NCBI GenBank assembly: GCA_907163375.1 | Contig: CAJQUW010007117.1 | Coordinates: 1-64,000, forward strand | Direction: 5' to 3' | Source: Prostheceraeus crozeri | Taxonomy: Eukaryota > Platyhelminthes > Polycladida > Euryleptidae | Length of the DNA stretch: 64,000 nucleotides | Notes under the pieces: model-generated | Told to the model about the DNA's origin: nothing | The model's database searches: none | What the model saw: only the letters and a program-made list of their open reading frames with translations | Position numbers and translations under genes: made by a program | In this document: piece after piece, positions 1-64,000 of the stretch | Layout of the letters: each line of letters starts with the position of its first letter | Numbering within the stretch: position 1 is the stretch's first letter

Positions 1-12
1 TGTTGCACATGG

Positions 13-115
13 CGTGAACGAACCAACGGTCTTTAGGAGGCCACCATGGGGTAAAAAGTGATAGTACCTCCACGTGGTTTGCCCTGGACAGACTTCGGTC
101 TGACTGAATCTATCA
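13..115 (+). repeat. 3'-end module, copy 1 (histone-like hairpin)
   Basis: Seen: a stretch of about 100 bp that recurs at 1232-1341 with about 85% identity. It contains GGTCTTTAGGAGGCC, which can form a 5-bp hairpin like the histone mRNA 3' stem-loop. Further on is CAGACTTCGGTCTG, a perfect 5-bp stem with a TTCG loop, enclosed by GTGATAG ... CTATCAC. In copy 2 the module sits just after a stop codon, so copy 1 is probably the tail of another gene left of the window. Function is inferred only. Confidence 0.5.
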
Positions 116-156
116 CATAATTAGAAAGACTGAGTCATGTCTTTGTATCAGAGGGG

Positions 157-164
157 TATATAAA
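157..164 (+). promoter_or_regulatory. TATA box of first small gene
   Basis: TATATAAA lies 38 bp upstream of the ATG at 202, a spacing that fits a short 5' leader. Similar TATA boxes precede the other terminal genes of the virus-like element. Confidence 0.55.
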
Positions 165-215
165 CCATTACCTCTCTTTCATTTTCATTCTATACTCCAT
201 CATGAACACACCTAA

Positions 216-973
216 AGGGCAGTTTATACTTCTACGCGCGTACATACGCGCTGCGCTAAGAGTCAGCAATCACGTGATCTGATGCTGCCAAAATATTGGG
301 AATGTTTATGGATACGCGCGGGCGAGCGTTTATACTTTACGCGTCGTCTACAGTTGTCCGTGTTGCCGCTTGAAAGTGACTACGATTTGAAATGGAAGAA
401 GAAACCACCGACATTTTGAATTTATATCTGCTACATAAAAAGTGCAAGAAGAGAAGAAGAAGAGCTCACTACATCAGGCCTCTGAATGTTACAAGGGAGC
501 TGACCGGAGAATTCAATGCGCTCGTGCATACTGGTCCCTCAAATACTTCCATTTATCTTTACAATCTTTGACACTCCTTCCCACTGATTCGGCGATAGTT
601 ATCCAAGATTGGGCTGTCATCTCTTGATCCTTGTGATCTCTGCTCCCTGTGTTGTATAAATGCTCATATTTCATCACTACCTCTATCAATTTATCCTCAA
701 AAAATTAATCCTCAAAATTATCCTCAAAATATATTAAAAAATATTTATCCTCAAAATCGGCATCTCTCTCAACTTCCTGCATGTCTGCTGGGCCTTGCGT
801 ATCGCGTAAAAGTAAGATGCGAGTCAACTGCCGAAATCTACGCGCGTAGATTCTCTTCATGTCCAAATGACCGAGTGAATCACTCTTCATGTGATGACTT
901 CAGAGTATTTTCCTCTCTCTTGGCGCGGGGAAGCCGGCGCGCATGCTACGCGCGTAGAAGTATAAACCGCCCT
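216..973. mobile_element. PIF/Harbinger miniature element
   Basis: Inverted ends AGGGCAGTTTATACTTCTAC (left) and AGGGCGGTTTATACTTCTAC (right, read inward) continue for about 35 bp with the CGCGCG stretch. The flanks are TAA on both sides (213-215 and 974-976), the 3-bp target duplication of PIF/Harbinger. It holds only a 5' transposase fragment (392-571), so it is an internally deleted, non-autonomous copy. Confidence 0.85.
392..571 (+). CDS. Harbinger transposase, N-terminal fragment
   Basis: The 59-codon ORF opens with an acidic start, then an Arg/Lys run (KKCKKRRRRAHYIRPLN) and TRELTGEFNALV. This matches the pattern at the N-terminus of HARBI1-like transposases, where a basic run and an R-x-W/Y-V-x-P stretch precede G-E-F/Y-x-x-L. 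The family recognition is from memory. The DDE catalytic core is absent: the frame stops at 569-571 and nothing downstream within the element resembles it. It is a truncated remnant, too short to act. Confidence 0.65.
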   Translation: MEEETTDILNLYLLHKKCKKRRRRAHYIRPLNVTRELTGEFNALVHTGPSNTSIYLYNL

Positions 974-1231
974 TAAGACGACAGTCAGCTCTCGTGACAA
1001 GACTCGGCTTAGACCGAGAAATTTATTTATTGAGTTTTCAGAGATGGAGGAGCGAGAGCGAGTCTATAACAATCTTGCTCGAATCGGCTCATCGGTTACC
1101 GATGATAGCGATTCAACAGAGTGGAGATATATTCCACCCTCTGACAGTCGGATGGAAGTAGAGGATGTCGATGCCGCTGACATAGAGAGATTAAAAGTCT
1201 CTCTCAGCGGAATCGGCCAAATCTAGACATG

Positions 1232-1341
1232 TATCCGAGAACGAACCATCGGTCTTTAAGAGACCACATGGGGCAAAATGTGATAGTACCTCTTCGTGGT
1301 TTGCCCTGGACAGACTTTGGTCTGACTTAATCTATCACACG
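1232..1341 (+). repeat. 3'-end module, copy 2 (histone-like hairpin)
   Basis: Second copy of the module at 13-115. It begins six bases after the stop codon of the small gene. It contains GGTCTTTAAGAGACC (5-bp stem, 5-nt loop, resembling the histone mRNA stem-loop, with flanking ACCATC and ACA) and CAGACTTTGGTCTG, within GTGATAG ... CTATCAC. Stem differences between the copies include A-for-G on the 3' arm (AGACC versus AGGCC), which keeps pairing possible. Confidence 0.5.
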
Positions 1342-1882
1342 AATATAAAAAAAAATATATATATAATCATAAAGTTGCATGGCACGGAGAACTTCGGTAT
1401 AGTTCTTCCTATTGGTGGGCGATCTCCATTGAGACAGCGGATGATATCGTAGTGATGAGTGTGGCAAGGGCTTGAGACTTACCTTAATCCGAATTTCCAA
1501 CGGTCGTCGTGGTCTCTTCGCTCAACATAGCACTTTGAACGCCAATCGGTTGAGTCTTAGCTATCTGCCGCAGGTTACTTTTTTAAATTCTCCATTGCAT
1601 ACGTTATCTGAGAATGAATCATGAGTTCTCTTAAAAACTGCCTCTATTATTGAGGCTAAATGACGAAGGGATGAAATGGGAGGGCACTCTTGCGCCACAC
1701 GCAAACATATATATCTTCTCTCTTTATAAATGATACGAACTCTTTTGATAGAAAAGTAGACCGATAATAAATGTGATGACATTCGCAACCATGTATACAA
1801 TAAACCCCATATCTAAATTCTTCCCTATATTTCCATTTCTAGATCAATACATTGCAAAACAAAGACATGTAGTTCTTTAGAT
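1342..1882. other. No gene recognised
   Basis: AT-rich, with an (AT)n tract at 1348-1365. A possible hairpin GAGAACTTCGGTATAGTTCTTC lies at about 1390. No ORF has recognisable similarity. Confidence 0.5.
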
Positions 1883-2129
1883 TTATTTATCAAAGTTCAG
1901 TGGGACTGGTTTCAAGTCATTGTAAATCCTGTAATATGTCACTCGCTTTGGTGCATCCGGCACTCTTCTAAGTCGCGTCGTCTTCGGCATGAACTCGCCC
2001 TCACTCCATAAAACTTGGGTAATTTTGGGTTCATTGCCACTGTCCACATCCTCATCCCATTCATCGAAAACTTAATAATTCATCGAATATTTTGTGCAAC
2101 ATATTTAAGGCTTCCGAAGAATTTGCCAT
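1883..2129 (-). pseudogene. Small gene, paralogue of the one at 2330
   Basis: The ATG at 2129 lies downstream of a TATA box (2181-2188). The first 24 codons end at a stop caused by a one-base shift near 2065. The other frame then runs to a stop at 1883-1885. The C-terminal part contains LWSEGEFMPKTTRLRRVPDA followed by PKR. This aligns with the plus-strand ORF at 2330-2452 (IWTDEEWTPKTTRERRVSDA-PKR). The sequences after the two stops also match (AAATAAATCTAAAGAAC). No known domain. Together they form an inverted gene pair in the left arm of the Maverick-like element. Confidence 0.55.
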
Positions 2130-2180
2130 ACTAGCCTGTTCGATCGTATGATGTGAATGAGAAGTGCTACAATCTTCCGA

Positions 2181-2188
2181 TTTATATA
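2181..2188 (-). promoter_or_regulatory. TATA box
   Basis: On the minus strand this reads TATATAAA, about 55 bp upstream of the ATG at 2129. Confidence 0.5.
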
Positions 2189-2329
2189 GGATATTCAACA
2201 ATACTTTCCTCGACAGCCAATCAGAATCACTCTAATTTAGATAAAGACTGTTAAAGTCAGAAGATTGCAGGATATCCCAATCTCAGCTAAAGTGACAATT
2301 TTGTGATCGTCAATGAGTGCGATGAAGGC

Positions 2330-2452
2330 ATGAGTAGTCAGGAGAGTGGTAACAAAACTGTAAGAATTATCTGGACAGACGAAGAGTGGACACCGAAAAC
2401 AACTCGTGAGAGAAGAGTGTCAGATGCTCCCAAACGATCAAGTATGCTTTGA
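2330..2452 (+). CDS. Small gene, inverted paralogue
   Basis: The frame is open from 2291, with an ATG at 2330 and TGA at 2450-2452. The product contains IWTDEEWTPKTTRERRVSDA, homologous to the minus-strand gene at 1883-2129 (shared W-[ST]-[DE]-E-x-[FW]-x-PKTTR-x-RRV-x-DAPKR). It is shorter than its partner at the C-terminus, lacking the YYRIYNDLKPVPL segment. The true start may be further upstream if an indel has occurred. Function unknown; the Arg-rich PKTTR...RR core could bind nucleic acid, which is a guess. Confidence 0.5.
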   Translation: MSSQESGNKTVRIIWTDEEWTPKTTRERRVSDAPKRSSML

Positions 2453-2669
2453 TTTTAAATAAATCTAAAGAACCTCATGTCACTACTTTTTGATATCTTC
2501 CCTCAGTGATTGAGGTAGTATTTAGGAAAAGTGATAATGTCTAGCATCAGCTGCTATGATTTATACTGAGCTGTCAAATGATTAGATTTTCACTATGATG
2601 TTGATTACTACATTACCCAGAAATAAGTGAAAACAGACAGATATAACAAATGAAACATATATTCAGAAA

Positions 2670-3077
2670 TTACAAATAATTTAGAAGTTCTTCAGTACTA
2701 ATATTGTCCCACAGCGATTCGCAGTTACTGCAGTCACACTTCAGTTGTCGCAGTCTTTCCTCCACTGCAGCCAACACACCAAAGACGTACTCCCACTCAA
2801 TCTCGTTCCTGGATTGAGACGATGGGCTGTACCATCTCCGTATGTCATGGAGAAGACTGATATCCTCCTCCTTCGACTAATCCTCCTTGTTGTATAGTAG
2901 GTACTTCCACCTCACATATACTATTTCCATCTCCTCTTTCTCAGTCAGAGACGGATACTCCAAACTTGGAATATCCTCGACTGTTTTCTTCTTCTCCAAC
3001 TTCACCTTCTTTGGAGCGGGAGGGCAAGTTGATGTGTCCACGGAGAGAGTTGCTGTTGGCGAATTCATGACTTCCAA
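2670..3077 (-). pseudogene. Small accessory gene with one in-frame stop
   Basis: The ORF begins at 3077 (MEVMNSPTATLS), has a basic PAPKKVKLEKKK segment that looks like a nuclear localisation signal, and then an acidic stretch. A TAG at 2877-2879 interrupts it, but the same frame stays open to TAA at 2670-2672, giving about 135 codons. The C-terminal half has the Cys cluster CDCSNC. It lies head to head with the DNA polymerase gene, whose TATA box is at 3165. No family is recognised. The frame conservation beyond the stop is the evidence that this was one gene. Confidence 0.55.
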
Positions 3078-3164
3078 TTGTATGCTATAAACTTGATTTC
3101 TTGGTGCTTAAGTACAAGTAAGTAGCCAATCAAATGAATAGCTAATGAACACCGAATATGAGAG

Positions 3165-3173
3165 TATATAAAA
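3165..3173 (+). promoter_or_regulatory. TATA box of the DNA polymerase gene
   Basis: TATATAAAA, with a CCAAT sequence about 40 bp upstream (3126). The first exon ATG is at 3298-3300. Confidence 0.6.
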
Positions 3174-3297
3174 GGGAAACAGACTTAGTTTTTTATTCTA
3201 TATTTGATACGTATTGAGAATAAGTGAAGTCTCTATTTTGATAAACTATACAATTTTCTAACATTAAAGTATCATACTTAAACTTGTTTTCATTTAA

Positions 3298-6200
3298 ATG
3301 GTAAGTTGAAGATTTCCTCACTCATCTCCCTCAAACGTTTGGTTAATAGCATCTTTTTTAATTTCAGCCATCTACTTCATCACCAAAACGTTCCCTTCTC
3401 GAGGAAGCTTTAGAGCTGTTAAGTGAAGGTAAGTTGCAACAATAAACTATAACTTTAATAGAGATGATAGAATGATTTCTCTTTCAAGTGATGTTAGTAC
3501 CAGCTCAAGCGGACAGTCGCGGGAATCTAATGAGCGGAAATGTGATGATTGTGGTCACATCTTTACAAGGAAGCGTGATCTCGCCCGACACATCAGACAA
3601 CGTGTATGTCAACCCAAGACATCATCAATCTCCCGAGGTGATTCTATTTAACATGTCTCCTTTACTTGCGACTTTTGCACTATATCTTTTGAAACACGTT
3701 TTGAATTATCTTCACATAGACTTCACAACACGCATACAAATGATAGTTATAGTAACAGCATTTCGTCTATCCGTCTCACTGAAGTGTCGCTCAATAATGT
3801 AGTGAGAAATTACCATATGGAATCCTCAGAAACCATTGCTGATTTTCCGGAGTGGTTTCATCAAAATTCAATATTAATAGATGCGCTCTTTAGAAATTTA
3901 GACAACTTTAGAATAAAAGCGCTCATCTATCTTAAAATAAAATATGTTAAAGTTGATCATCATACTGGCGAAATAGTGCGGAGGTTGGAGTTTCACATAC
4001 CCTCCTCTCCTGCTACAGAGGTAGTAGATAAAGAAGTATCATTAAATTTTCACATTCAAGGGCTAAAATCAAATATTGATAAATTTAACGAGCGCGATAG
4101 TGGTCTGATTTTTGATGGTGTAGAATCTGCCATGTTTAAAATTACTCTATTAGAAAATTACAGTGGACGAGGCTCCTTCAATCTTCCAGAAACGTTAAAA
4201 GATAAGAAAGCATTCATTTCTAAAGATTGTGAATCGCACTGTTTTAAGTATGCGGTTTTATCCATTCTCCACTATCATGATGTACAGAACAACCGTTTCC
4301 GTAAAATCAAATATCTTCCATGGGAGAATGAATTGAAATTTGATGACTGTAATAGTGAAGATATAAAATTGAAAGATATAGAGAAATTTGAAAAATTAAA
4401 TGAAATTAAAATAGTTGTTCACGTATGGCAAAAAGGACTTAAAGGTGTACGCTACAACAAACGTTCATCAACTTATGATCGCGTTGTCAACCTCTTGTTG
4501 GTATATGAGGATAGCAGTCAACACTGGCGTTACTGCGGTATTCCAAATATTCGTCGACTATATTCCATTTAACATCCAAAAGGAGGGAGCATTTCATATG
4601 TGACCGTTGTATGAGATCCTTCTGGTCAAAAGATAAGTTTCAAACACATTATGAATGGTGTAAGCGAGGTAAATTGCAAATGAAACGCATGCCCAAAGAT
4701 AAAATCTTTTCATATAGAGAGAATGGTAGTGAATTAAGTCCTCTTCGTGTCATCTATGCTGACATCGAATGCTATATCGATGATAACATCCACAAGCCAG
4801 CAGCCATATCCTGTTATGAGGTATGGCATAATCATTTCGAAAATAAAAATAATAAAATGCACGTCTGGCAAGGTGATGATTGTATACACAAATTCTTGCA
4901 ATTCCTGGAAAGTGATAGTAAATTTCAACAAAAATATGATAGTGAACTCTATCACAGATAATTAAATATGACAGCAGATGATCAGGTAAAATTTGAAAGT
5001 TGTAAAGTCTGCTCAAAATGTAATAAAACGTTTGATGAGGGTAAAATTAAGAAAGTGCGTGACCATGATCACATCACTGAAAAATTTAGAAACGCACTGT
5101 GTTCAAGATGCAATTTTTCTCTAAGAATGAAACGGCGCACTCTACCCGTAATTTTTCATAACTTCAAAGGCTATGACAGCCATATGATAATAAAAGGGGG
5201 GTTAGGAAAAATGAAGGGATGGTTGATGAATGTTATAGCTCAAACGAGGGAAAAATTTATGTCCATGACAGCAAAAGTACCAGTTTATAAGACTAAAGAA
5301 AATAAGACAGTCTACTTTGATATAAAATTTCTAGATTCCTATGAATTCATGACTTCATCACTAGCATCTCTCGTTCAAAATCTTAAGTCTCCTCCATTAA
5401 CTCAAAATTTGAAGAAACAATATCCTAACTTGACGGATGAAGTCATCACACGCAAAGGAGTGTTTCCATATGCATACTTTGACTGCATTTCTAAACTTAG
5501 TGAGACTTCTCTTCCGTCAATAGATAAATTTAAAGATGATTTGACTGGTATAGAATGTAGGGTACAAGATTACAATCATGCTGAAGTTGCATGGACAAAA
5601 TTTGACTGTCAAACGTTTAGCGATTATATGATTGCCTATCTAAAATTAGATGTATTTTTGCTGGCTGATGTATTTCAGGAATTTCGACGAGTGACATTAG
5701 AAGAAGATAAATTAGACCCTATCCACTTTGTCAGTCTTCCAGCCATGTCATTCCAGTCTGCTTTTAAATGACTGGAGAGAGCATCCATCTTTTACAAGAT
5801 CCAGAGATGTATAATTTATTTTAGCGAGGAATTCGCGGTGGTCTCACATTTGTAAATAGACATCAAATAAAATCAAAACAGTAGATGATGATCAGATTCA
5901 TCTAAAGTACTATGACCACAATAATTTATATGGTAGTTCACTATCTAAACCTCTACCTCACTCTGAGTTTAGCTGGCTAGGTGATAGTGAAATTCAACAT
6001 TTCTCCAATCCTTCAAACATTCTAGCTATTCCAGATGATAGTGATTGGGGATATTATTTTGAGGTAGATCTTATCTATCCAAATAGTATTAAAAATAAAA
6101 CTGTGGATTTTCCACTTGCGCCCGAATCAGTTGAAGTGACTGAAGATATGTTTTCGGACTTTATGAAACAATTTTATAAAGATTTAGAAGGGAGCGACAA

Positions 6201-7251
6201 GTATAAGCCTTGTCGCAAACTTTTGCTTACTCAATTTGATAAAGAAAATTATCTAGTCCACTTTTCAATCTTAAAATTTTATTTAGAAATTGGTATAATT
6301 TTAAAAACAGTTCACCGCATTATCAAATTTAGACAGAAAGCCTTTCTGAAACCATATATTGATAGTAACAGCCAGAAACGTGCACTAGCCCAAAATAATT
6401 TTGAAAACGATTTTTATAAATATAAGAATAATAGTCTTTTTGGTAAGACGATGGAGGATGTTAGAAAACGTATAAACTATAAACTTGTGAATCATAATGA
6501 TAAATTTCAAAAGTTAGCGGCATCACCTCTCTTTATTGATAGAGATATTATAGATGATGAGTTGGTTGGTGTTAAAGTGATAAAATCAGAAGTAGAGTTG
6601 TGCAAGCCCATCTACATTGGCCAAGCTGTATTAGATTATTCCAAGCTTGAAATGTATTAACTCTTCTATAGAATATTAAAACCATGTCCTCTAATTAAAG
6701 ACGTGCGTTTGCTGGGTGATGATACAGACAGTTTCTTTTTAAGTATCGCTGCTCAGAAAGAGTTAAACGTCAATGAAATAGGAAAATCTTTAGAAAATTA
6801 TTTTGATAAGTCAAATTATCCTACAGATCACCCACTATACTCTACTAAAAATAAAGCAAAATCAGGATACTTCAAAGATGAAATGGCAGGAAAAGAAATT
6901 AAGGAAATGATTCTTCTTCGGCCTAAAATGTATTCTATGAAACCAAAAGACTCCAGTGACAGTATTAAGCGCGCAAAAGGCATATCCAAATCGATTGTTG
7001 TAAATATGAAACATAGGGTCTATAAGAAGGCCTTTCAAAATAAGTGTGTAACGTTTGTCAACATGACCATCTTAAAATCAAAGACGCATGAGGTAAAAAC
7101 TCATACATTTAGAAAGCGAGCACTTTCAGCGTGGGAAGATAAGAGGTGTTGGATACGGCATAACATATCTCTTCCACATGGTCATCCTGATACAAACATA
7201 TCACTAACCAAAAGAATTGAACTCACACTACCACATTCAGGAGATGTGTAA
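3298..7251 (+). pseudogene. Maverick/Polinton protein-primed DNA polymerase B, broken
   Basis: Known for the family: replicates the element DNA using a terminal protein primer. Seen: exon 1 is the ATG alone (3298-3300), followed by a 67-nt intron (GTAAGT...TTTCAG) and a second intron at 3429-3488. The N-terminus carries two zinc fingers (CDDCGHIFTRKRDLARHIRQ, and FTCDFC...H..LH). The central part has the HDH-type zinc site CSKCNKTFDEGKIKKVRDHD and RCNFSLR. Polymerase motifs follow: A (YYDHNNLYG, about 5910), B (NSLFGKTMEDVRKR, about 6428) and C (LLGDDTDSF, about 6708). The end resembles other Polinton polymerases (KRALSAWEDKRCW). Breaks: TAA 3649, frameshift near 4570, TAA 4959, frameshift near 5765, TAG 5821, TAA 6658. 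Intron 2 also leaves the zinc-finger frame off by one. Confidence 0.9.
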
Positions 7252-7434
7252 ATACATTTAGTCTCAAATCAGTATTTTGATGATGCTTTTGTTGACATTC
7301 ATTGTTGTTTTATGTATCGCTTCAGATTGCACTTCCTTGTGAATATATGCCTACAGTCAGCCCATTCCCCCCTATATCTGTGAAAAGACTTTTTCATGCA
7401 CATATTTTTATTTCAATAAAATTTTACAATGACT
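7252..7434. terminator. Convergent 3' region between polymerase and capsid genes
   Basis: Short spacer between convergent genes. AATAAA at about 7415 could serve as the polyadenylation signal of the plus-strand polymerase gene. No minus-strand AATAAA was identified. Confidence 0.35.
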
Positions 7435-8748
7435 TCACTTTGTTTTCCGAAACACTAAAGTTATGAGGGATTTAGTATCTTTCACATGGATGCACTCATG
7501 TAGACCATTTGTAATTTTGATAGAAATAGATGGTATAGTTTGATTGATAACAGGATGGTAGAAAATAGGTTGAAACATCCTCTCGACTATTCCATATAAA
7601 GCATCCTTATCATGAATGAAATCACGTAAAATGTGTTCTTTTTCCTCGCCAACAGAAATAGGTAGAATCAAATCACTTTGAATGTAAAGGTGTTGTTCAT
7701 GTTTATCAAGTGTCATTGGTGTTTCCATACCAATCGTATGCGCAACAGTAAATATATTTTGCAGCATTGAAAACCAAAGAGTTTTTTCAAATTTTTACTC
7801 AATTGAGATTGAATGTCATCACCCAGTTTCAGAACAACGCGTTGATTTTCAATTGAAAACGAAATGTGGTGTGTCTTTACATCATATTTACTTTTCATCA
7901 TATGCTTCAACTTCTGTTGCATATAAGGATTTATTACATGAATGAAGCTTTCAACTGTATGATATAGATGCGGCATTATATTGATAGCAACTTTAGATTC
8001 TTGATAAGACTGGTAAATTTTCTTGATGCGATCACCATAGATGTCCACCCACCATTCATCATTAACTGAATCAGCTTTAGTGTGATATTTATGAGAAGCA
8101 TGAACCAAACCGCTTCCAATAGTAGGTGTATGATGTCTTACAAAATGACGCAAGGTTGGAGAGAAATAAACTGTAAGTTTGTCATTATATTTCTGAATAA
8201 ACAACTTATCTTTGTCCGCCATAATTTTCTCTCCATACTTCTTACCCACAGTCTCATTCCATCGTTTTACTAACTCAATAAGTGATAAAGGTTGAACACC
8301 ACGCTTTTTCAATATGATGCGTTCTTCACATTCTACAACATCTTCATCAAATATTTTAAATTTATAATGAAATTTGTTGATTCGATTTGAATAAACTTTT
8401 TTAACATTTGCAGTAGCAATTGACGTTAGATGTAGTCCATGGCCAAAACCGAGATGTGGATAGAATTCATTATCCAACCTCAGTGTAAGACCTTTAGTAA
8501 AAGAATGAAAGCAAAGGAACTGTCTCCCACTCCAATGATAGATAGTAAACTCATAAACTTTCTGATCCTTATTCTTCATGATGGAAGTATTACCACTATT
8601 GAATGCCTTAATAATTTTCTCATCCCCAAATGGATCATAGAAATAGAAATAGAATAGAATTTATTCAATAAATGAAAATCATTTAAGTTACAGTATATCG
8701 TTGCATTAAGGAAAAATATACGCAGTCAAAAATAAAATAGAAGAAAAA

Positions 8749-10073
8749 TCACACAACTCTTGAATTTAAAGCAGTCGCACAACAGAATGGAACAAAGGAA
8801 TTCAAACGTCTTGTAGTATTAGCAGAAGGCTGTAAGAGGCGATGAGTTCGAGTAGAACGTTGAGGCATGAGATCATGTAAAATATGCTTCTGGTCAATAC
8901 ACGCTTCATGAAACAGTCTACAAGCAGCTTCAAGCCGACGTTGTTTTAAGTCAGGGAAACGGTTGCAACCACAATTCGATGTTCGAAAGTATCTTGGCAA
9001 AGAACAAATCAATTTGTGATAACGATTTTGACAACGTTCCAGTTTGTACTCAAGAGAAGACGGCAAATGAACAAAAACGCATGAAGCATATTCGAGAATA
9101 CTTCGTATTAATGCGTAATAGGTAACAGTCAATTCATTGGAAGAGATGAGAGGCCTGAGTAACCGAATCCCATACATCCTCTGATTAGCAAACTTTATCA
9201 CTGAGTTGATGTGAGCATCCCAAGTGAGGCGGCTATTCAGCTGAACACCCAAAATGCGAAGAGTATCAACGTCCTCAACATCAGAATGCACGGGAGAAAA
9301 GCAATCATTAAATCTTTGGATGAACAATTTCTTAGAATTCGCGTTGTTCAAAGTGAGACCGTTAGATGTGAACCATTGGATCAAGTGTAAATGCTCACTG
9401 ATAAAGTTAGTCAAATTATCTCTACGAAAAACTGGGATACAGTAGGCTAAATCATCAATGTACTTGATGATAGTTGAACTTGAATCGACCAATGACAGAG
9501 ATGCGGCAACACACAGTACAGATAGGGGCCGAATAAAGAACCCTGTGGAACACCGGATAGAACTTCAACTTTTTTGCTGATTGAATCACCAATTCTCACC
9601 GCCCGAGTACGACCTGATAAATAATCACGTATAAGATGAATGAATCCCAAAGGTACGTCAATTTCAATCAGTCTCTGAATGACAATGTCATGTCGGAGTT
9701 GGTCAAAGGCTTTTTTGAAATCGTAAGATACGATTTGAACTCCCCCAATGTCATGCCTATCAAGGAGGCGTGTTGTATCGTCCATCAACTTCAACAATGC
9801 CGCCGTAGTAGAAGAACCCGGACGGTCACCGAATTGATTACTGCCGAAATGATGAATAAGAGCATTTTTAACACCACTTTGAAGAACAAGATATTCTAAG
9901 AGCTTTGCGGGCAGGGGTAATAACGAAATCGGTCGAATATGCTCTAGATCGAAGCAGCCATGTTTGGGGATTGGAGATACATGACTGTATTTCCATCTGG
10001 TTGGTACACGTCTGTATACCTCTGTATATACGAACAGATTTTCCTTCATTCTGAGGTTTTGCAATTTCAGCAT
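8749..10073 (-). pseudogene. LINE reverse transcriptase, frameshifted
   Basis: RT domain in order: VPTRWKYSHVSPIPK and RPISLLPLPAKLLEYL (N-terminal RT), motif A YDFKKAFDQLRHDI, motif B GVPQGSLFGPYLY, then after a frameshift near 9480 motif C YIDDLAY, and the thumb (LRILGVQLNSRLTWDAHI; TYYALIRSILEYASCVF). The catalytic Asp residues of motifs A and C are present. The first Asp of the usual [FY]xDD box is preserved as YIDD. The C-terminus is open to the end at 8749. It can no longer be translated as one protein. Confidence 0.85.
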
Positions 10074-10683
10074 CTCTCCTTTGTCTCAAATATCTTTCTT
10101 GATGTTGTTGAAAAGGTGTCAGATCGCAGTTTACGTAAACATTGGGGAACTCTTCGGATCTCCTCAGCATTCTGGAGGCTTTCAAATTCTCCCATTTCTT
10201 AGAACTATTTCGGAAAATAACTCTGATGGGGCGTTTTCTGTTACCAGGTGGTCGACCAATTCTGTGAATACTGAGACAATCTTCGTCAGTGTTTAAAGGC
10301 ACATTGATGGTATTGGCAATACGAACCACAACAGCGTTCAAATCGTGTGATCCTCTGATAATTATATTATTTTTTCGAATTTCACGTTCATGCTTTTCAA
10401 TCACGGCACCTTGAATTTCAACTGTTTTCTTTAACACCTCGACCTCCTTTTTCAATGCGTGATTATCAGCAATAAGAATATCGAGCTTTTTGTTCATTTC
10501 AATAAGTAACGTAGAAAATTCATCAGTTTCAAAAATCTCCGCCTTGGAATTAGAATCAGTACGCTTATTTCTCAATTTGATTAAGGCATCAACCAGCTGA
10601 GATTTTGTACAACTACACTGCCGCAATTGGGAGTCTGACATACTGAGAATGTCATCAGACTCTTTGATTCCCTTTCTAGACAT
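10025..10683 (-). CDS. LINE ORF1 protein, truncated
   Basis: Starts ATG-TCT-AGA-AAG at 10,683. The N-terminal part has a Ser/Asp-rich segment and CSCTKSQLVDAL. A Leu/Ile heptad coiled coil follows (about residues 55-105: LLIEMNKKLDILIADNHALK and VEVLKKTVE). Then come EIRKNNIIIRG and LSIHRIGRPPGNRKRPIRVI, a pattern typical of the RRM-like nucleic-acid binding domain in ORF1 proteins of this LINE group. At about 10,030 it runs into RT sequence in another frame, so its natural end is lost. Confidence 0.65.
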
Positions 10684-10703
10684 AACGCAAAAAGATCAAA
10701 ACT

Positions 10704-10785
10704 TCTGTCGCACGATTCGAACGCAGATCCGTCGGCGATGTAAGCTACGGCTTGTACCCCTTGGCTATGCCAGTACACGCTGATC
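10704..10785 (-). promoter_or_regulatory. tRNA-like segment upstream of LINE ORF1
   Basis: On the minus strand: TGGCATAGCCAAGGGGTAC resembles an A box, and CGTTCGAATCGTG matches the B-box core (GTTCGAATC) about 45 nt downstream. Spacing and order fit a tRNA-type RNA polymerase III promoter. It does not fold into an obvious intact tRNA, so it is called tRNA-derived or tRNA-like only. Confidence 0.5.
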
Positions 10786-11535
10786 TATTAGAAATTGATC
10801 AGTCTTGATTTAAGAAACGAGAAAACTTCGTGTCCTCCTATCAATGACGTATCCACGCGCAATCGACCGCACACAAACACAGAGATACAAAGCCGTCAGT
10901 ACACGACAGAATGGCCAAAAGTGATAAGTGATCACACGGGAGAAAGGATTCCGAAAATCCGGACGAAGAACGCCGAAATAAATCCAAAATGACGACGGAT
11001 TGGCACTCAGAAGCACACTAAGAAGAGATTGATATAATTTTCCACGAAGACCGCCTGCAGAAACCCAAGATATTCCACGGAACAAAACAGAGATGCGAGA
11101 GCACAGAAACAGACAACCGCCGCACGCGCTATCATCAAGGTGTCAATATAATCAATCAATCATAAGGTGTCATCAATAATAATAATCTGATTTTATCTGA
11201 ATCCATTCATAGTTCCACTTTCCATCTGACGTTAAATTGTATGGGAACTGGAATGCATTATTCATCGTTATTCCATCATGGGTGCGAGGAGTCAATATCA
11301 TTTCGTCCACATCATTCACATTCTGAATATTGCTATCATAGCAAATGCTGGAAACACCTACTTCCCATTCACCTTCTAGATGTAGTGAGCGATTCAATTC
11401 TACTTCAAAGTCTTATGGTTTATTATTAGGAAATTTATTCATAGAAGCATTACTGGGTAATTAAATTAGAAACGAATCTCCATTTTCACTTTCCATACTA
11501 ATCACATTGGAAACATATATTAGCATACTTTTGCA

Positions 11536-12300
11536 TTAACTCTTCATTCGGAAATGGAGTGTGATACTTGTCACAGCATCTTTATGAAAAGGAATCAACG
11601 CACCAGCATCGTCATAAATTGCAATATCAATTTGTGGGATGTAGTTTGATTTCAACTTTGTATAATGCACTTTTTTGAAAGTATGCTCAGATAAAATACT
11701 GCAGCTTTTTGGCTGGTATGGTATCATTGCTAGCAATGGAGCTTCAACATCTCCCACACGTACATCTTCACCAATATTGGAATATATCTGAAAATAGTTA
11801 ATACGACGCGATAGCGACATGTCTGCGCTAGCTTTGGTTAAAGTACCTTTTTTAAAGATATTTTGATCAAAACCCAAAATGTCCATTAGAGTTTTATCCA
11901 TAATTAGTTCAATACCTTTTCCACTTACAGTGAGAGACAAAGCACCTTCTTTTTCAGAAAATGAAATATGTTGCTCATTAATCACTTCATTTAAATAATC
12001 TACAACCAATTTAACTGAAGTAGTAATGCGAGGCATCAACACTCTTGTTTCATGTAAGATACCACCTAAAGGCTCTATACGCTTTCTGCATAAAGATACG
12101 GTCCATTCTGTATCAAATTGATTTGACCTTTCACATGGCAAATGTTGCATATCAAATTTTCCATGAACAGCCGCAGAACGATGACGTAAGAACTGATGAA
12201 AATCTTTTGAACAAACTAATACTAGATCATCATCATTTAATTTACTTATTGCAATATGATTAGATGATTTGATATAAGTCAATGTTGCCACTTGTTTACA
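11536..12300 (-). CDS. Polinton capsid-associated protein (VTLHFR type)
   Basis: The open frame of about 250 codons ends LIPFHKDAVTSITLHFR. It contains LMDKTLMDILGF-like and VGDVEAPLLAMIPYQ, followed by YIPQIDIAIYDDAGALIPF. This series (YSNIGEDVRVGDVxxPLL...P, then I-x-I-x-D-D-x-G-x-x-I/V-P-F, then V/I-T-L-H-F-R) is characteristic of a protein in many animal Maverick elements, from memory of the family. It is probably a virion component (penton/minor capsid candidate). There is no clear ATG: the frame opens after a TGA at about 12,335 and may continue from the gene at 12,320-12,967 through a frameshift. One of the few open core genes here. Confidence 0.65.
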   Translation of the reverse strand, partial: CKQVATLTYIKSSNHIAISKLNDDDLVLVCSKDFHQFLRHRSAAVHGKFDMQHLPCERSNQFDTEWTVSLCRKRIEPLGGILHETRVLMPRITTSVKLVVDYLNEVINEQHISFSEKEGALSLTVSGKGIELIMDKTLMDILGFDQNIFKKGTLTKASADMSLSRRINYFQIYSNIGEDVRVGDVEAPLLAMIPYQPKSCSILSEHTFKKVHYTKLKSNYIPQIDIAIYDDAGALIPFHKDAVTSITLHFRMKS

Positions 12301-12319
12301 ATCAACTCGAAGGAGATAA

Positions 12320-12967
12320 TTAAATTTTCTTCAATAATTTTTTAGGAGTCATGTTTGTCTTTCTTGGCTTAATCACAATCCTCTTCACCAACGTCTTCTC
12401 ATTTCTTGGAATAAGATCTACATAATAAGCTTCCTCTCGATATATTAACTCTTTATGACCACTTGGGTGGTAATTAGCGTTATAATTATCGTAGCTTGTT
12501 AAGGCGCTAGCGAGGCAACCTAAATCATTTCTTAAACTTGGACTTAAACCAACAATCCAATCTTTCTCAACTACATGATGTACATAATTATGATCATCAT
12601 TGTGCGGAGTAAATTGGACAATATGTTTACACGCTTTATTCAGGAAATCATAAACGAATTTCTGGCGTGATAGAAGATCTTTCTTCGGCCATTATGAGAT
12701 GTATACTCGGCAGCTTTTTTTACATTGGTAAGCAGCTGTGCGTCTCATATTAATAGTCATCACCTCATGATCAAAAGTATAGACACAGTTGCTATGAGCA
12801 AGTTGAGTGACACCCACTTCCCACTTTCCATTTAGCTGTTGTGTATGATCAATGGGAGTAGAAAAGAGTGCGGCTCGATTATTTGTTGCTAAATTGCTAA
12901 GCAAAAATGGTAAAATGACATTTTGATATTCTGGTGATCCATATATTACCAATTTGCATAACATCAT
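12320..12967 (-). pseudogene. Second WEVG-type Polinton protein, frameshifted
   Basis: Starts ATGATG at 12,967. The N-terminal part has LLSNLATNNRAALFSTPI and LNGKWEVGVTQLAHSN, the same LxGxWEVG signature as the gene split by the LINE, so the two are distant paralogues. After about residue 80 the frame changes near 12,700. The downstream frame runs FVYDFLNKACKHIVQFTPHN ... WIVGLSPSLRNDLGCL ... and ends with a Lys-rich tail at 12,320-12,322. This second segment has no early ATG but is clearly coding-like. It may once have continued into the VTLHFR gene just downstream. Confidence 0.6.
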
Positions 12968-13322
12968 GAAGACTTGGATTTTGGATTCTCAACAATACAT
13001 CAAAGTTGATCGCAATGGAAACATTCATTTCAAAAATTCTCATGGAAATACATCGAGAGGTATTACATTAACATGGCGACAATTTTTAAATCTTAATGAC
13101 ATCATGAGGGATTTGGAATATTTTGAAACGCTAAAATTCATCTCTTTGGGTAATCAAGTTTGGCTTCAACATTACAGAAATGAAATTCAAATCTGTCACT
13201 CTGATTCCTCAATCTATTTTTCATTTCGCAAATACAATTGGGAAAAATATAAAAGATGGATACCTCGCTCCATTATGTCATTTATTCCACGAGAGTTCAT
13301 CGCCTTGCTATGCAAATCTTAA
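12966..13322 (+). CDS. Small plus-strand protein, copy 1 (possible PC4-like)
   Basis: ORF of 118 codons from ATG 12,966 (MKTWILDSQQYIKVD). The first half, with an aromatic/basic strand pattern then SRGITLTWRQFLNLNDIMRD, resembles the PC4/p15 single-strand DNA-binding fold (K/R-G-I-x-L-x-x-x-Q/E-[FW]-x-x-L). The second half repeats a strand-rich pattern (FISLGNQVWLQHYRNEIQI; FSFRKYNWEKYKRW). A diverged duplicate follows at 13,359. Its start codon overlaps by two bases the start codon of the minus-strand gene at 12,967. The PC4 link is inferred from pattern only. Confidence 0.5.
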   Translation: MKTWILDSQQYIKVDRNGNIHFKNSHGNTSRGITLTWRQFLNLNDIMRDLEYFETLKFISLGNQVWLQHYRNEIQICHSDSSIYFSFRKYNWEKYKRWIPRSIMSFIPREFIALLCKS

Positions 13323-13358
13323 TCAGACACCACCTTCAACACAATGTTACGCTCCATC

Positions 13359-14012
13359 ATGAACAGTTGGAAATTAGATTCCCTACAACATGTTGAGATT
13401 GATTATGATCAAAACGTTTATTTCAACGACTATACTGGAAATATGAGAAGAGAATTTGCTTTATCATATCGACATTTTTAATGTCCAAATCATATCATGA
13501 AGGACTTGAAATACTTCTATATGAAAAGACGTTCACGCATAGGAAATCGCATATAGTTGCGACTAAAAAAGCAACGAATACAAATCTATCATTCCCAACT
13601 TTCTGTCTGCTTCACATTTCATCAAGGTAGTTGGGAAAAGTCTAAAAGGAAGATACATCGCTCTATTTACTCATTTTTTCATCATGAGACGTTATTGTTA
13701 CACCATCGTCAACATTCTCCGCCGCATCAGACTCTATACCAAAATCGATCTCGCAACATTACATCAACAAATTCCAAACAGCAAGTATTATCCGGGTCGA
13801 CCGCAAATGTTAGTGGTGAAGATGAGCAATTTACCGAACCTTCAACTCTTTCCAAATGGGACGGTACAAATTCTCGGCGCCCTTTCTCATTCATCGATGC
13901 GGTTAATGCGCTTAGAACTGCAGAAGCTACTACGTGGGATATGGAAGAGGGAGAGGTGTGTGATGTCGAATCTGACTGTGAACAATATGGTGATCTCTAC
14001 TCAATTGAGTGA
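13359..14012 (+). pseudogene. Small plus-strand protein, copy 2, with C-terminal extension
   Basis: Diverged tandem duplicate of the gene at 12,966: MNSWKLDSLQHVEIDYDQ aligns with MKTWILDSQQYIKVDRNG, and SVCFTFHQGSWEKSKRKIHR with the copy-1 C-terminus. The same frame is interrupted by TAA 13,479 and TAG 13,554, then stays open to 14,012. The extension is Ser/Thr-rich and ends in the acidic tail WDMEEGEVCDVESDCEQYGD. This last third overlaps the TBP-like ORF in another frame for about 330 nt. It is either a real overlapping gene or fortuitous openness. Confidence 0.45.
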
Positions 14013-14229
14013 AAATGCATCGTTTTCGAAGATTCATAGCAGCAGCTACAATTTGTGTTATGAACCAGAAATTTTTCCTGCAGCTCTCATTAATTGTTGG
14101 AATCATGTACATATTGCAATCTTTCACAACAGTAAAGTTATCATTACTGGACTGAAGTCAGAAGTGCAAGCAGATACAATCCTAGACCGCTTAATCGAAT
14201 ATGTACATACCCAGCGGATTGTGAAATAA
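13684..14229 (+). CDS. TATA-binding-protein-like protein
   Basis: Intact ORF of 181 codons, about the size of the TBP core domain. Two repeats are visible. Repeat 1: YTIVNIL, then IDLATLHQQIPNSKYYPGRP-QMLVVKM, then LQLFPNGTVQILGALS. Repeat 2: SNLTVNNMVISTQL, then YEPEIFPAALINCW, HIAIFHNSKVIITGLKS and a final helix DTILDRLIEYV. These follow the TBP plan of N-[IM]-V, [EK]-Y-x-P-x-[RL]-F-P, then F-x-[NS]-G/K-[VK]-[VQ]-x-T/L-G-A/L-K/L-S. The second-repeat YEPE[IL]FPxLI signature is especially close. Role inferred: recognises TATA boxes of the element's own genes. Closest context is a Maverick-like element; it could be a captured host TBP paralogue. Confidence 0.7.
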   Translation: MRRYCYTIVNILRRIRLYTKIDLATLHQQIPNSKYYPGRPQMLVVKMSNLPNLQLFPNGTVQILGALSHSSMRLMRLELQKLLRGIWKRERCVMSNLTVNNMVISTQLSENASFSKIHSSSYNLCYEPEIFPAALINCWNHVHIAIFHNSKVIITGLKSEVQADTILDRLIEYVHTQRIVK

Positions 14230-14259
14230 AAACAGTTTTTGTTCTAATATCATGATGTT

Positions 14260-14721
14260 TTATTTCAAATCATTATAGAACTTACAAATCATTTTTTCAT
14301 TAGAAGATGGGTTACATGAAAACTTTTGAATAACAGATTTAAATCGACGTACATGCAAACGTTTTAAAATGAAGTGTAATACGAAAGCACCAAAAGATGA
14401 TGAAAGTAGATGTTGTAGTATGCGTTCATTTCGTTGATATTGACGAGTATGTTTTCTCAACCACTGCTGTGTTGGTATATTTGGAGGTTGAGCAAGAGAG
14501 TCAAATAGTTCACCGCGTCTGTCTTTTCCAATAAAGATAGCTTTCCAATGTTCACCTTCTAAATTCTTTGACTGAGTTTTCAATACAATAAAGATGGGAT
14601 ACTGTTTTACTGTAGTTGGTAGGTTATCTAGCGAATAGACATTATCAAAAGCTTTCAACGTAGCTTTATCTACATTACGCTGTACTTTAGCTTTAATATC
14701 GTCAGCATTCAACCAAATCAT
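14260..14721 (-). pseudogene. Polinton adenovirus-type cysteine protease, active-site Cys lost
   Basis: Family role: processing of virion proteins. The ORF is open for 153 codons. The catalytic His sits in GEHWKAIF (about residue 58), followed by GELFDSLAQPP as expected for the family. The position of the nucleophilic Cys, normally S-S-x-C-G-x-[YF] after a Leu-Gln pair, reads LQHLLSSSFGAFVLHF, with Phe (TTT) in place of Cys (TGT/TGC). The gene's ATG overlaps the capsid gene stop by one base (TAATG on the minus strand), a sign of tight gene packing. The protein would not be catalytically active. Confidence 0.8.
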
Positions 14722-15984
14722 TAACGATTATAGTGAAGAATCACGTCACGATACTTAGTTATTTCAATATTTGAATCAAAAACTGCATAAATCAATACAT
14801 TGATCGTCGCAGCTAGCGTTGTTTTAAACTCCAGATCCAAGCGAATGTTATGAGGAACGTTAGCTTGACGATAAGGTGCACTAATATCACTGTCAGCAGT
14901 CAAATGCATAAATAGTATAGCCATTCTTAAACTCCATCATTGTAAGCCCGTTGGTGTCGTCTGTGTTGTAAAAGCCAAAGACATTCATGTAGTCAACATA
15001 GCTGCGCAAAAATTGATAAGAGGAGAAGTCTGGTCTATATGGCGGTCCAGGATGACTGACACCATTCACACGTAAAGCAATTTCGCTCAAACTGTTGTGT
15101 TTGAAGTTGAAGGGATTCTTCTTGATATTGCCATTGAATGCATCAATTTTAACAATTTTCTACCATTAGGAGTTTTGGTGCTTCTGATGGAAATAAACCA
15201 TCTTTCATAAAACTCTTTTAATAGTAAATGTGAGAAGCTTTGTATGTTGAATGGGATAAATAGCATTGCTACGGTTAACACCCTCAGCATGTCATCTAAT
15301 TACACTTGGATTAGCTACCACTCGACGAATGTATAGCGTAATATCTTCCACATGGATTTTATAATTGACAACTTTAGCATATGCATTCAAAAAAAATCCA
15401 GGCTTCTTCAATGTAAGTTTGACTCGCATGCTGGTATTCCAGAGTAAAAACTTTGACTGTCTGAAGAAGTCAAGATTTAGTGGACCATACAGCTGACATA
15501 CTTCACTATCTTTAATCAAAGCAGATCGCTTTACAAAACAAGTGTTTTTCTCACTATCAAATTGTGTTGCTTCATCTCTATACCATCCCATTGCTTCCAT
15601 ATGACTCTTTTGTGCTGACGGATGAAACTGTGATAGGGCATTGAAATATGCTTTATAGGGATAATCGCTATGTCCACCTTCTACCTGTTGCTCTCCAATA
15701 GTTAGAGAAACATCACGAAATAGTGTTGCCAGCGGTAAATTGTTCAGACCAACTTTATGTGCATCATCGATATTAGTACCATCTGCTTGCTGAATTCTGA
15801 ACCGCACATCAACCATCGCATAACTTAAATCAATGTAGTCATCACTAGCACCAGGAATGAGAAATTCAATTGGACCAGTATTCTCAGAAGTTCGAGGATT
15901 ATAATCTACAATACTTGAACTAAGAATATCTGTCTGTATCGCTTGTTGATCAAACAAACAAAAATTTGAAGTTTTACACTCCAT
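14721..15984 (-). pseudogene. Polinton double-jelly-roll major capsid protein, frameshifted
   Basis: N-terminal half is open (15,292-15,984): CLFDQQAIQTDILSSSIVDY, then GPIEFLIPGASDDYIDLSYA, VGLNNLPLATLFRDVSLTIG and YPYKAYFNALSQF. These are hallmark blocks of Polinton MCP. After a stop at 15,292 the remaining coding sequence is spread over other frames: KNPFNFKHN-type region (about 15,100), SEIALRVNGVSHPGPPYRPD, SYVDYMNVFGFYNTDDTNG, GYTIYAFDC, and a C-terminal block LDLEFKTTLAATINVLIYAV ending at 14,721. At least three frame changes or stops are present. Full length would be about 420 codons, normal for the family. The start lies 2 nt after the stop of the upstream basic protein. Confidence 0.9.
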
Positions 15985-15986
15985 GA

Positions 15987-16421
15987 TTAGAAGTTATGAC
16001 AGCGTCGTCGTTTAGCACGCGATGAAGGATTAGAGCGCGCACGGTGTTTGCGTGAATGCCTTTTCTTAGATTTGCATGAAGTTGGCCTCTTACCAGCTCC
16101 GCGCTGTTTTCTTTTTCTTCTAACATTCATTCGTTCAGGTGCTTTATTTCGTTGTGTAGCATTAAAAGTTGGTTCTACTGTTCTTAAACCGCGTTCCTTC
16201 CCATGATTTAGTTAACTACTCTTTATATTTTTTCCAGTGGCAATATCATTGACAACATCACCAGCAAAGCCAACAGCATTACTTAAAGCAGATCGTTTTA
16301 AAGTTTTTCCGACAGTAGATAAAAGAGGAGATACAACAGATTTCAGCGCGCCAAATATACTACTTCCACGTTGACGGTCCGCGCCACTTACATAGGAGGG
16401 CCGTGAAGCAGTCGGATTCAT
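15987..16421 (-). pseudogene. Polinton small basic virion-type protein (PX/core-like)
   Basis: Begins MNPTASRPSYVSGADRQRGS, then an amphipathic stretch ALKSVVSPLLSTVGKTLKRS and NAVGFAGDVVNDIATGKNIK, a pattern shared by small Polinton virion proteins. A TAA at 16,212-16,214 stops it after 69 codons, but the same frame continues to 15,987. The continuation is extremely basic (MNVRRKRKQRGAGKRP; KKRHSRKHRARSNPSSRAK), like a DNA-condensing core protein. Either one protein lost its middle to a nonsense mutation, or a second small gene starts at an internal ATG. Located between integrase and capsid genes. Confidence 0.65.
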
Positions 16422-16461
16422 TACTTAAATCTTGAACTCGCAAGTTATAGTTTTGCATAAA

Positions 16462-17495
16462 TCACTTGCGATCACTTTGATGAAAAATATCTGCACGACG
16501 CATCCAAGAGTTCATACTTGAAGGATAGCCGAAGCATTTAACAAGACACCATTCTTCGCCTTGACGTTTTTTGCAACGGATGATTTTCTCTACCAAATAT
16601 GTTTCACTTTCAGTGACTATCTCAATCTCATCACGGTAAAAGCTGCCATCTATTTCTTCATTATCGTAATCTTTTAACCTGTAAGTTGTGGGAGAGTCTT
16701 TTTTATTGATGTTTGAAACTGTAAAAATTTCTTCTGTCCAATTCGGGAGATAACCTTTGCAAAAACACTCTTCACTTTTGATATGCGAACTTTATCGCCT
16801 ATTTTTACATCACTTTTTGCATTATTACGCTTACGTTGGAATGTTTTACGCACTTCATCTACATTGTCAGCATTCACATCTGCTGGTCTGAGTCTAATAG
16901 AGCGATGTACAGAGTGATTGTAGGCATGGAGTGTATCTTGTAGAACCTTTGTCCAATTTTGTGTCAAGTTGGCAGTAAAATGTCGCCACAAGCGATTTTT
17001 CAATGTGCGTTTAAAACGTTCAACTAATGCAGCCTTATAGGCACTCTTTACACTAAACAACTCAATGTCATATCTCTCAAACAATCTTCCCACATGCTGA
17101 TCACTCTGAATTCTCTTTGGAATGCGACCCTCTTGGAAAATTGACTGAAATGCCTTTGCTACTCCTTTGCCTTCTTTAGTTTTTAATGGTTGAGCCCACG
17201 CATATCGCGAGAAAATATCAATTACTGTCAAAATAAAGTTATTTCCTGAGTTATGTTTTGAAATAGAGGCAACGCCACACAAATCTGCCTGCCACTGTTA
17301 ATCAATGTCATGAGTAATATAATGACGGGTACGGTACTTCTTTTTCGCTTGTTTGTGGAGTGTATAGGTAGCCTGACCCTTTAACCATTGTTTAACTTGT
17401 GACTGTGGAAGATCACTCGCTTTTGACAATTTCCTTATAGATGCAAATCCTGCTGGATGTTTTACATCATAGTATGTTGACTTTAAAAGTTCATG
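16462..17495 (-). pseudogene. Polinton retroviral-type integrase with chromodomain, broken
   Basis: N-terminal region YYDVKHPAGFASIRKL and QVKQWLKGQATYTLHK is followed by an in-frame TAA (17,298-17,300) just before QWQADLCGV. The DDE core shows Asp in LTVIDIFSRYAW, Asp in IQSDQHVGRLF (normally D-x-G-x-E-F; the Gly is shifted and the motif is degraded) and Glu in ALVERFKRTLK. A frameshift near 16,750 moves the end into another frame: NWTEEIF, then the chromodomain EEIDGSFYRDEIEIV ... YLVEKIIRCKKRQGEEWCLV ... GYPSSMNSWM, stop 16,462. No good ATG is seen at the 5' end; the frame opens at about 17,495. Confidence 0.88.
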
Positions 17496-17639
17496 TTATG
17501 ACGACTGACTCTTCATTCTTCTCATGTTTTTGCATTTTTGCCTTTTTACACTTACAACAGCCACACGATTTAGCAGATTTACGTTCATGTTCCCATTCCT
17601 TAGGAGTCTCACTGTAAGAGCTGGCACATCAAGTACATG

Positions 17640-18351
17640 CTACATCAACATATATTTCTTTGGTGAAGATCTTCTACGTCTATCTCTTTCTCTTGTTTGC
17701 CTAGAGGGTGTAGATCTACGTCGTTCTCTTTCTCTTGTTTTCTTAGTAAGTGTGGAAGGAGATGTAGAAGGTGAACTCTTTAACCAATTTCTTGGCATTG
17801 TAACACTCCTCATTTTAGGAACAAAATTAACAGTTGAGGTAGTACTAAGTTCTGAAGTAGAATCAAGTTCTTTCAATGTTTCATTATTCAATGCAAATTT
17901 TGGAACATTATGTTTTTTCAATAGTTGAAGAAAATATGGCCAACCATGTGGGACATAACCTTGTCGACGTTTTCTACGCGTTGCATACTGAATCGTCTTC
18001 ATAGCGCGAAGCGCTAATAATTTTATCATCATCTGTAATGATTTCACCTCTATCATTCACATTGAGATATGGTTCAATGCTGTTGAAAAGAGCTATTGCA
18101 TGTGCACGAGATGCTAAAGGTGTAGCAGTCGATACAGAGTCACGCATCGTATTCTTCAAACTTTTCAATTCTTCAACAGTTTCTGATTGTAATAAAACTG
18201 CGCGATATGGATCTTTAATATGTGCATTTTCCTGATAATTCACTTCTTTCTTATAAATTTGATTTGCTAGAGGTTGCTTTACTTGCTGTAAAGCAGTCAA
18301 TTGCACATATTCATCCTGAGGAATGACAATCATGCGAGAATAGGAGCTCAT
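17640..18351 (-). pseudogene. Polinton Arg-rich protein (MVIP-EY type), frameshifted
   Basis: Starts MSSYSRMIVIPQDEYVQLTA, the M-x-[VL]-[IV]-P-x-x-E-Y-x-x-L start of a conserved Polinton protein of unknown function that usually lies between the ATPase and integrase, as here. The middle has FNSIEPYLNVNDRGEIITDD. A frameshift near 18,005 leads to RRKRRQGYVPHGWPYFLQLL and KKHNVPKFALNNETLKEL, then a Ser/Thr-rich linker and a C-terminal Arg/Glu/Ser repeat (TRERERRRSTPSRQTRERDR). Such tails resemble RS domains and may bind nucleic acid. About 235 codons in all. Spacing to the ATPase stop is 13 nt. Confidence 0.7.
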
Positions 18352-18364
18352 AGTTTGTAGATAA

Positions 18365-20221
18365 TCATAGGCTTTTCAAAATATCACTTCGAAATCTAAA
18401 TTCTTCCGGACACTGTTGTGTAAAATCAATAAATAAGTAACCGTGTGGTTTTTCAGTTGCTGCTTGAAAAATTTCAATTAAGGCTTTTGAACCTCTTGGC
18501 GAAACTTGTCGCGCTAAAATTTCAAATTGACTTCTATCTCGTGGATTCTTAAAGATAGCGTAATAGTGCGTATTCAGGTTTCGTGTGCGGGCTTCTTTCC
18601 CATCAGGAAACAAATTTCGCGTGATATAGATTATAAAGCACCTTTTGTGATGTGCTACGCGGGTGAACATATCTGTAACGTCTTTAGAATTTTCGCTTTC
18701 CTTCAATAGATCATCCAATACAACGACATCGTTGGACTCTATCTTATCAACTCGAATAATTCCTTCATTTCGAATAAAGTTACGACGTTGCAATTCCTGA
18801 AAGAGTGACGGCTGATAAATACCATAACACCAAATAACTCGATTGATAGGTTCCCTAAACAATTATTTTCTTTTGTCTATCGAATTCAGAGTGAAAACAG
18901 TTTTACCTGCATGGGATGCACCTGATTAGTGATGAAAATTTTCCGGAAAATTTTCAATCAAAATTTTTCATGGAAAATTTTGGAAAATTTGAAAGTTCTG
19001 ATTTTTTGTGATAGGCCCTATATGCTTTGACCGCTTCCACAGCCGAGGCAGCTACAAACCAATAGAATGGGTCTATAAAACTGGTGATTTTGATCATTAT
19101 TTTGAATAAAACAATTTTGAAAAATGAAGAAATTTGAATTTTTGTGATATAATTTTTACGTTTTCTATCACAGCCGAGGCATAGACACATCATTGTCCTA
19201 AAACTCTTGATTTCATCATATCATTTCGATTAAAACAATCGTAGCAATACGAATTCCGTCCGCGGATTTTTGAGCATTCCTTTGCCAGCATGCGGCAATT
19301 TGTTGCCATTTTTAACATTATAGCACAGACATCTTTTGGGACAACGTGATTTTTTTCCTTTACAATAGGAGTATAATTTCATGCATTGTGAAAGATCTGG
19401 AGCAAAAATAATGCACTTTATTGGGGATTTTTTTATGGCTTGAAAGTTAAGCTTCATTATATGCAGCCTTGATTGCAATGACACAAATTCTTCATGTGTT
19501 GATGAACATGTGAAGCACAAGCACACAGTCGAACACAGCATATTAATATTACATATTATATTACATGAGCGACCATATATTGGAAGATATATAAAGACTG
19601 TAAACTCGTGAAATATTTGGAGACTAAAGATATCTGTGATGAGTAGAAGAATATCTACATGATAGCTTCTAACTTCTGGCGTATTGTCCGATATCTTCGT
19701 GGATGACAAACTACACATCTTCCATTTCTAGCTCAGATGGTTCAGATAGTTCCAAATCGATTTCAGATCTACTTAAATGAATTTCATACATTTCCAGATG
19801 AATTGGAGATTCTCATGTTGAATCTAAGATCATTTCAAAGTTGAGTTTCTGACAGATATCTCAAATTCAATTACAGAAATCTGAAATCCATTTCATGTTT
19901 GATATTCAGTTGGAAAGATCTGAAATAGACATGGAGGGTGCAGTTGGTCCCAAAAGTTAACATGCAGGGATGATAGAGAAGTTTTCGGTCTTTGAATATT
20001 ACATACTCTTTTCAAACGACTGCAACAAGTCTCCAAAACAAAGGCAAAAACGTCAATCACCGAAAAAAAAATTTTAAAATTGACCATTGGAAAATTTTCC
20101 GGAAAATTTTGAAAAAATTGGAAAATTTTGAAAAAATTGGAAAAGTTTCTGGAAAATTTTCAATTTGCATCACTAGACCTGATACAGTCAGAACTTTACC
20201 ACATCGAAGTCTGAAATCCAT
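18365..20221 (-). pseudogene. Polinton genome-packaging ATPase, split at the P-loop
   Basis: Family role: FtsK/HerA-type ATPase that packages DNA into capsids. The 5' piece (20,176-20,221) begins MDFRLRCGKVLTVSG. The 3' piece (18,365-18,926) resumes with ASHAGKTVF, so the Walker A motif GASHAGKT is cut by the hAT-like element at 18,927-20,175. Further on are a TAA at 18,863-18,865, Walker B NDVVVLDDLL, and the conserved TRNLFPDGKEARTRNLNTHY and YYAIFKNPRDRSQF blocks. The C-terminus YLFIDFTQQCPEEFRFRSDI is typical. Two lesions, the insertion and the stop; otherwise the frame is well kept. Confidence 0.88.
18927..20175. mobile_element. Non-autonomous hAT-like element
   Basis: Ends TAGTGATGAAAATTTTCCGG (left) and TAGTGATGCAAATTGAAAAT (right, read inward), followed by multiple GGAAAATTTT repeats at both ends. 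The flanks are CACCTGAT (18,919-18,926) and GACCTGAT (20,176-20,183), an 8-bp duplication with one mismatch, the hAT size. Interior 1.2 kb is AT-rich, with CACAGCCGAGGC appearing twice. No transposase is recognised. Confidence 0.75.
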
Positions 20222-20252
20222 TTTAATACTTTGAGATTCAACATTTGCATGA

Positions 20253-20647
20253 TTAACTCTTAGAGCCAAAGATACTACCCAATACGTTGCCCACTACAGG
20301 AGCTAACATCGGAAGTAGTGCTGAAAGGAAAGCACCCTTTTGTGACAGAGTTTTCCTCTTTCTTTGAAGGGTGATTTTAGGATTGGAGATGAATCGTAAT
20401 TTTGTAGTATATCGCTTAAGTAACTTTCGTTGTTGTGGTGATAATTTCTTTGTCCTCAAACTTCTCACATGAGGAAAAACTTCTCGAATAAATTTATCAG
20501 TAGCATGTGTATAGCATTATACCGATGATTTCCTTTCATTCGTTGAAGAGCTCGAATGGCTGTAGAAAATTTTGAAGACTTTCGACTTTTACGTCTCGCC
20601 ATTTTTCTCTTTACCATTGTCGCAACTTGAGTTTTCCATATTTGCAT
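20253..20647 (-). pseudogene. Polinton basic protein with hydrophobic tail, frameshifted
   Basis: The N-terminal frame has MVKRKMARRKSRKSSKFSTA and IRALQRMKGNHRYNAIH. A frameshift at about 20,500 leads to TDKFIREVFPHVRSLR and the downstream frame LRTKKLSPQQRKLLKRYTTK. It ends with KGAFLSALLPMLAPVVGNVL-GSIFGSK, a hydrophobic Gly-rich tail. The same layout (basic N-terminus, RALxxMKxxxR, KLSPxxR, QKGxxLxxLLP at the end) occurs in Polintons next to the ATPase. It may be a membrane-active or virion protein, inferred only. It ends about 30 nt upstream of the ATPase start. Confidence 0.65.
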
Positions 20648-20652
20648 AGGTA

Positions 20653-20871
20653 CTAACTTTTATGGCAGAAGTGACAATCAAAATGAGCTATATCACAGTG
20701 GCTACATTGACAGAGTTGAATACAGCAGCGTATGAAACAGTGTAAATGCAGGCAGAAAGTATGCTTACATCTCTTAAAGATGCGTTTTTCACTTCCATCC
20801 TTTCGCTTAAATATATCACACATATTTTCACTCTTACTAACAACTTCTAAAGTAAGTCTTTTTGACGACAT
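20653..20871 (-). CDS. Small Cys/His-rich zinc-binding-type protein
   Basis: ATG at 20,871 (MSSKRLTLEVVSKSENMCDI). The C-terminal half is dense in Cys and His: RIFKRCKHTFCLHLHCF, CCIQLCQCSHCDIAHFDCHF and a final CHKS. The pairs CxxxxxC, CxC, CxxC and CxxC suggest one or two zinc sites, RING/treble-clef like, but the spacing fits no family I can name. It lies 6 nt upstream of the basic-protein gene in the same direction, which supports it as part of the element's minus-strand gene series. An extended frame upstream to 20,982 is hydrophobic and probably not coding. Confidence 0.5.
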   Translation of the reverse strand: MSSKRLTLEVVSKSENMCDIFKRKDGSEKRIFKRCKHTFCLHLHCFIRCCIQLCQCSHCDIAHFDCHFCHKS

Positions 20872-21037
20872 GAACTTGCTAGCCTTTTCTAAATAATAGA
20901 CGCATGTACAGAAGGAATATACTTCGAGAGTAAGTAGACATAACTCGAAAACCAATTGTGCTACGATCAAGTACCATTGCATCTTTAAGTTTCTTTTATA
21001 GAAAGTTGAATGTAAATATGTGAAATTGCTTCAATCA

Positions 21038-22029
21038 CTAGACTGCTACCATAAATGCATCAAGACTTTGAGTAATTTTTCCCATATGTCTTTCAAAAAA
21101 TTCTTCAGGATTATCTACAACTTCCATTGAATAGGAAGCAAAGTGGAAGAAACGATCTGCTACCTCTTCTTTCCCAAAATGACTGAAATGAATTTTTGCA
21201 ACTAATCGCGCCATTACAATTTTATCAGAAAACGTATTCATTAACTTAAAAAATAGTGTGCTAGTATCACCAATAACTGATTTGATGTTAATCTCATCTT
21301 TATGAAATGTTATCACATAATCTTGAATAGTCCCTTTTAAACTTTGTCTATGAAAACGCAATGTTCCACAATCATTTGAGAAAAACATTGTCATCCTGCA
21401 TCTATCCCTCCAATTGCATGAAAAACAACAACTCTTTACATAAAGCTTTAATTGAATGACTTCTTCAAGCATGTATTACAAATTTTGGGTTTGAAACAAA
21501 TAAAATAGATACAGTTGGTAACTATCATACAGAGAGCAATAAAAACCAAACCTTACTTTGACAGTGTTGAGGTAAGGAGGAAAAGAACATTGATTATGAA
21601 TGTAACTACTACAACGAACATTTGAAATGGGAGCACTCAGTTCCTTGAAACGTTTCGTAACTTCATGATAGTGTTGATTAACTCTACTATCCCAAGGGGG
21701 AAGTAGAATATCATTAATGACTAGATTACGGAAAAGCTTTCTCTCCTTGGAGGGATCATTACAAAAGATACGTACAACATTGAAGGCTGCTAGCCATCTT
21801 TTAAAGTCAATAAGAAGAGCACTTTCACTAGGAAGACGAAATTCTTGTAAATATTGTTGATTAAGTCCATGAATATGTTTTCTCGCCCATCCATCAGCTT
21901 TGGGATCACACTTGGCATGATGATGATAAACACTAAGAATCTGATATGAGCTAATGTCCATGGCAATAGCACTGAGCTCCTGTACAAGATCACCCTTACA
22001 ATCCATAAAAATGATGGTGGATGACTAAA
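21038..22029 (-). pseudogene. Exonuclease-like (DEDD-type) Polinton gene, in two ORFs
   Basis: After a splice-acceptor-like TTTTCTTTTTAG (about 22,030), the frame reads STIIFMDCKGDLVQELSAIA, like the first strand of DnaQ/DEDD exonucleases where D-x-E/K begins the active site. Here the usual Glu appears as Lys. Next are ILSVYHHHAKCDPKADGWAR, KHIHGLNQQYL and LLIDFKRWLAAFNVVRIFCN. I recall this H-I/V-H-G-L family from invertebrate mobile elements, and its function is inferred. The first ORF ends at 21,476. The second (21,038-21,472) continues with EEVIQLKLYVKSCCFSCNWR to the end. A GTAAGG donor near the end of ORF 1 suggests an intron, or there is a frameshift. Confidence 0.5.
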
Positions 22030-22067
22030 AAGAAAATTACATAGTTTTACTCATCGGATGAAAAATC

Positions 22068-22260
22068 CTATAACATATTACAATATGAAGAAGTGCAACG
22101 ATGCTGTTCACGACAAAATACACAAATAACATGATGACAGCGAAGAAGTGAAATGTATCTGATAAGACCACGTCTACGACACTCAAAGCACATAAGCGAA
22201 TTGTCATAAGGTAGAGATAGGAAAGGATTAGCGATTCTCCTTCTTTGATTTGCGTTTTCC
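22068..22260 (-). CDS. RING-like zinc finger exon
   Basis: The frame contains RIANPFLSLPYDNSLMCFEC, then RRRGLIRYISLLRCHHVICV and FCREQHRCTSSYCNML. The pattern C-x2-C-x13-C-H-H-x3-C-x2-C-x4-C is RING/treble-clef like. It overlaps the end of the preceding frame, so it is either a separate exon or joined by frameshift. It may be spliced to the exonuclease-like region, because GTAATATG (donor-like, about 22,075) and TTTTCTTTTTAG (acceptor) frame a roughly 57-nt gap; the phase does not fit exactly. Confidence 0.4.
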
Positions 22261-22983
22261 GGCAACATTCTTCTCTGACTTGTGCTTCCCACCGCTCTCG
22301 TTGAGGATTTCATCAATAATGTTATTAACATCTGGCTGCTTCGGTATATATAGGATGGATTGAGTAAGCATTGTTATAGAGGCCAATTTATTATCCTTAT
22401 GATAACCATAATATAGTCCGCTTATTGTGCCGCTTATTATTATATTCCAAGTGCCTTCTGCGAGCTCTTCACACCTGATGGGCGCTATTTGTTCTCCATC
22501 CTGTCGATAGTAAGAGCACCAATGCGATAGTGGTAGAGAAAGTCGTTCACCTTCCCATATCTTTTTATATGGTGTATCCTTGTCATCTCTCGCTCTCCAC
22601 ACTTCGTCAAGGGGAGTAGGGATATCCATATTTAGTGTCACAAATTCTTCAATAATGTCAAGCTGGCGACGTATGTAGGCAGCTACAGGAATGATTCCTC
22701 TTCACACTCACGTCTGTGGAAGGGATCATTCCAGTTTCCATCGCTATGGCATGATCGAAATAGCGTATGCCTTGTCTAAATTTACGCTGTAGGGGTGTAG
22801 GATTATGTACCTGTGTTGTTTTCTCCACCGGTCTCAACTGTAGATGGCCTGATTGCAGCGAACCTTGCACCGTCTGGACATCAGCATCTAGTCTGGTAAG
22901 TGATGTAGAAGCCTGAAAGCGGAAAGATGCGATTAGGTAAACACTCAAGACAGAAGGTGGAGGGAAGTTTTCTGACTTACCAT
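22231..22983 (-). pseudogene. Right-end gene of the element, ATG-only first exon
   Basis: Exon 1 ends with the ATG (22,981-22,983), followed by a 68-nt intron (GTAAGT...CTTTCAG, 22,913-22,980). Exon 2 begins ASTSLTRLDADVQTVQGSLQ in phase and continues TPLQRKFRQGIRYFDHAIAM. Near 22,700 the frame changes to IPVAAYIRRQLDIIEEFVTL. It then reads NMDIPTPLDEVWRARDDKDT, LSLPLSHWCSYYRQDGEQIA and LASITMLTQSILYIPKQPDV, ending in a Lys-rich tail. No domain is recognised. A TATA-like CTATAAATA lies at 23,077-23,085, with CCAAT motifs upstream. The ATG-then-intron layout matches the polymerase gene at the opposite end. Confidence 0.55.
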
Positions 22984-23076
22984 TCTAGTTGAAAAGTAGG
23001 ATAGATGAGCTGAGAGAACGTGCGTCCGTCACTTATACGATTCAAAAATAGAATGATTATCACTCTAAAGTCTCAT

Positions 23077-23085
23077 TATTTATAG
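23077..23085 (-). promoter_or_regulatory. TATA-like element of the right-end gene
   Basis: On the minus strand CTATAAATA, about 95 bp upstream of the ATG-only exon. Two CCAATGA sequences lie 25-45 bp further upstream. Confidence 0.45.
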
Positions 23086-23189
23086 AGAAATCCATGATTC
23101 TCATTGGATGATGATCCTCATTGGACAATAGCATCAAGCTGATTCCAAATCTGGCCTCCGTTTACCAATCCGAGGTGGAATTCACACCA

Positions 23190-23283
23190 CGGATGTAGAA
23201 TTTGACGCTGATTCCAAATCTGGTCTCAGATCTACCATTGGAGCAGCCGTTTAGACGCTAGAGCCCAAAACATCCCACAGTCG
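23190..23283. repeat. Direct repeat A
   Basis: About 94 bp, repeated at 23,517-23,610 with about 85% identity (shared AGAATTTGACGCTGA, CAGATCTACCATTGGA, CGCTAGA and CCCAAAACATC). A partial third copy of its GATTCCAAATCTGG part is at 23,141. It lies just beyond the right-end gene of the Maverick-like element and may belong to its terminal region or to flanking DNA. Confidence 0.7.
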
Positions 23284-23516
23284 CCGCTAACTCTGTCGTT
23301 TTTCGCCAATCTCCCAAATCTTAAATGGCGTCTCAAATCTAAACGAAGACAGATATGAACAAGCCGTTTGTTTCACTGAATTTGTCTCACTCTTAGCTTT
23401 CAAACGAGCTATTGCACGACTTTCTACAATCTCTAGAACCAAAGTTGGAAGCAACGCTGCCGAGGGGGGACGTCCCAAACATTTTTTCTCTCCGATGGCG
23501 CTGGAAATCACCTTAC

Positions 23517-23610
23517 CGATGCAGAATTTGACGCTGAACCCGAATCTGGCCGCAGATCTACCATTGGAACAGCCGGTTCCACGCTAGAACCCAAAACATC
23601 GCAACGCTCA
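23517..23610. repeat. Direct repeat B
   Basis: Second copy of repeat A. The 230-bp spacer has a 74-codon open frame on the minus strand without recognisable similarity. Confidence 0.7.
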
Positions 23611-24489
23611 CTCTACCCAACCTGGTCGGCCGCCCAAGTCTACACGGACACTCTCAACCAAGGGGGGCGCTGTGTTTAAAGTGGAGGTTTGCTTACTACT
23701 GATGCTGTTTTTCTGAATCCCCTTTCAATGCCTATTCCAAAAAATCTCTTTTTAGAATCGAATACAACATAATTGAAAATCGTTGCTCATAAAACAACAA
23801 AGATCTATTCACGAGTTTAATCGCAAATCCAACTGAATCCTTCAGAAATCTTTAGAAAAGACAGCGAAGTAAATGAAATATGAAAACAAGAGCAAATCTG
23901 AATACTTCAAATTCAAAATTCCCATAGTGTTTGACGAAATTGAGCATCAAACAAAACGATTAAAGTTTACGTTTGAATCCCATTACGAAGTAGGAGGATC
24001 TTGATGCACGACTAATGAGAAAGGATAATCTTCAAAAAAGCAAAAATTGATAATAAATAATGGAGAGCGTTTTTGAGCGCCGATTTTCTTTGCCTTGTAT
24101 TCGCTTCTAATGAAAGAGGTTTGTTAGAATGTGCACTGAGCAGGTATGCTGGAATTGTAATTGATAGGACTTCTTCTACAATTACAATACTGTTGTCCAA
24201 AGATAGGCAATGACAAAATGATAATTTCAATGTGCTAATTTGTGTAAGAATATCATTTTGCATTTATTTCTATAAATATAAATGTTGAATTATGTCCCCT
24301 GTGAATCCTTCCTTCTGTCAGCAGTACTGAACAAAAAGCTGGTTGACACATAGGCCTATATCTTATGATTTTACAAAATGCTTGCTTGGATTCCTAATTA
24401 TTATTTTCAGGAATTCCGGGCTTATTCTTTTGCAATTTTATAACCTCAGTCTTACGAATACATTGAAGCAAAGTGCTTTCCATGCGTAA
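23611..24489. other. No gene recognised
   Basis: AT-rich DNA between the direct repeats and the piggyBac element; short open frames show no family features. Confidence 0.5.
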
Positions 24490-24493
24490 TTAA

Positions 24494-27400
24494 CCCTTTG
24501 ACAGCGATAAGAAATTGCTAAGTAATTTTAATATTTTTTTTCTCTGATATGAATAAGAAGTGACTAAGATAACATATTTTTAACTTAAATATTTCAATTT
24601 TTCAATACTGTCCGAAATCTGGGATGGGTCACAGGTGACCCAATCGCCGGTAAAGGTAAAAGTAATCGAAATATGTGAAATTGTAAATTTAGTCTGTATG
24701 TACTTTATTATGATTAAATTACTATCTGCATATTGTTTATGATGATAAGTAGGTATTAGAATAAACACTATTCATTGAAAAAAGTTAGATAAAAGTTCGT
24801 TTTTCATGTACGTGCATATAAACTTCAGCATATAATTCATTTACAGATGATTATGAAACATTTGGAAACAATTTCGTTCCTTGAGCAAACAAAGAGGTAC
24901 ACTGCACGTTACACATGAGACAAAGGTTTTTCTGTTTTGTTTCGCCTTTGCGCAACGAGCACAACGCTTCCTATCACCAAACGTAGGAAGATGTGCTATT
25001 TCACCAGATGAAGGAATTGATGTAAATTTCCTTTTAGTTGCCTTTGATTTGGAAGAAGCCCTTTAACGGCTTGAGTATTGAGCAATCAAACCTTCAGCAA
25101 CACTAAGTTTGAAATTTTTGAGATCAATGTTGTCTGATGTGAATTTCCTGAAAACTATATGAGAATTGACACAAGCGATGTCAATCAAATCAAAGAAAAT
25201 GCGCAGGTAGAACCTGTATTTTGATCTTCTGTCCAATTGATAAGTGGTCTTCAATTGGTCTGCAAGGTCCACACCTCCCATTCCACTATTGTATTGCTTG
25301 ATTACCAGTGGGCAATTTATTGCAGTCTTTCCGCTTGTTCCTTTCTGTCGCCTATACACAGAACTTACTTCGTCGGCTCCATCGACATTGTTTGCCAGAA
25401 CTACGACCGACCTGAAATCAGAGAGTTGATAAAACTATCATGCAATTTACATACATTTATACTTCGACACAAACGTAGTTTTAAAGAGTTCTAAACAATC
25501 TAACAATCTTACCTAAGCCTGTACCTTTTATCTCAATATAGCCTATTCGTAGTTAGGCTTCTAGAACACTCCTTACGGATTAGATAAAGTAATTTCTTAT
25601 AACGCTTACAATGATTTTTAAGTTCGGATGAAAAATGAAAACATAAGAAACATTATGATCAGAATTATGAATATGTCAAGCAGCCGATACATCAGAACGA
25701 ACCTGTTATCCATCCATTTGCAACAAAGAATTTGATTCGAAAATTTGAAATCGATATCGCCTCGCTTCATACATTTGTCCTCCTGAAAAGGTCAATTCAG
25801 TTATAACAGTAACACAGTTGAACATTATTTTTAAATGTTCAAAATCCATTCCTTTTACTATATTTGATAGATCGTCGAAATTATGTTTGATATCTATAGA
25901 TATTAGATCGAAGTTCATAAACATACAAATATGAGAAATCAAAAATATATCGAAAAATCTGGCGCCACTTGACTACATGCGGAAATTTCTGTATACTGAT
26001 AAAAAATATATACGTGCACCGCTACTAAATCTGAAGAATGACTAAAACTTGCCCCAACATATTGCTGAGGTTATAATATTGTTAAGAGCATTAACCTTCA
26101 GTTTGCAGGAGCTTAAAAATTAATAGGCTTGAAAATTTAAGTAATCATGGTAATTTACTTAAAATTCTAAGACATTAAAAAATAGTTGCAACTTCACTTA
26201 CTTTTAGACGGCGTGGCATGTTCTTTCTGTTTACTCTTGCAGTCCCCATAGCATAAATCCCATTTTCAAATAATTGCTTGATCAACCTTGGACTTGTGAA
26301 GAAGTTGTCGAAAAAAACTTGACAGTAAGAACCGTTGAGTTTCTCACATAATTGTAGAACCACACTTTCGCCTAAGTTGTATTCTTGCGTTGCAGTTTTG
26401 CGAGCAAGATAAATATCAAATTGATACACGTATCCAGTTTTGCTGCAGCATCTAAACCACATCTTAAAACCCCACTTGATGAGTTTTGACTTAATATACT
26501 GTTTCATAGACGATTTACCTTTAAATTTTATCATATGTTCGTCGACGCTTTGCGAATCAGAGTTCTCAAGCGATGCTTGGAAAGCGCAATTTAAATGATT
26601 AATTACGAATCTAACTTTAGCCGCTTTATCACTTGTCGAATTATCCTCCTGCGTATTATCAGAAAAATGTAAATTCTGTAGAATTAGTTTGAATCTGTCT
26701 CGTGGCATGGCACACTTCACACCATCATTTCCCATGTAAGTGGCTGTTGACCAATAATCATCAATTGATGGCAATTTATTAATTGACATAATATAGTTCA
26801 AACCAATAAAAGCTGACATTTCTTCTGCGTTTGTCATGAACGCTCGACCATGTTGCTGAGCATATAAGTTCGTCTGTTCAACAATATGAGAAATAAGAAC
26901 TTGCCAATTTGTCACTGTCTTGAAAGTATCCAAAGGTGGCGAGTCGACACTTAGATTGCATAAAACCTCTCCAACTAAATTGCATTCTTTTCGATCTATG
27001 GGAAGTTCTTTATTTCTCCAAGTCCAGTCAGGTTCTTCTACAGGTGCCTTTTCTTTCTTGTTAGCATCACCTTCACCATGAATCGTTGCTGCTGATATAA
27101 GGGGGAAAGACGTAGTTGGCTCTTCAGCTGAAATGTCTCGTTCTTCTGATTCGGGGCATATGAACTCCGTATCGGAATCATTCATCAAGTTTAAAATGTC
27201 TTCTTCATCGTCGCTGTTTACTGACTCGAGTAGCGCGTATATTTGATCAGAATTCATTTGAGTTATATTGAAATATCGCTTTTGTGATGAACTGTTGGTG
27301 GCCATAACGAAGCAAAATAGAAACACTCACAGAGACGGCAGAATCAACGATACTCCTACACTTTACAGTTGTCGAAACTGGTGATGCTACTCTCTTTGTA

Positions 27401-28151
27401 CTTTTATCGAATCAGCGTTCAGCTATCAGTCACACAATCTGTCTGTGAGGCTCACATGAAACATACACAATACGTGTATTGAAGCGTCATACTCTGCATA
27501 CTCCCGTACCACTACGCAGAATCTTTCAGCGAATCAGCATTCATGCACTAGACCATGGATATCCATGCTCAGACAAGAAGTCTATGAAGCTCACGTGAGA
27601 CCCATATCAACATAGCGATTTTCTTACAAATAACCTACATGAACACAAGCGATGTAATCTGCTATTTGAATGCTAACCGATAACCAATGTTCAGAGGATT
27701 TCAAATGTAATATTCACAAGAGATTTCCCATCAATATGATAAATGACGAAAAAATTGAAATTTTTACCCTTACCGGCGATTGGGTCACCAGAGACCCAAA
27801 CAGCAATTTCATCAGTTCTTGAGTAAAAAAAATAAGAAATCGAAACTCGGTTTTCAGATGTTATTTATGACTAGTCTAACAATTCATGCAACCCTGATTT
27901 GCTTTATCACTGTGCTTGGTTTCGTCTAGGGGACGGCAAATGTGTTGAATTTTTTTTTTCAAATTTATCTGTATTCAAATCATTAAGAAGAGAACACAAA
28001 TATATATGCAATCAGTCCATATCCCATGAAAGTATTATTTTACGATATATATTGTATAAAGAAGGTGAGAAAAATTACATCAATATACGTCACCCCACAT
28101 ATATAACCATTCAAAAACTTGGGTCACCAGAGCCCAATCGCCGTCAAAGGG
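24494..28151 (-). mobile_element. piggyBac element with TTAA target duplications
   Basis: Inverted ends CCCTTTGACAGCGATAAG (left) and CCCTTTGACGGCGATTGG (right, read inward), flanked by TTAA at 24,490-24,493 and 28,152-28,155. Subterminal inverted repeats with GGGTCAC...GTGACCCAATCGCCG-type sequence occur near 24,626, 27,770 and 28,120. It holds a spliced minus-strand transposase. Length 3.66 kb, almost complete. Confidence 0.93.
24841..27305 (-). pseudogene. piggyBac transposase, two exons, one stop
   Basis: Starts MATNSSSQKRYFNITQ at 27,305 with an acidic N-terminus (VNSDDEEDILNLMNDSDTEF). Core blocks: MSAFIGLNYIMSINKLPSID, AMPRDRFKLILQNLHFSDN, SVDEHMIKFKGKSSMKQYIK (first catalytic Asp), KWGFKMWFRCCSKTGYVYQF and VFFDNFFTSPRLIKQLFENG (second Asp). 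The intron at 25,412-26,201 has GTAAGT...TTTCAG. Exon 2: SVVVLANNVDGADEVSSVYR, QYNSGMGGVDLADQLKTTY (third catalytic Asp). A TAA at 25,063-25,065 precedes the C-terminal Cys-rich domain (RKRCARCAKAK ... SCVTCSVPLC), which ends at 24,841. A single nonsense mutation separates it from an intact frame. Confidence 0.9.
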
Positions 28152-28155
28152 TTAA

Positions 28156-29304
28156 ACTACAAATGATAAAAGGCTTATTAAATTTTGATAAAAAAGCCAT
28201 AAAATTTCATTAATGATTTCATGACAAAATTAATGCGCACTTGTAAATTCATTAAATACATTTTCCAGATACATTCATGAGAAAATCATTTTTATTAGAC
28301 CCTAATTAATTGTTCTACGTCAATTCTGAAGCCATCACACGGGACTGAAAACTAAATGATACAAGAATCGCTTCACCAAGGCTACCAAATATTGATCGTA
28401 GGATAGGTTTAGGTTAGGCTTAAAATGACTGGGGGAATGTGTGCATGTTTTTTTTAAATACCCGGACATAAATTCAGATTTTGATGAGATCCTCGACAAG
28501 TTTTCAAGGAAACAGGTTTGAATGTTCTCTCGATCGGTACGAATGAGTTTATTCCTTTTGATTTCAATTTTTCACTATAGCCTGCCTGACAAATTGTATA
28601 GAAATTCAAGAATTGGTTTAGACTCATGAGTACTTGTAATAAGATATGTTACAAGAGCTTGAAATAATCCTATTAGCCTACTGCATTAACTTTGCATAAA
28701 TCTTAATGAAATTCTAATATTTTCTGATTCTTCATGTCAGCAATTATTGAAAACGTACATGCATAATTGAAAAAAAATTCACACACAATTTGTCTCCCTT
28801 TGAAATACTGAAAGGTTTGAATTAAAACACTGTCCTCGAACACTGTCAATTCCTGCCTCGAAAAATTAACTGATATTGTTGGATGCCTACTGTATTGTTT
28901 CTGTTTAAGCCATCAGAACCATTATGTAGAAAATGCAGGCCTGCAAAGTTGACCTGTTACACCGAAATTTCCATTATCTGGAGTGATGGTAGATAATCAC
29001 CACCTACATGTATATCCGAATAAATTTTCCCGTGCTTTGTGGGTATTTTATTGTTATGTTCAATTTCTTTATTGCAATGGGTTCCGTGAAATTTCCGACC
29101 GTGTTGTCAAGCGTGAGCAAGATTGTGATGAGATGCGAACTCTTCACGAAAAATATATGGCAACATTGTAACAAAATCTCTAACATTTCCCATCAATATA
29201 GCCTTGCTGATTGAAGTGATTGATCTTTTGATTTTTCGGCATTTGGTAGGCCGGCTAACAGTAGTAGGTAAGGTTGAATTATAACTAAACTTATCATCCC
29301 GCTT
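28156..29304. other. No gene recognised
   Basis: AT-rich non-coding DNA; the open frame at 29,008-29,214 shows no conserved features. Confidence 0.5.
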
Positions 29305-29379
29305 CCCGAGAAAAAAACCCTGTAAACTTACTAAAAAGCCAAGCTAAACAGAGAAAACTTTTGAAGACGCCGAGTTAAC

Positions 29380-29670
29380 TGATATAAACTTAATAGGTCA
29401 GAAAATTCCGCATTAACTTGCTAGGTTTAGTCGGAAACTTATTTCGTCTAGTCCTAATAAACTTAGCTGGTAGCCGGGTAACTTATTAGGTTTACTGATT
29501 TCTTCAATTGAACTCTTGATAGGCCAGAAAATTCCACCTTAACTTAGTAGGTTTAGTCAGAAACTTATTAAGTCTTCTGATGCATGTTCTGTTGTTTCTT
29601 CTAGTCCTAGTAAACTTAGCTGGCAGCCGCTGGGTATTATTAGGTTTAATACTGACGTGTCTTCAATTGT
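29380..29670. repeat. Two imperfect copies of a 140-150 bp unit
   Basis: Copy 1 (about 29,380-29,515) and copy 2 (about 29,516-29,670) share AGGTTTAGTC-GAAACTTAT, TAGTCCTA-TAAACTTAGCTGG, CAGCCG and TATTAGGTTTA. They probably form part of the subterminal region of the candidate element starting at 29,305. Confidence 0.6.
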
Positions 29671-30838
29671 ACTCATAATTGCCGAAAAAGTTTTTCTTAA
29701 TCATCAATCGTTGTATAGCACATGAGAGAAGCCTTAAGCATCGGACACACAGATTTCGACAAGAGAGCAAGCGATTTGTATGATTTCACGAATCTCTGTT
29801 TACTTGTGTATGATTTATCATTTGTATTGTTTTAATACATTGATCTAGCTCATTTATCAGGTTTACGTAGTGGATTATTGGCTCATTTCATTATCTAATA
29901 AAAACAAGATTAACTTTTACATTTTGTTTAAATATTCCAAAGATAATTTAGATGTCATTCTTTTAATATTTTGATAATTAGTGACACTCTCATAATGTGT
30001 AGAATGGCGGCTTTCCACGTACTTGCTTGCTCGTGCAATCGCCTTTTGGCACACGATTGCTTACATTTTATCAGATGATAGTAAAAATATTGCAAGCTAC
30101 CTGAATTTGGATGGAAATATTCCACTTCAGCGTTATAGATAAAAATTTGTTTATGTTTTTCACCAACTTGATGTGTTTCTTAAATTCTTGCTAATTGTTC
30201 TTATCTATTAGCGCTAGTTAGCTATATATAATGTTGGAAGAGCTGATGTACAAGCTATTCATTCATCTTCTCTTTTTGAAATCTATCCCAATCTGCAGGA
30301 TGTCAGATACAATTTCATTTTGATGAATATTTAGTTAAATATGTTTTACTTGAGTTACTAATATATAATTAATATCAGATCTTATAATAAAGTTAACATT
30401 GAGTCGGTTTAATGTACATGTATACTATGTTCAATTTTCTTAGTAGTTAAACATAGTTGCGAACATTATGATCGATTTTTTGTTTATCAAATATAATGCT
30501 TTTTATATAAAAATATGTAATGCTCGTCAACCAAAATATATATTATTGTGATATAAAAACTTGTTAATAAATCGAATATTTATTGGTCTAAAGACTTACA
30601 TAAATGCAATTTATTCCGGGTTATTGAATAACAAAAAGATTTATCATAATATCGCCGTGACTTAACGATGTTAACTGCCTAAATATTCGCATTAAAAGCG
30701 TTCTTGATGGCCTAAATAGAATCTGAACGTTTAAACTATAAGTGCTAAAAGTTGATAGATTGGAAAGATTTGATCAATAAATTCAAGTAAAGGTTTACAG
30801 GATTTAGGTGTTAATTATATAATGCAAATGAAGGTAGA
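29671..30838. other. No gene recognised
   Basis: AT-rich DNA without coding signal. Confidence 0.5.
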
Positions 30839-30839
30839 C

Positions 30840-31615
30840 CCCTGTGGGAACGAATCTTGCGAAAAACTGGCGAATGTCAGCTGCAGAATATCATGCTAAA
30901 GTTCAGTCATATTTGCGGGATATTCGCTGGCGAAGTTCGCCGGCGACAATTCGCGCTCTATATGTCACCTTTTACTTTTGACTTTCTCTCTTGTTTTCTT
31001 TAGTAATCCGCCTCTACAGTCGAGGCTCTATTCTCTCCCTCACCTCCTCACTATCCCTCACATATGGCTAATCTATCTAAGATATAAGTGCAGACTATCA
31101 TTCTTTGATAATGATAAGAATATAGAGAATCCGCATATATCAATTTTCATAACATCTCTTGATATTCAATAATTTACAACAATGACAAATATTTGAACAA
31201 TATCATAGTATTTACTGCGACATTTATGGAAGACAAATACTTTTTTTAGTTTAAGCCTTCGTGAATTAAAAAAAGATCCCTTTTTATCAGATCAGACTGA
31301 GTATACAATATATTTTCATGTGAAGGTAATATACGAACATTACTACTTACCACTAATTAGTTGCTACAATATCCACGATTTCGCCGGTTGGCGAAAAATC
31401 AGCTCGCATTAGTAAACAAATATCTACCAGCTAATTATAGCAACTTTTTCGCCACCTGTCGTTTTTTAATTTTACACATGTTTTTGGATAAATGATGACC
31501 ATTTTCACATGCGGAGATAGTTTTTACACGAAAATGAACCTTTAAAAAAATTATCCACCAAATCGCTACCTCGCCAGATAATCTGTTGATATTAGCAAGA
31601 TGCGTTCCCACAGGG
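30840..31615. mobile_element. MITE-like element, CCCTGTGGGAACG ends
   Basis: Inverted ends CCCTGTGGGAACGAATCTTG and CCCTGTGGGAACGCATCTTG (right, read inward). The interior near both ends has repeated TTCGCC/GGCGAA. No target duplication is clear and no coding sequence is seen, so the superfamily is undetermined. Confidence 0.7.
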
Positions 31616-33013
31616 ACGTAACCCCGATTTCATACGGTTATTTGCACGAAACAGGCCGTAGAAATAGTAGACCTATTGTATGGCCTATATCGGACGACTA
31701 TATTTTCAAGTTCAAAAGCATTTAGTTGACCGAAGCTGTTGTGTAATGAAATTTCCATGGAGCTCTTTTTAATGGCGTCTGTCAAACATGAATGTAGCAG
31801 GCCTACAGTTTAAACTGGACTTATTACGGTAACATCAAATTCTTTTCTAGCAACACTATTATGTGTTAATACTATCATATAATGGGATGTTAACCTAGTA
31901 GGGCTAAACCATGAAAATACAGGCCATAGGCTTGTAGGCCTATGACAATAGTTGCATATTTCCAGAAATAGTTGAGATGAATAAGAGCTTTTAGTTGTCA
32001 TAACTCAGGAATTTTCACGTGACATATCTGGAACCGGGAACATGAATATTTCATGGATCTTCAAGAAATTCAATTTCTTATCTCTATAAAGTCTACTCAT
32101 GCTACGCCACAGTTGGCAAGTCCAAAGTTTTAGGATTTGAAGAAATTTTAGTTCTGTCAAACCGGGTATTTACGGGATTGTTAGATAAACCAAGATGTTG
32201 ACAAAAAATATTTCATGCAACTTAGGTAGAGAGATATCATTTAATCCATGTCTTCTAATTTGCTCTTGTGACAAACTTGTGGTTCATATTAGTTACATAT
32301 CGTTGCATTCTGGTTTTTTAAGTGATAGGCTACAATAATTTGGAAATTTAGTGACTTGAAAAAATTTTTGAATACTAGAAATGTACATAAAAAATATAAT
32401 GGATCTTATTTTTTTGTTCTTTCTAGAACTGTTAGGTATTTTTAAGATGCCACAGACTCCTTTATATATTTTTCTTCATATGTGGCGCCTCTAAAGTGTC
32501 TCAACTAAAAATCAAAATTATTAATTTCGGGACAAATATTTTCTTTTGTTGGATTATCGTGCGATATTTTAGAATATGTCATTCCTACGGAAATATTTTA
32601 GCTGCGTTCATAACCATGCATGTTGCGTTTCTTTTATCAGAATGAGATGGATACATCGATTTACTATAATAATCTGCATAAAGTAGCCTATGTCATGCAT
32701 GATGTCTTATCGTTATCACAATAGGCATATAGGCCTACTACATGATATGGTATCACTGCTACTCGATGTGTATGCCAAATAGGCCTATGTCGGGCTGCTA
32801 ATCGTCTACCAACAGGATTTCAATTTTCGCGGAGGATACGTTTTTATTCTTTGCATACTGACAACCGTGTTACTAGCCTGTTTTAATGATTGGTAGGCCT
32901 ACTTGGGTGTGCTAAGATCTGCTCTAATTGTTGTCAGTAATAGTTATTGTAATTCATTAGGCCAGGTATTTGTATTCATTAGTTCTTTTGTTTCTGTGCA
33001 TTTGGGATCTAGT
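31616..33013. other. No gene recognised
   Basis: AT-rich; several TAGGCCTA palindromes (for example 31,924; 32,720; 32,790; 32,897). Confidence 0.5.
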
Positions 33014-33850
33014 CACTGGTTGACAAAATTGCGGGAAAATTGCAATAAATTTGCGTAATAAATTACGAGGAATATACCGATGAATTGCAATTTCTTACAA
33101 TTTATTTTTTTATATTAATTTCAATTATTTTATATCACTTTCTATTACTTGCAATTGTTTTATATTTTTGGGTATGTTTATTGCAATTTCGATAAAGAAA
33201 TGTTATATTTATTGCAATGCCAAAACAAAACAATGTTCATCGGATTTCTATTAATAATTAATTCATAAGATTTTTTGTTGAAAAAAGATTTTAGACTTCA
33301 TAAAACTGCACAAAATTTCACATAAAATGGCTGAGGATCAAGGACACAGAAACATTTTACTGGAACATGATAAGTGGACAAAAATCCAATGTATGATATT
33401 GATTACCATAGAAATCGGATCTTAACGTTAGTTTTAGATAATGAGACTAGAATGGCATACAGCTGATTTTACTTGGTAAGGCTCGGTTAGGTAGCCTACC
33501 AAGTACTTCAAAGTCAATAGAGGATCACTGTTTTCCATGTTATCTTCAAATGACGACTGATTTATTCGTGGTCGTGGGACCGAACACTGAATTGTGACAC
33601 TCCGCTATTCATCAAATAGAAGCAACCGTTTAATAGGTATAGCTACAGAATATCAACAGAGATGCGTGACCACGACATTATTTATTTTGATGCAGATGTC
33701 CGTTCTAGTACATTAATAATATAGTGTCAGATTTCTATGATGATAAAACGTAACAACACCCATCCAAAATCTTAAAATCAGTTTCCAACTTTCATGTCCG
33801 TAAGTTAGGAGGAAACTAATTATACTCAAAAACAGAAGAGCAAGGCATTA

Positions 33851-35719
33851 TCAATAAAATTGAGCTATCAATGCTCGAATCGAAATCCTTTTAACAACTA
33901 CACAAGGATCCAATATGCAAGCAAAAGAAATAATGTCACACATATTGGAGTAAAATGCCAAGAAATACAAAGTCTGCTGGTTTATCATTTCCACAACATG
34001 TTCCGATACAAAGGGCAACTCCAGATTATTAAAACTGAACATTGGGACATATCGTCGTGTCAAATATTCAACATCAGCAGTAATTTCTCCATCAGAACGC
34101 CTCTCAAACTTTAAAACTTTTGCGAACTTATGTCCTTCAGCTGACTGTACTTCGTAAACAGTACTAAGACCTTTAGATTTCCTTCGGTGAGCTTCTGAGT
34201 AGAAAGGCTTGTTTCTGTAAATAACATGACCTCGGTCCACGAAGACTGTTTCATTTCGAATGTTATCTTGAAGAGAAGTAATGCGCAATAAGTCATGCTT
34301 TTTATCATAATTGTCCCGTCTCAAAAATGTGCTGCCACGCTTAATCAGCATCACTTTCTCACAAATTTGTTTCAAAATTGCTGTGTTACCATGAATGAAA
34401 AGTTCGAAATTCCAAAATTGGTGTTCAAATGAGAACATGGATCCAAAAGGTAAAGCACCAAATTTTTCACACTGGTCGGCTAAGTGAAGAAGCAAATGCA
34501 TATTCATAGTACATATGTTCACATCGTACAATGTCTTTAACCTGGAGTGAAAATAATCGAAAATATCACGGATACGAACATGTCGAGACCTCGCCTCTGG
34601 TGAGTAACAATATCTAGAAGCTATCACAAAAGCTAGAAAATGAAATGCATACTCTTTACATGATTTATGAAATAGAGACACATATATTGTAGGAATACTA
34701 TAATAAAACAGGTAACATAGAAAGTCACGTGCTTTCCAAAAACTAAGTTCATTTAAAGATCTTGGTCGCTGCAGGAATTGAGGTATGAGAATTCGATCAG
34801 CTAATTGATCATAGTATGATACATGCCTTCCCAGAAAAAAGCACATCGAAAGGATGACGAATCAACCAACTTAGCAAAAAGAAGTTTCGAACAATTCTCG
34901 AATAGTAAATGTAACGGATCTAATAAGATGTGGGAAGGTATCTTTAGAAATGGCTGTAAACATGAAAGTCCTTTAACACCAAACACTGGCTCTCCGTTAG
35001 TTGAGCAATTTGACTGCATTCAGAATATGATGAATCTGATCTTAAATCAATAACTCCACCATACTTCCTGCTATAACCCCTTCCTATCTTGGTAACCGTA
35101 CCTGGTGCACAACGAAATATGCGTCCGAAACGTCCGTTGTACTGATGATGACTTAATACACTTGCGAGGGCTGGCAGATCGAAAACTGCCGTGTGAATGA
35201 TGACCTTAAAATCCACCATTGAATTTTGCACATTAAAAGTTGTTACTTGTGAAAGTAATGGATGTTTCAAATTTTCAGTCACAAAACGATTCCAATCAGG
35301 TTTAGTGCTACTCAACCACAATCCAAACAGTAAGATATTTTCTTTTTTCGATCTGATGTACAGAGGAAGATCTAGAATGGTAGCATGGAGAGGCCACAAG
35401 GACATCTTTTTGAACCGGAAAGGTTGCCCTCCGTCGGTCGATAAGTGCAAATGCAAAACAATTGGATCTCGTAGATCTAAGTCATCGGATGAGCACAACA
35501 CGTCACCATTTTCCAATTTCAGTATTTCGCGGTAGGTCAGAAGGCTGTCGAAATGAACATCCAGCACACACTTTAATTGGGAGTGCAGATCGAATACAGC
35601 CATTTCCCAATCAGGTTCAACCAGCAACTCAAAGCCGGGTCCATCTTCATGAAGTGCACGCTGTACCACCCGTTTCATAGATCTCCACGTGAGCCGTTCA
35701 TGAACCATGTCCATAACCT
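33851..35719 (-). pseudogene. TNP2-like (EnSpm) transposase, 3' exons, frameshifted
   Basis: Preceded by an acceptor ATGCTTTTCAG at 35,720. The exon has VMDMVHERLTWRSMKRVVQ, then HLHLSTDGGQPFRFKKMSLW-PLHATILDLP and LLFGLWLSSTKPDWNRFVTE, the D-G-x-x-x-[FW]-...-WPL block of TNP2 transposases. A frameshift near 34,980 leads to FGVKGLSCLQPFLKIPSHIL and LDPLHLLFENCSKLLF. Another near 34,850 leads to the DUF4218-like region: NICTMNMHLLLHLADQCEKF, GALPFGSMFSFEHQFWNFEL and FIHGNTAILKQICEK. The end at 33,851 is open-framed. The domain order matches animal EnSpm transposases, but the two shifts make it non-functional. Confidence 0.8.
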
Positions 35720-37018
35720 GAAAAGCATACAAGAGTAGTAAATAAAGCTACATCATAACAATTTTATACACGTACATCATAACAGATAAGTATATAGGCT
35801 CACTGCCCTTGTAATCTCTAAGCAGCGTGACAGTCATGGTTATACATGCACACCGGTATTAGCCTATAAACCTACAAACAACCAAACATTTTCAAGCATC
35901 ATGCCTACATCAAGATACTCGTATATGTACCACATTCAAGAGAAGCTGAATTGGCCTACTTTTCAGGTTTCCTATACAATATTGGTTACTTCAATTTTCT
36001 GCTTGATACGACATAATGATCACTTGCATGTTCGCAACATTATCTATTGATTTCAGAAATGTTGTCTGTCATTTTAGACCAAATATGAAATGAACGGCAA
36101 GTGAACGGGATGAACTAAATCATGAACGTGAACTGATGATCGTGAACGTGATATTTAAGAAATTTTGAACTTGAACTGAACGGCGTTCAAAAATTTGGAG
36201 ATGAACGCGAACTGAACCCCGTTCGTATTTTTCTTGAACTTGTCACTCACTGCATGTTAGTACCGGTATACATCTACGCACTTACATTGTACATGTGTAT
36301 AGGTGCACATTGAAAAAATTCATCGACATAACGTTATAAAATCGACAACTGAATATCCTATTTATTAAGATCAACACCAATATCGTTTAGTACGATCAGA
36401 TTAATCTTTTCTTTCAAGTTTAAGTCACAAGATATAGAAAACAGATTTGATCTGAACGCATCAGCATTTGAAGTTAATCCAGGATCATTACTATGTCACG
36501 GTCGTGGTGGATAAAATTTTTGATGCTGAGGGTATTCATCAGATTCGTAGTTTTTATTACTCGTTAAATGTGAACATTCTTGTGCAGTCACCACCCCTCC
36601 TGTCTCGATAAGGACTTCTTTGATTCCGATAACTTCAGTCAAATTAAAGTAGATAGATTTCCGACAGCAACATTTTTTGGTTAAGTTAACAATATATGTA
36701 AATTGTGTTTTACTTTCGAAAACCTAAAACTAATACTCTGAAAGAATAAGACTATCATAGCATTATCATTCCGCAGCAAAGCTGATGTCTTCACTTTTAG
36801 TCATGTTGTTTCCCTCCTACTACAGTTCCTGACCGATCAGATAGTTGCTTCTTACTTCAAAGGCATTTACAGATTGAACATCGAGAATTTATAGAATGAT
36901 AGAGAATAATACTGATGTAATAAATTTGAACATTTTTCATTATAGTACATACATACGAGTATATACATACTCGTAGAAGCACGCGCTACTTATTAAATGA
37001 ATCCGTTTGTTTGCTCAC

Positions 37019-37341
37019 CTCCAGAATAGAAGGCAGCTACAGATATGTTTTCGACGATCACCATTAACATGAGAGCAATATAAACAACTAGCACCTTGTC
37101 ACCCTTAGGGGCAGTCTCACTTTCAGAATCAGAGTGTTCCATGTCCCAAAATTCATGTTCCTCATCATTCCATTCCAAATCATCACAGTAGAATTCTCCT
37201 TCGATATCGTTATCATTGTCTTGTCCAAGGTCAACATAACTTTCCATATTTCCGTCAATACAGATGTCATTTCCTTCATCACTTTCGTTTACATTATTGT
37301 TAGATATCAAAGATGTTGATGTTCCATCGGAATCACTGAAT
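37019..37341 (-). CDS. Acidic upstream exon of the EnSpm gene
   Basis: Bounded by an acceptor TTTTTATTTCAG (37,342) and a donor GGAG-GTGAGC (37,018). The frame is open throughout: SDSDGTSTSLISNNNVNESD, many Asp/Glu (GQDNDNDIEGEFYCDDLEWN; EHEFWDMEHSDSESE), then a hydrophobic VLVVYIALMLMVIVENISVA. In TNP2-type transposases an acidic N-terminal part is followed by a hydrophobic L-x-x-W/I-x-x-x-x-x-I segment, which fits this exon. It probably splices to the exon starting at 35,719. Confidence 0.5.
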
Positions 37342-39749
37342 CTGAAATAAAAAGGGTAAAAATATTCTATCCCATTATCCAAAACCAAATGTAGACAAAT
37401 GTTTGAAGGGTAAAAATGGACCACGAAAGTAACAGATCCATTATCCTTTCAATTTTTAGAACCTATGTGGGGTAGGACCTACACTTTGGGAGGTAGAATG
37501 CGTCCATGAAAATATTTGAAATAAAGTTTATGTACTCGATTTTAAGTAAATGAAAAAATAGCCGTAGGATCTTTTTTTGATTTTTTTTACTTTTAGCAAA
37601 TCTCTCCTCTAGGGAAATCGACAGCGTTTCAGAACTTCAAATACACGTGGCCACTTATCTGTTCTTAAATATAATGACCAATCGGATTCAAAAGTAGTAG
37701 GAAATCTTAACAAATCGGATTAATACTCGTAGGTAAATAATGATAATAGGTCTATAATTTTGGAGGGATTCATGGAAAATACTTTATAAATGAGTTTAGA
37801 GGTAGGAGACTCGGTTTTTTGAATAGACTATCAAGATTTTCGGCCTATTTTTGAATCATGTCATTTAAGTTCTAACTCTTATTTCATAATACCGGGTAGC
37901 CCTAGTAGCTACAAGGGATCGAATTGTACAGTAAGATAGCCTAATAGCCCTACTATAAGCACAGTAGAAAAATGTGTGGGAGACACGATAATTGCGATTG
38001 TTTTAGGGTTATTTGGGTAGTTTACATAATTCAAGTTAACCGGTATGCGGGATGTAATGGACTAAGCTGGAAGCCTTAGGTATCTTATAATCTTTTCCTC
38101 TTGTCGTAGGCTTTTACATGTGATAGGCACACATTCAGCATTTCAGTAGGCCTTCATATTCACGTTTAAATAACCTAAACAAGCTAGTAAATAATTTCTG
38201 TATAATTAGTAGCTCCAAGAACAAACCCGCTTTTTTACGAAGCATCTAGGCCTACATGTAGAGCGTATTAAGTTAGGTATACCTTCTAAAGAAAATACAG
38301 GTACCTAACTTCTCGTAGACTCGTTTACTGATTCGTCTAACTGATGTTGAGTGAGACATAAAGGTAGACATAATTACATATGTGGTAGGCCCTGGGAAAG
38401 TTACATCCCTCGAGCATGGGTGGTACGCCGGTACGTAGTTGATTGGCTGAGATTGCCTATTCTTCCCTATGTGTAATAGGAAATGAATGCTAAAGAATAG
38501 TTTTTAACTTCTTTTCGCCGTGCGTGAGTCGAATAAACCTTCAAGATAACTTTCTAATAACTCTCGTCTACCGAACTCGAGTTTTGATTTTGATGGACAT
38601 GGCGAGCGACATGTCGAGGCCACCAGGTCTTCACTTTTCTCCTCCCTTAAACATATTCCTACCTATCCAATGCAATTTATAATATGAATAATACAGGTTA
38701 TTAAAATGCGACTCTTACTGTTTCGAGTCTCAATTCAAATAATTATTAACCATAATTCTACATTCTAAAGGTACAACATAACATTATAATACATAATTCA
38801 AGGGTATTCCGGGGTATTCAAAGAAATATGTTACATAAATAATTATCAATGGTTGAAATTTATGCGAACGTTGAATATTATTTATGTCTTATTCACAGAC
38901 TATTTCGCTCAATGGCTAATCACACAAAAAACGATGCGACAGACGTGTAGTTAATTTGAAAGAACAGGAGCGTAAGTTTTGCAGTTCTCACTCGTCGAAG
39001 ACAGCAAATTCTAATTTCATTATCCATTGAAAGCCGTCGGCGTATTCTCATTGGTCTATTATCAAATTTAAGCCAATTAAAAAGGAGCGCTGACTCTTTC
39101 GTATGATTAAGTTTGTCACTTGCGTTGAATGTTTCATTCCATTTCTGATCTGAAGAGCATTTCAAATGTCCCTTAATTCACAAATGATATCTAGATCCTT
39201 GATTTACGCTTCAAGCATAACTTTTCATTGCTCTAGAACTCAAAACCAATTATATATATATTAATTTTCTGCTCAGTGAAATCCATCACATGTACAGAAA
39301 TGTTAAAGTTTCACAAGTTAAAATCAACGAATGATGATTGAGATGGAGCACGTGATTCTCAAATCAACGCTCTGCTAGTTTCCCATATGCTAATGTTAAT
39401 GAATGTGAATGAGAAATGAAGACTTTGATGGGGTGGGTGATAGGGGAATAATTGATGAATCTTAATTGCTGAAGAAGTGGATGGATGGAGCACCCGCTGA
39501 ATGTCACTCATTGTTAACTTGCTTACGTCATTAAGCTGACATTGAGATGTTACAACTGCATTGCAATGAATTCCAAAAGTTGAGTGATACGGTCATTTTA
39601 AGTCAGTAAGAGCCTATCGAAATGTTATGCGTCTTATAATACGGGCGTAAAATAATAAGTCACCGCACCTACAGACAATCTGATTCATACATTCTAACCA
39701 TATTCTAAGTCATTGATCTCTTTGAGCGCCATCTACAATACTTAAGTAA
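37342..39749. other. Interior and 5' non-coding part of the EnSpm element
   Basis: No domain recognised; contains TAGGCCTA-like palindromes (38,249) and short AT-rich repeats. Confidence 0.45.
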
Positions 39750-40324
39750 AATTGCATTTCATATGATTTTATTGCAATAGATATAACTTTCAGAAACTGC
39801 AATTTTTCAGTTTATATATAAATTGTAATAGTTTTATATCATCAAATTATAAATTGCACTATTTCTGTATTATCACATATATATTGCAATTTTTCCGCAA
39901 TTTTGTCAACCAGTGGTAGAAGACATTTTTTAGATTTTTACTCATTTGGTCTTCTGTGATAACTGCTAGCTCAACTGCAAGCGAACGGCTATTAACAGCA
40001 ATTGTAAGTGCTGCATCGTAGGTACCTTTTAGTGTCTTGGCTTTATAATTGGACGCAAGTGCTGCAGTCGAGCTCCAGGTGAACCTATATGAGGAAGACT
40101 GAAATAATCAGAGAAAACCTAGTGGGAATCTTAAGTAGTCTAGGCTAACCTATGAAGTTGACCGAAGTAATCCGAGGAAATATAGTGGGATTTCGAAATA
40201 GTCCAGACAAACTTAATAGGTAGACCGAAGTAATCAGAGAAAACCACATAGGTACTTGGCAAGTTTTTATGCGGTACAGTACAAAGTAGCAAGCTTAGTA
40301 AGTTTGTCAGGTATTTTTTTCTCG

Positions 40325-40600
40325 GGTTACTACATCCGGATGCATTATTTTGGACCTGCATCTGACATGTAGATGCATCCGGATGCATAATTTTGGGCAT
40401 GCATTTGGCATATAGATACATCCTAGAATGCATCTAGGGATGAATCCTGGAATGCATCCGGATGCATTATTTTGAGCATGCATCTGGTATATAGATGCAT
40501 CAGAGATTGCATCTAGGGATGAATCCTGGAATGCATCTGGATGCATTAATTTGGGCATGCATTGGAGGAGGGATGCATCCCAGAAAGCATCTTAATAGTT
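40325..40600. repeat. Minisatellite of about 100 bp rich in ATGCAT
   Basis: At least two full and two partial units sharing GATGCATCCGGATGCAT, TTTTGGGCATGCAT, TAGATGCATC and GGGATGAATCCTGGAATGC. Each unit contains four or five ATGCAT palindromes. On the minus strand it stays open as GCIPGFIPRCILGCIYMP-like text, which is a by-product of the repeat. Confidence 0.8.
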
Positions 40601-41636
40601 GGTCGACTTTTGATTTTAAACTAAGACCAGTAAGCATTCTACTTGCAAAATTTCGTTTGAATTGATGCTGTCAATCCAAATTCAGAGGCGTCGATATGAT
40701 GACGAGGCGTCAATGTGATGACAGAAAAAGTTATGGACAGCTACACATAGGCCTATATGCTGCTGAAGAAACAAAGCCAAGCTCAAGAAGCTGTCAATAA
40801 GATCTCAACTTTTCCTTGAAGACTTGCACTAATAGGCTATAGTTCATAAAATTTCCTTAATTAATTTGCTTGTTAGCAAATATTCATTCCTTCTGATATC
40901 CAACTTGTTTCATACTTATAGGGGTTGATCATGTCGGTATATTGAAATTGGCAAAAATTTAGCTTTTTCAAAACTGTTCAAATACTTTTTTGGACCGTAG
41001 AAACGTTATCTCCGCAAAAAACTGAATATTTTGATATGTAAAATTTTCACTAGATACTTTTTGAGTCGACACTCTACATACATATAATTAGGCCTACTAT
41101 GACAATTGGTATTCTTGAAAAAATGATTGATTTGTTCAGATGAATGTGCACGAGCATCAGTAATAGAAAATTGATGCTTTTAGCTTTATTTTAAAAGGGG
41201 TTATTGCAAAAAACCCTGAAAATCGGTGGGGGAGGCAGGACTGATATGGGCACCCTAAAGGGCTTTCTGAAATGTTTTCAAGTGTTTCTTTTCATCCCGG
41301 ACCAACTCACGTGGAAAGCGAGCGGATCAGTCCTCCTCCCCGGATAGTTAAACTGATAGCTCCAACATCCCCTGATCGCTAGATATTCCATCGCTTCATT
41401 TTATTTTATTTGAGCACCTGTTCATGATTTATTCTTGATTTGTGAGTAAGAAAGAACAGCAAATACATTGAGTAGGCTACATGTGAATGGTTTATTTCAG
41501 TGAAACTTTAGATAAAGAAGTTGATTACAAAATACAGGAAATATCTTGCCACATAAAAGGAAATGTATGTTACATAATTGCCCCGAAGTATGAAAATATC
41601 AAATATAAATGCCTGATCATGTGTATGTCAGGAATA
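40601..41636. other. 3' flank of HPF1, no other gene
   Basis: Non-coding. AATAAA for the minus-strand HPF1 transcript lies at about 41,494-41,499 (minus strand), roughly 140 bp beyond the HPF1 stop. A TGGGCACCCTAAA block at 41,248 is repeated at 58,598. Confidence 0.5.
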
Positions 41637-42664
41637 TCACATTTTACCCCAAACTAAGCTGACTCGGCCCCCACTGATCCTATTTTTCATGTGCTCTTTG
41701 ACTGTGTCAGAATATAGTTTTCGTCCTAATAAGTCATAACCAAGTCCTAGAAGCTGAGAAATCTGAGCATTGAAGATTTTTCCGTTGGGCACGTCAAAAG
41801 ATCAAGACCTAACTCAATACCTTCACCATAATCACACTCGTCATTTGCAAACTGAACCAAAGTGACCATTTCATCAAGTGGTTCAAATGCTACTAATCGA
41901 TCCTTTTCATTCTTCGCTGATACGATCTTGTTGAGAATTTTCTTTATGGATGATGCTGTTTCGGGCAAAGGTCGGTATCCAATGTCATTCTCATCTACAG
42001 GCACAACTAGTCCAATGTTATTTAATGTTTTGGACACCATCCGCTTATTTCTGGCTCTGATCGTTGGCGTGACATCATCTAAAGGAAGATTATACTTTTT
42101 TGCCCAAGATTCAAGCTTAGAAGTGATTAATTTCACATCTGGCTTTGACGAGTCTTTCGAAGCAAATCTATGGACAGCCGAGAACAGATTTTCGCCTTCG
42201 AAGCTAAAAGAGCCATCTTTTTCGGCAGCGTTAAAGGCTACAAAGTTAGGAAGTTCCTCTGGAATATCTCTAAAATATCCCCAATGACCTAGTGATCTGT
42301 CGTTGGCTTTGATGATTGTAGTGCAAAATTCTGGTGGATCATGGAAGAATCGATAGTGTAATGCCCAAGCAATACTGTCATCGTCCTTAAGTGAAGTTTT
42401 CCTTAACAGGTCATAAGGGCCAACTAGCACCAGACCAAGAGAGGACTTCAAAGCGTGTGCTGGAGAGAGCGGATTCAATTTCTTGCAAAATTCCCACATA
42501 AGTCTAAAATCTGTAGGAAATTTCATTTTGTAGCATTTTTCGACAGCTTCAATATTGAGGAGAGATACATTTGAATCATCTGAACTCTTTCCGCTGTCCA
42601 CTTCTTCTTTCGCTCTTTTTGATGAAGTAACTTCACTTGGTTGGTCGATAGACGCTCTCTTCAT
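41637..42664 (-). CDS. HPF1: Histone PARylation factor 1 (host gene), one frameshift
   Basis: Known role: HPF1 binds PARP1/PARP2 and completes their active site, directing ADP-ribose to serine during DNA-damage response in the nucleus. Seen: MKRASIDQPSEVTSSKRAKE (nuclear signal), then KCYKMKFPTDFRLMWEFCKK, LGLVLVGPYDLL, YRFFHDPPEF, LGHWGYFRDIPEELPNFVAF, GLVVPVDENDIGYRPLPETA and EMVTLVQFANDECDYGEGIE, which carries the catalytic Asp-Glu pair of HPF1. The frame stops at 41,747, but a one-base shift in an A-run at 41,792 restores the conserved C-terminus (SQLLGLGYDLLGRKLYSDTV) to 41,637. No intron interrupts the coding part. A 3' splice site (CTGCATTCATTTCCAG) just before the ATG suggests a 5'UTR intron. 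Confidence 0.93.
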
Positions 42665-44790
42665 AGTTGATATAATCTGGAAATGAATGCAGCAGATGAA
42701 ATAATAGTAATAATTCAAAATAGTAAAATTCCGCTTAAACAGCATTATAAACAATGAATTGAAAGTAGCCGATGCTGTTATTATTGTTTTATTTCCCAAA
42801 TTTTCGCCTACACAGGCCGCGTCAGGGGATAAAAGGATTTTATGTTTACAAATATCAAACGATTTTGAAAATATTGTTAGTAAGATATCAAGGTTTCAGT
42901 AAGTAAATAAAATCCATAGAAGTATTGATAGTATATGAAGTGCATAGATGTAATAATTACATAGATGTAAAAATTCTTCATGGAGGTATAAGTATAGAAA
43001 ATGTTATCAAATAATTCATATAAAAAGGAAATGTTTATATTGTTCACGTTCTTCTCTCGAGTTAATTTTCGGTTGTAGCTTGTTGATCCACACTGCTTCA
43101 CGTAGTCTGATGTTAGTATTGTCGTGTTCTTGTGTTATTACTTCTGTTGTTATGTGGTTACTGTTGCATAATTTCAAATGTTTATGTACTGATGATGCTT
43201 TTTGAGTAACGTGCTCAAGAAAATAGTAATAATAATAAAACAGCTAGCATGCACAGTTTGTTAACACGAAATGAGGTTAAGGGAAAAGTGACAAATCAGC
43301 ACCTCTGACTAATGTCACCTTGACCAGTGGTCCTACGCGGCGGATTTCCATTTTTTTACGCAGGCCGAGTAAATTTACGCAGGTAGACTATTCGCATGTG
43401 ATGAATGAAAGCACCGTTTATACATTGATAGAATTTCAATGTGATCAAAAAAATTAGAAAAATTTTAAAAAAATTAGACATTAAACTTTCACGTTTGGAT
43501 ATGACGAATTTACAATGCAATCACGAATGAATTACGAATGCAAGTAATCATTCAACAAAGTGTTGAGTATGTAGGCCCATATGAATTTATAATGCTTGTG
43601 ATGGAAAACGTTTAAATAGTTGATCAACTCAACGCCCCTGGCTTTCACGGTCAAAGGACATTTCGTTATTAATCTTGGCGCAATCGCGAAAAAATGATTT
43701 TTGTAGCCCTCGCAAAAGTCAGCGGCATTGTATTGCTACATGTGAATATGGCAATGTTCGCCTAAAAATTATTAATATTTGATTTTTAGTAATAATAGAG
43801 GTTTCAATCAGTACATTTTGCATTATTTTTAGAAAAGCATCGACATGTGAGAACATGCTTGTATATTTGAAAATGTGGAATCATATTGTTCTTTTAGAAT
43901 AACCGTCTTATCTAGCCTGCTCAGTTCATACCTAATCAAAAATGCGTTACATCATGCAGTCTGCATTGCAAGTAATTATTTCTCTCTTGAATGAATGCTA
44001 AGAGCATACGATTTTTTTGCATCGATCACATGTTCTTGAGGCCTCTCTGTCTTTTGCACATTTGTGGAATCTCTTCCTGGACGATTTCTGGGAGGTTTTT
44101 GTCGATGCTTCATCATGGCCGCGTTCATCTTCATCGACACAGATCTTTAGCTTACTCAACACCTATTTCTGATACAAGTTTCTATCGATATTCCACGTAG
44201 ATGAAAACCTTCATTCATTCGACAGTTCACTATGGAAGTGTATTTTCGGCGAGGACGATCTTCCATCAATATACTTTCCTTCAAATAAAAAAATATTATA
44301 TATCTTCCAATGATCTACACACCATCCAGACTCAACCATGCAGAGTGCAGATCCTCCACCCAGAGAAGACTACCAAGCCAAGCACAGAAGCCTTGAAGCT
44401 TGAGACCGACGAGGGAAAGTTTGAGGCCTACATGTATTAAGTTTTCATGAGGGCGTTGTGATTGCACGTATTTGATAGAGATAGACATGGACAATTTCAA
44501 AACAGTATAACATGTCAAAGTACCAATTAATTAGGAGCCTGCGTTCAGGCACATTTTGAGACGAATTGAATCATGAAAAACTTACGTAGACATAAACAAA
44601 CTTCTGTTTTTATTGAAGATTTGTTAAGCCGGCTATACCTCTAGCTATGGAGAAACCTGTCTCATTGAATAATCACGTTTTTCTAGATGACTGTTGAAAG
44701 ACTTTGGCACTTTGGCATTCATAGAAATAAACATTCAACATTAAAGCGCCTATATTTTTCTGAAATGATTATTGTCAAACACACTTTATA
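42665..44790. other. No gene recognised
   Basis: AT-rich DNA upstream of HPF1; any 5'UTR exon of HPF1 should lie here. Short open frames at 43,991-44,440 lack family features. Confidence 0.45.
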
Positions 44791-44796
44791 ACTATG

Positions 44797-44998
44797 TGGG
44801 TTCCGTGGCACAATGTTTAAGTGCTTGGCCTAGCGATCTTTTGGTCCAGAGGTCGAGCCCCATAAGTGTCATCGGAAGTCGGCAGGAACAGCATCCGGAC
44901 TAAAATACTTCAACGCTCCAGAAAAGTCAGACTAAGTCAGCACCGTCCAAGCCCCAGCATGGGGAGTAGTTAAGCTAAAGCTTCATCATCACACTTCA
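44797..44998 (+). mobile_element. tRNA-derived SINE
   Basis: TGTGGGTTCCGTGGCACAAT resembles a tRNA 5' end with an A box, and AGAGGTCGAGCCCCATAAG holds a B box (GGTCGAGCCC) about 45 nt on. The body continues CGGAAGTCGGCAGGAACAGC, ATCCGGACTAAAATACTTCA and GCCCCAGCATGGGGAGTAGT, the layout of an invertebrate tRNA-type SINE. No long poly(A) tail is seen. Confidence 0.65.
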
Positions 44999-45318
44999 TA
45001 ACTTTAATTGTCGCAAAATTCGTCTAGAAAAAATTAGACGGTTTTCATGTAAACCACAGCCACTCTACAATTCTATATGCACAACACCTCAATGTTTCTT
45101 TATTGTTCAGCTCTATTGTTTAGAAAGCTCATGTTCTGAAATCGCTCCTGTGAAGACTTCATGACTATACTCTAAATATAGCAGTCAGAAGACTAAATAA
45201 TGTTTCAATCTTTTGCAATTTGTTTGGAATTCAATTCTCATTTTCGTCGCTAACAAGAAAGCGTCACTCATCACTCTCATGCATGCATAACTGACAGATC
45301 ACACATTTTCTCACAAAG

Positions 45319-46463
45319 ATGGATCTTTTTAAGATGCGGCTGTCGATCGGTGCCTGTGCATTGTCCAGACTGCTTGTCTACGCAGACGAGAACAATGCTG
45401 TGTATTCGAACGACATCGAATTCATTCATTTCATTCGTTTTGTGCCTCTCAGTAATATGCGAACAGCTGTAATGAAAGCTTACCAGAAAGGTTATCTTTG
45501 GAGTCAAGGTCAGGCTTTGATCCGAAGTGGTCGGCCAGTTGCCGCTGTGTCGCAACAATTATAGGCTCCGAAAAGTACTTTTTACTTTTGGTTGAGAAGA
45601 GGCTGTCAGCGGCCTGATGGAAGATCTTCTGGCCGACCAAGGCTGACTTCTCGCAGGTCAAATCGCTACATCACCAGTGTGGCCGATGGTGATCTCTCTA
45701 CCTCTTTATCTATGCTTTCAGCTGGTTCAAATCTTTCCAGGACAGATGTTTGGAGACGACTTAAGGAGTTGAACTACTCCAATCGTAAGAGACCATTGAA
45801 GCTGAATCTGTCTAAGCGACACAAAAAACTGAGATTACAGTGATCAATGAAACGTTGCCACTGGCGGAATCAGTGGTCACGTGTTGTTTGGTCGGGTCAG
45901 GCAGCTGTCCGATTAAAATTCAAGGATGGACGCCTACGCCTTTGGCTGAAGTCTGGGCAAGACATTTCTGATCGTTCTTTTACATCAAGGAGTCCAGACG
46001 ATTGCATGATCTTGCTCATCTGGGGAACCATTTAGAGTGATGGTCGCAGTTCACTGCCTGTTGTGAGGGAAAACATGAACTCCAAACGCTACGTTCAAGT
46101 GCTCGAAGAAGATGTTTACCCTTTAGCATTCAGTTTAGGTGATCCATCATCTGATTGGATTCTCATGGATGACAATGCTCCATGCCATCGTGCCAGGGCA
46201 TCTCAACTGTATAAAAGACAGGTAGGAATACGAACCTTAGACTGGCCAGGAGGGTCTCCTGACTTGAATCCAAACGAGCATGTCTGGTCTATCTTGGAAC
46301 GGCGAGTTCGTCGGCGAATTTGTCCTGGCAATGATTTGAATCGGTTTGAATCTTTCGTGAGGCAGGAGTGGAATTAGATTGATCAACGGATGATCAGAAA
46401 TTTGATCGGCAGTATACCAAAACGCATCCGAAAAGTAATAGAACTTAGAGGAGAAAAAAACTG
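45319..46463 (+). pseudogene. Tc1-like transposase, in-frame stops only
   Basis: One reading frame throughout. MRTAVMKAYQKGYLWSQGQA begins the HTH region (PVAAVSQQL...APKSTFYFWLRR), then GRSSGRPRLTSRRSNRYI and DVWRRLKELNYSNRKRPLKL. The catalytic triad is DD34E: the first Asp is replaced by Gly in VVWSGQA (expected WSDE), the second Asp is in WILMDDNAPCHRA, and Glu is in GSPDLNPNEHVWSIL, 34 residues on. Stops: TAG 45,562, TGA 45,841, TAG 46,033, TAG 46,375. The frame resembles a Tc1 C-terminus to 46,460 (IPKRIRKVIELRG), where the Harbinger element begins. Non-functional. Confidence 0.88.
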
Positions 46464-47233
46464 GGGCCGGTTGCACTAAACTCAAAGGATTTTATCTTAT
46501 TATTTTATCTTCTAGGAGATGAAATAATATGGTTGCCCTAAGTTAATAAGATTCTAACATAGAATCGTTCCATTGCAGAAATAGACAGATAAAATGATTT
46601 TATCTCGAGATAAGATAATATCAATATCGTTGCACTAACATGAAACAGCATGTATTATTTTTAAGTACATTCGTGTGTGTCACTGACGTGAACAAATGAG
46701 AGCCAATACAATTGGAGAATTTGAAACGCACGCGACGTAATATGGTCATGCAAAATTTCTGAGTAGTGAATTTATTTTGCGGTATTGTAGAACTCCGTCA
46801 TAACTGATTACTTAATGACTGAATTTGTGATGAATTTACAAGTCAATGACCGGGATGGGTCGAATAGAGTTGGGTCGATAAGATGTATGATGATATCATC
46901 ATGTCAATGAAATGTTGTATTATCCAATAGTCCATTTCAGTGAAGCGATGATGACAAGTACTACAAAGTATATAAGTTAAATTACTTTTAGTGATTGAGA
47001 TAAAATATAGCAATTATTTCGGGCATTTTAAAGATATCAATGAAGAAAATCTGCATTATTCTAATGTAACGGTTAGCAATAATTTGATTGGTAGATCTAA
47101 ATAGAATTATGTAAGTAGGCTACATAATAAAAATAACTGTTCGTTTCAATACAAAAATGACCTCCTTCTTTAAAGAAGTAAAACACGATGCCAAATAGAT
47201 TGCTGTGAGTATATTCCAAAACATAGGGACCTA

Positions 47234-47716
47234 CTACTCATTGATATATACAGCACATTGTGTTCTAGAAACACTACCACTTTCTTCTACCTGATGTGAT
47301 GTTATTTCCCCGGAAATTGGATCTTCTTCGCTAGCATTAATGAGATGATCATTTTCACCTTTCAAAATAGCAAAGTTATGGATAACAGTACACGCTGTTC
47401 TGATTTTCGCAGTTTTACGTGGGTTTACACGAAGAAGATTCAAACAAGCCTATCTTCGCTTCCAAATGTCAAATAGTCTCTCAACCGAACATCTCGCAGA
47501 TTTATGAAAGTAATTGAACCGCTGTTTTTTCACTGTAAGAACGGATCGCGTAATTGGAGTAAATAACCATGTCTTGAGAGGGTAACCTTGATCGCTCAAA
47601 AGGATTCTATTCCCGTATTCATCATTCTCGAATTTATGAAAAATGCCAGATTCTCGCAAAATCCTGCTGTCGTGAGTACCACCCGGCCAATCAGCAACAA
47701 TATCAGCGATCAACAT
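47234..47716 (-). pseudogene. HARBI1-like transposase, C-terminal fragments
   Basis: The first ORF has IADIVADWPGGTHDSRILRE (catalytic Asp in D-S-R), then NRILLSDQGYPLKTWLFTPI and FNYFHKSARCSVERLFDIWK, the last carrying the Glu expected in R-x-x-V/V-E-R-x-F-G/D. A stop near 47,450 is followed in another frame by the C-terminus: NPRKTAKIRTACTVIHNFAI, matching the I-x-A-C-x-V/L-H-N-x-x-I end of Harbinger transposases. The N-terminal part, expected to the right, is absent or unrecognisable, probably because the mariner at 47,903-49,649 landed there. Confidence 0.8.
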
Positions 47717-47902
47717 TTCACCTGTTCCAATAACTTGAATATTGAGACTATGATAACCTTTTCAGTTGACATATTCATTCTTGTATATTATAAGAGAAGT
47801 AATTTTTATTTTTTGGCAAGTGCTTCTGTTCAAAGAAAGATAAGTTTTCTGGTCTATCAAATATGACATCACAATGACCTTGACTGAGGACGAATGAACC
47901 TA

Positions 47903-49649
47903 CAGTCTGCGACATTTTATTAGGACCACCCATATTTTTTTAGTTTTTTACAACTAGCTACTTGTTGATGTCATATTATCTTTCACCCTTGTCAATACAT
48001 TAAATAGGCATGTATGCCAACAATATACCACAACATAGCCATCTACTGATTAATAACACAGACACCAGCCACTCAAACATAAAAATTGACCGCGACATAT
48101 TATTAGGACCACCTTCGACATTTAGATAAGAAGCTTTCTTTTAGACATGACAACGCTAGATAAAGATCTATTATCAGTTATTTACTTATATGTCGATTTC
48201 TTAGCAATACAAATTGTGTGTTCTGTTTGCCTTATTTGTGCATTGTCGGCTTGCTGTGAGAAAGCCGCATGTGAGAAACTATCATTAATGTGTGGTGTGT
48301 GTCGTCACCTGCGCACGCACACTGTTGTCTGTCAACAATAAAGATATTACTATTCATTATCAAATCGATCCTTGATATGCTTTGCATCATCGAGACCAGA
48401 TATCTGAACTATTGGGATAACATGGATATCTACCAATACGATTTATTTTTAGGTCTAACGTGGAAAGTCTAAATCCTACTCATGAGTAAAAAGGGATCTA
48501 ACAAGCATAAGTGGCTCGTAGATGGAAGCTTTGTATAGCGAAGAGTTTTCTCAGCGTGAAATCGCTACTCGTTGTTATGTTTCAAAGTCGTCGGCACTAC
48601 TTGTTCAACGGAATATGACTTCTGGAAATCCTTATGCAGCAAACCGACGATGACGTTGTGGAGCATGATGAAAATCTACGACACAAGATGGCCGATTCCA
48701 AGAGCGCAGGCCTACTGTTTGGAAAGGGTGGCTAATAACGTCGTCCAGGCTACGAAGACCATGGTAGAAGCGTTACATCAACGAAGTGGCACACACTGTT
48801 CAACGAGGGATGCATAAAATGATTGCCAGCGGGATTGCGGTCACGGAAAGTGTCGTAACTGACCCCATGCATGAAGATCTAATAGGCTTAATTTTGCCAC
48901 TCGCTATGTCAATTGGAGCGTCAATGACTGTTGAATGGTGGCATTCTGCGTAGAGCCGAGCCTTGAGAGTCACCAGACTACTCGTCAGCGAATGTGGCAG
49001 TCACGTGGATCACTTGCTCCTGCGTTTCAGCCCGTCAAACACCAAGCAAAGGTCATGCTGTAGGCCTGTTTTCTTGCGAGGAAACTGGTAGGCTTCATGT
49101 TTGTGAGTGCTCTATTAGCTCGATTCGACTTCATCCTTACAAGTGCTTCAGAGAAGGGTGATTCCATAGTTCGTGACTGCTGGTTTCCGGAAAACAACGG
49201 ACTGCTTATGCAAGAGGGAGCTCCCTGCCACACTGTCAGTATTGTGAAGCGACATTTTGATGACATCAGCGCCACTTTGTTGGAAGGACCATCTCCGATG
49301 TAAACCATTCAGAACATTAATGCGCTATCATGAAGCATCGGCTGCATAAGATTTACATAAGATGTTTGGGTTGCCAATTACAAAACAAAAACGCAGCGTT
49401 GTCATGTCCAAAGGAAAACTTTTTATGTAAATGTCGAAGGTGGTCCTAATAATATGTCGCGGTCAATTTTTATGTTTGAGTGGCTGGTGTCTGTGTTATT
49501 AATCAGTAGATGGCTATGTTGTGGTATATTGTTGGCATACATGCCTATTTAATGTATTGGCAAGGGTGAAAGATAATATGACATCAACAAGTAGCTAGTT
49601 GTAAAAAACTAAAAAAATATGGGTGGTCCTAATAAAATGTCGCAGACTG
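47903..49649. mobile_element. mariner/Tc1 element with 222-bp IR/DR ends
   Basis: Flanked by TA at 47,901-47,902 and 49,650-49,651. The ends 47,903-48,124 and 49,428-49,649 are near-perfect inverted repeats. Each end contains the motif GCGACAT-TTATTAGGACC twice, at the tip and at its inner border, the IR/DR layout known from Tc1-type elements such as Sleeping Beauty. The interior holds a decayed transposase. Confidence 0.92.
48572..49303 (+). pseudogene. Decayed mariner/Tc1 transposase
   Basis: Only scattered parts remain: an N-terminal area (ATRCYVSKSSA-like and RVANNVVQATKTMVEALHQR) and LLMQEGAPCHTVSIVKRHFD at about 49,205, where family members have the second catalytic Asp in MQDNAPxHxA; here it reads Glu-Gly. 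Several frames and stops intervene. Better-preserved ends than coding sequence suggest non-autonomous amplification. Confidence 0.65.
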
Positions 49650-51472
49650 TAGATGACCAATGCAAGCAACCAATTCTTCATTGGCTGACGTCGCATGCTC
49701 TCTTTCTTTCACATGCAGCAATAATTGGGATTTGTGATTTGAAATGGCTGGCAATGAAAGAAGACGAAAGGACTAGAGTGAGACCGAAAATGAGATAGAA
49801 AATCCGAAAATGAGGAAAACGTTATTACAGTTCAAAACAGCCCGGCTGCCAGCTTGTACCGGAACAACAGAAGAGAGATCGAAGATGATATAATTACGGA
49901 GTGATTATTCCTATCGCCGATTGTAGTGATAGTGCTTATGTGAACGTGATGGTTATATTTAGTATATTCAGTAGCTTAAACACTCAGCTAAATACCTCAT
50001 ATTTTAAAAAATTATAATTCTTTGTCAGAAAGACTGTTGTTCTTTGTCTTAAAGGGTAGGCCTAGATAGCCTACATCTGGGACTGTAAGGATGTGAATAT
50101 AAATGATGGGATTATGCATGTTGCATGGGCTTAACAAAGAATTAGGCTTACTGTGATTCAATAACAAACATATAATTCTACTATTTACATGTGCTTATAG
50201 TAGGCTACTACAATTATAGTTCTTCACTCTACCATAGATAAAATCATACTTAATGACAACTTTCTAATAGCCTATTCAATGTTTATAAAATCATAATGAT
50301 ACATGATAGGTTAGATATGCATACATTGTCGCGCTAAATTGACGGAGATAAGTATTTAAAAGTGCCCCTTATTGATATTAAGTTAGAAAAGGAAATGAAA
50401 TAATATCAATTGATTTTATCTTTAGTGCAACTGACTTATTTTAACTTAGAATCGTATTATCTTAACTTAGGATTGCTCTCAAGACAAAATCATTTTACTT
50501 TAAAATAAAAGATGATCGGTATGGTGCAACGGAGATAAAATGATTTTGGATTTTAAGATAAACTGATATAACATCGTGTTCTGCAAGTGAAATCATTCTA
50601 ACTTAAGATAATAACATTTTCTGCTGTTTGTGCAACCGACCCCTGGATGCTAGGGATTGCACCCATCAGTCCTGTTAAGGATTAGGCCCTTACTGGGCCA
50701 ACATACAACAAAGAAAATATTTAATATTTTCTATATTTAATTATTAATTAATAATATATATAATTAAATAATAATATTTAATATCTAATATTTAGAATGG
50801 CTCTTTACAACAATTCTTTTTTTCAAATTTTCCATCATATCGTGATTTTGTTCCTGTGTATATTTCTTTGTAATACTGCTTGTTGTATTCACAAATACAG
50901 AATTATTATTATTATTAATATGGGACAATTCCACGCGTTATGACGTTATTTCGCACGCATTTCATGACATTGGAGCTTACTTTTTCATCAGAAGTGATGC
51001 CATTTCTCATTGTCTCTGAATGGATTCCAATCAAGCTCACGGTCAAAGTGAAGAATACATCGTCGGAAAAGCACAAGAAGTTAACTATCGTGCGCGAAAA
51101 ACACTTTATTACAAAGTTACGACGTTGCGCGAATGCAACCTCGGTTTTTTTTGTTATGTTGCACTTATCTATTTTTCTGCGAATTGAGGCGATATTTTCT
51201 TTCCATCTTTTGTGGACATGTTCTCGACGCGCTCACCTTTAATGACTGGTATGCGGGAAGTCTAATCCCACAACTTCTGAATCGTAAGTTGAAGTTATTC
51301 AATGTTACGACGTTACACGTGCGAAAAATATGTGAGCATGTTTTCAGAACTATACAAATTTTAAGTATAGCCGCTCCTAAATGTTTCCAAACACGTTTTC
51401 AATGGTCAGTAAATCATTCGAACCAAAAGTATACATGATTCGACTTCTCCCGATGACTGGACTCAGTACAAC

Positions 51473-52148
51473 TCACACAATGGTGGACCTATCAAATTCA
51501 TCTATGTCCTCACTTGATGTCCATTGGAATTTCCCTTCAGCTTGTCTTTTGATAACTAAGGTGACTATAATGTTGCCATTTCGGTCTGTGACACGATCTA
51601 CAAACCAAGAATCATCGCAAGCAGCGGCTTTATGCATTTGGTCGACACTTCCTGACCTGCAGATATCCAACGAGATTGGTCCTTAGACTCGGGGAATCGC
51701 ATAGTTACTCCCAGCTTCTGTCCGCAAAAGTCGAACAGCTTCATATAATCTAAAACGATAATCGCAACGTAATGCGTAATGGATTTGTTTTAAATGCTCG
51801 ATTTTTGGTGAGTGTTTGAAATCTTGCCAAGGGATGTTTCGCAAATGACTGTGTAGGCCTAAGCAACGACCATAGGGACCAGCCTACAACTGGCGCTGGG
51901 GTCGTCTGCCAACGTCTTACATGCTGCTGCTGATGTAGGTCCTCTGGTAGCAGCGACACTTCGTGCCATTCAAACTGATTGAATAAAAGTAGAAAACTGG
52001 GCAGAACTGCACGATAATTAAGATAACACATAACTAATTCATCAAACATTTGCTCTAAAACGTTCATCACATAAAATTTCCTTTTTTCCAATTCATAAAG
52101 AATGGTAATTCCAGTTACATATTCAATGTTAACATCCTCTGCAGACAT
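51473..52148 (-). pseudogene. Unrecognised coding remnant in the TTAA element
   Basis: Two minus-strand ORFs in adjacent frames. The 3' one reads SGSVDQMHKAAACDDSWFVD, then RVTDRNGNIIVTLVIKRQAE and GKFQWTSSEDIDEFDRSTIV, with composition like a real folded domain. The 5' one begins MSAEDVNIEYVTGITILYEL and has LEQMFDELVMCYLNYRAVLP and FNQFEWHEVSLLPEDLHQQQ. Between them YRFRLYEAVRLLRTEAGSNY is open in a linking frame. No family is recognised. Being the most coding-like part of the element, it may be its transposase. Confidence 0.4.
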
Positions 52149-53339
52149 TAAATAGCATTTTCAGAATTTTAGGCTCCAGCCGATGCCCGCGAACGAACAG
52201 AAATGCAAAAAATTCATACTAACGATAGACAGGTTTAAGCACTCATACTACTTATGCATTGATAAAAGTACTACTCATCCATATTTAATGCTATTGAACG
52301 AAATACTTCACCGAGCTATATACACAATTTTTCAGGATGGTGGGTGGCAATTTTCTAATTGATTAGACTAGAGCTACATTTTTTCGTCAAATTAGGCACT
52401 CCATGTAACTCCTATACTGCAATTTCGAGCAGTAGGCCTATTTGGTCACAGCATTAGTTTGGAATTCTCTCAAAAACGTGTTGAAAATTCCAAGTGTGAC
52501 CTAATTTCAAAAAGCGCGGGAGCCATGTTACAATAAAATAGCTAGAAGACACCCCAATATGTGCCTGCTCATCAAGTCACCGTATTCTTGTGTACATGAA
52601 AGGACAATTGAATGATCAGAGATTTTAACCAAATCAAAGAATTAAAGGATGTTGTGAATGTTTCAATAATAGTCACATTCTGAATCGATTCGGCACGAGA
52701 ATGGCATGAATTAACCCATCGAATTCTATAATGCCTACTACCAATACCGTGAGTGTTCGAATGCTGATAACTTCCATTTAACAGTGTGACCACATAGCAT
52801 TACGACGTTACAATGTTAAGACATTATGATTTTCAAAATTCTCTATTTGAGCAACTCCACGCGACTGGCAACATTTAGGTCAAAAAATTGAATTGTCGAT
52901 TATTGATTATAAACACACTTTTTCATATCAAAATTTCCCCAATAGTCCAAATCTGATGTTGAATTTTACGTTTAATGTCGATTTATAGTTGAATTTTTAT
53001 AAATTTCTTCAAAATTCATTTCTTGGAATTTACATTATTTTTCACGTGAATTTCATTATGATTTTTTTGCACAAGAGATACATTATTTTTCTTTTCAACA
53101 GTAACACTTTAAAATCAGGTCAAGAATGATAGAAAAATGTGTACAGATTCATTCAATCTTTAATTTTTGCTGAGAAATTTTACATTGTATAACACATAAA
53201 AAATGTAACGTTATTACGCTTCAGAGCGATTTTCTAATCTGTAGGATTATCTATTACGCCGAATGTGACATAATCTCATATCCTAAGCTAGCATCGGCCA
53301 CTTATGATGGAACAACTGTGAAATTGATTTTCACTCGCT

Positions 53340-53420
53340 TCATAAATGCTGCATAGAATGTAACGTTATTACGTTTCAATCGTAATAACGTTACATTGAA
53401 ACGTAATAACGTTACACAAA
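53340..53420. repeat. Inverted GTAACGTTATTACG palindrome cluster
   Basis: TGTAACGTTATTACGTTTCA at about 53,358 is followed by its inverted copy TGAAACGTAATAACGTTACA ending at about 53,415, separated by a few bases. A long hairpin can form. It is the strongest cluster of the motif that marks this TTAA element. Confidence 0.7.
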
Positions 53421-55380
53421 CTATATTTTATCATTGTAAACAGCATCTAAGGTCTCAAAAGGAACCTCGCGAGTACCGGGGCACAAACTTTGATAAATTT
53501 CAAATCATATCGTCTGTATCTGTCATCAATTTATCTAAAAGCATAACTGGTCGTTTTTATGAGAACAACGCTATATCGCAAGTAAACACTAAATTCCAAT
53601 GACGTATTTTGTAGTTCAGCATATTGAATAGGTTGGCATCAATTTAGCGGATAAATAAATAAAATATATCTATATGGTTAATGTAGAAGCTCTGAAGCTA
53701 CAGCTTGCATGTTTCATTTGCTTTGCTTTTCTTCATAAGTGAATCAATAATAAATTGAAGTCCGTTGTAGCAAAGTTGCACGATTTGCTATGAAAATCGA
53801 GTAGTGGCTACTTATGAGAAAAAGCCTTCGAATTGAAAGATTTGATCGAGACCATTATACCACATAAGCAAAGTTGGAATCATATTAGTATCCTAGTTGT
53901 TGGAAATAATTTCGTGGATTGTCCTAGCTGTGGCATGTACTGCATAGTTGGAGTCAAGTCAAAATAGTCCTCTGCGAAATGGTCTTGAATGGTTTTGTCG
54001 AGATAAAATGCAAATAACAGAAGCGTCCTCAGCAACATCTGAAACCTACGCTTCTGTAAATTTTAAGCGGAAAATTAATAGTCCGAGCAAGAAACCAGGT
54101 ATAAGTAGGCCTACTTCCACTGGCAGTCAAAGGCTAATGGTTTTCCGAGTAAAATTTTTATCGGAAACATAGTTTTTGATGCTGCTGAGACCGTCTCTGT
54201 TATTCATATTTTTTTAGGCTTACCATGGGACAGGACAGGTTTATTGAAGCCGAATTTTAGGACCATTTTGTGAAAATAGCATGTTGACAAGGAGCCAAAG
54301 TCACACTTTGCCTTCAGATTGCTATCTCATTTGTCATGTGATCATGATGCTCAAACTGAGTGGGTAATTCTGCAAGTGTCCATGGAAGACGTAAGCTGTC
54401 CAAATCATGATTAGAAGTTTATGTGCTTTCTTGTATGCATTGGTGACTTCTTGAACTGTAATCTACGCTGCTGTACTATCAACCGCATGTCAAGTCATTT
54501 CTCCTAAGGAAACGAGTTGAAAGCTTGAGTTATAAACAGACCATCCTGTAGACAAGAGTCTTCGAGAAATCATACCTGTCTGAAAGAATGCTTCATCCAT
54601 AAAAATGTAGTTTGAATGTAGGACGGCATCGGCGTTAAATCGTTGGATGGTCTCTTTTCGCAAACTGGTTAGATACTTTGCTACCTGTGATCATGTAAGC
54701 ATCATCCGAGGGCGAATCTGCTGAACGTAACCGTTCTATAGTGTTCGTACAGCACATCAATCATAGTTTGAATTTAGCCAACTAGTTTCGTAACTAATGT
54801 CGTGTAAAACGCAGTAACTTGCTGGCATCACTTGAAATATTTGGGGGTAGACTTAAACACAAGCAGATAATATGAACATTATGATGTCTCTGAAATGCCG
54901 AGTTGTTCATTACGATTTTAGTTCTTAACTATTTTGAATTAAATGTTGAATCAATAACTCATGAAATCAATTTGAATGGTGAGGGAAAACTTGCATTCAT
55001 CTGCTTTTTCTCCAAGATAAAGCATTTTAAAATAACTGCAAGAAAAATACCTTCGTTACTACTGCCTACTTTTATCAGTAGTAAGACAGCAGATTCTCAC
55101 CATTCATCTGAAAACCCCGAGCAAGCATGGGAGGACTTCAAGGTGTTGTATTGAGGCTAACTGGAGCATGTGAAGCCGAAGTAACTTCCACTTCAGCCAA
55201 ATGTAAATACGGATTTCGTACGTGTAACGTTATTACGTTTCCTTTCTTAAGATTGCTACTAGAGGAAGGCACCAAAGAGTTCTTTGGGTTACATCAACCC
55301 TTGGGATGTCCTCCGAGACAACTATTGGAATAACATGTCCCTTATTTACTCAGTTATCACGCATGGAATTGCTCATTTAA

Positions 55381-58300
55381 CAAATTTGTGAAAAAAAGCG
55401 GATCTGAATAGACATTGTGATATGAATCACTTACTTTGCTTTGCACCTAAATTTTGGAAGATTTATAGGTTGATTGAAGGTCGTGAGACGAAAAAATGTC
55501 ATTTTTCCGTTACGACGTTACGCATGCAAGTTCAGATCTGAATGTCAATTCTTTAACCAAATAAAATGGAGTAAGATTGTTTTCGAATAAGTTTTCGACT
55601 TGAATAAGTAGCAAACATCTGCTATATTTGAATAAATTAGACATACATTAGTACACTAAAGGGCAAATTTTAAAAGTGATAATTTTTTATTTTTTTGCTT
55701 CTATTACAGTATTCATTAAATTAATTTTTTTGTAATGAAAGTCAAATTTCCGCGGTAAATTGAATGTTTTTATGGAAAATATAAGTGTCAAGGATGATGT
55801 TTGTGCAATCAAAAGTAAGCTCTTAGGTACTCGTACTTCAGAAAACAAATTCATTCAATTATAGTTAAAGACTTACTATTCACTATAAAATTTCGCTGTT
55901 TTAACCAATTTCTGACTATTTATGAAACGGACTGTAAAATGGTGAATTTCATAAAATGCGAACTTAAGATACTTGAGATTGATTTCAACTCACGTCAGCT
56001 AAATATTGATGCAACGTCATTAACCAATTTTTCATTATCGCTTCCTAAGCTCAGACTACATGTAAGTAGCCTAAATTACCCTTAACCTTGTTAATTCCTA
56101 CCAGATTATATTCATGATCTGGCTTGATTTAGGCTTGATGATCATTTAGATCACATTGAGTCTAAAATAACTTAAATGCAATTAAGCCTAAAATGAATGT
56201 AAAGCCGTATCGTGATTAATTTAGTGTATAAGTTCAAATTATGCATATTTACTACAGTATTAACACATTATTAGTCACATCTGATTTGTTTCGCTTTTCA
56301 GTCCTGAAAACCTTAATTTCTATCAGCATTGTTAATTGTTAATGGATTCAAATAGCTTCTTTAACAACAAAGCATCCATTCGAAACTGCAATATGCCTGG
56401 CTTGCAGGTAGTACAAGGTATGCCATACAAGATATTGCCAATCAACATGGAGTTTCTAAAAGCACATTGCTCAGCGTATAAAGAAACATAAATTAACTGA
56501 AAATGGATATATCAGAAACGGCGCATGAATCACAAGACATCCATCTCTACACAGTCGCACGACTGGAAAATGACATAACCAAAATGAGTTCGTTTTCGTT
56601 TAGTGTTCGACAGCTTGGTACGACTGTTCCGAGATATTCCTCATCCTTTATATAATGACAAGAGAATCTGGCGAACCGTCGCAAGACGATACGACAGCTC
56701 GCGTGATCTTGTAGGCTACAAGTAGTCATAGGTTGCTATGCGGTGCTTTAGATCTACGAATCATCACTATGTACTGAAAAATTAATGATATAAATTGAAG
56801 AGGACTTATTACTTATTCCAGGCAAAGCAATGAGTTATGCAAACTATCACATATTTACTTTTTTTCGAGTACTCGGAATCACTACACTCGGAGTAGCACT
56901 TGAGAGTGACTAGCCCTACTCCAGTACTCGTGCCGAACACTATTACCCTGGTCTGCATGGCTTAAAGATTGTAATGGTGTGAGCCTCTTGACATAGAAAA
57001 TTTATTTCAGCATGTGTCCTGCTCCAGCCTTCTTTCCCTAAATTCGTTCGAGCATCCCTGAGGTGAATCAATCATGCATATACAATACAGATTAACAGAG
57101 ACATTTCTACGACACACTGGGTACAAAATATGAAGTCAAACTGATCTAATAAGGTGTTCCAAAGCTTTAAAAGATAAGACACAATAAATAATCAATATAA
57201 TTGGTAGAGGTCCCTTCAAGTGTCAAAATGTTTTTTCGCTTCGAGATAAAATATATTTTGGATTTTAGACCTATTTCGCATTTCAAATTCATTTAAGTGA
57301 AGTAAATGTGCTATCATTTAGTAAGCTAAAGTAATCGCATTGAAACTCCTTCATTTATTCCTCAATATCTATTAATTTTTAGACTAAGGTTTCTGTTTTA
57401 GTGAATCATTTTTTGTAACTTTTGTTGATGTTATACACATTTACATACACATGCATGTATAAAAAACTTTGACAATTGGTTGAAAAATAGTCGTGTGATA
57501 ATGATGCAGGGGCCTGCAAGACAATCGGCCTCAGGGCTGCGTAGGTCATGGTGCGCCCCAGTTATTTTTTACTACTGAAAAAATCCTCTAAGCATAGACA
57601 TTGCTGTAAGGGATAGCGAGTATATCCCAAGCATGCACGATGTGGGAGCGTCATACTGCTAATCCCTTTTGAAAGGATCTTTTAATTGTTTTATGTTAAT
57701 TTTTTGATGTACTCCACCCACATCTGTTCTTAATTGAAATGCTTTTTTTGGAAGAGGACTGCTTTGGTATTTGTTGAATGCTTCCGTCAATCCAATATTT
57801 GCATGGCTAAATGACAAGAAAAAAGAAAAAAATTCAAATTTTCGAAATTGACAGAGTTCCTGAGAAATGTCTACAACTCGCACATTCATAATTAGGCTTT
57901 CGCACCTTGATATCTGCTTGTGGAATTCCATTGATCGAGACATCAGATCTTAACATGCATAAAATCGGGACGTCCCGGAAAATCGGGACACTCGGCAGCC
58001 CTGAGTACTTAATGCCTGAAGTGGGGAGACAGTAGCGAAAGTCGGTTATTGCTATTGTATGAACGATGTCCCGGAAACTAGTGGACAAATGCTTCAGGAC
58101 GAATTCCATCTACTTTTAGTTGCCAATTCAGATATGTCAACTCCTAGACCTTTTGGAGGGCTTGGTGAAATAGTTGTGCATACCTGAGGTCTTTCTGAAA
58201 ACAATATCTTGCGCCGCATCTGATTTACAGAAACGGGAAGAACGATTTGGGCGAATGTTTTTGCATCAGCTGTCAAATGTGTTACCGGACCGTACATTTT

Positions 58301-59050
58301 GACATAAACATCACATGCACCCCTAGACCTTCACGAAAGTAAAAGAAAGTCCTAAGCCAAAGCAGGGATGCGGAGTCAGAGTCCCGAAGTCCCATCATTT
58401 TTGCTGGAGTCGGAGTCCTATCAAATGATAGGACTCCGGACTATAACTAGACCCGAAATATGATACAAACAAATTATCTATTCTCGTGCATATAGTTGTC
58501 ACTGTTTTGATGTCAACTTTCTCCGTCAAACAGAAATACAGGGATACAGGGGTGCCACTCTTATCAAAAATAAAAACCGGAAAGTCAAATCGGAATGGGC
58601 ACCCTAAAATGCGCAGCCGTGGGCCCCCTTAAAGTAAAAAAATTACGATCATTCGATATCCCACTATCTGATAAGTTTTGAAAGCTTTCAGGCAGAAATT
58701 GTGTCTGTTGCAATAAAGATACTAATGAATCCTCAGTCAGCAAGTAAATATATGGCATAATATTGCCACTGATGCTTTTTCAATCATCAGTTTTTACTAG
58801 GTGCACTAGAATGCATGACTCGAAAAACTGCTATTTTCAAAAGAACTGCTTTTGAAGGCTAGATAGAATGTAATACTGAGACTCCTCCCCCTCCCATAAC
58901 GCAAAACCAGCACGAAGAATCAGCTCAACTGTTTCAAAAATAAACTTCTTCATTTCGTTAAAAATTTTACATTCAAAATTAAAAGGCATTATTCTCGTGC
59001 AGCGCTATCATTCTCTATTAATCATGCCATGACGTCACACGATACAAGAT
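55381..59050. other. AT-rich DNA with transposon relics
   Basis: No intact gene. About 56,420-56,480 reads AIQDIANQHGVSKSTLLS, a helix-turn-helix like transposase N-termini, soon broken. CAGGGCTGCCGAGTGTCCCG (minus strand, 58,004) and CAGGGATGCGGAGTCAGAG (58,363) look like single hAT-type ends without found partners. Confidence 0.4.
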
Positions 59051-59059
59051 CTCGTCTTT

Positions 59060-59640
59060 AATGTGAAGATTTTTCATGAAACCACTGGCAATTGCTGTTC
59101 AGCTGTTCGATGTTTGGAAGACTGCTTCGACACAGCGGTCTGGTCACAACAAATATCTTCACAGAAATTCCATAGATCAACGCAGTCTAAAAGCTTGGGC
59201 AGGCATTTCCTTATGCGCAATTGAGCCATTTTTCTTTCGAGAAACTGACAATGAATGGCAAAAGCTTCCTTTCCATGCTGTATAAGGTGATACCGAATGT
59301 CACTGAGAATAGGAGCATCTTCATGCAGGATGGAATGCCAGCTCACTACTACCGACCGATCGTAAAATATTTAAACAATCAATCATTTTCCTAAATCATA
59401 GATTGACCGTCATGACAGCCTATGAAATGGCTTCCGATATTACCACATTTAATGCCTCGTGACATTTTTTCGCTTGAACACGTTAAGGAAATGCTGTATT
59501 GGAGTCATCCTATGGATTTGGATGAACCGGAAAAAAAAATTTCCACCGTTTTTCACCGGATTGACGTTCGATTGCGTGGAGACATGCTCTTGCGCTGCTG
59601 ACCGAAAAGTTAGATTGTGTTCAGGCAGACGGTGCGTAAG
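59060..59640 (+). pseudogene. Decayed mariner-like transposase relic
   Basis: LKAWAGISLCAIEPFFFRET (about 59,190), then in shifted frames FMQDGMPAHYYRP (about 59,325; second catalytic Asp) and an AYEMASDITTFNAS remnant (about 59,420) where relatives have W-P-P-R-S-P-D-x-x-x-x-D/E. The order and spacing match IS630/mariner-type transposases. Several frameshifts and stops; no ends found. Confidence 0.6.
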
Positions 59641-59881
59641 TAGAAAATAAACTGTCATGGTGGTGGTGCTAGTGTTACTAGTGTCAACAACTGTGAGATT
59701 GCGAACCCAGTGAGATCATATTAAAATAGAAACGAAAATTCATGTATTTAATGGTTTTGTCTCTATTGTAACTTTGTCCTGATGATATGTCCAATAATGA
59801 CATGAAATCGATCGACCAACACTTGTAGTTTATATTTTAAAATGTTAACAACTGGTTTCTTTTGAATCATAAATAACTTAC

Positions 59882-60041
59882 TGTTGAATTTGCAGAGAAC
59901 ACGTCAGCGTGGTACGGCGGTAATGTATATTGTGAACAAGACATACACAGTACAGACACGAATGAATGATTGAATGAAACTCAAAACTGACAATGATCAA
60001 TGAAATGCATACCGGTCGGGATGAATACGTAACATTCAACA
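59882..60041 (-). repeat. 3' LTR of the Gypsy element
   Basis: A 160-bp segment that begins TGTTGAATGTTACG and ends GCAAATTCAACA on the minus strand, with TGTTGAAT/ATTCAACA inverted tips. It is preceded by a purine-rich GTCGGGGAA that can serve as polypurine tract. The partner LTR lies beyond the window, so identity cannot be measured. Confidence 0.7.
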
Positions 60042-60398
60042 TTCCCCGACGACAGAAAAAGAAATAATTTACCGTATAATTTCACCAGGAGCTCAATACC
60101 TAACATAGAATTCTAACAAATATCAAGAGTCACCTCGGCTAATTAATCAAAACTAATACATCGTAGAAGCATTTCCCGAATGTATACTGTATGATAGATG
60201 TACATATAGCGTCTTATACTGTAGTAGAAGGTTCATAAGGCAGAATAAAGCAGAAAGTTAGTGAATCACAAATTGTAATGTCACTTCAGTATAAATGTGC
60301 AAAGTCAACAGCAGGAAACACACAAAAGAATCATACAAAATGTAGGTACAAACATGTACGTATTCAATCAAGTATACTGTATACATGACACGAACAGA
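60042..60398 (-). other. 3' untranslated region of the Gypsy element
   Basis: About 360 bp without coding signal between the pol stop codon and the polypurine tract; GTATACAGTATAC palindrome at 60,369. Confidence 0.5.
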
Positions 60399-63280
60399 TT
60401 ATTTTACCCTATAGAAGCCCGGATATGTATTGCGTTTTCTGAGATTATATGAATGCTTATTCCTTGGTGTGTGCTGATTAACTGCATGTGTTTGTGTATC
60501 CTGCACAGCCTCATCGTATGCCATGTCTGCGAAATCCGCATCTCCATTATCCAGTGGGCATTCAGTGTCCAATATAGGCTTAAGGTTTCTCTGGTTATAA
60601 TTCCTTAACAATCCAGAATTATCCAACATAACTTAGTACGTATATTTCCCAACTTTGTTTTGAATTTTCCCCCTCATCAGGAATGGTTGTCGATCTCCTT
60701 TCCGCACAAGGACATTATCGCCAATACTGTAGTTTCGATGTCGGTATGACTTGGCTTTATATTCATTTGCCACATTACGTTTCCGTGATGTAGGTCCTTT
60801 ATAGCTATCTCCCACTTTGAGTAGATCCATCTTGGTTTGCATCGCTCTTCTGAACATCCTTTATTTGGCGTTTCAACTGTTACGTCGTTTGGAGTTGATC
60901 TTATATCAAATAGTACTTTCTGTAGAGCAACATGAAAAGGTAAATTTGTATTATACAATATTCTTGTGATACGACTTTTTAGTGTCGAGTGCAATCTTTC
61001 AACTGTACTATTGGCACGTGGATAATAGAGTGAAGAACAAATATACCTGATACCATTTTGGCGAAGGAACGAACATCTCTAACTCTCTGGATACGAATGG
61101 AGTACCGTTATCGGAGACTATAGTTGTGGGTAGGCCAAATCTTGCGAATTGTACTTGTAAGACTTCAATAATCTCTCTTGCATTGCCACGTTTGAGAATA
61201 ATTGCTTCCGGATATCTACTATGTAGATCAATTGTAGTCAAGAGCAAGTTTCCACAAAGCTTATCGGAGGGTCCTGTTAGGTCAATCGATACTTTTGACC
61301 ATGGTTCAGCTTCATTCTCCGCGACGACGGATAAGGGAGCAGCATCTCCTCTGATTTGATATGTTACGCATGAGTTGCATCTTTTGACGAATTCTTCGAT
61401 ATCGTTTCCCATCCCTGGCCAATAGACATAGTTTCTAAGCACATCTTTCATTTTTGTAATTCCCATATGACCTTCGTGGGCCATGTCCATGATGCGTCGT
61501 CTTAGGTGCGTAGGAATGACTACTCGATTTCCTTTGGTGATAATTATTTTGTCGTCTTGCGATTTCAGCGATAATTCATCTCTGATGTGGTAAAATGGCA
61601 GAAGTTGTTTAGTAGATGTAGGCCATTCGTCATTTATAGCAGATATCACTTTCTTCAATTCCGGATCATTTGACGTATGATTTGCCACATCCTTCAAACA
61701 TAAAGGAATTGATCGTATTATATTGTATATAGTGTAGCCTACTCTGCATTTTCTTCAGGTGTAGGAGCTTTCATTATTGAATTTCTGGATAGGCAATCCG
61801 CTAAGACGTTTTTGTTTCCCGGTATGTGAACAACATCGCAATCAAAGTGCTGAATGGCAATTAACCATCTTTGAAGCCTGTTAGATACTTGGTCGATTGG
61901 TTTATTCAGTATTCTTGTAATAGGTTTCTTATCTGTTTGCAATTGAAAGTCGAGACCTAAGATGTATTTCGAGAATCTTTTGAGGCCAAATACCACACCG
62001 AGAAATTCTCTTTCAATTTGTGGATAACGTTTTTCGACGTCGGTTAGCAGTCGAGATGCAAACAGAATTGGAATGTTATTTAGCAGAAGTACGCTTCCAA
62101 GTCCAGCTCCCGATGCATCAGTTTGGATTACGATGTTCTTCTTGGGATCAAAGTAGGCTAGTGTACTAGCATGAGACAACGCTTCTTTCAATTTATAAAA
62201 GGCTGTTGAACGTTGTGATGTCCATTTTATCGACTTATCATGTATCATTTTCCATAGCGGGTCTGCAAACGTGCTGTAATGGGGAACAGTTTGTTGTCTG
62301 ATATAGCTAGCAAGGCCAAGGAATGATCGTAGGCTCTGTAAGCTTGATGGTAAAGGTATCTGCTGTAAGGCTTCTATCTTCTATGGATCTGGTGCTAATC
62401 CTGAAGATGACCATACATGTCCTAAGACTCGCACAGAAGTTTTTGATATACTGCATTTTGCTTTGTTCAAAGCCAAACCCGCATTGTCGATTCGTTTGAG
62501 AACTTCTTTAAGAACTTTGTTGTGTTCTTCTTGTGTAGCGGCTGCGATCACAATATCGTCAATGTATGTAATGACATTGTCAATTCCCTCCAATATGTTC
62601 CTCATCACCTTTGTATATACTTCTGGAGCCGAAGTTATTTCGAAGCAGAGTCTGGTGTGGCAATAATTACCGAATGGGGTTGAGAATGCAAGATACTTTT
62701 GAGAATTTTCTGTAATCGGTATTTGCCAGAAACTGTTCTTCAAGTCTAAGTGTGAGAAGATTTTCGGATTCTTCACCTTTGTTGATAATTCAAGCAACGT
62801 AGGGATTTGTACTGTTTCTCTCATTACATTCTTGTTGAGCTGACGAAGGTCCGCAAAGAGTCGTAGATCTCCTCCCTTCTTGAATGCGACTACCAAAGGT
62901 GAGCAGAAGTGCAATGGCTGGTCTATTCTTCGTATAATACCAATTCGGCACATCCGATCCAACTCATCCTTTACCCGTAAATGAAGCGCAGGGGGTATTC
63001 TTCTAGCAGGGGGAGCATACGGCTTCGCATCTTCTCTCAGCGTTACATCATATTCATAGCCCGTTTTCAACAAACCTTCTCGATTAAAGACATGGTCATA
63101 TTCACCAATCAATGCACGTGTACCATGACTATCAGTATGTAAAGAAAGTGTATTTTAGTCTATTGGGCTATCAGCTAATTCTGCAATTATTCCTAAACGT
63201 TTGCTAAAACTGTAAGTAAGCAACGGTCTACAATCATGCAAATCCATGACTACACATTTATCTTTGTACTCCATGGTACA
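60399..63280 (-). pseudogene. Ty3/Gypsy pol (RT, RNase H, integrase), broken
   Basis: RT (62,384-63,112): DLRQLNKNV, SHLDLKNSFWQIPI (catalytic Asp) and TYIDDIVIAAATQEEH. A TAG at 62,381 precedes the connection (LQSLRSFLGLASYIRQQTVP). RNase H: VIQTDASGAGLGSVLLLN, REFLGVVFGLKRFSKYILGL and HIPGNKNVLADCLSRN. After a shift near 61,720, integrase follows: zinc site AHEGHMGITKMKDVLRNYVY-WPG...CNSC, then WSKVSIDLTGPSD and TTIVSDNGTPFVSRELEMF. Another shift near 61,075 puts the catalytic Glu (RANSTVERLHSTLKSRITRI) in the next frame, and a third near 60,870 leads to the C-terminal NYSIGDNVLVRKGDRQPFLM. Order PR-RT-RH-INT is that of Ty3/Gypsy. Confidence 0.92.
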
Positions 63281-64000
63281 TCAGCATTTACCAAGAAAAG
63301 TAATATGAAAATGGCCATAAGCTTTCACTGTGACAGAAGTTGGTTGTAATTGTAAATCAGACGCTAAATCTATGGGGATCGCATTAATTTGAGCTCCGGT
63401 ATCACAAAGTACAGTAAAGACAATATCATTAATTTTCACATCTTTAATTACATCATCGTCATTATTAGTAGAACTAAAAATATTGTAAGTCTCACTAGGA
63501 GAAGAAATGTCTGTTGAATTTACAGTCATAGTTCTAGTCTGTTTTGATCTACAGCATTTAGGTAAATGTCCGATCTTACCACATTCCCGACATTTGATAT
63601 CCTTTGCTGGGCAGTTGGGATCCGATGCCAGATGAGAACTATCACCACATCGATAGCACCGTCTATCTCCATGTTGCCATTGCCTTTGACTGGATATTCC
63701 TTTTGATTGTTCCTTTTGATATTTCGTAGAATTGCCATCTCGTTTCCTCGCGGATTCTCGACTCTTTGACTTGAAATTGAAATTCGTTTGATTGGTAGAA
63801 TTCATTGATGATAGTTGAACGGTTCCTCCAACACTCCGACGTTCGGTCCTCGCTCTTTCGAACGCTTGTGCCTTTCGTATTGCATCTTCGAAAGTCAATT
63901 AATCATCTTCCGAAAGTAATCGCTCACCGAGATGATCATTATAAACTCCAATGACGAAAATATCTCTGAGCATCACCTGTGTTGTGGTCCCGAAATTGCA
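63281..64000 (-). pseudogene. Gypsy gag-protease, runs off the window
   Basis: The frame continues from the window edge through QVMLRDIFVIGVYNDHLGER (capsid end), a TAA at 63,899-63,901, LTFEDAIRKAQAFERARTER, a basic Ser/Gln-rich linker, then two CCHC knuckles (CYRCGDSSHLASDPNC and CRECGKIGHLPKC). Aspartic protease motif VFTVLCDTGAQINAIP follows at about 63,410. The frame stops at 63,281, just before the RT-leading segment. Confidence 0.9.

Follow-up and report, generated by a model that had tools for sequence, protein, structure and literature searches.

The TATA-binding protein (TBP) is among the most conserved eukaryotic proteins, and its virus-borne versions are known from genomes much larger than that of the element described here. 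In KSHV, ORF24 has 752 residues in four domains, keeps F99 and is missing the acids of the TFIIB side, according to PMC12529657. A TBP of mirusviruses is also on record (PMC10132985). In open-licence full texts, no animal Polinton, Maverick or adintovirus was found paired with a TBP. Nor is a TBP in an animal Polinton reported in the accessible portions of PMC10675990, PMC10132985, PMC12220804, PMC10120064 and PMC12529657. We analysed a stretch of 64,000 nucleotides (hereafter the window), for which an earlier note had proposed that a Maverick-like element carries its own TBP and thereby brought a promoter-recognition factor for its own genes. The gene in question is the following.

13684..14229, forward strand: TBP-family gene, 181 aa, with repeat 1 at about residues 6-90 and repeat 2 at about residues 97-173

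The two TBP repeats that the note had recognised in this intact 181-codon ORF were borne out by a Pfam search, in which the ORF matched the TBP family (PF00352) over two stretches with an E-value of 9.4e-21 and 73.9 bits, against a family cut-off of 22.9. Structure prediction and fold comparison gave a predicted saddle fold as well. Homologues were found elsewhere too: a single-sequence protein search yielded 20 relatives from 43 candidates, and a profile search yielded 147 at E<=0.001, the best 120 of which include those 20. When intact copies of the element TBP were compared between subfamilies (70 copies against three copies of another subfamily), Ks was 0.340, Ka was 0.095 and their ratio was 0.28, which indicates that the protein is under purifying selection between subfamilies. 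Among the three copies of the other subfamily themselves, Ks was 0.033 and the ratio rose to 0.58, a value that young copies would be expected to show. An intact TBP was present in 68 of the 93 unique places fetched at >=75% identity, a set chosen by TBP similarity and therefore over-representing intact copies.

To place the gene in its setting, the following neighbours are needed.

4968..5771, forward strand: piece of a family-B DNA polymerase (PolB) gene, Pfam DNA_pol_B_2, E=4.6e-8, 32.8 bits, cut-off 25.8
12966..13322, forward strand: PC4a, a small gene 5' of PC4b, present in 28/28 loci
14260..14721, reverse strand: gene convergent with TBP, present in 28/28 loci
15292..15984, reverse strand: gene piece that may be capsid-like, present in 28/28 loci
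16674..17282, reverse strand: partial rve-type integrase gene; the Pfam rve match (E=8.9e-5, 23.1 bits) does not reach the cut-off of 32.6

The TBP gene lies, as had been claimed, between a left and a right gene block, being flanked by the PolB piece and by the integrase-side genes. The product of the 14260..14721 gene may be an adenovirus-type protease; this gene had no significant match in Pfam or PDB, and the 15292..15984 piece had no match in either. More generally, pieces in the window may resemble a double jelly-roll capsid, a packaging ATPase and a protease, for which no weighty match was obtained in Pfam or PHROGs and, for the capsid and protease pieces, none in PDB. PC4a had no Pfam match and three relatives in the protein search. 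Its start codon at about 12966 may overlap head-to-head, as judged by eye, with that of a minus-strand gene. Terminal inverted repeats of >=30 nt enclosing the element were not found in positions 1-26000, and the window starts at the contig end.

The order PC4a, PC4b, TBP, followed on the opposite strand by the 14260-type and 15292-type genes, was the same in all 28 loci, that is, the window and 27 others in the same 2.05-Gb, probably animal genome; the minus-strand gene at 11536 was matched in 26 of the 28. The genome contains at least 150 integrase matches, with open frames of up to 439 codons among the matches listed. Counting by hand from the TBP and integrase matches listed, which gives a lower bound, an integrase lies no more than 5 kb from a TBP in at least 32 places (window included) and is always convergent with it. 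For PolB and for the end promoters, the association with TBP was seen in the window copy. Among the matches listed in the genome TBP searches, those examined look like further element copies, and three rows of the yeast-TBP search, again among the matches listed, were host-gene TBP. The constant neighbours, the nearby integrase, the purifying selection and the wide family together uphold the view of a Maverick-like element with its own TBP.

Two groups of copies stand apart in this genome. L097, L099 and L100, with rows that have 234-codon open frames, form a subfamily whose scores are nearly the same at many places and which probably spread recently, given the low Ks among three copies. L092, L093 and L096 (C4594, C12605 and C432 of G000) represent a second TBP-bearing family, whose TBP is 40-41% identical and which shares the overlap and the TATA/TCATT spacing described below. 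The window also holds several other features. A 350-codon intron-free ORF at 41747-42799 (reverse strand) matched histone PARylation factor 1 (HPF1) in Pfam with E=2.6e-68 and is possibly a retrocopy. At 26175-27326 (reverse strand) lies a transposase (Pfam DDE_Tnp_1_7, E=5.7e-68), which we take to be of piggyBac type. The stretches 8749-10683 and 61008-63898, both on the reverse strand, resemble by eye a retrotransposon reverse transcriptase and gag/pol; 8749-9492, a piece of the former, had no Pfam match.

The first part of the TBP gene is also open in a second reading frame.

13344..14012, forward strand: PC4b, a diverged second copy of PC4a (38-46% identity)
13557..14012, forward strand: ORF, the remnant of the second frame in the window
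13684..14012, forward strand: TBP codons 1-109, also open in frame +2 and continuous with PC4b in other copies

PC4b of the window is broken by two in-frame stops. In 40 of the 93 unique places it is open, as a frame of at least 190 codons that runs into the TBP gene; its stop falls 326 nt inside TBP in 73 places, and PC4b and TBP are both intact in 28. It is the DNA of repeat 1, not that of repeat 2, that is open in the second frame. From predicted secondary structure, a PC4-like fold for PC4b would be a guess. The second frame was at first set aside, since codon position 3 of TBP is still the most variable one inside the overlap and PC4b of L097 ends before TBP. It was reconsidered because gene calls in other records begin halfway through the TBP gene, and the hypothesis was thus formed after inspection of the data. 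Among the relatives, 39 of 41 short gene calls (<130 aa) begin at TBP residues 84-103, as gene finders do when an upstream gene overlaps.

The TBP codons were then redrawn synonymously, and the fraction of redraws that left the second frame open was recorded. With the codon use of the element, this fraction was 0.0002 in L002, the type of the window (codons 1-107), and 0.0006 in L093 (codons 1-100), two types whose TBPs share 39.9% identity. The lowest fraction among the controls (other frames, both second halves and four other genes) was 0.04. Openness of the second frame across repeat 1 could be a non-coding by-product of the TBP codons, which we consider possible but doubtful. Such a by-product would agree with the variable third position, with the early end of PC4b in L097 and with the higher fractions of 0.0014 (L002) and 0.0024 (L093) obtained with the codon use of TBP itself. 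It would also agree with the seemingly unconstrained tail residues: across 34 copies (two of 36 were dropped for indels), pN/pS was 1.29 in the tail frame, 0.17 for TBP in the same stretch and 0.33 in the PC4b domain, and only 26 of 102 tail residues are identical between the two families. However, the small fractions in two families with such different TBPs, the single long PC4b frame and the starts of the short gene calls argue against it. Compared with the rest of TBP, divergence in the overlap gave a nonsynonymous ratio of 0.51 (0.32-0.88) and a synonymous ratio of 0.68 (0.41-1.12), the latter not significant. Acidic residues outnumber basic ones in the last 40 residues of the tail, by 11 to 1 in L002 and by 9 to 5 in L093. 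Given the pN/pS of 1.29, selection would keep at most the presence of the tail and not its sequence. The TBP gene of the element may thus overlap a second gene.

In canonical TBP, the TATA box is contacted at its 5' end by repeat 2, which also contacts TFIIB, and at its 3' end by repeat 1, which also contacts TFIIA. The DNA-contact residues of yeast TBP, as given in Table 1 of PMC12529657, were mapped onto the element TBP by profile alignment and counted in yeast numbering over 71 full-length proteins, the window protein among them. In repeat 2, N159, V161, F190, P191 and F207 were conserved in all 71, and T215 in 70, the remaining one having a gap. V213 was replaced by I in 39 and M in 22, kept as V in 6 and replaced by L in 3, and L205 had become T, A or S. 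The acids that contact TFIIB in canonical TBP were present in 71/71 at positions 186 and 188 (numbered 184 and 188 in PMC12529657). In repeat 1, F116 was retained in 71/71 and N69 in all 60 proteins reaching that position. F99 was changed to Pro, A101 to Met and V122 to Gln, each in 71/71, and both L114 to Gln and T124 to Leu in 62/71. Among single genomic copies, position 99 was Pro in 70 of 75, the deviations being expected from decaying copies.

The element protein is a member of the TBP superfamily and not a canonical TBP, because only three of the four DNA-intercalating Phe (99, 116, 190 and 207) are kept and position 99 is Pro in 71/71. By its aligned residues, its saddle is asymmetric, with the DNA face of repeat 2 mostly kept and that of repeat 1 rebuilt. 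Since repeat 2 is the side that binds TFIIB, the conserved half is the TFIIB half. With its altered repeat-1 DNA face, the protein may recognise something other than a plain TATA box.

The putative promoters in the window are listed below.

157..190, forward strand: TATA and initiator-like motif, 28 nt apart, before a start codon at 202
2155..2188, reverse strand: TATA and initiator-like motif, 28 nt apart
3165..3198, forward strand: TATA and initiator-like motif, 28 nt apart, ahead of the PolB side
23051..23084, reverse strand: TATA and initiator-like motif, 28 nt apart, directed from the right toward the interior of the element
13641..13675, forward strand: possible TBP-gene promoter inside PC4b; most copies have TATAAAAGG at -43 and TCATT at -13

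The TATA boxes noted earlier at 157, 2181, 3165 and 23077 are present, and each has an initiator-like motif exactly 28 nt on. A fixed spacing of 28 nt agrees with the separation of TATA box and transcription start in Pol II promoters. The pattern TATAWA-22 bases-TYATTC occurred four times in 64 kb (157+, 2188-, 3165+ and 23084-) against 0.10 expected and a maximum of one in 100 shuffles, an excess that is partly due to selection since the motif was defined from these four sites. Looser versions gave 7 against 1.4 and 7 against 2.4 expected. The bare TATAWAWR showed no clear enrichment in the window (58 against 46 expected, with 58 reached in 7 of 100 shuffles). The four sites are situated toward the two ends of the element, a simple motif search found no 28-nt motif in its middle, and a 30-nt version of the pair stands before PC4b, at the end of PC4a. 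As sequences, the four sites appear unremarkable, and the host TBP could use them. Just past the start codon at 202, an inverted repeat pair at 212-242 and 947-977 (31 nt, 94%) looks like a small inserted element within the gene.

Before the TBP gene, TATAWAW was found at -50 to -40 in 75 of the 93 places, and in 71 of them TCATT follows at a distance of exactly 30 nt. This spacing recurs in the distant L093 type; in the window copy, nothing matches TATA at this position. Coding constraint may account for this conserved pair, because the stretch encodes a motif common to PC4a and PC4b and the end of PC4a has the same pair. Six to ten ATGs were counted in the 340 nt 5' of the TBP start in each of seven copies, which makes leaky scanning unlikely and a separate TBP transcript likelier. 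YCATCATGA occurs at 197-205 (+), 8576-8584 (-), 13354-13362 (+) and 13679-13687 (+), its ATG being the start codon of an ORF of the element each time; four occurrences in the window against 2.9 expected by chance are not unusual.

Of the promoter-factor claim in the earlier note, the part that the element carries its own TBP stands, by its neighbours, selection and family, and the part that this TBP serves the element's own promoters is plausible. We consider it reasonably probable that an old, element-specific TBP acts as a promoter-recognition factor for Polinton transcription, most likely of the central structural (late) genes. This reading draws on the TBP family membership and predicted fold, the constant gene order, the Ka/Ks ratio, the pattern of kept and changed contact residues, the four TATA/initiator sites and the TATA/TCATT pair before the TBP gene. 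Repeat 2 with its stirrup would grip a TATA-like site by its 5' half and recruit host TFIIB and Pol II, and repeat 1 would read a different 3' half-site. The element promoters, or a late subset of them, would thereby be distinguished from host promoters. Early firing of the end promoters could fall to the host TBP. A switch from host TBP (early) to element TBP (late) would be an attractive scheme. The late-gene part is proposed because a simple search found no 28-nt motif in the middle of the element. Several points count against this explanation: canonical TATA sites need no special TBP; F99, which intercalates into DNA in TBP, is lost in every relative compared; a 30-nt version of the motif lies before PC4b; and coding constraint may account for the conserved TATA of the TBP gene. 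More tentatively, this small transposon-virus may have a promoter-selection system of its own, in which the host TBP fires the end promoters and the asymmetric TBP may then drive the structural genes through a hybrid site with a canonical 5' half and an altered 3' half. Since the changed half of TBP is the half whose DNA doubles as the PC4b tail, overprinting and the new specificity might have evolved together.

The element TBP might instead be a general substitute that does the ordinary job on all TATA promoters of the element, with neither an early/late split nor a new half-site. The canonical TATA/initiator sites and the retained TFIIB-side acids and repeat-2 face would fit such a role; however, the host already has its own TBP, and an unchanged site is hard to reconcile with a repeat 1 in which five DNA-face positions are replaced (three of these in 71/71). 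We regard this role as unlikely. A decoy, which would bind TFIIB or TATA sites unproductively and so damp host transcription or competing promoters, seems still less probable. The acids are indeed kept though half of the DNA face has changed, but a pure TFIIB sponge would not require the strictly conserved DNA face of repeat 2.

The host TBP itself is split into exons on another contig, with 79% (residues 4-123) and 86% (residues 120-156) identity to the yeast query, and a further TBP-like locus of the host genome has 39% identity to yeast TBP and one internal stop. Identity to yeast TBP is 23-26% for the element TBPs. A tree was built from 41 rows, of which 24 are element-type, 12 viral from IMG/VR and 5 cellular. 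In it, the element-type TBPs form one side of a branch with support 100/100 and a length of 1.83, for which the tree program warns of long branches, a point that bears on the origin of the lineage; the 12 viral TBPs lie outside the element clade. These 12 were confirmed, all as general viral TBPs, among 52 matches of IMG/VR scan A3, built from cellular TBPs. The IMG/VR pattern scans A1, A4 and A5 gave 17, 17 and 11 matches, none confirmed as relatives; none of 48 pattern matches in GTDB contigs was confirmed, and phage records gave none. Some relatives, among them P0009, P0095, P0101 and P0119, lie on contigs of 10-25 kb. P0022 (a PC4a relative) and P0094 (a partial TBP) both have a longest contig of 12876 bases, and P0023 and P0002 both have one of 1771 bases, which hints that relatives from other records may have the same PC4a/TBP neighbours; the Polinton setting was read in this genome, and not every relative need belong to a Polinton. 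Recent capture of a host TBP gene, or a host gene merely beside a dead Polinton, was rejected as extremely improbable: the genome does hold a host TBP and another TBP-like locus, but the element TBP is 24-25% identical to yeast TBP against the far higher values of the host exons, belongs to a single well-supported clade on a long branch and has constant neighbours in 28/28 loci.

That the element carries a strongly altered TBP suggests that a gene-start factor may be supplied even by a mobile element of small size. A small Polinton that keeps a TBP in very many copies, with relatives in numerous other records, would mean that such elements are able to choose promoters themselves. The protein is also a natural test case for the extent to which one half of the saddle tolerates rebuilding with the TFIIB contact kept, and it is a marker for this Polinton lineage.

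Like Polintons/Mavericks and adintoviruses, the element has PolB and integrase-like pieces in one stretch. With cellular TBP (yeast, human and archaeal solved structures), its TBP has in common the two repeats, the saddle fold, the repeat-2 DNA face and the TFIIB-side acids; it differs in forming its own clade, in the Pro, Met and Gln at positions 99, 101 and 122 in 71/71 and in a gene partly open in a second frame. TBP genes also occur in giant viruses and mirusviruses, eukaryotic DNA viruses with much larger genomes, according to BFVD matches and, for mirusviruses, PMC10132985. KSHV ORF24, a late factor of beta- and gammaherpesviruses, likewise has the TBP fold in a viral protein whose DNA face carries polar replacements (PMC12529657), and a role in selecting late promoters is ascribed to its type. 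In contrast to ORF24, the element TBP is one domain of 181 aa in which F99 is lost and the acids are kept, which is the reverse pattern.
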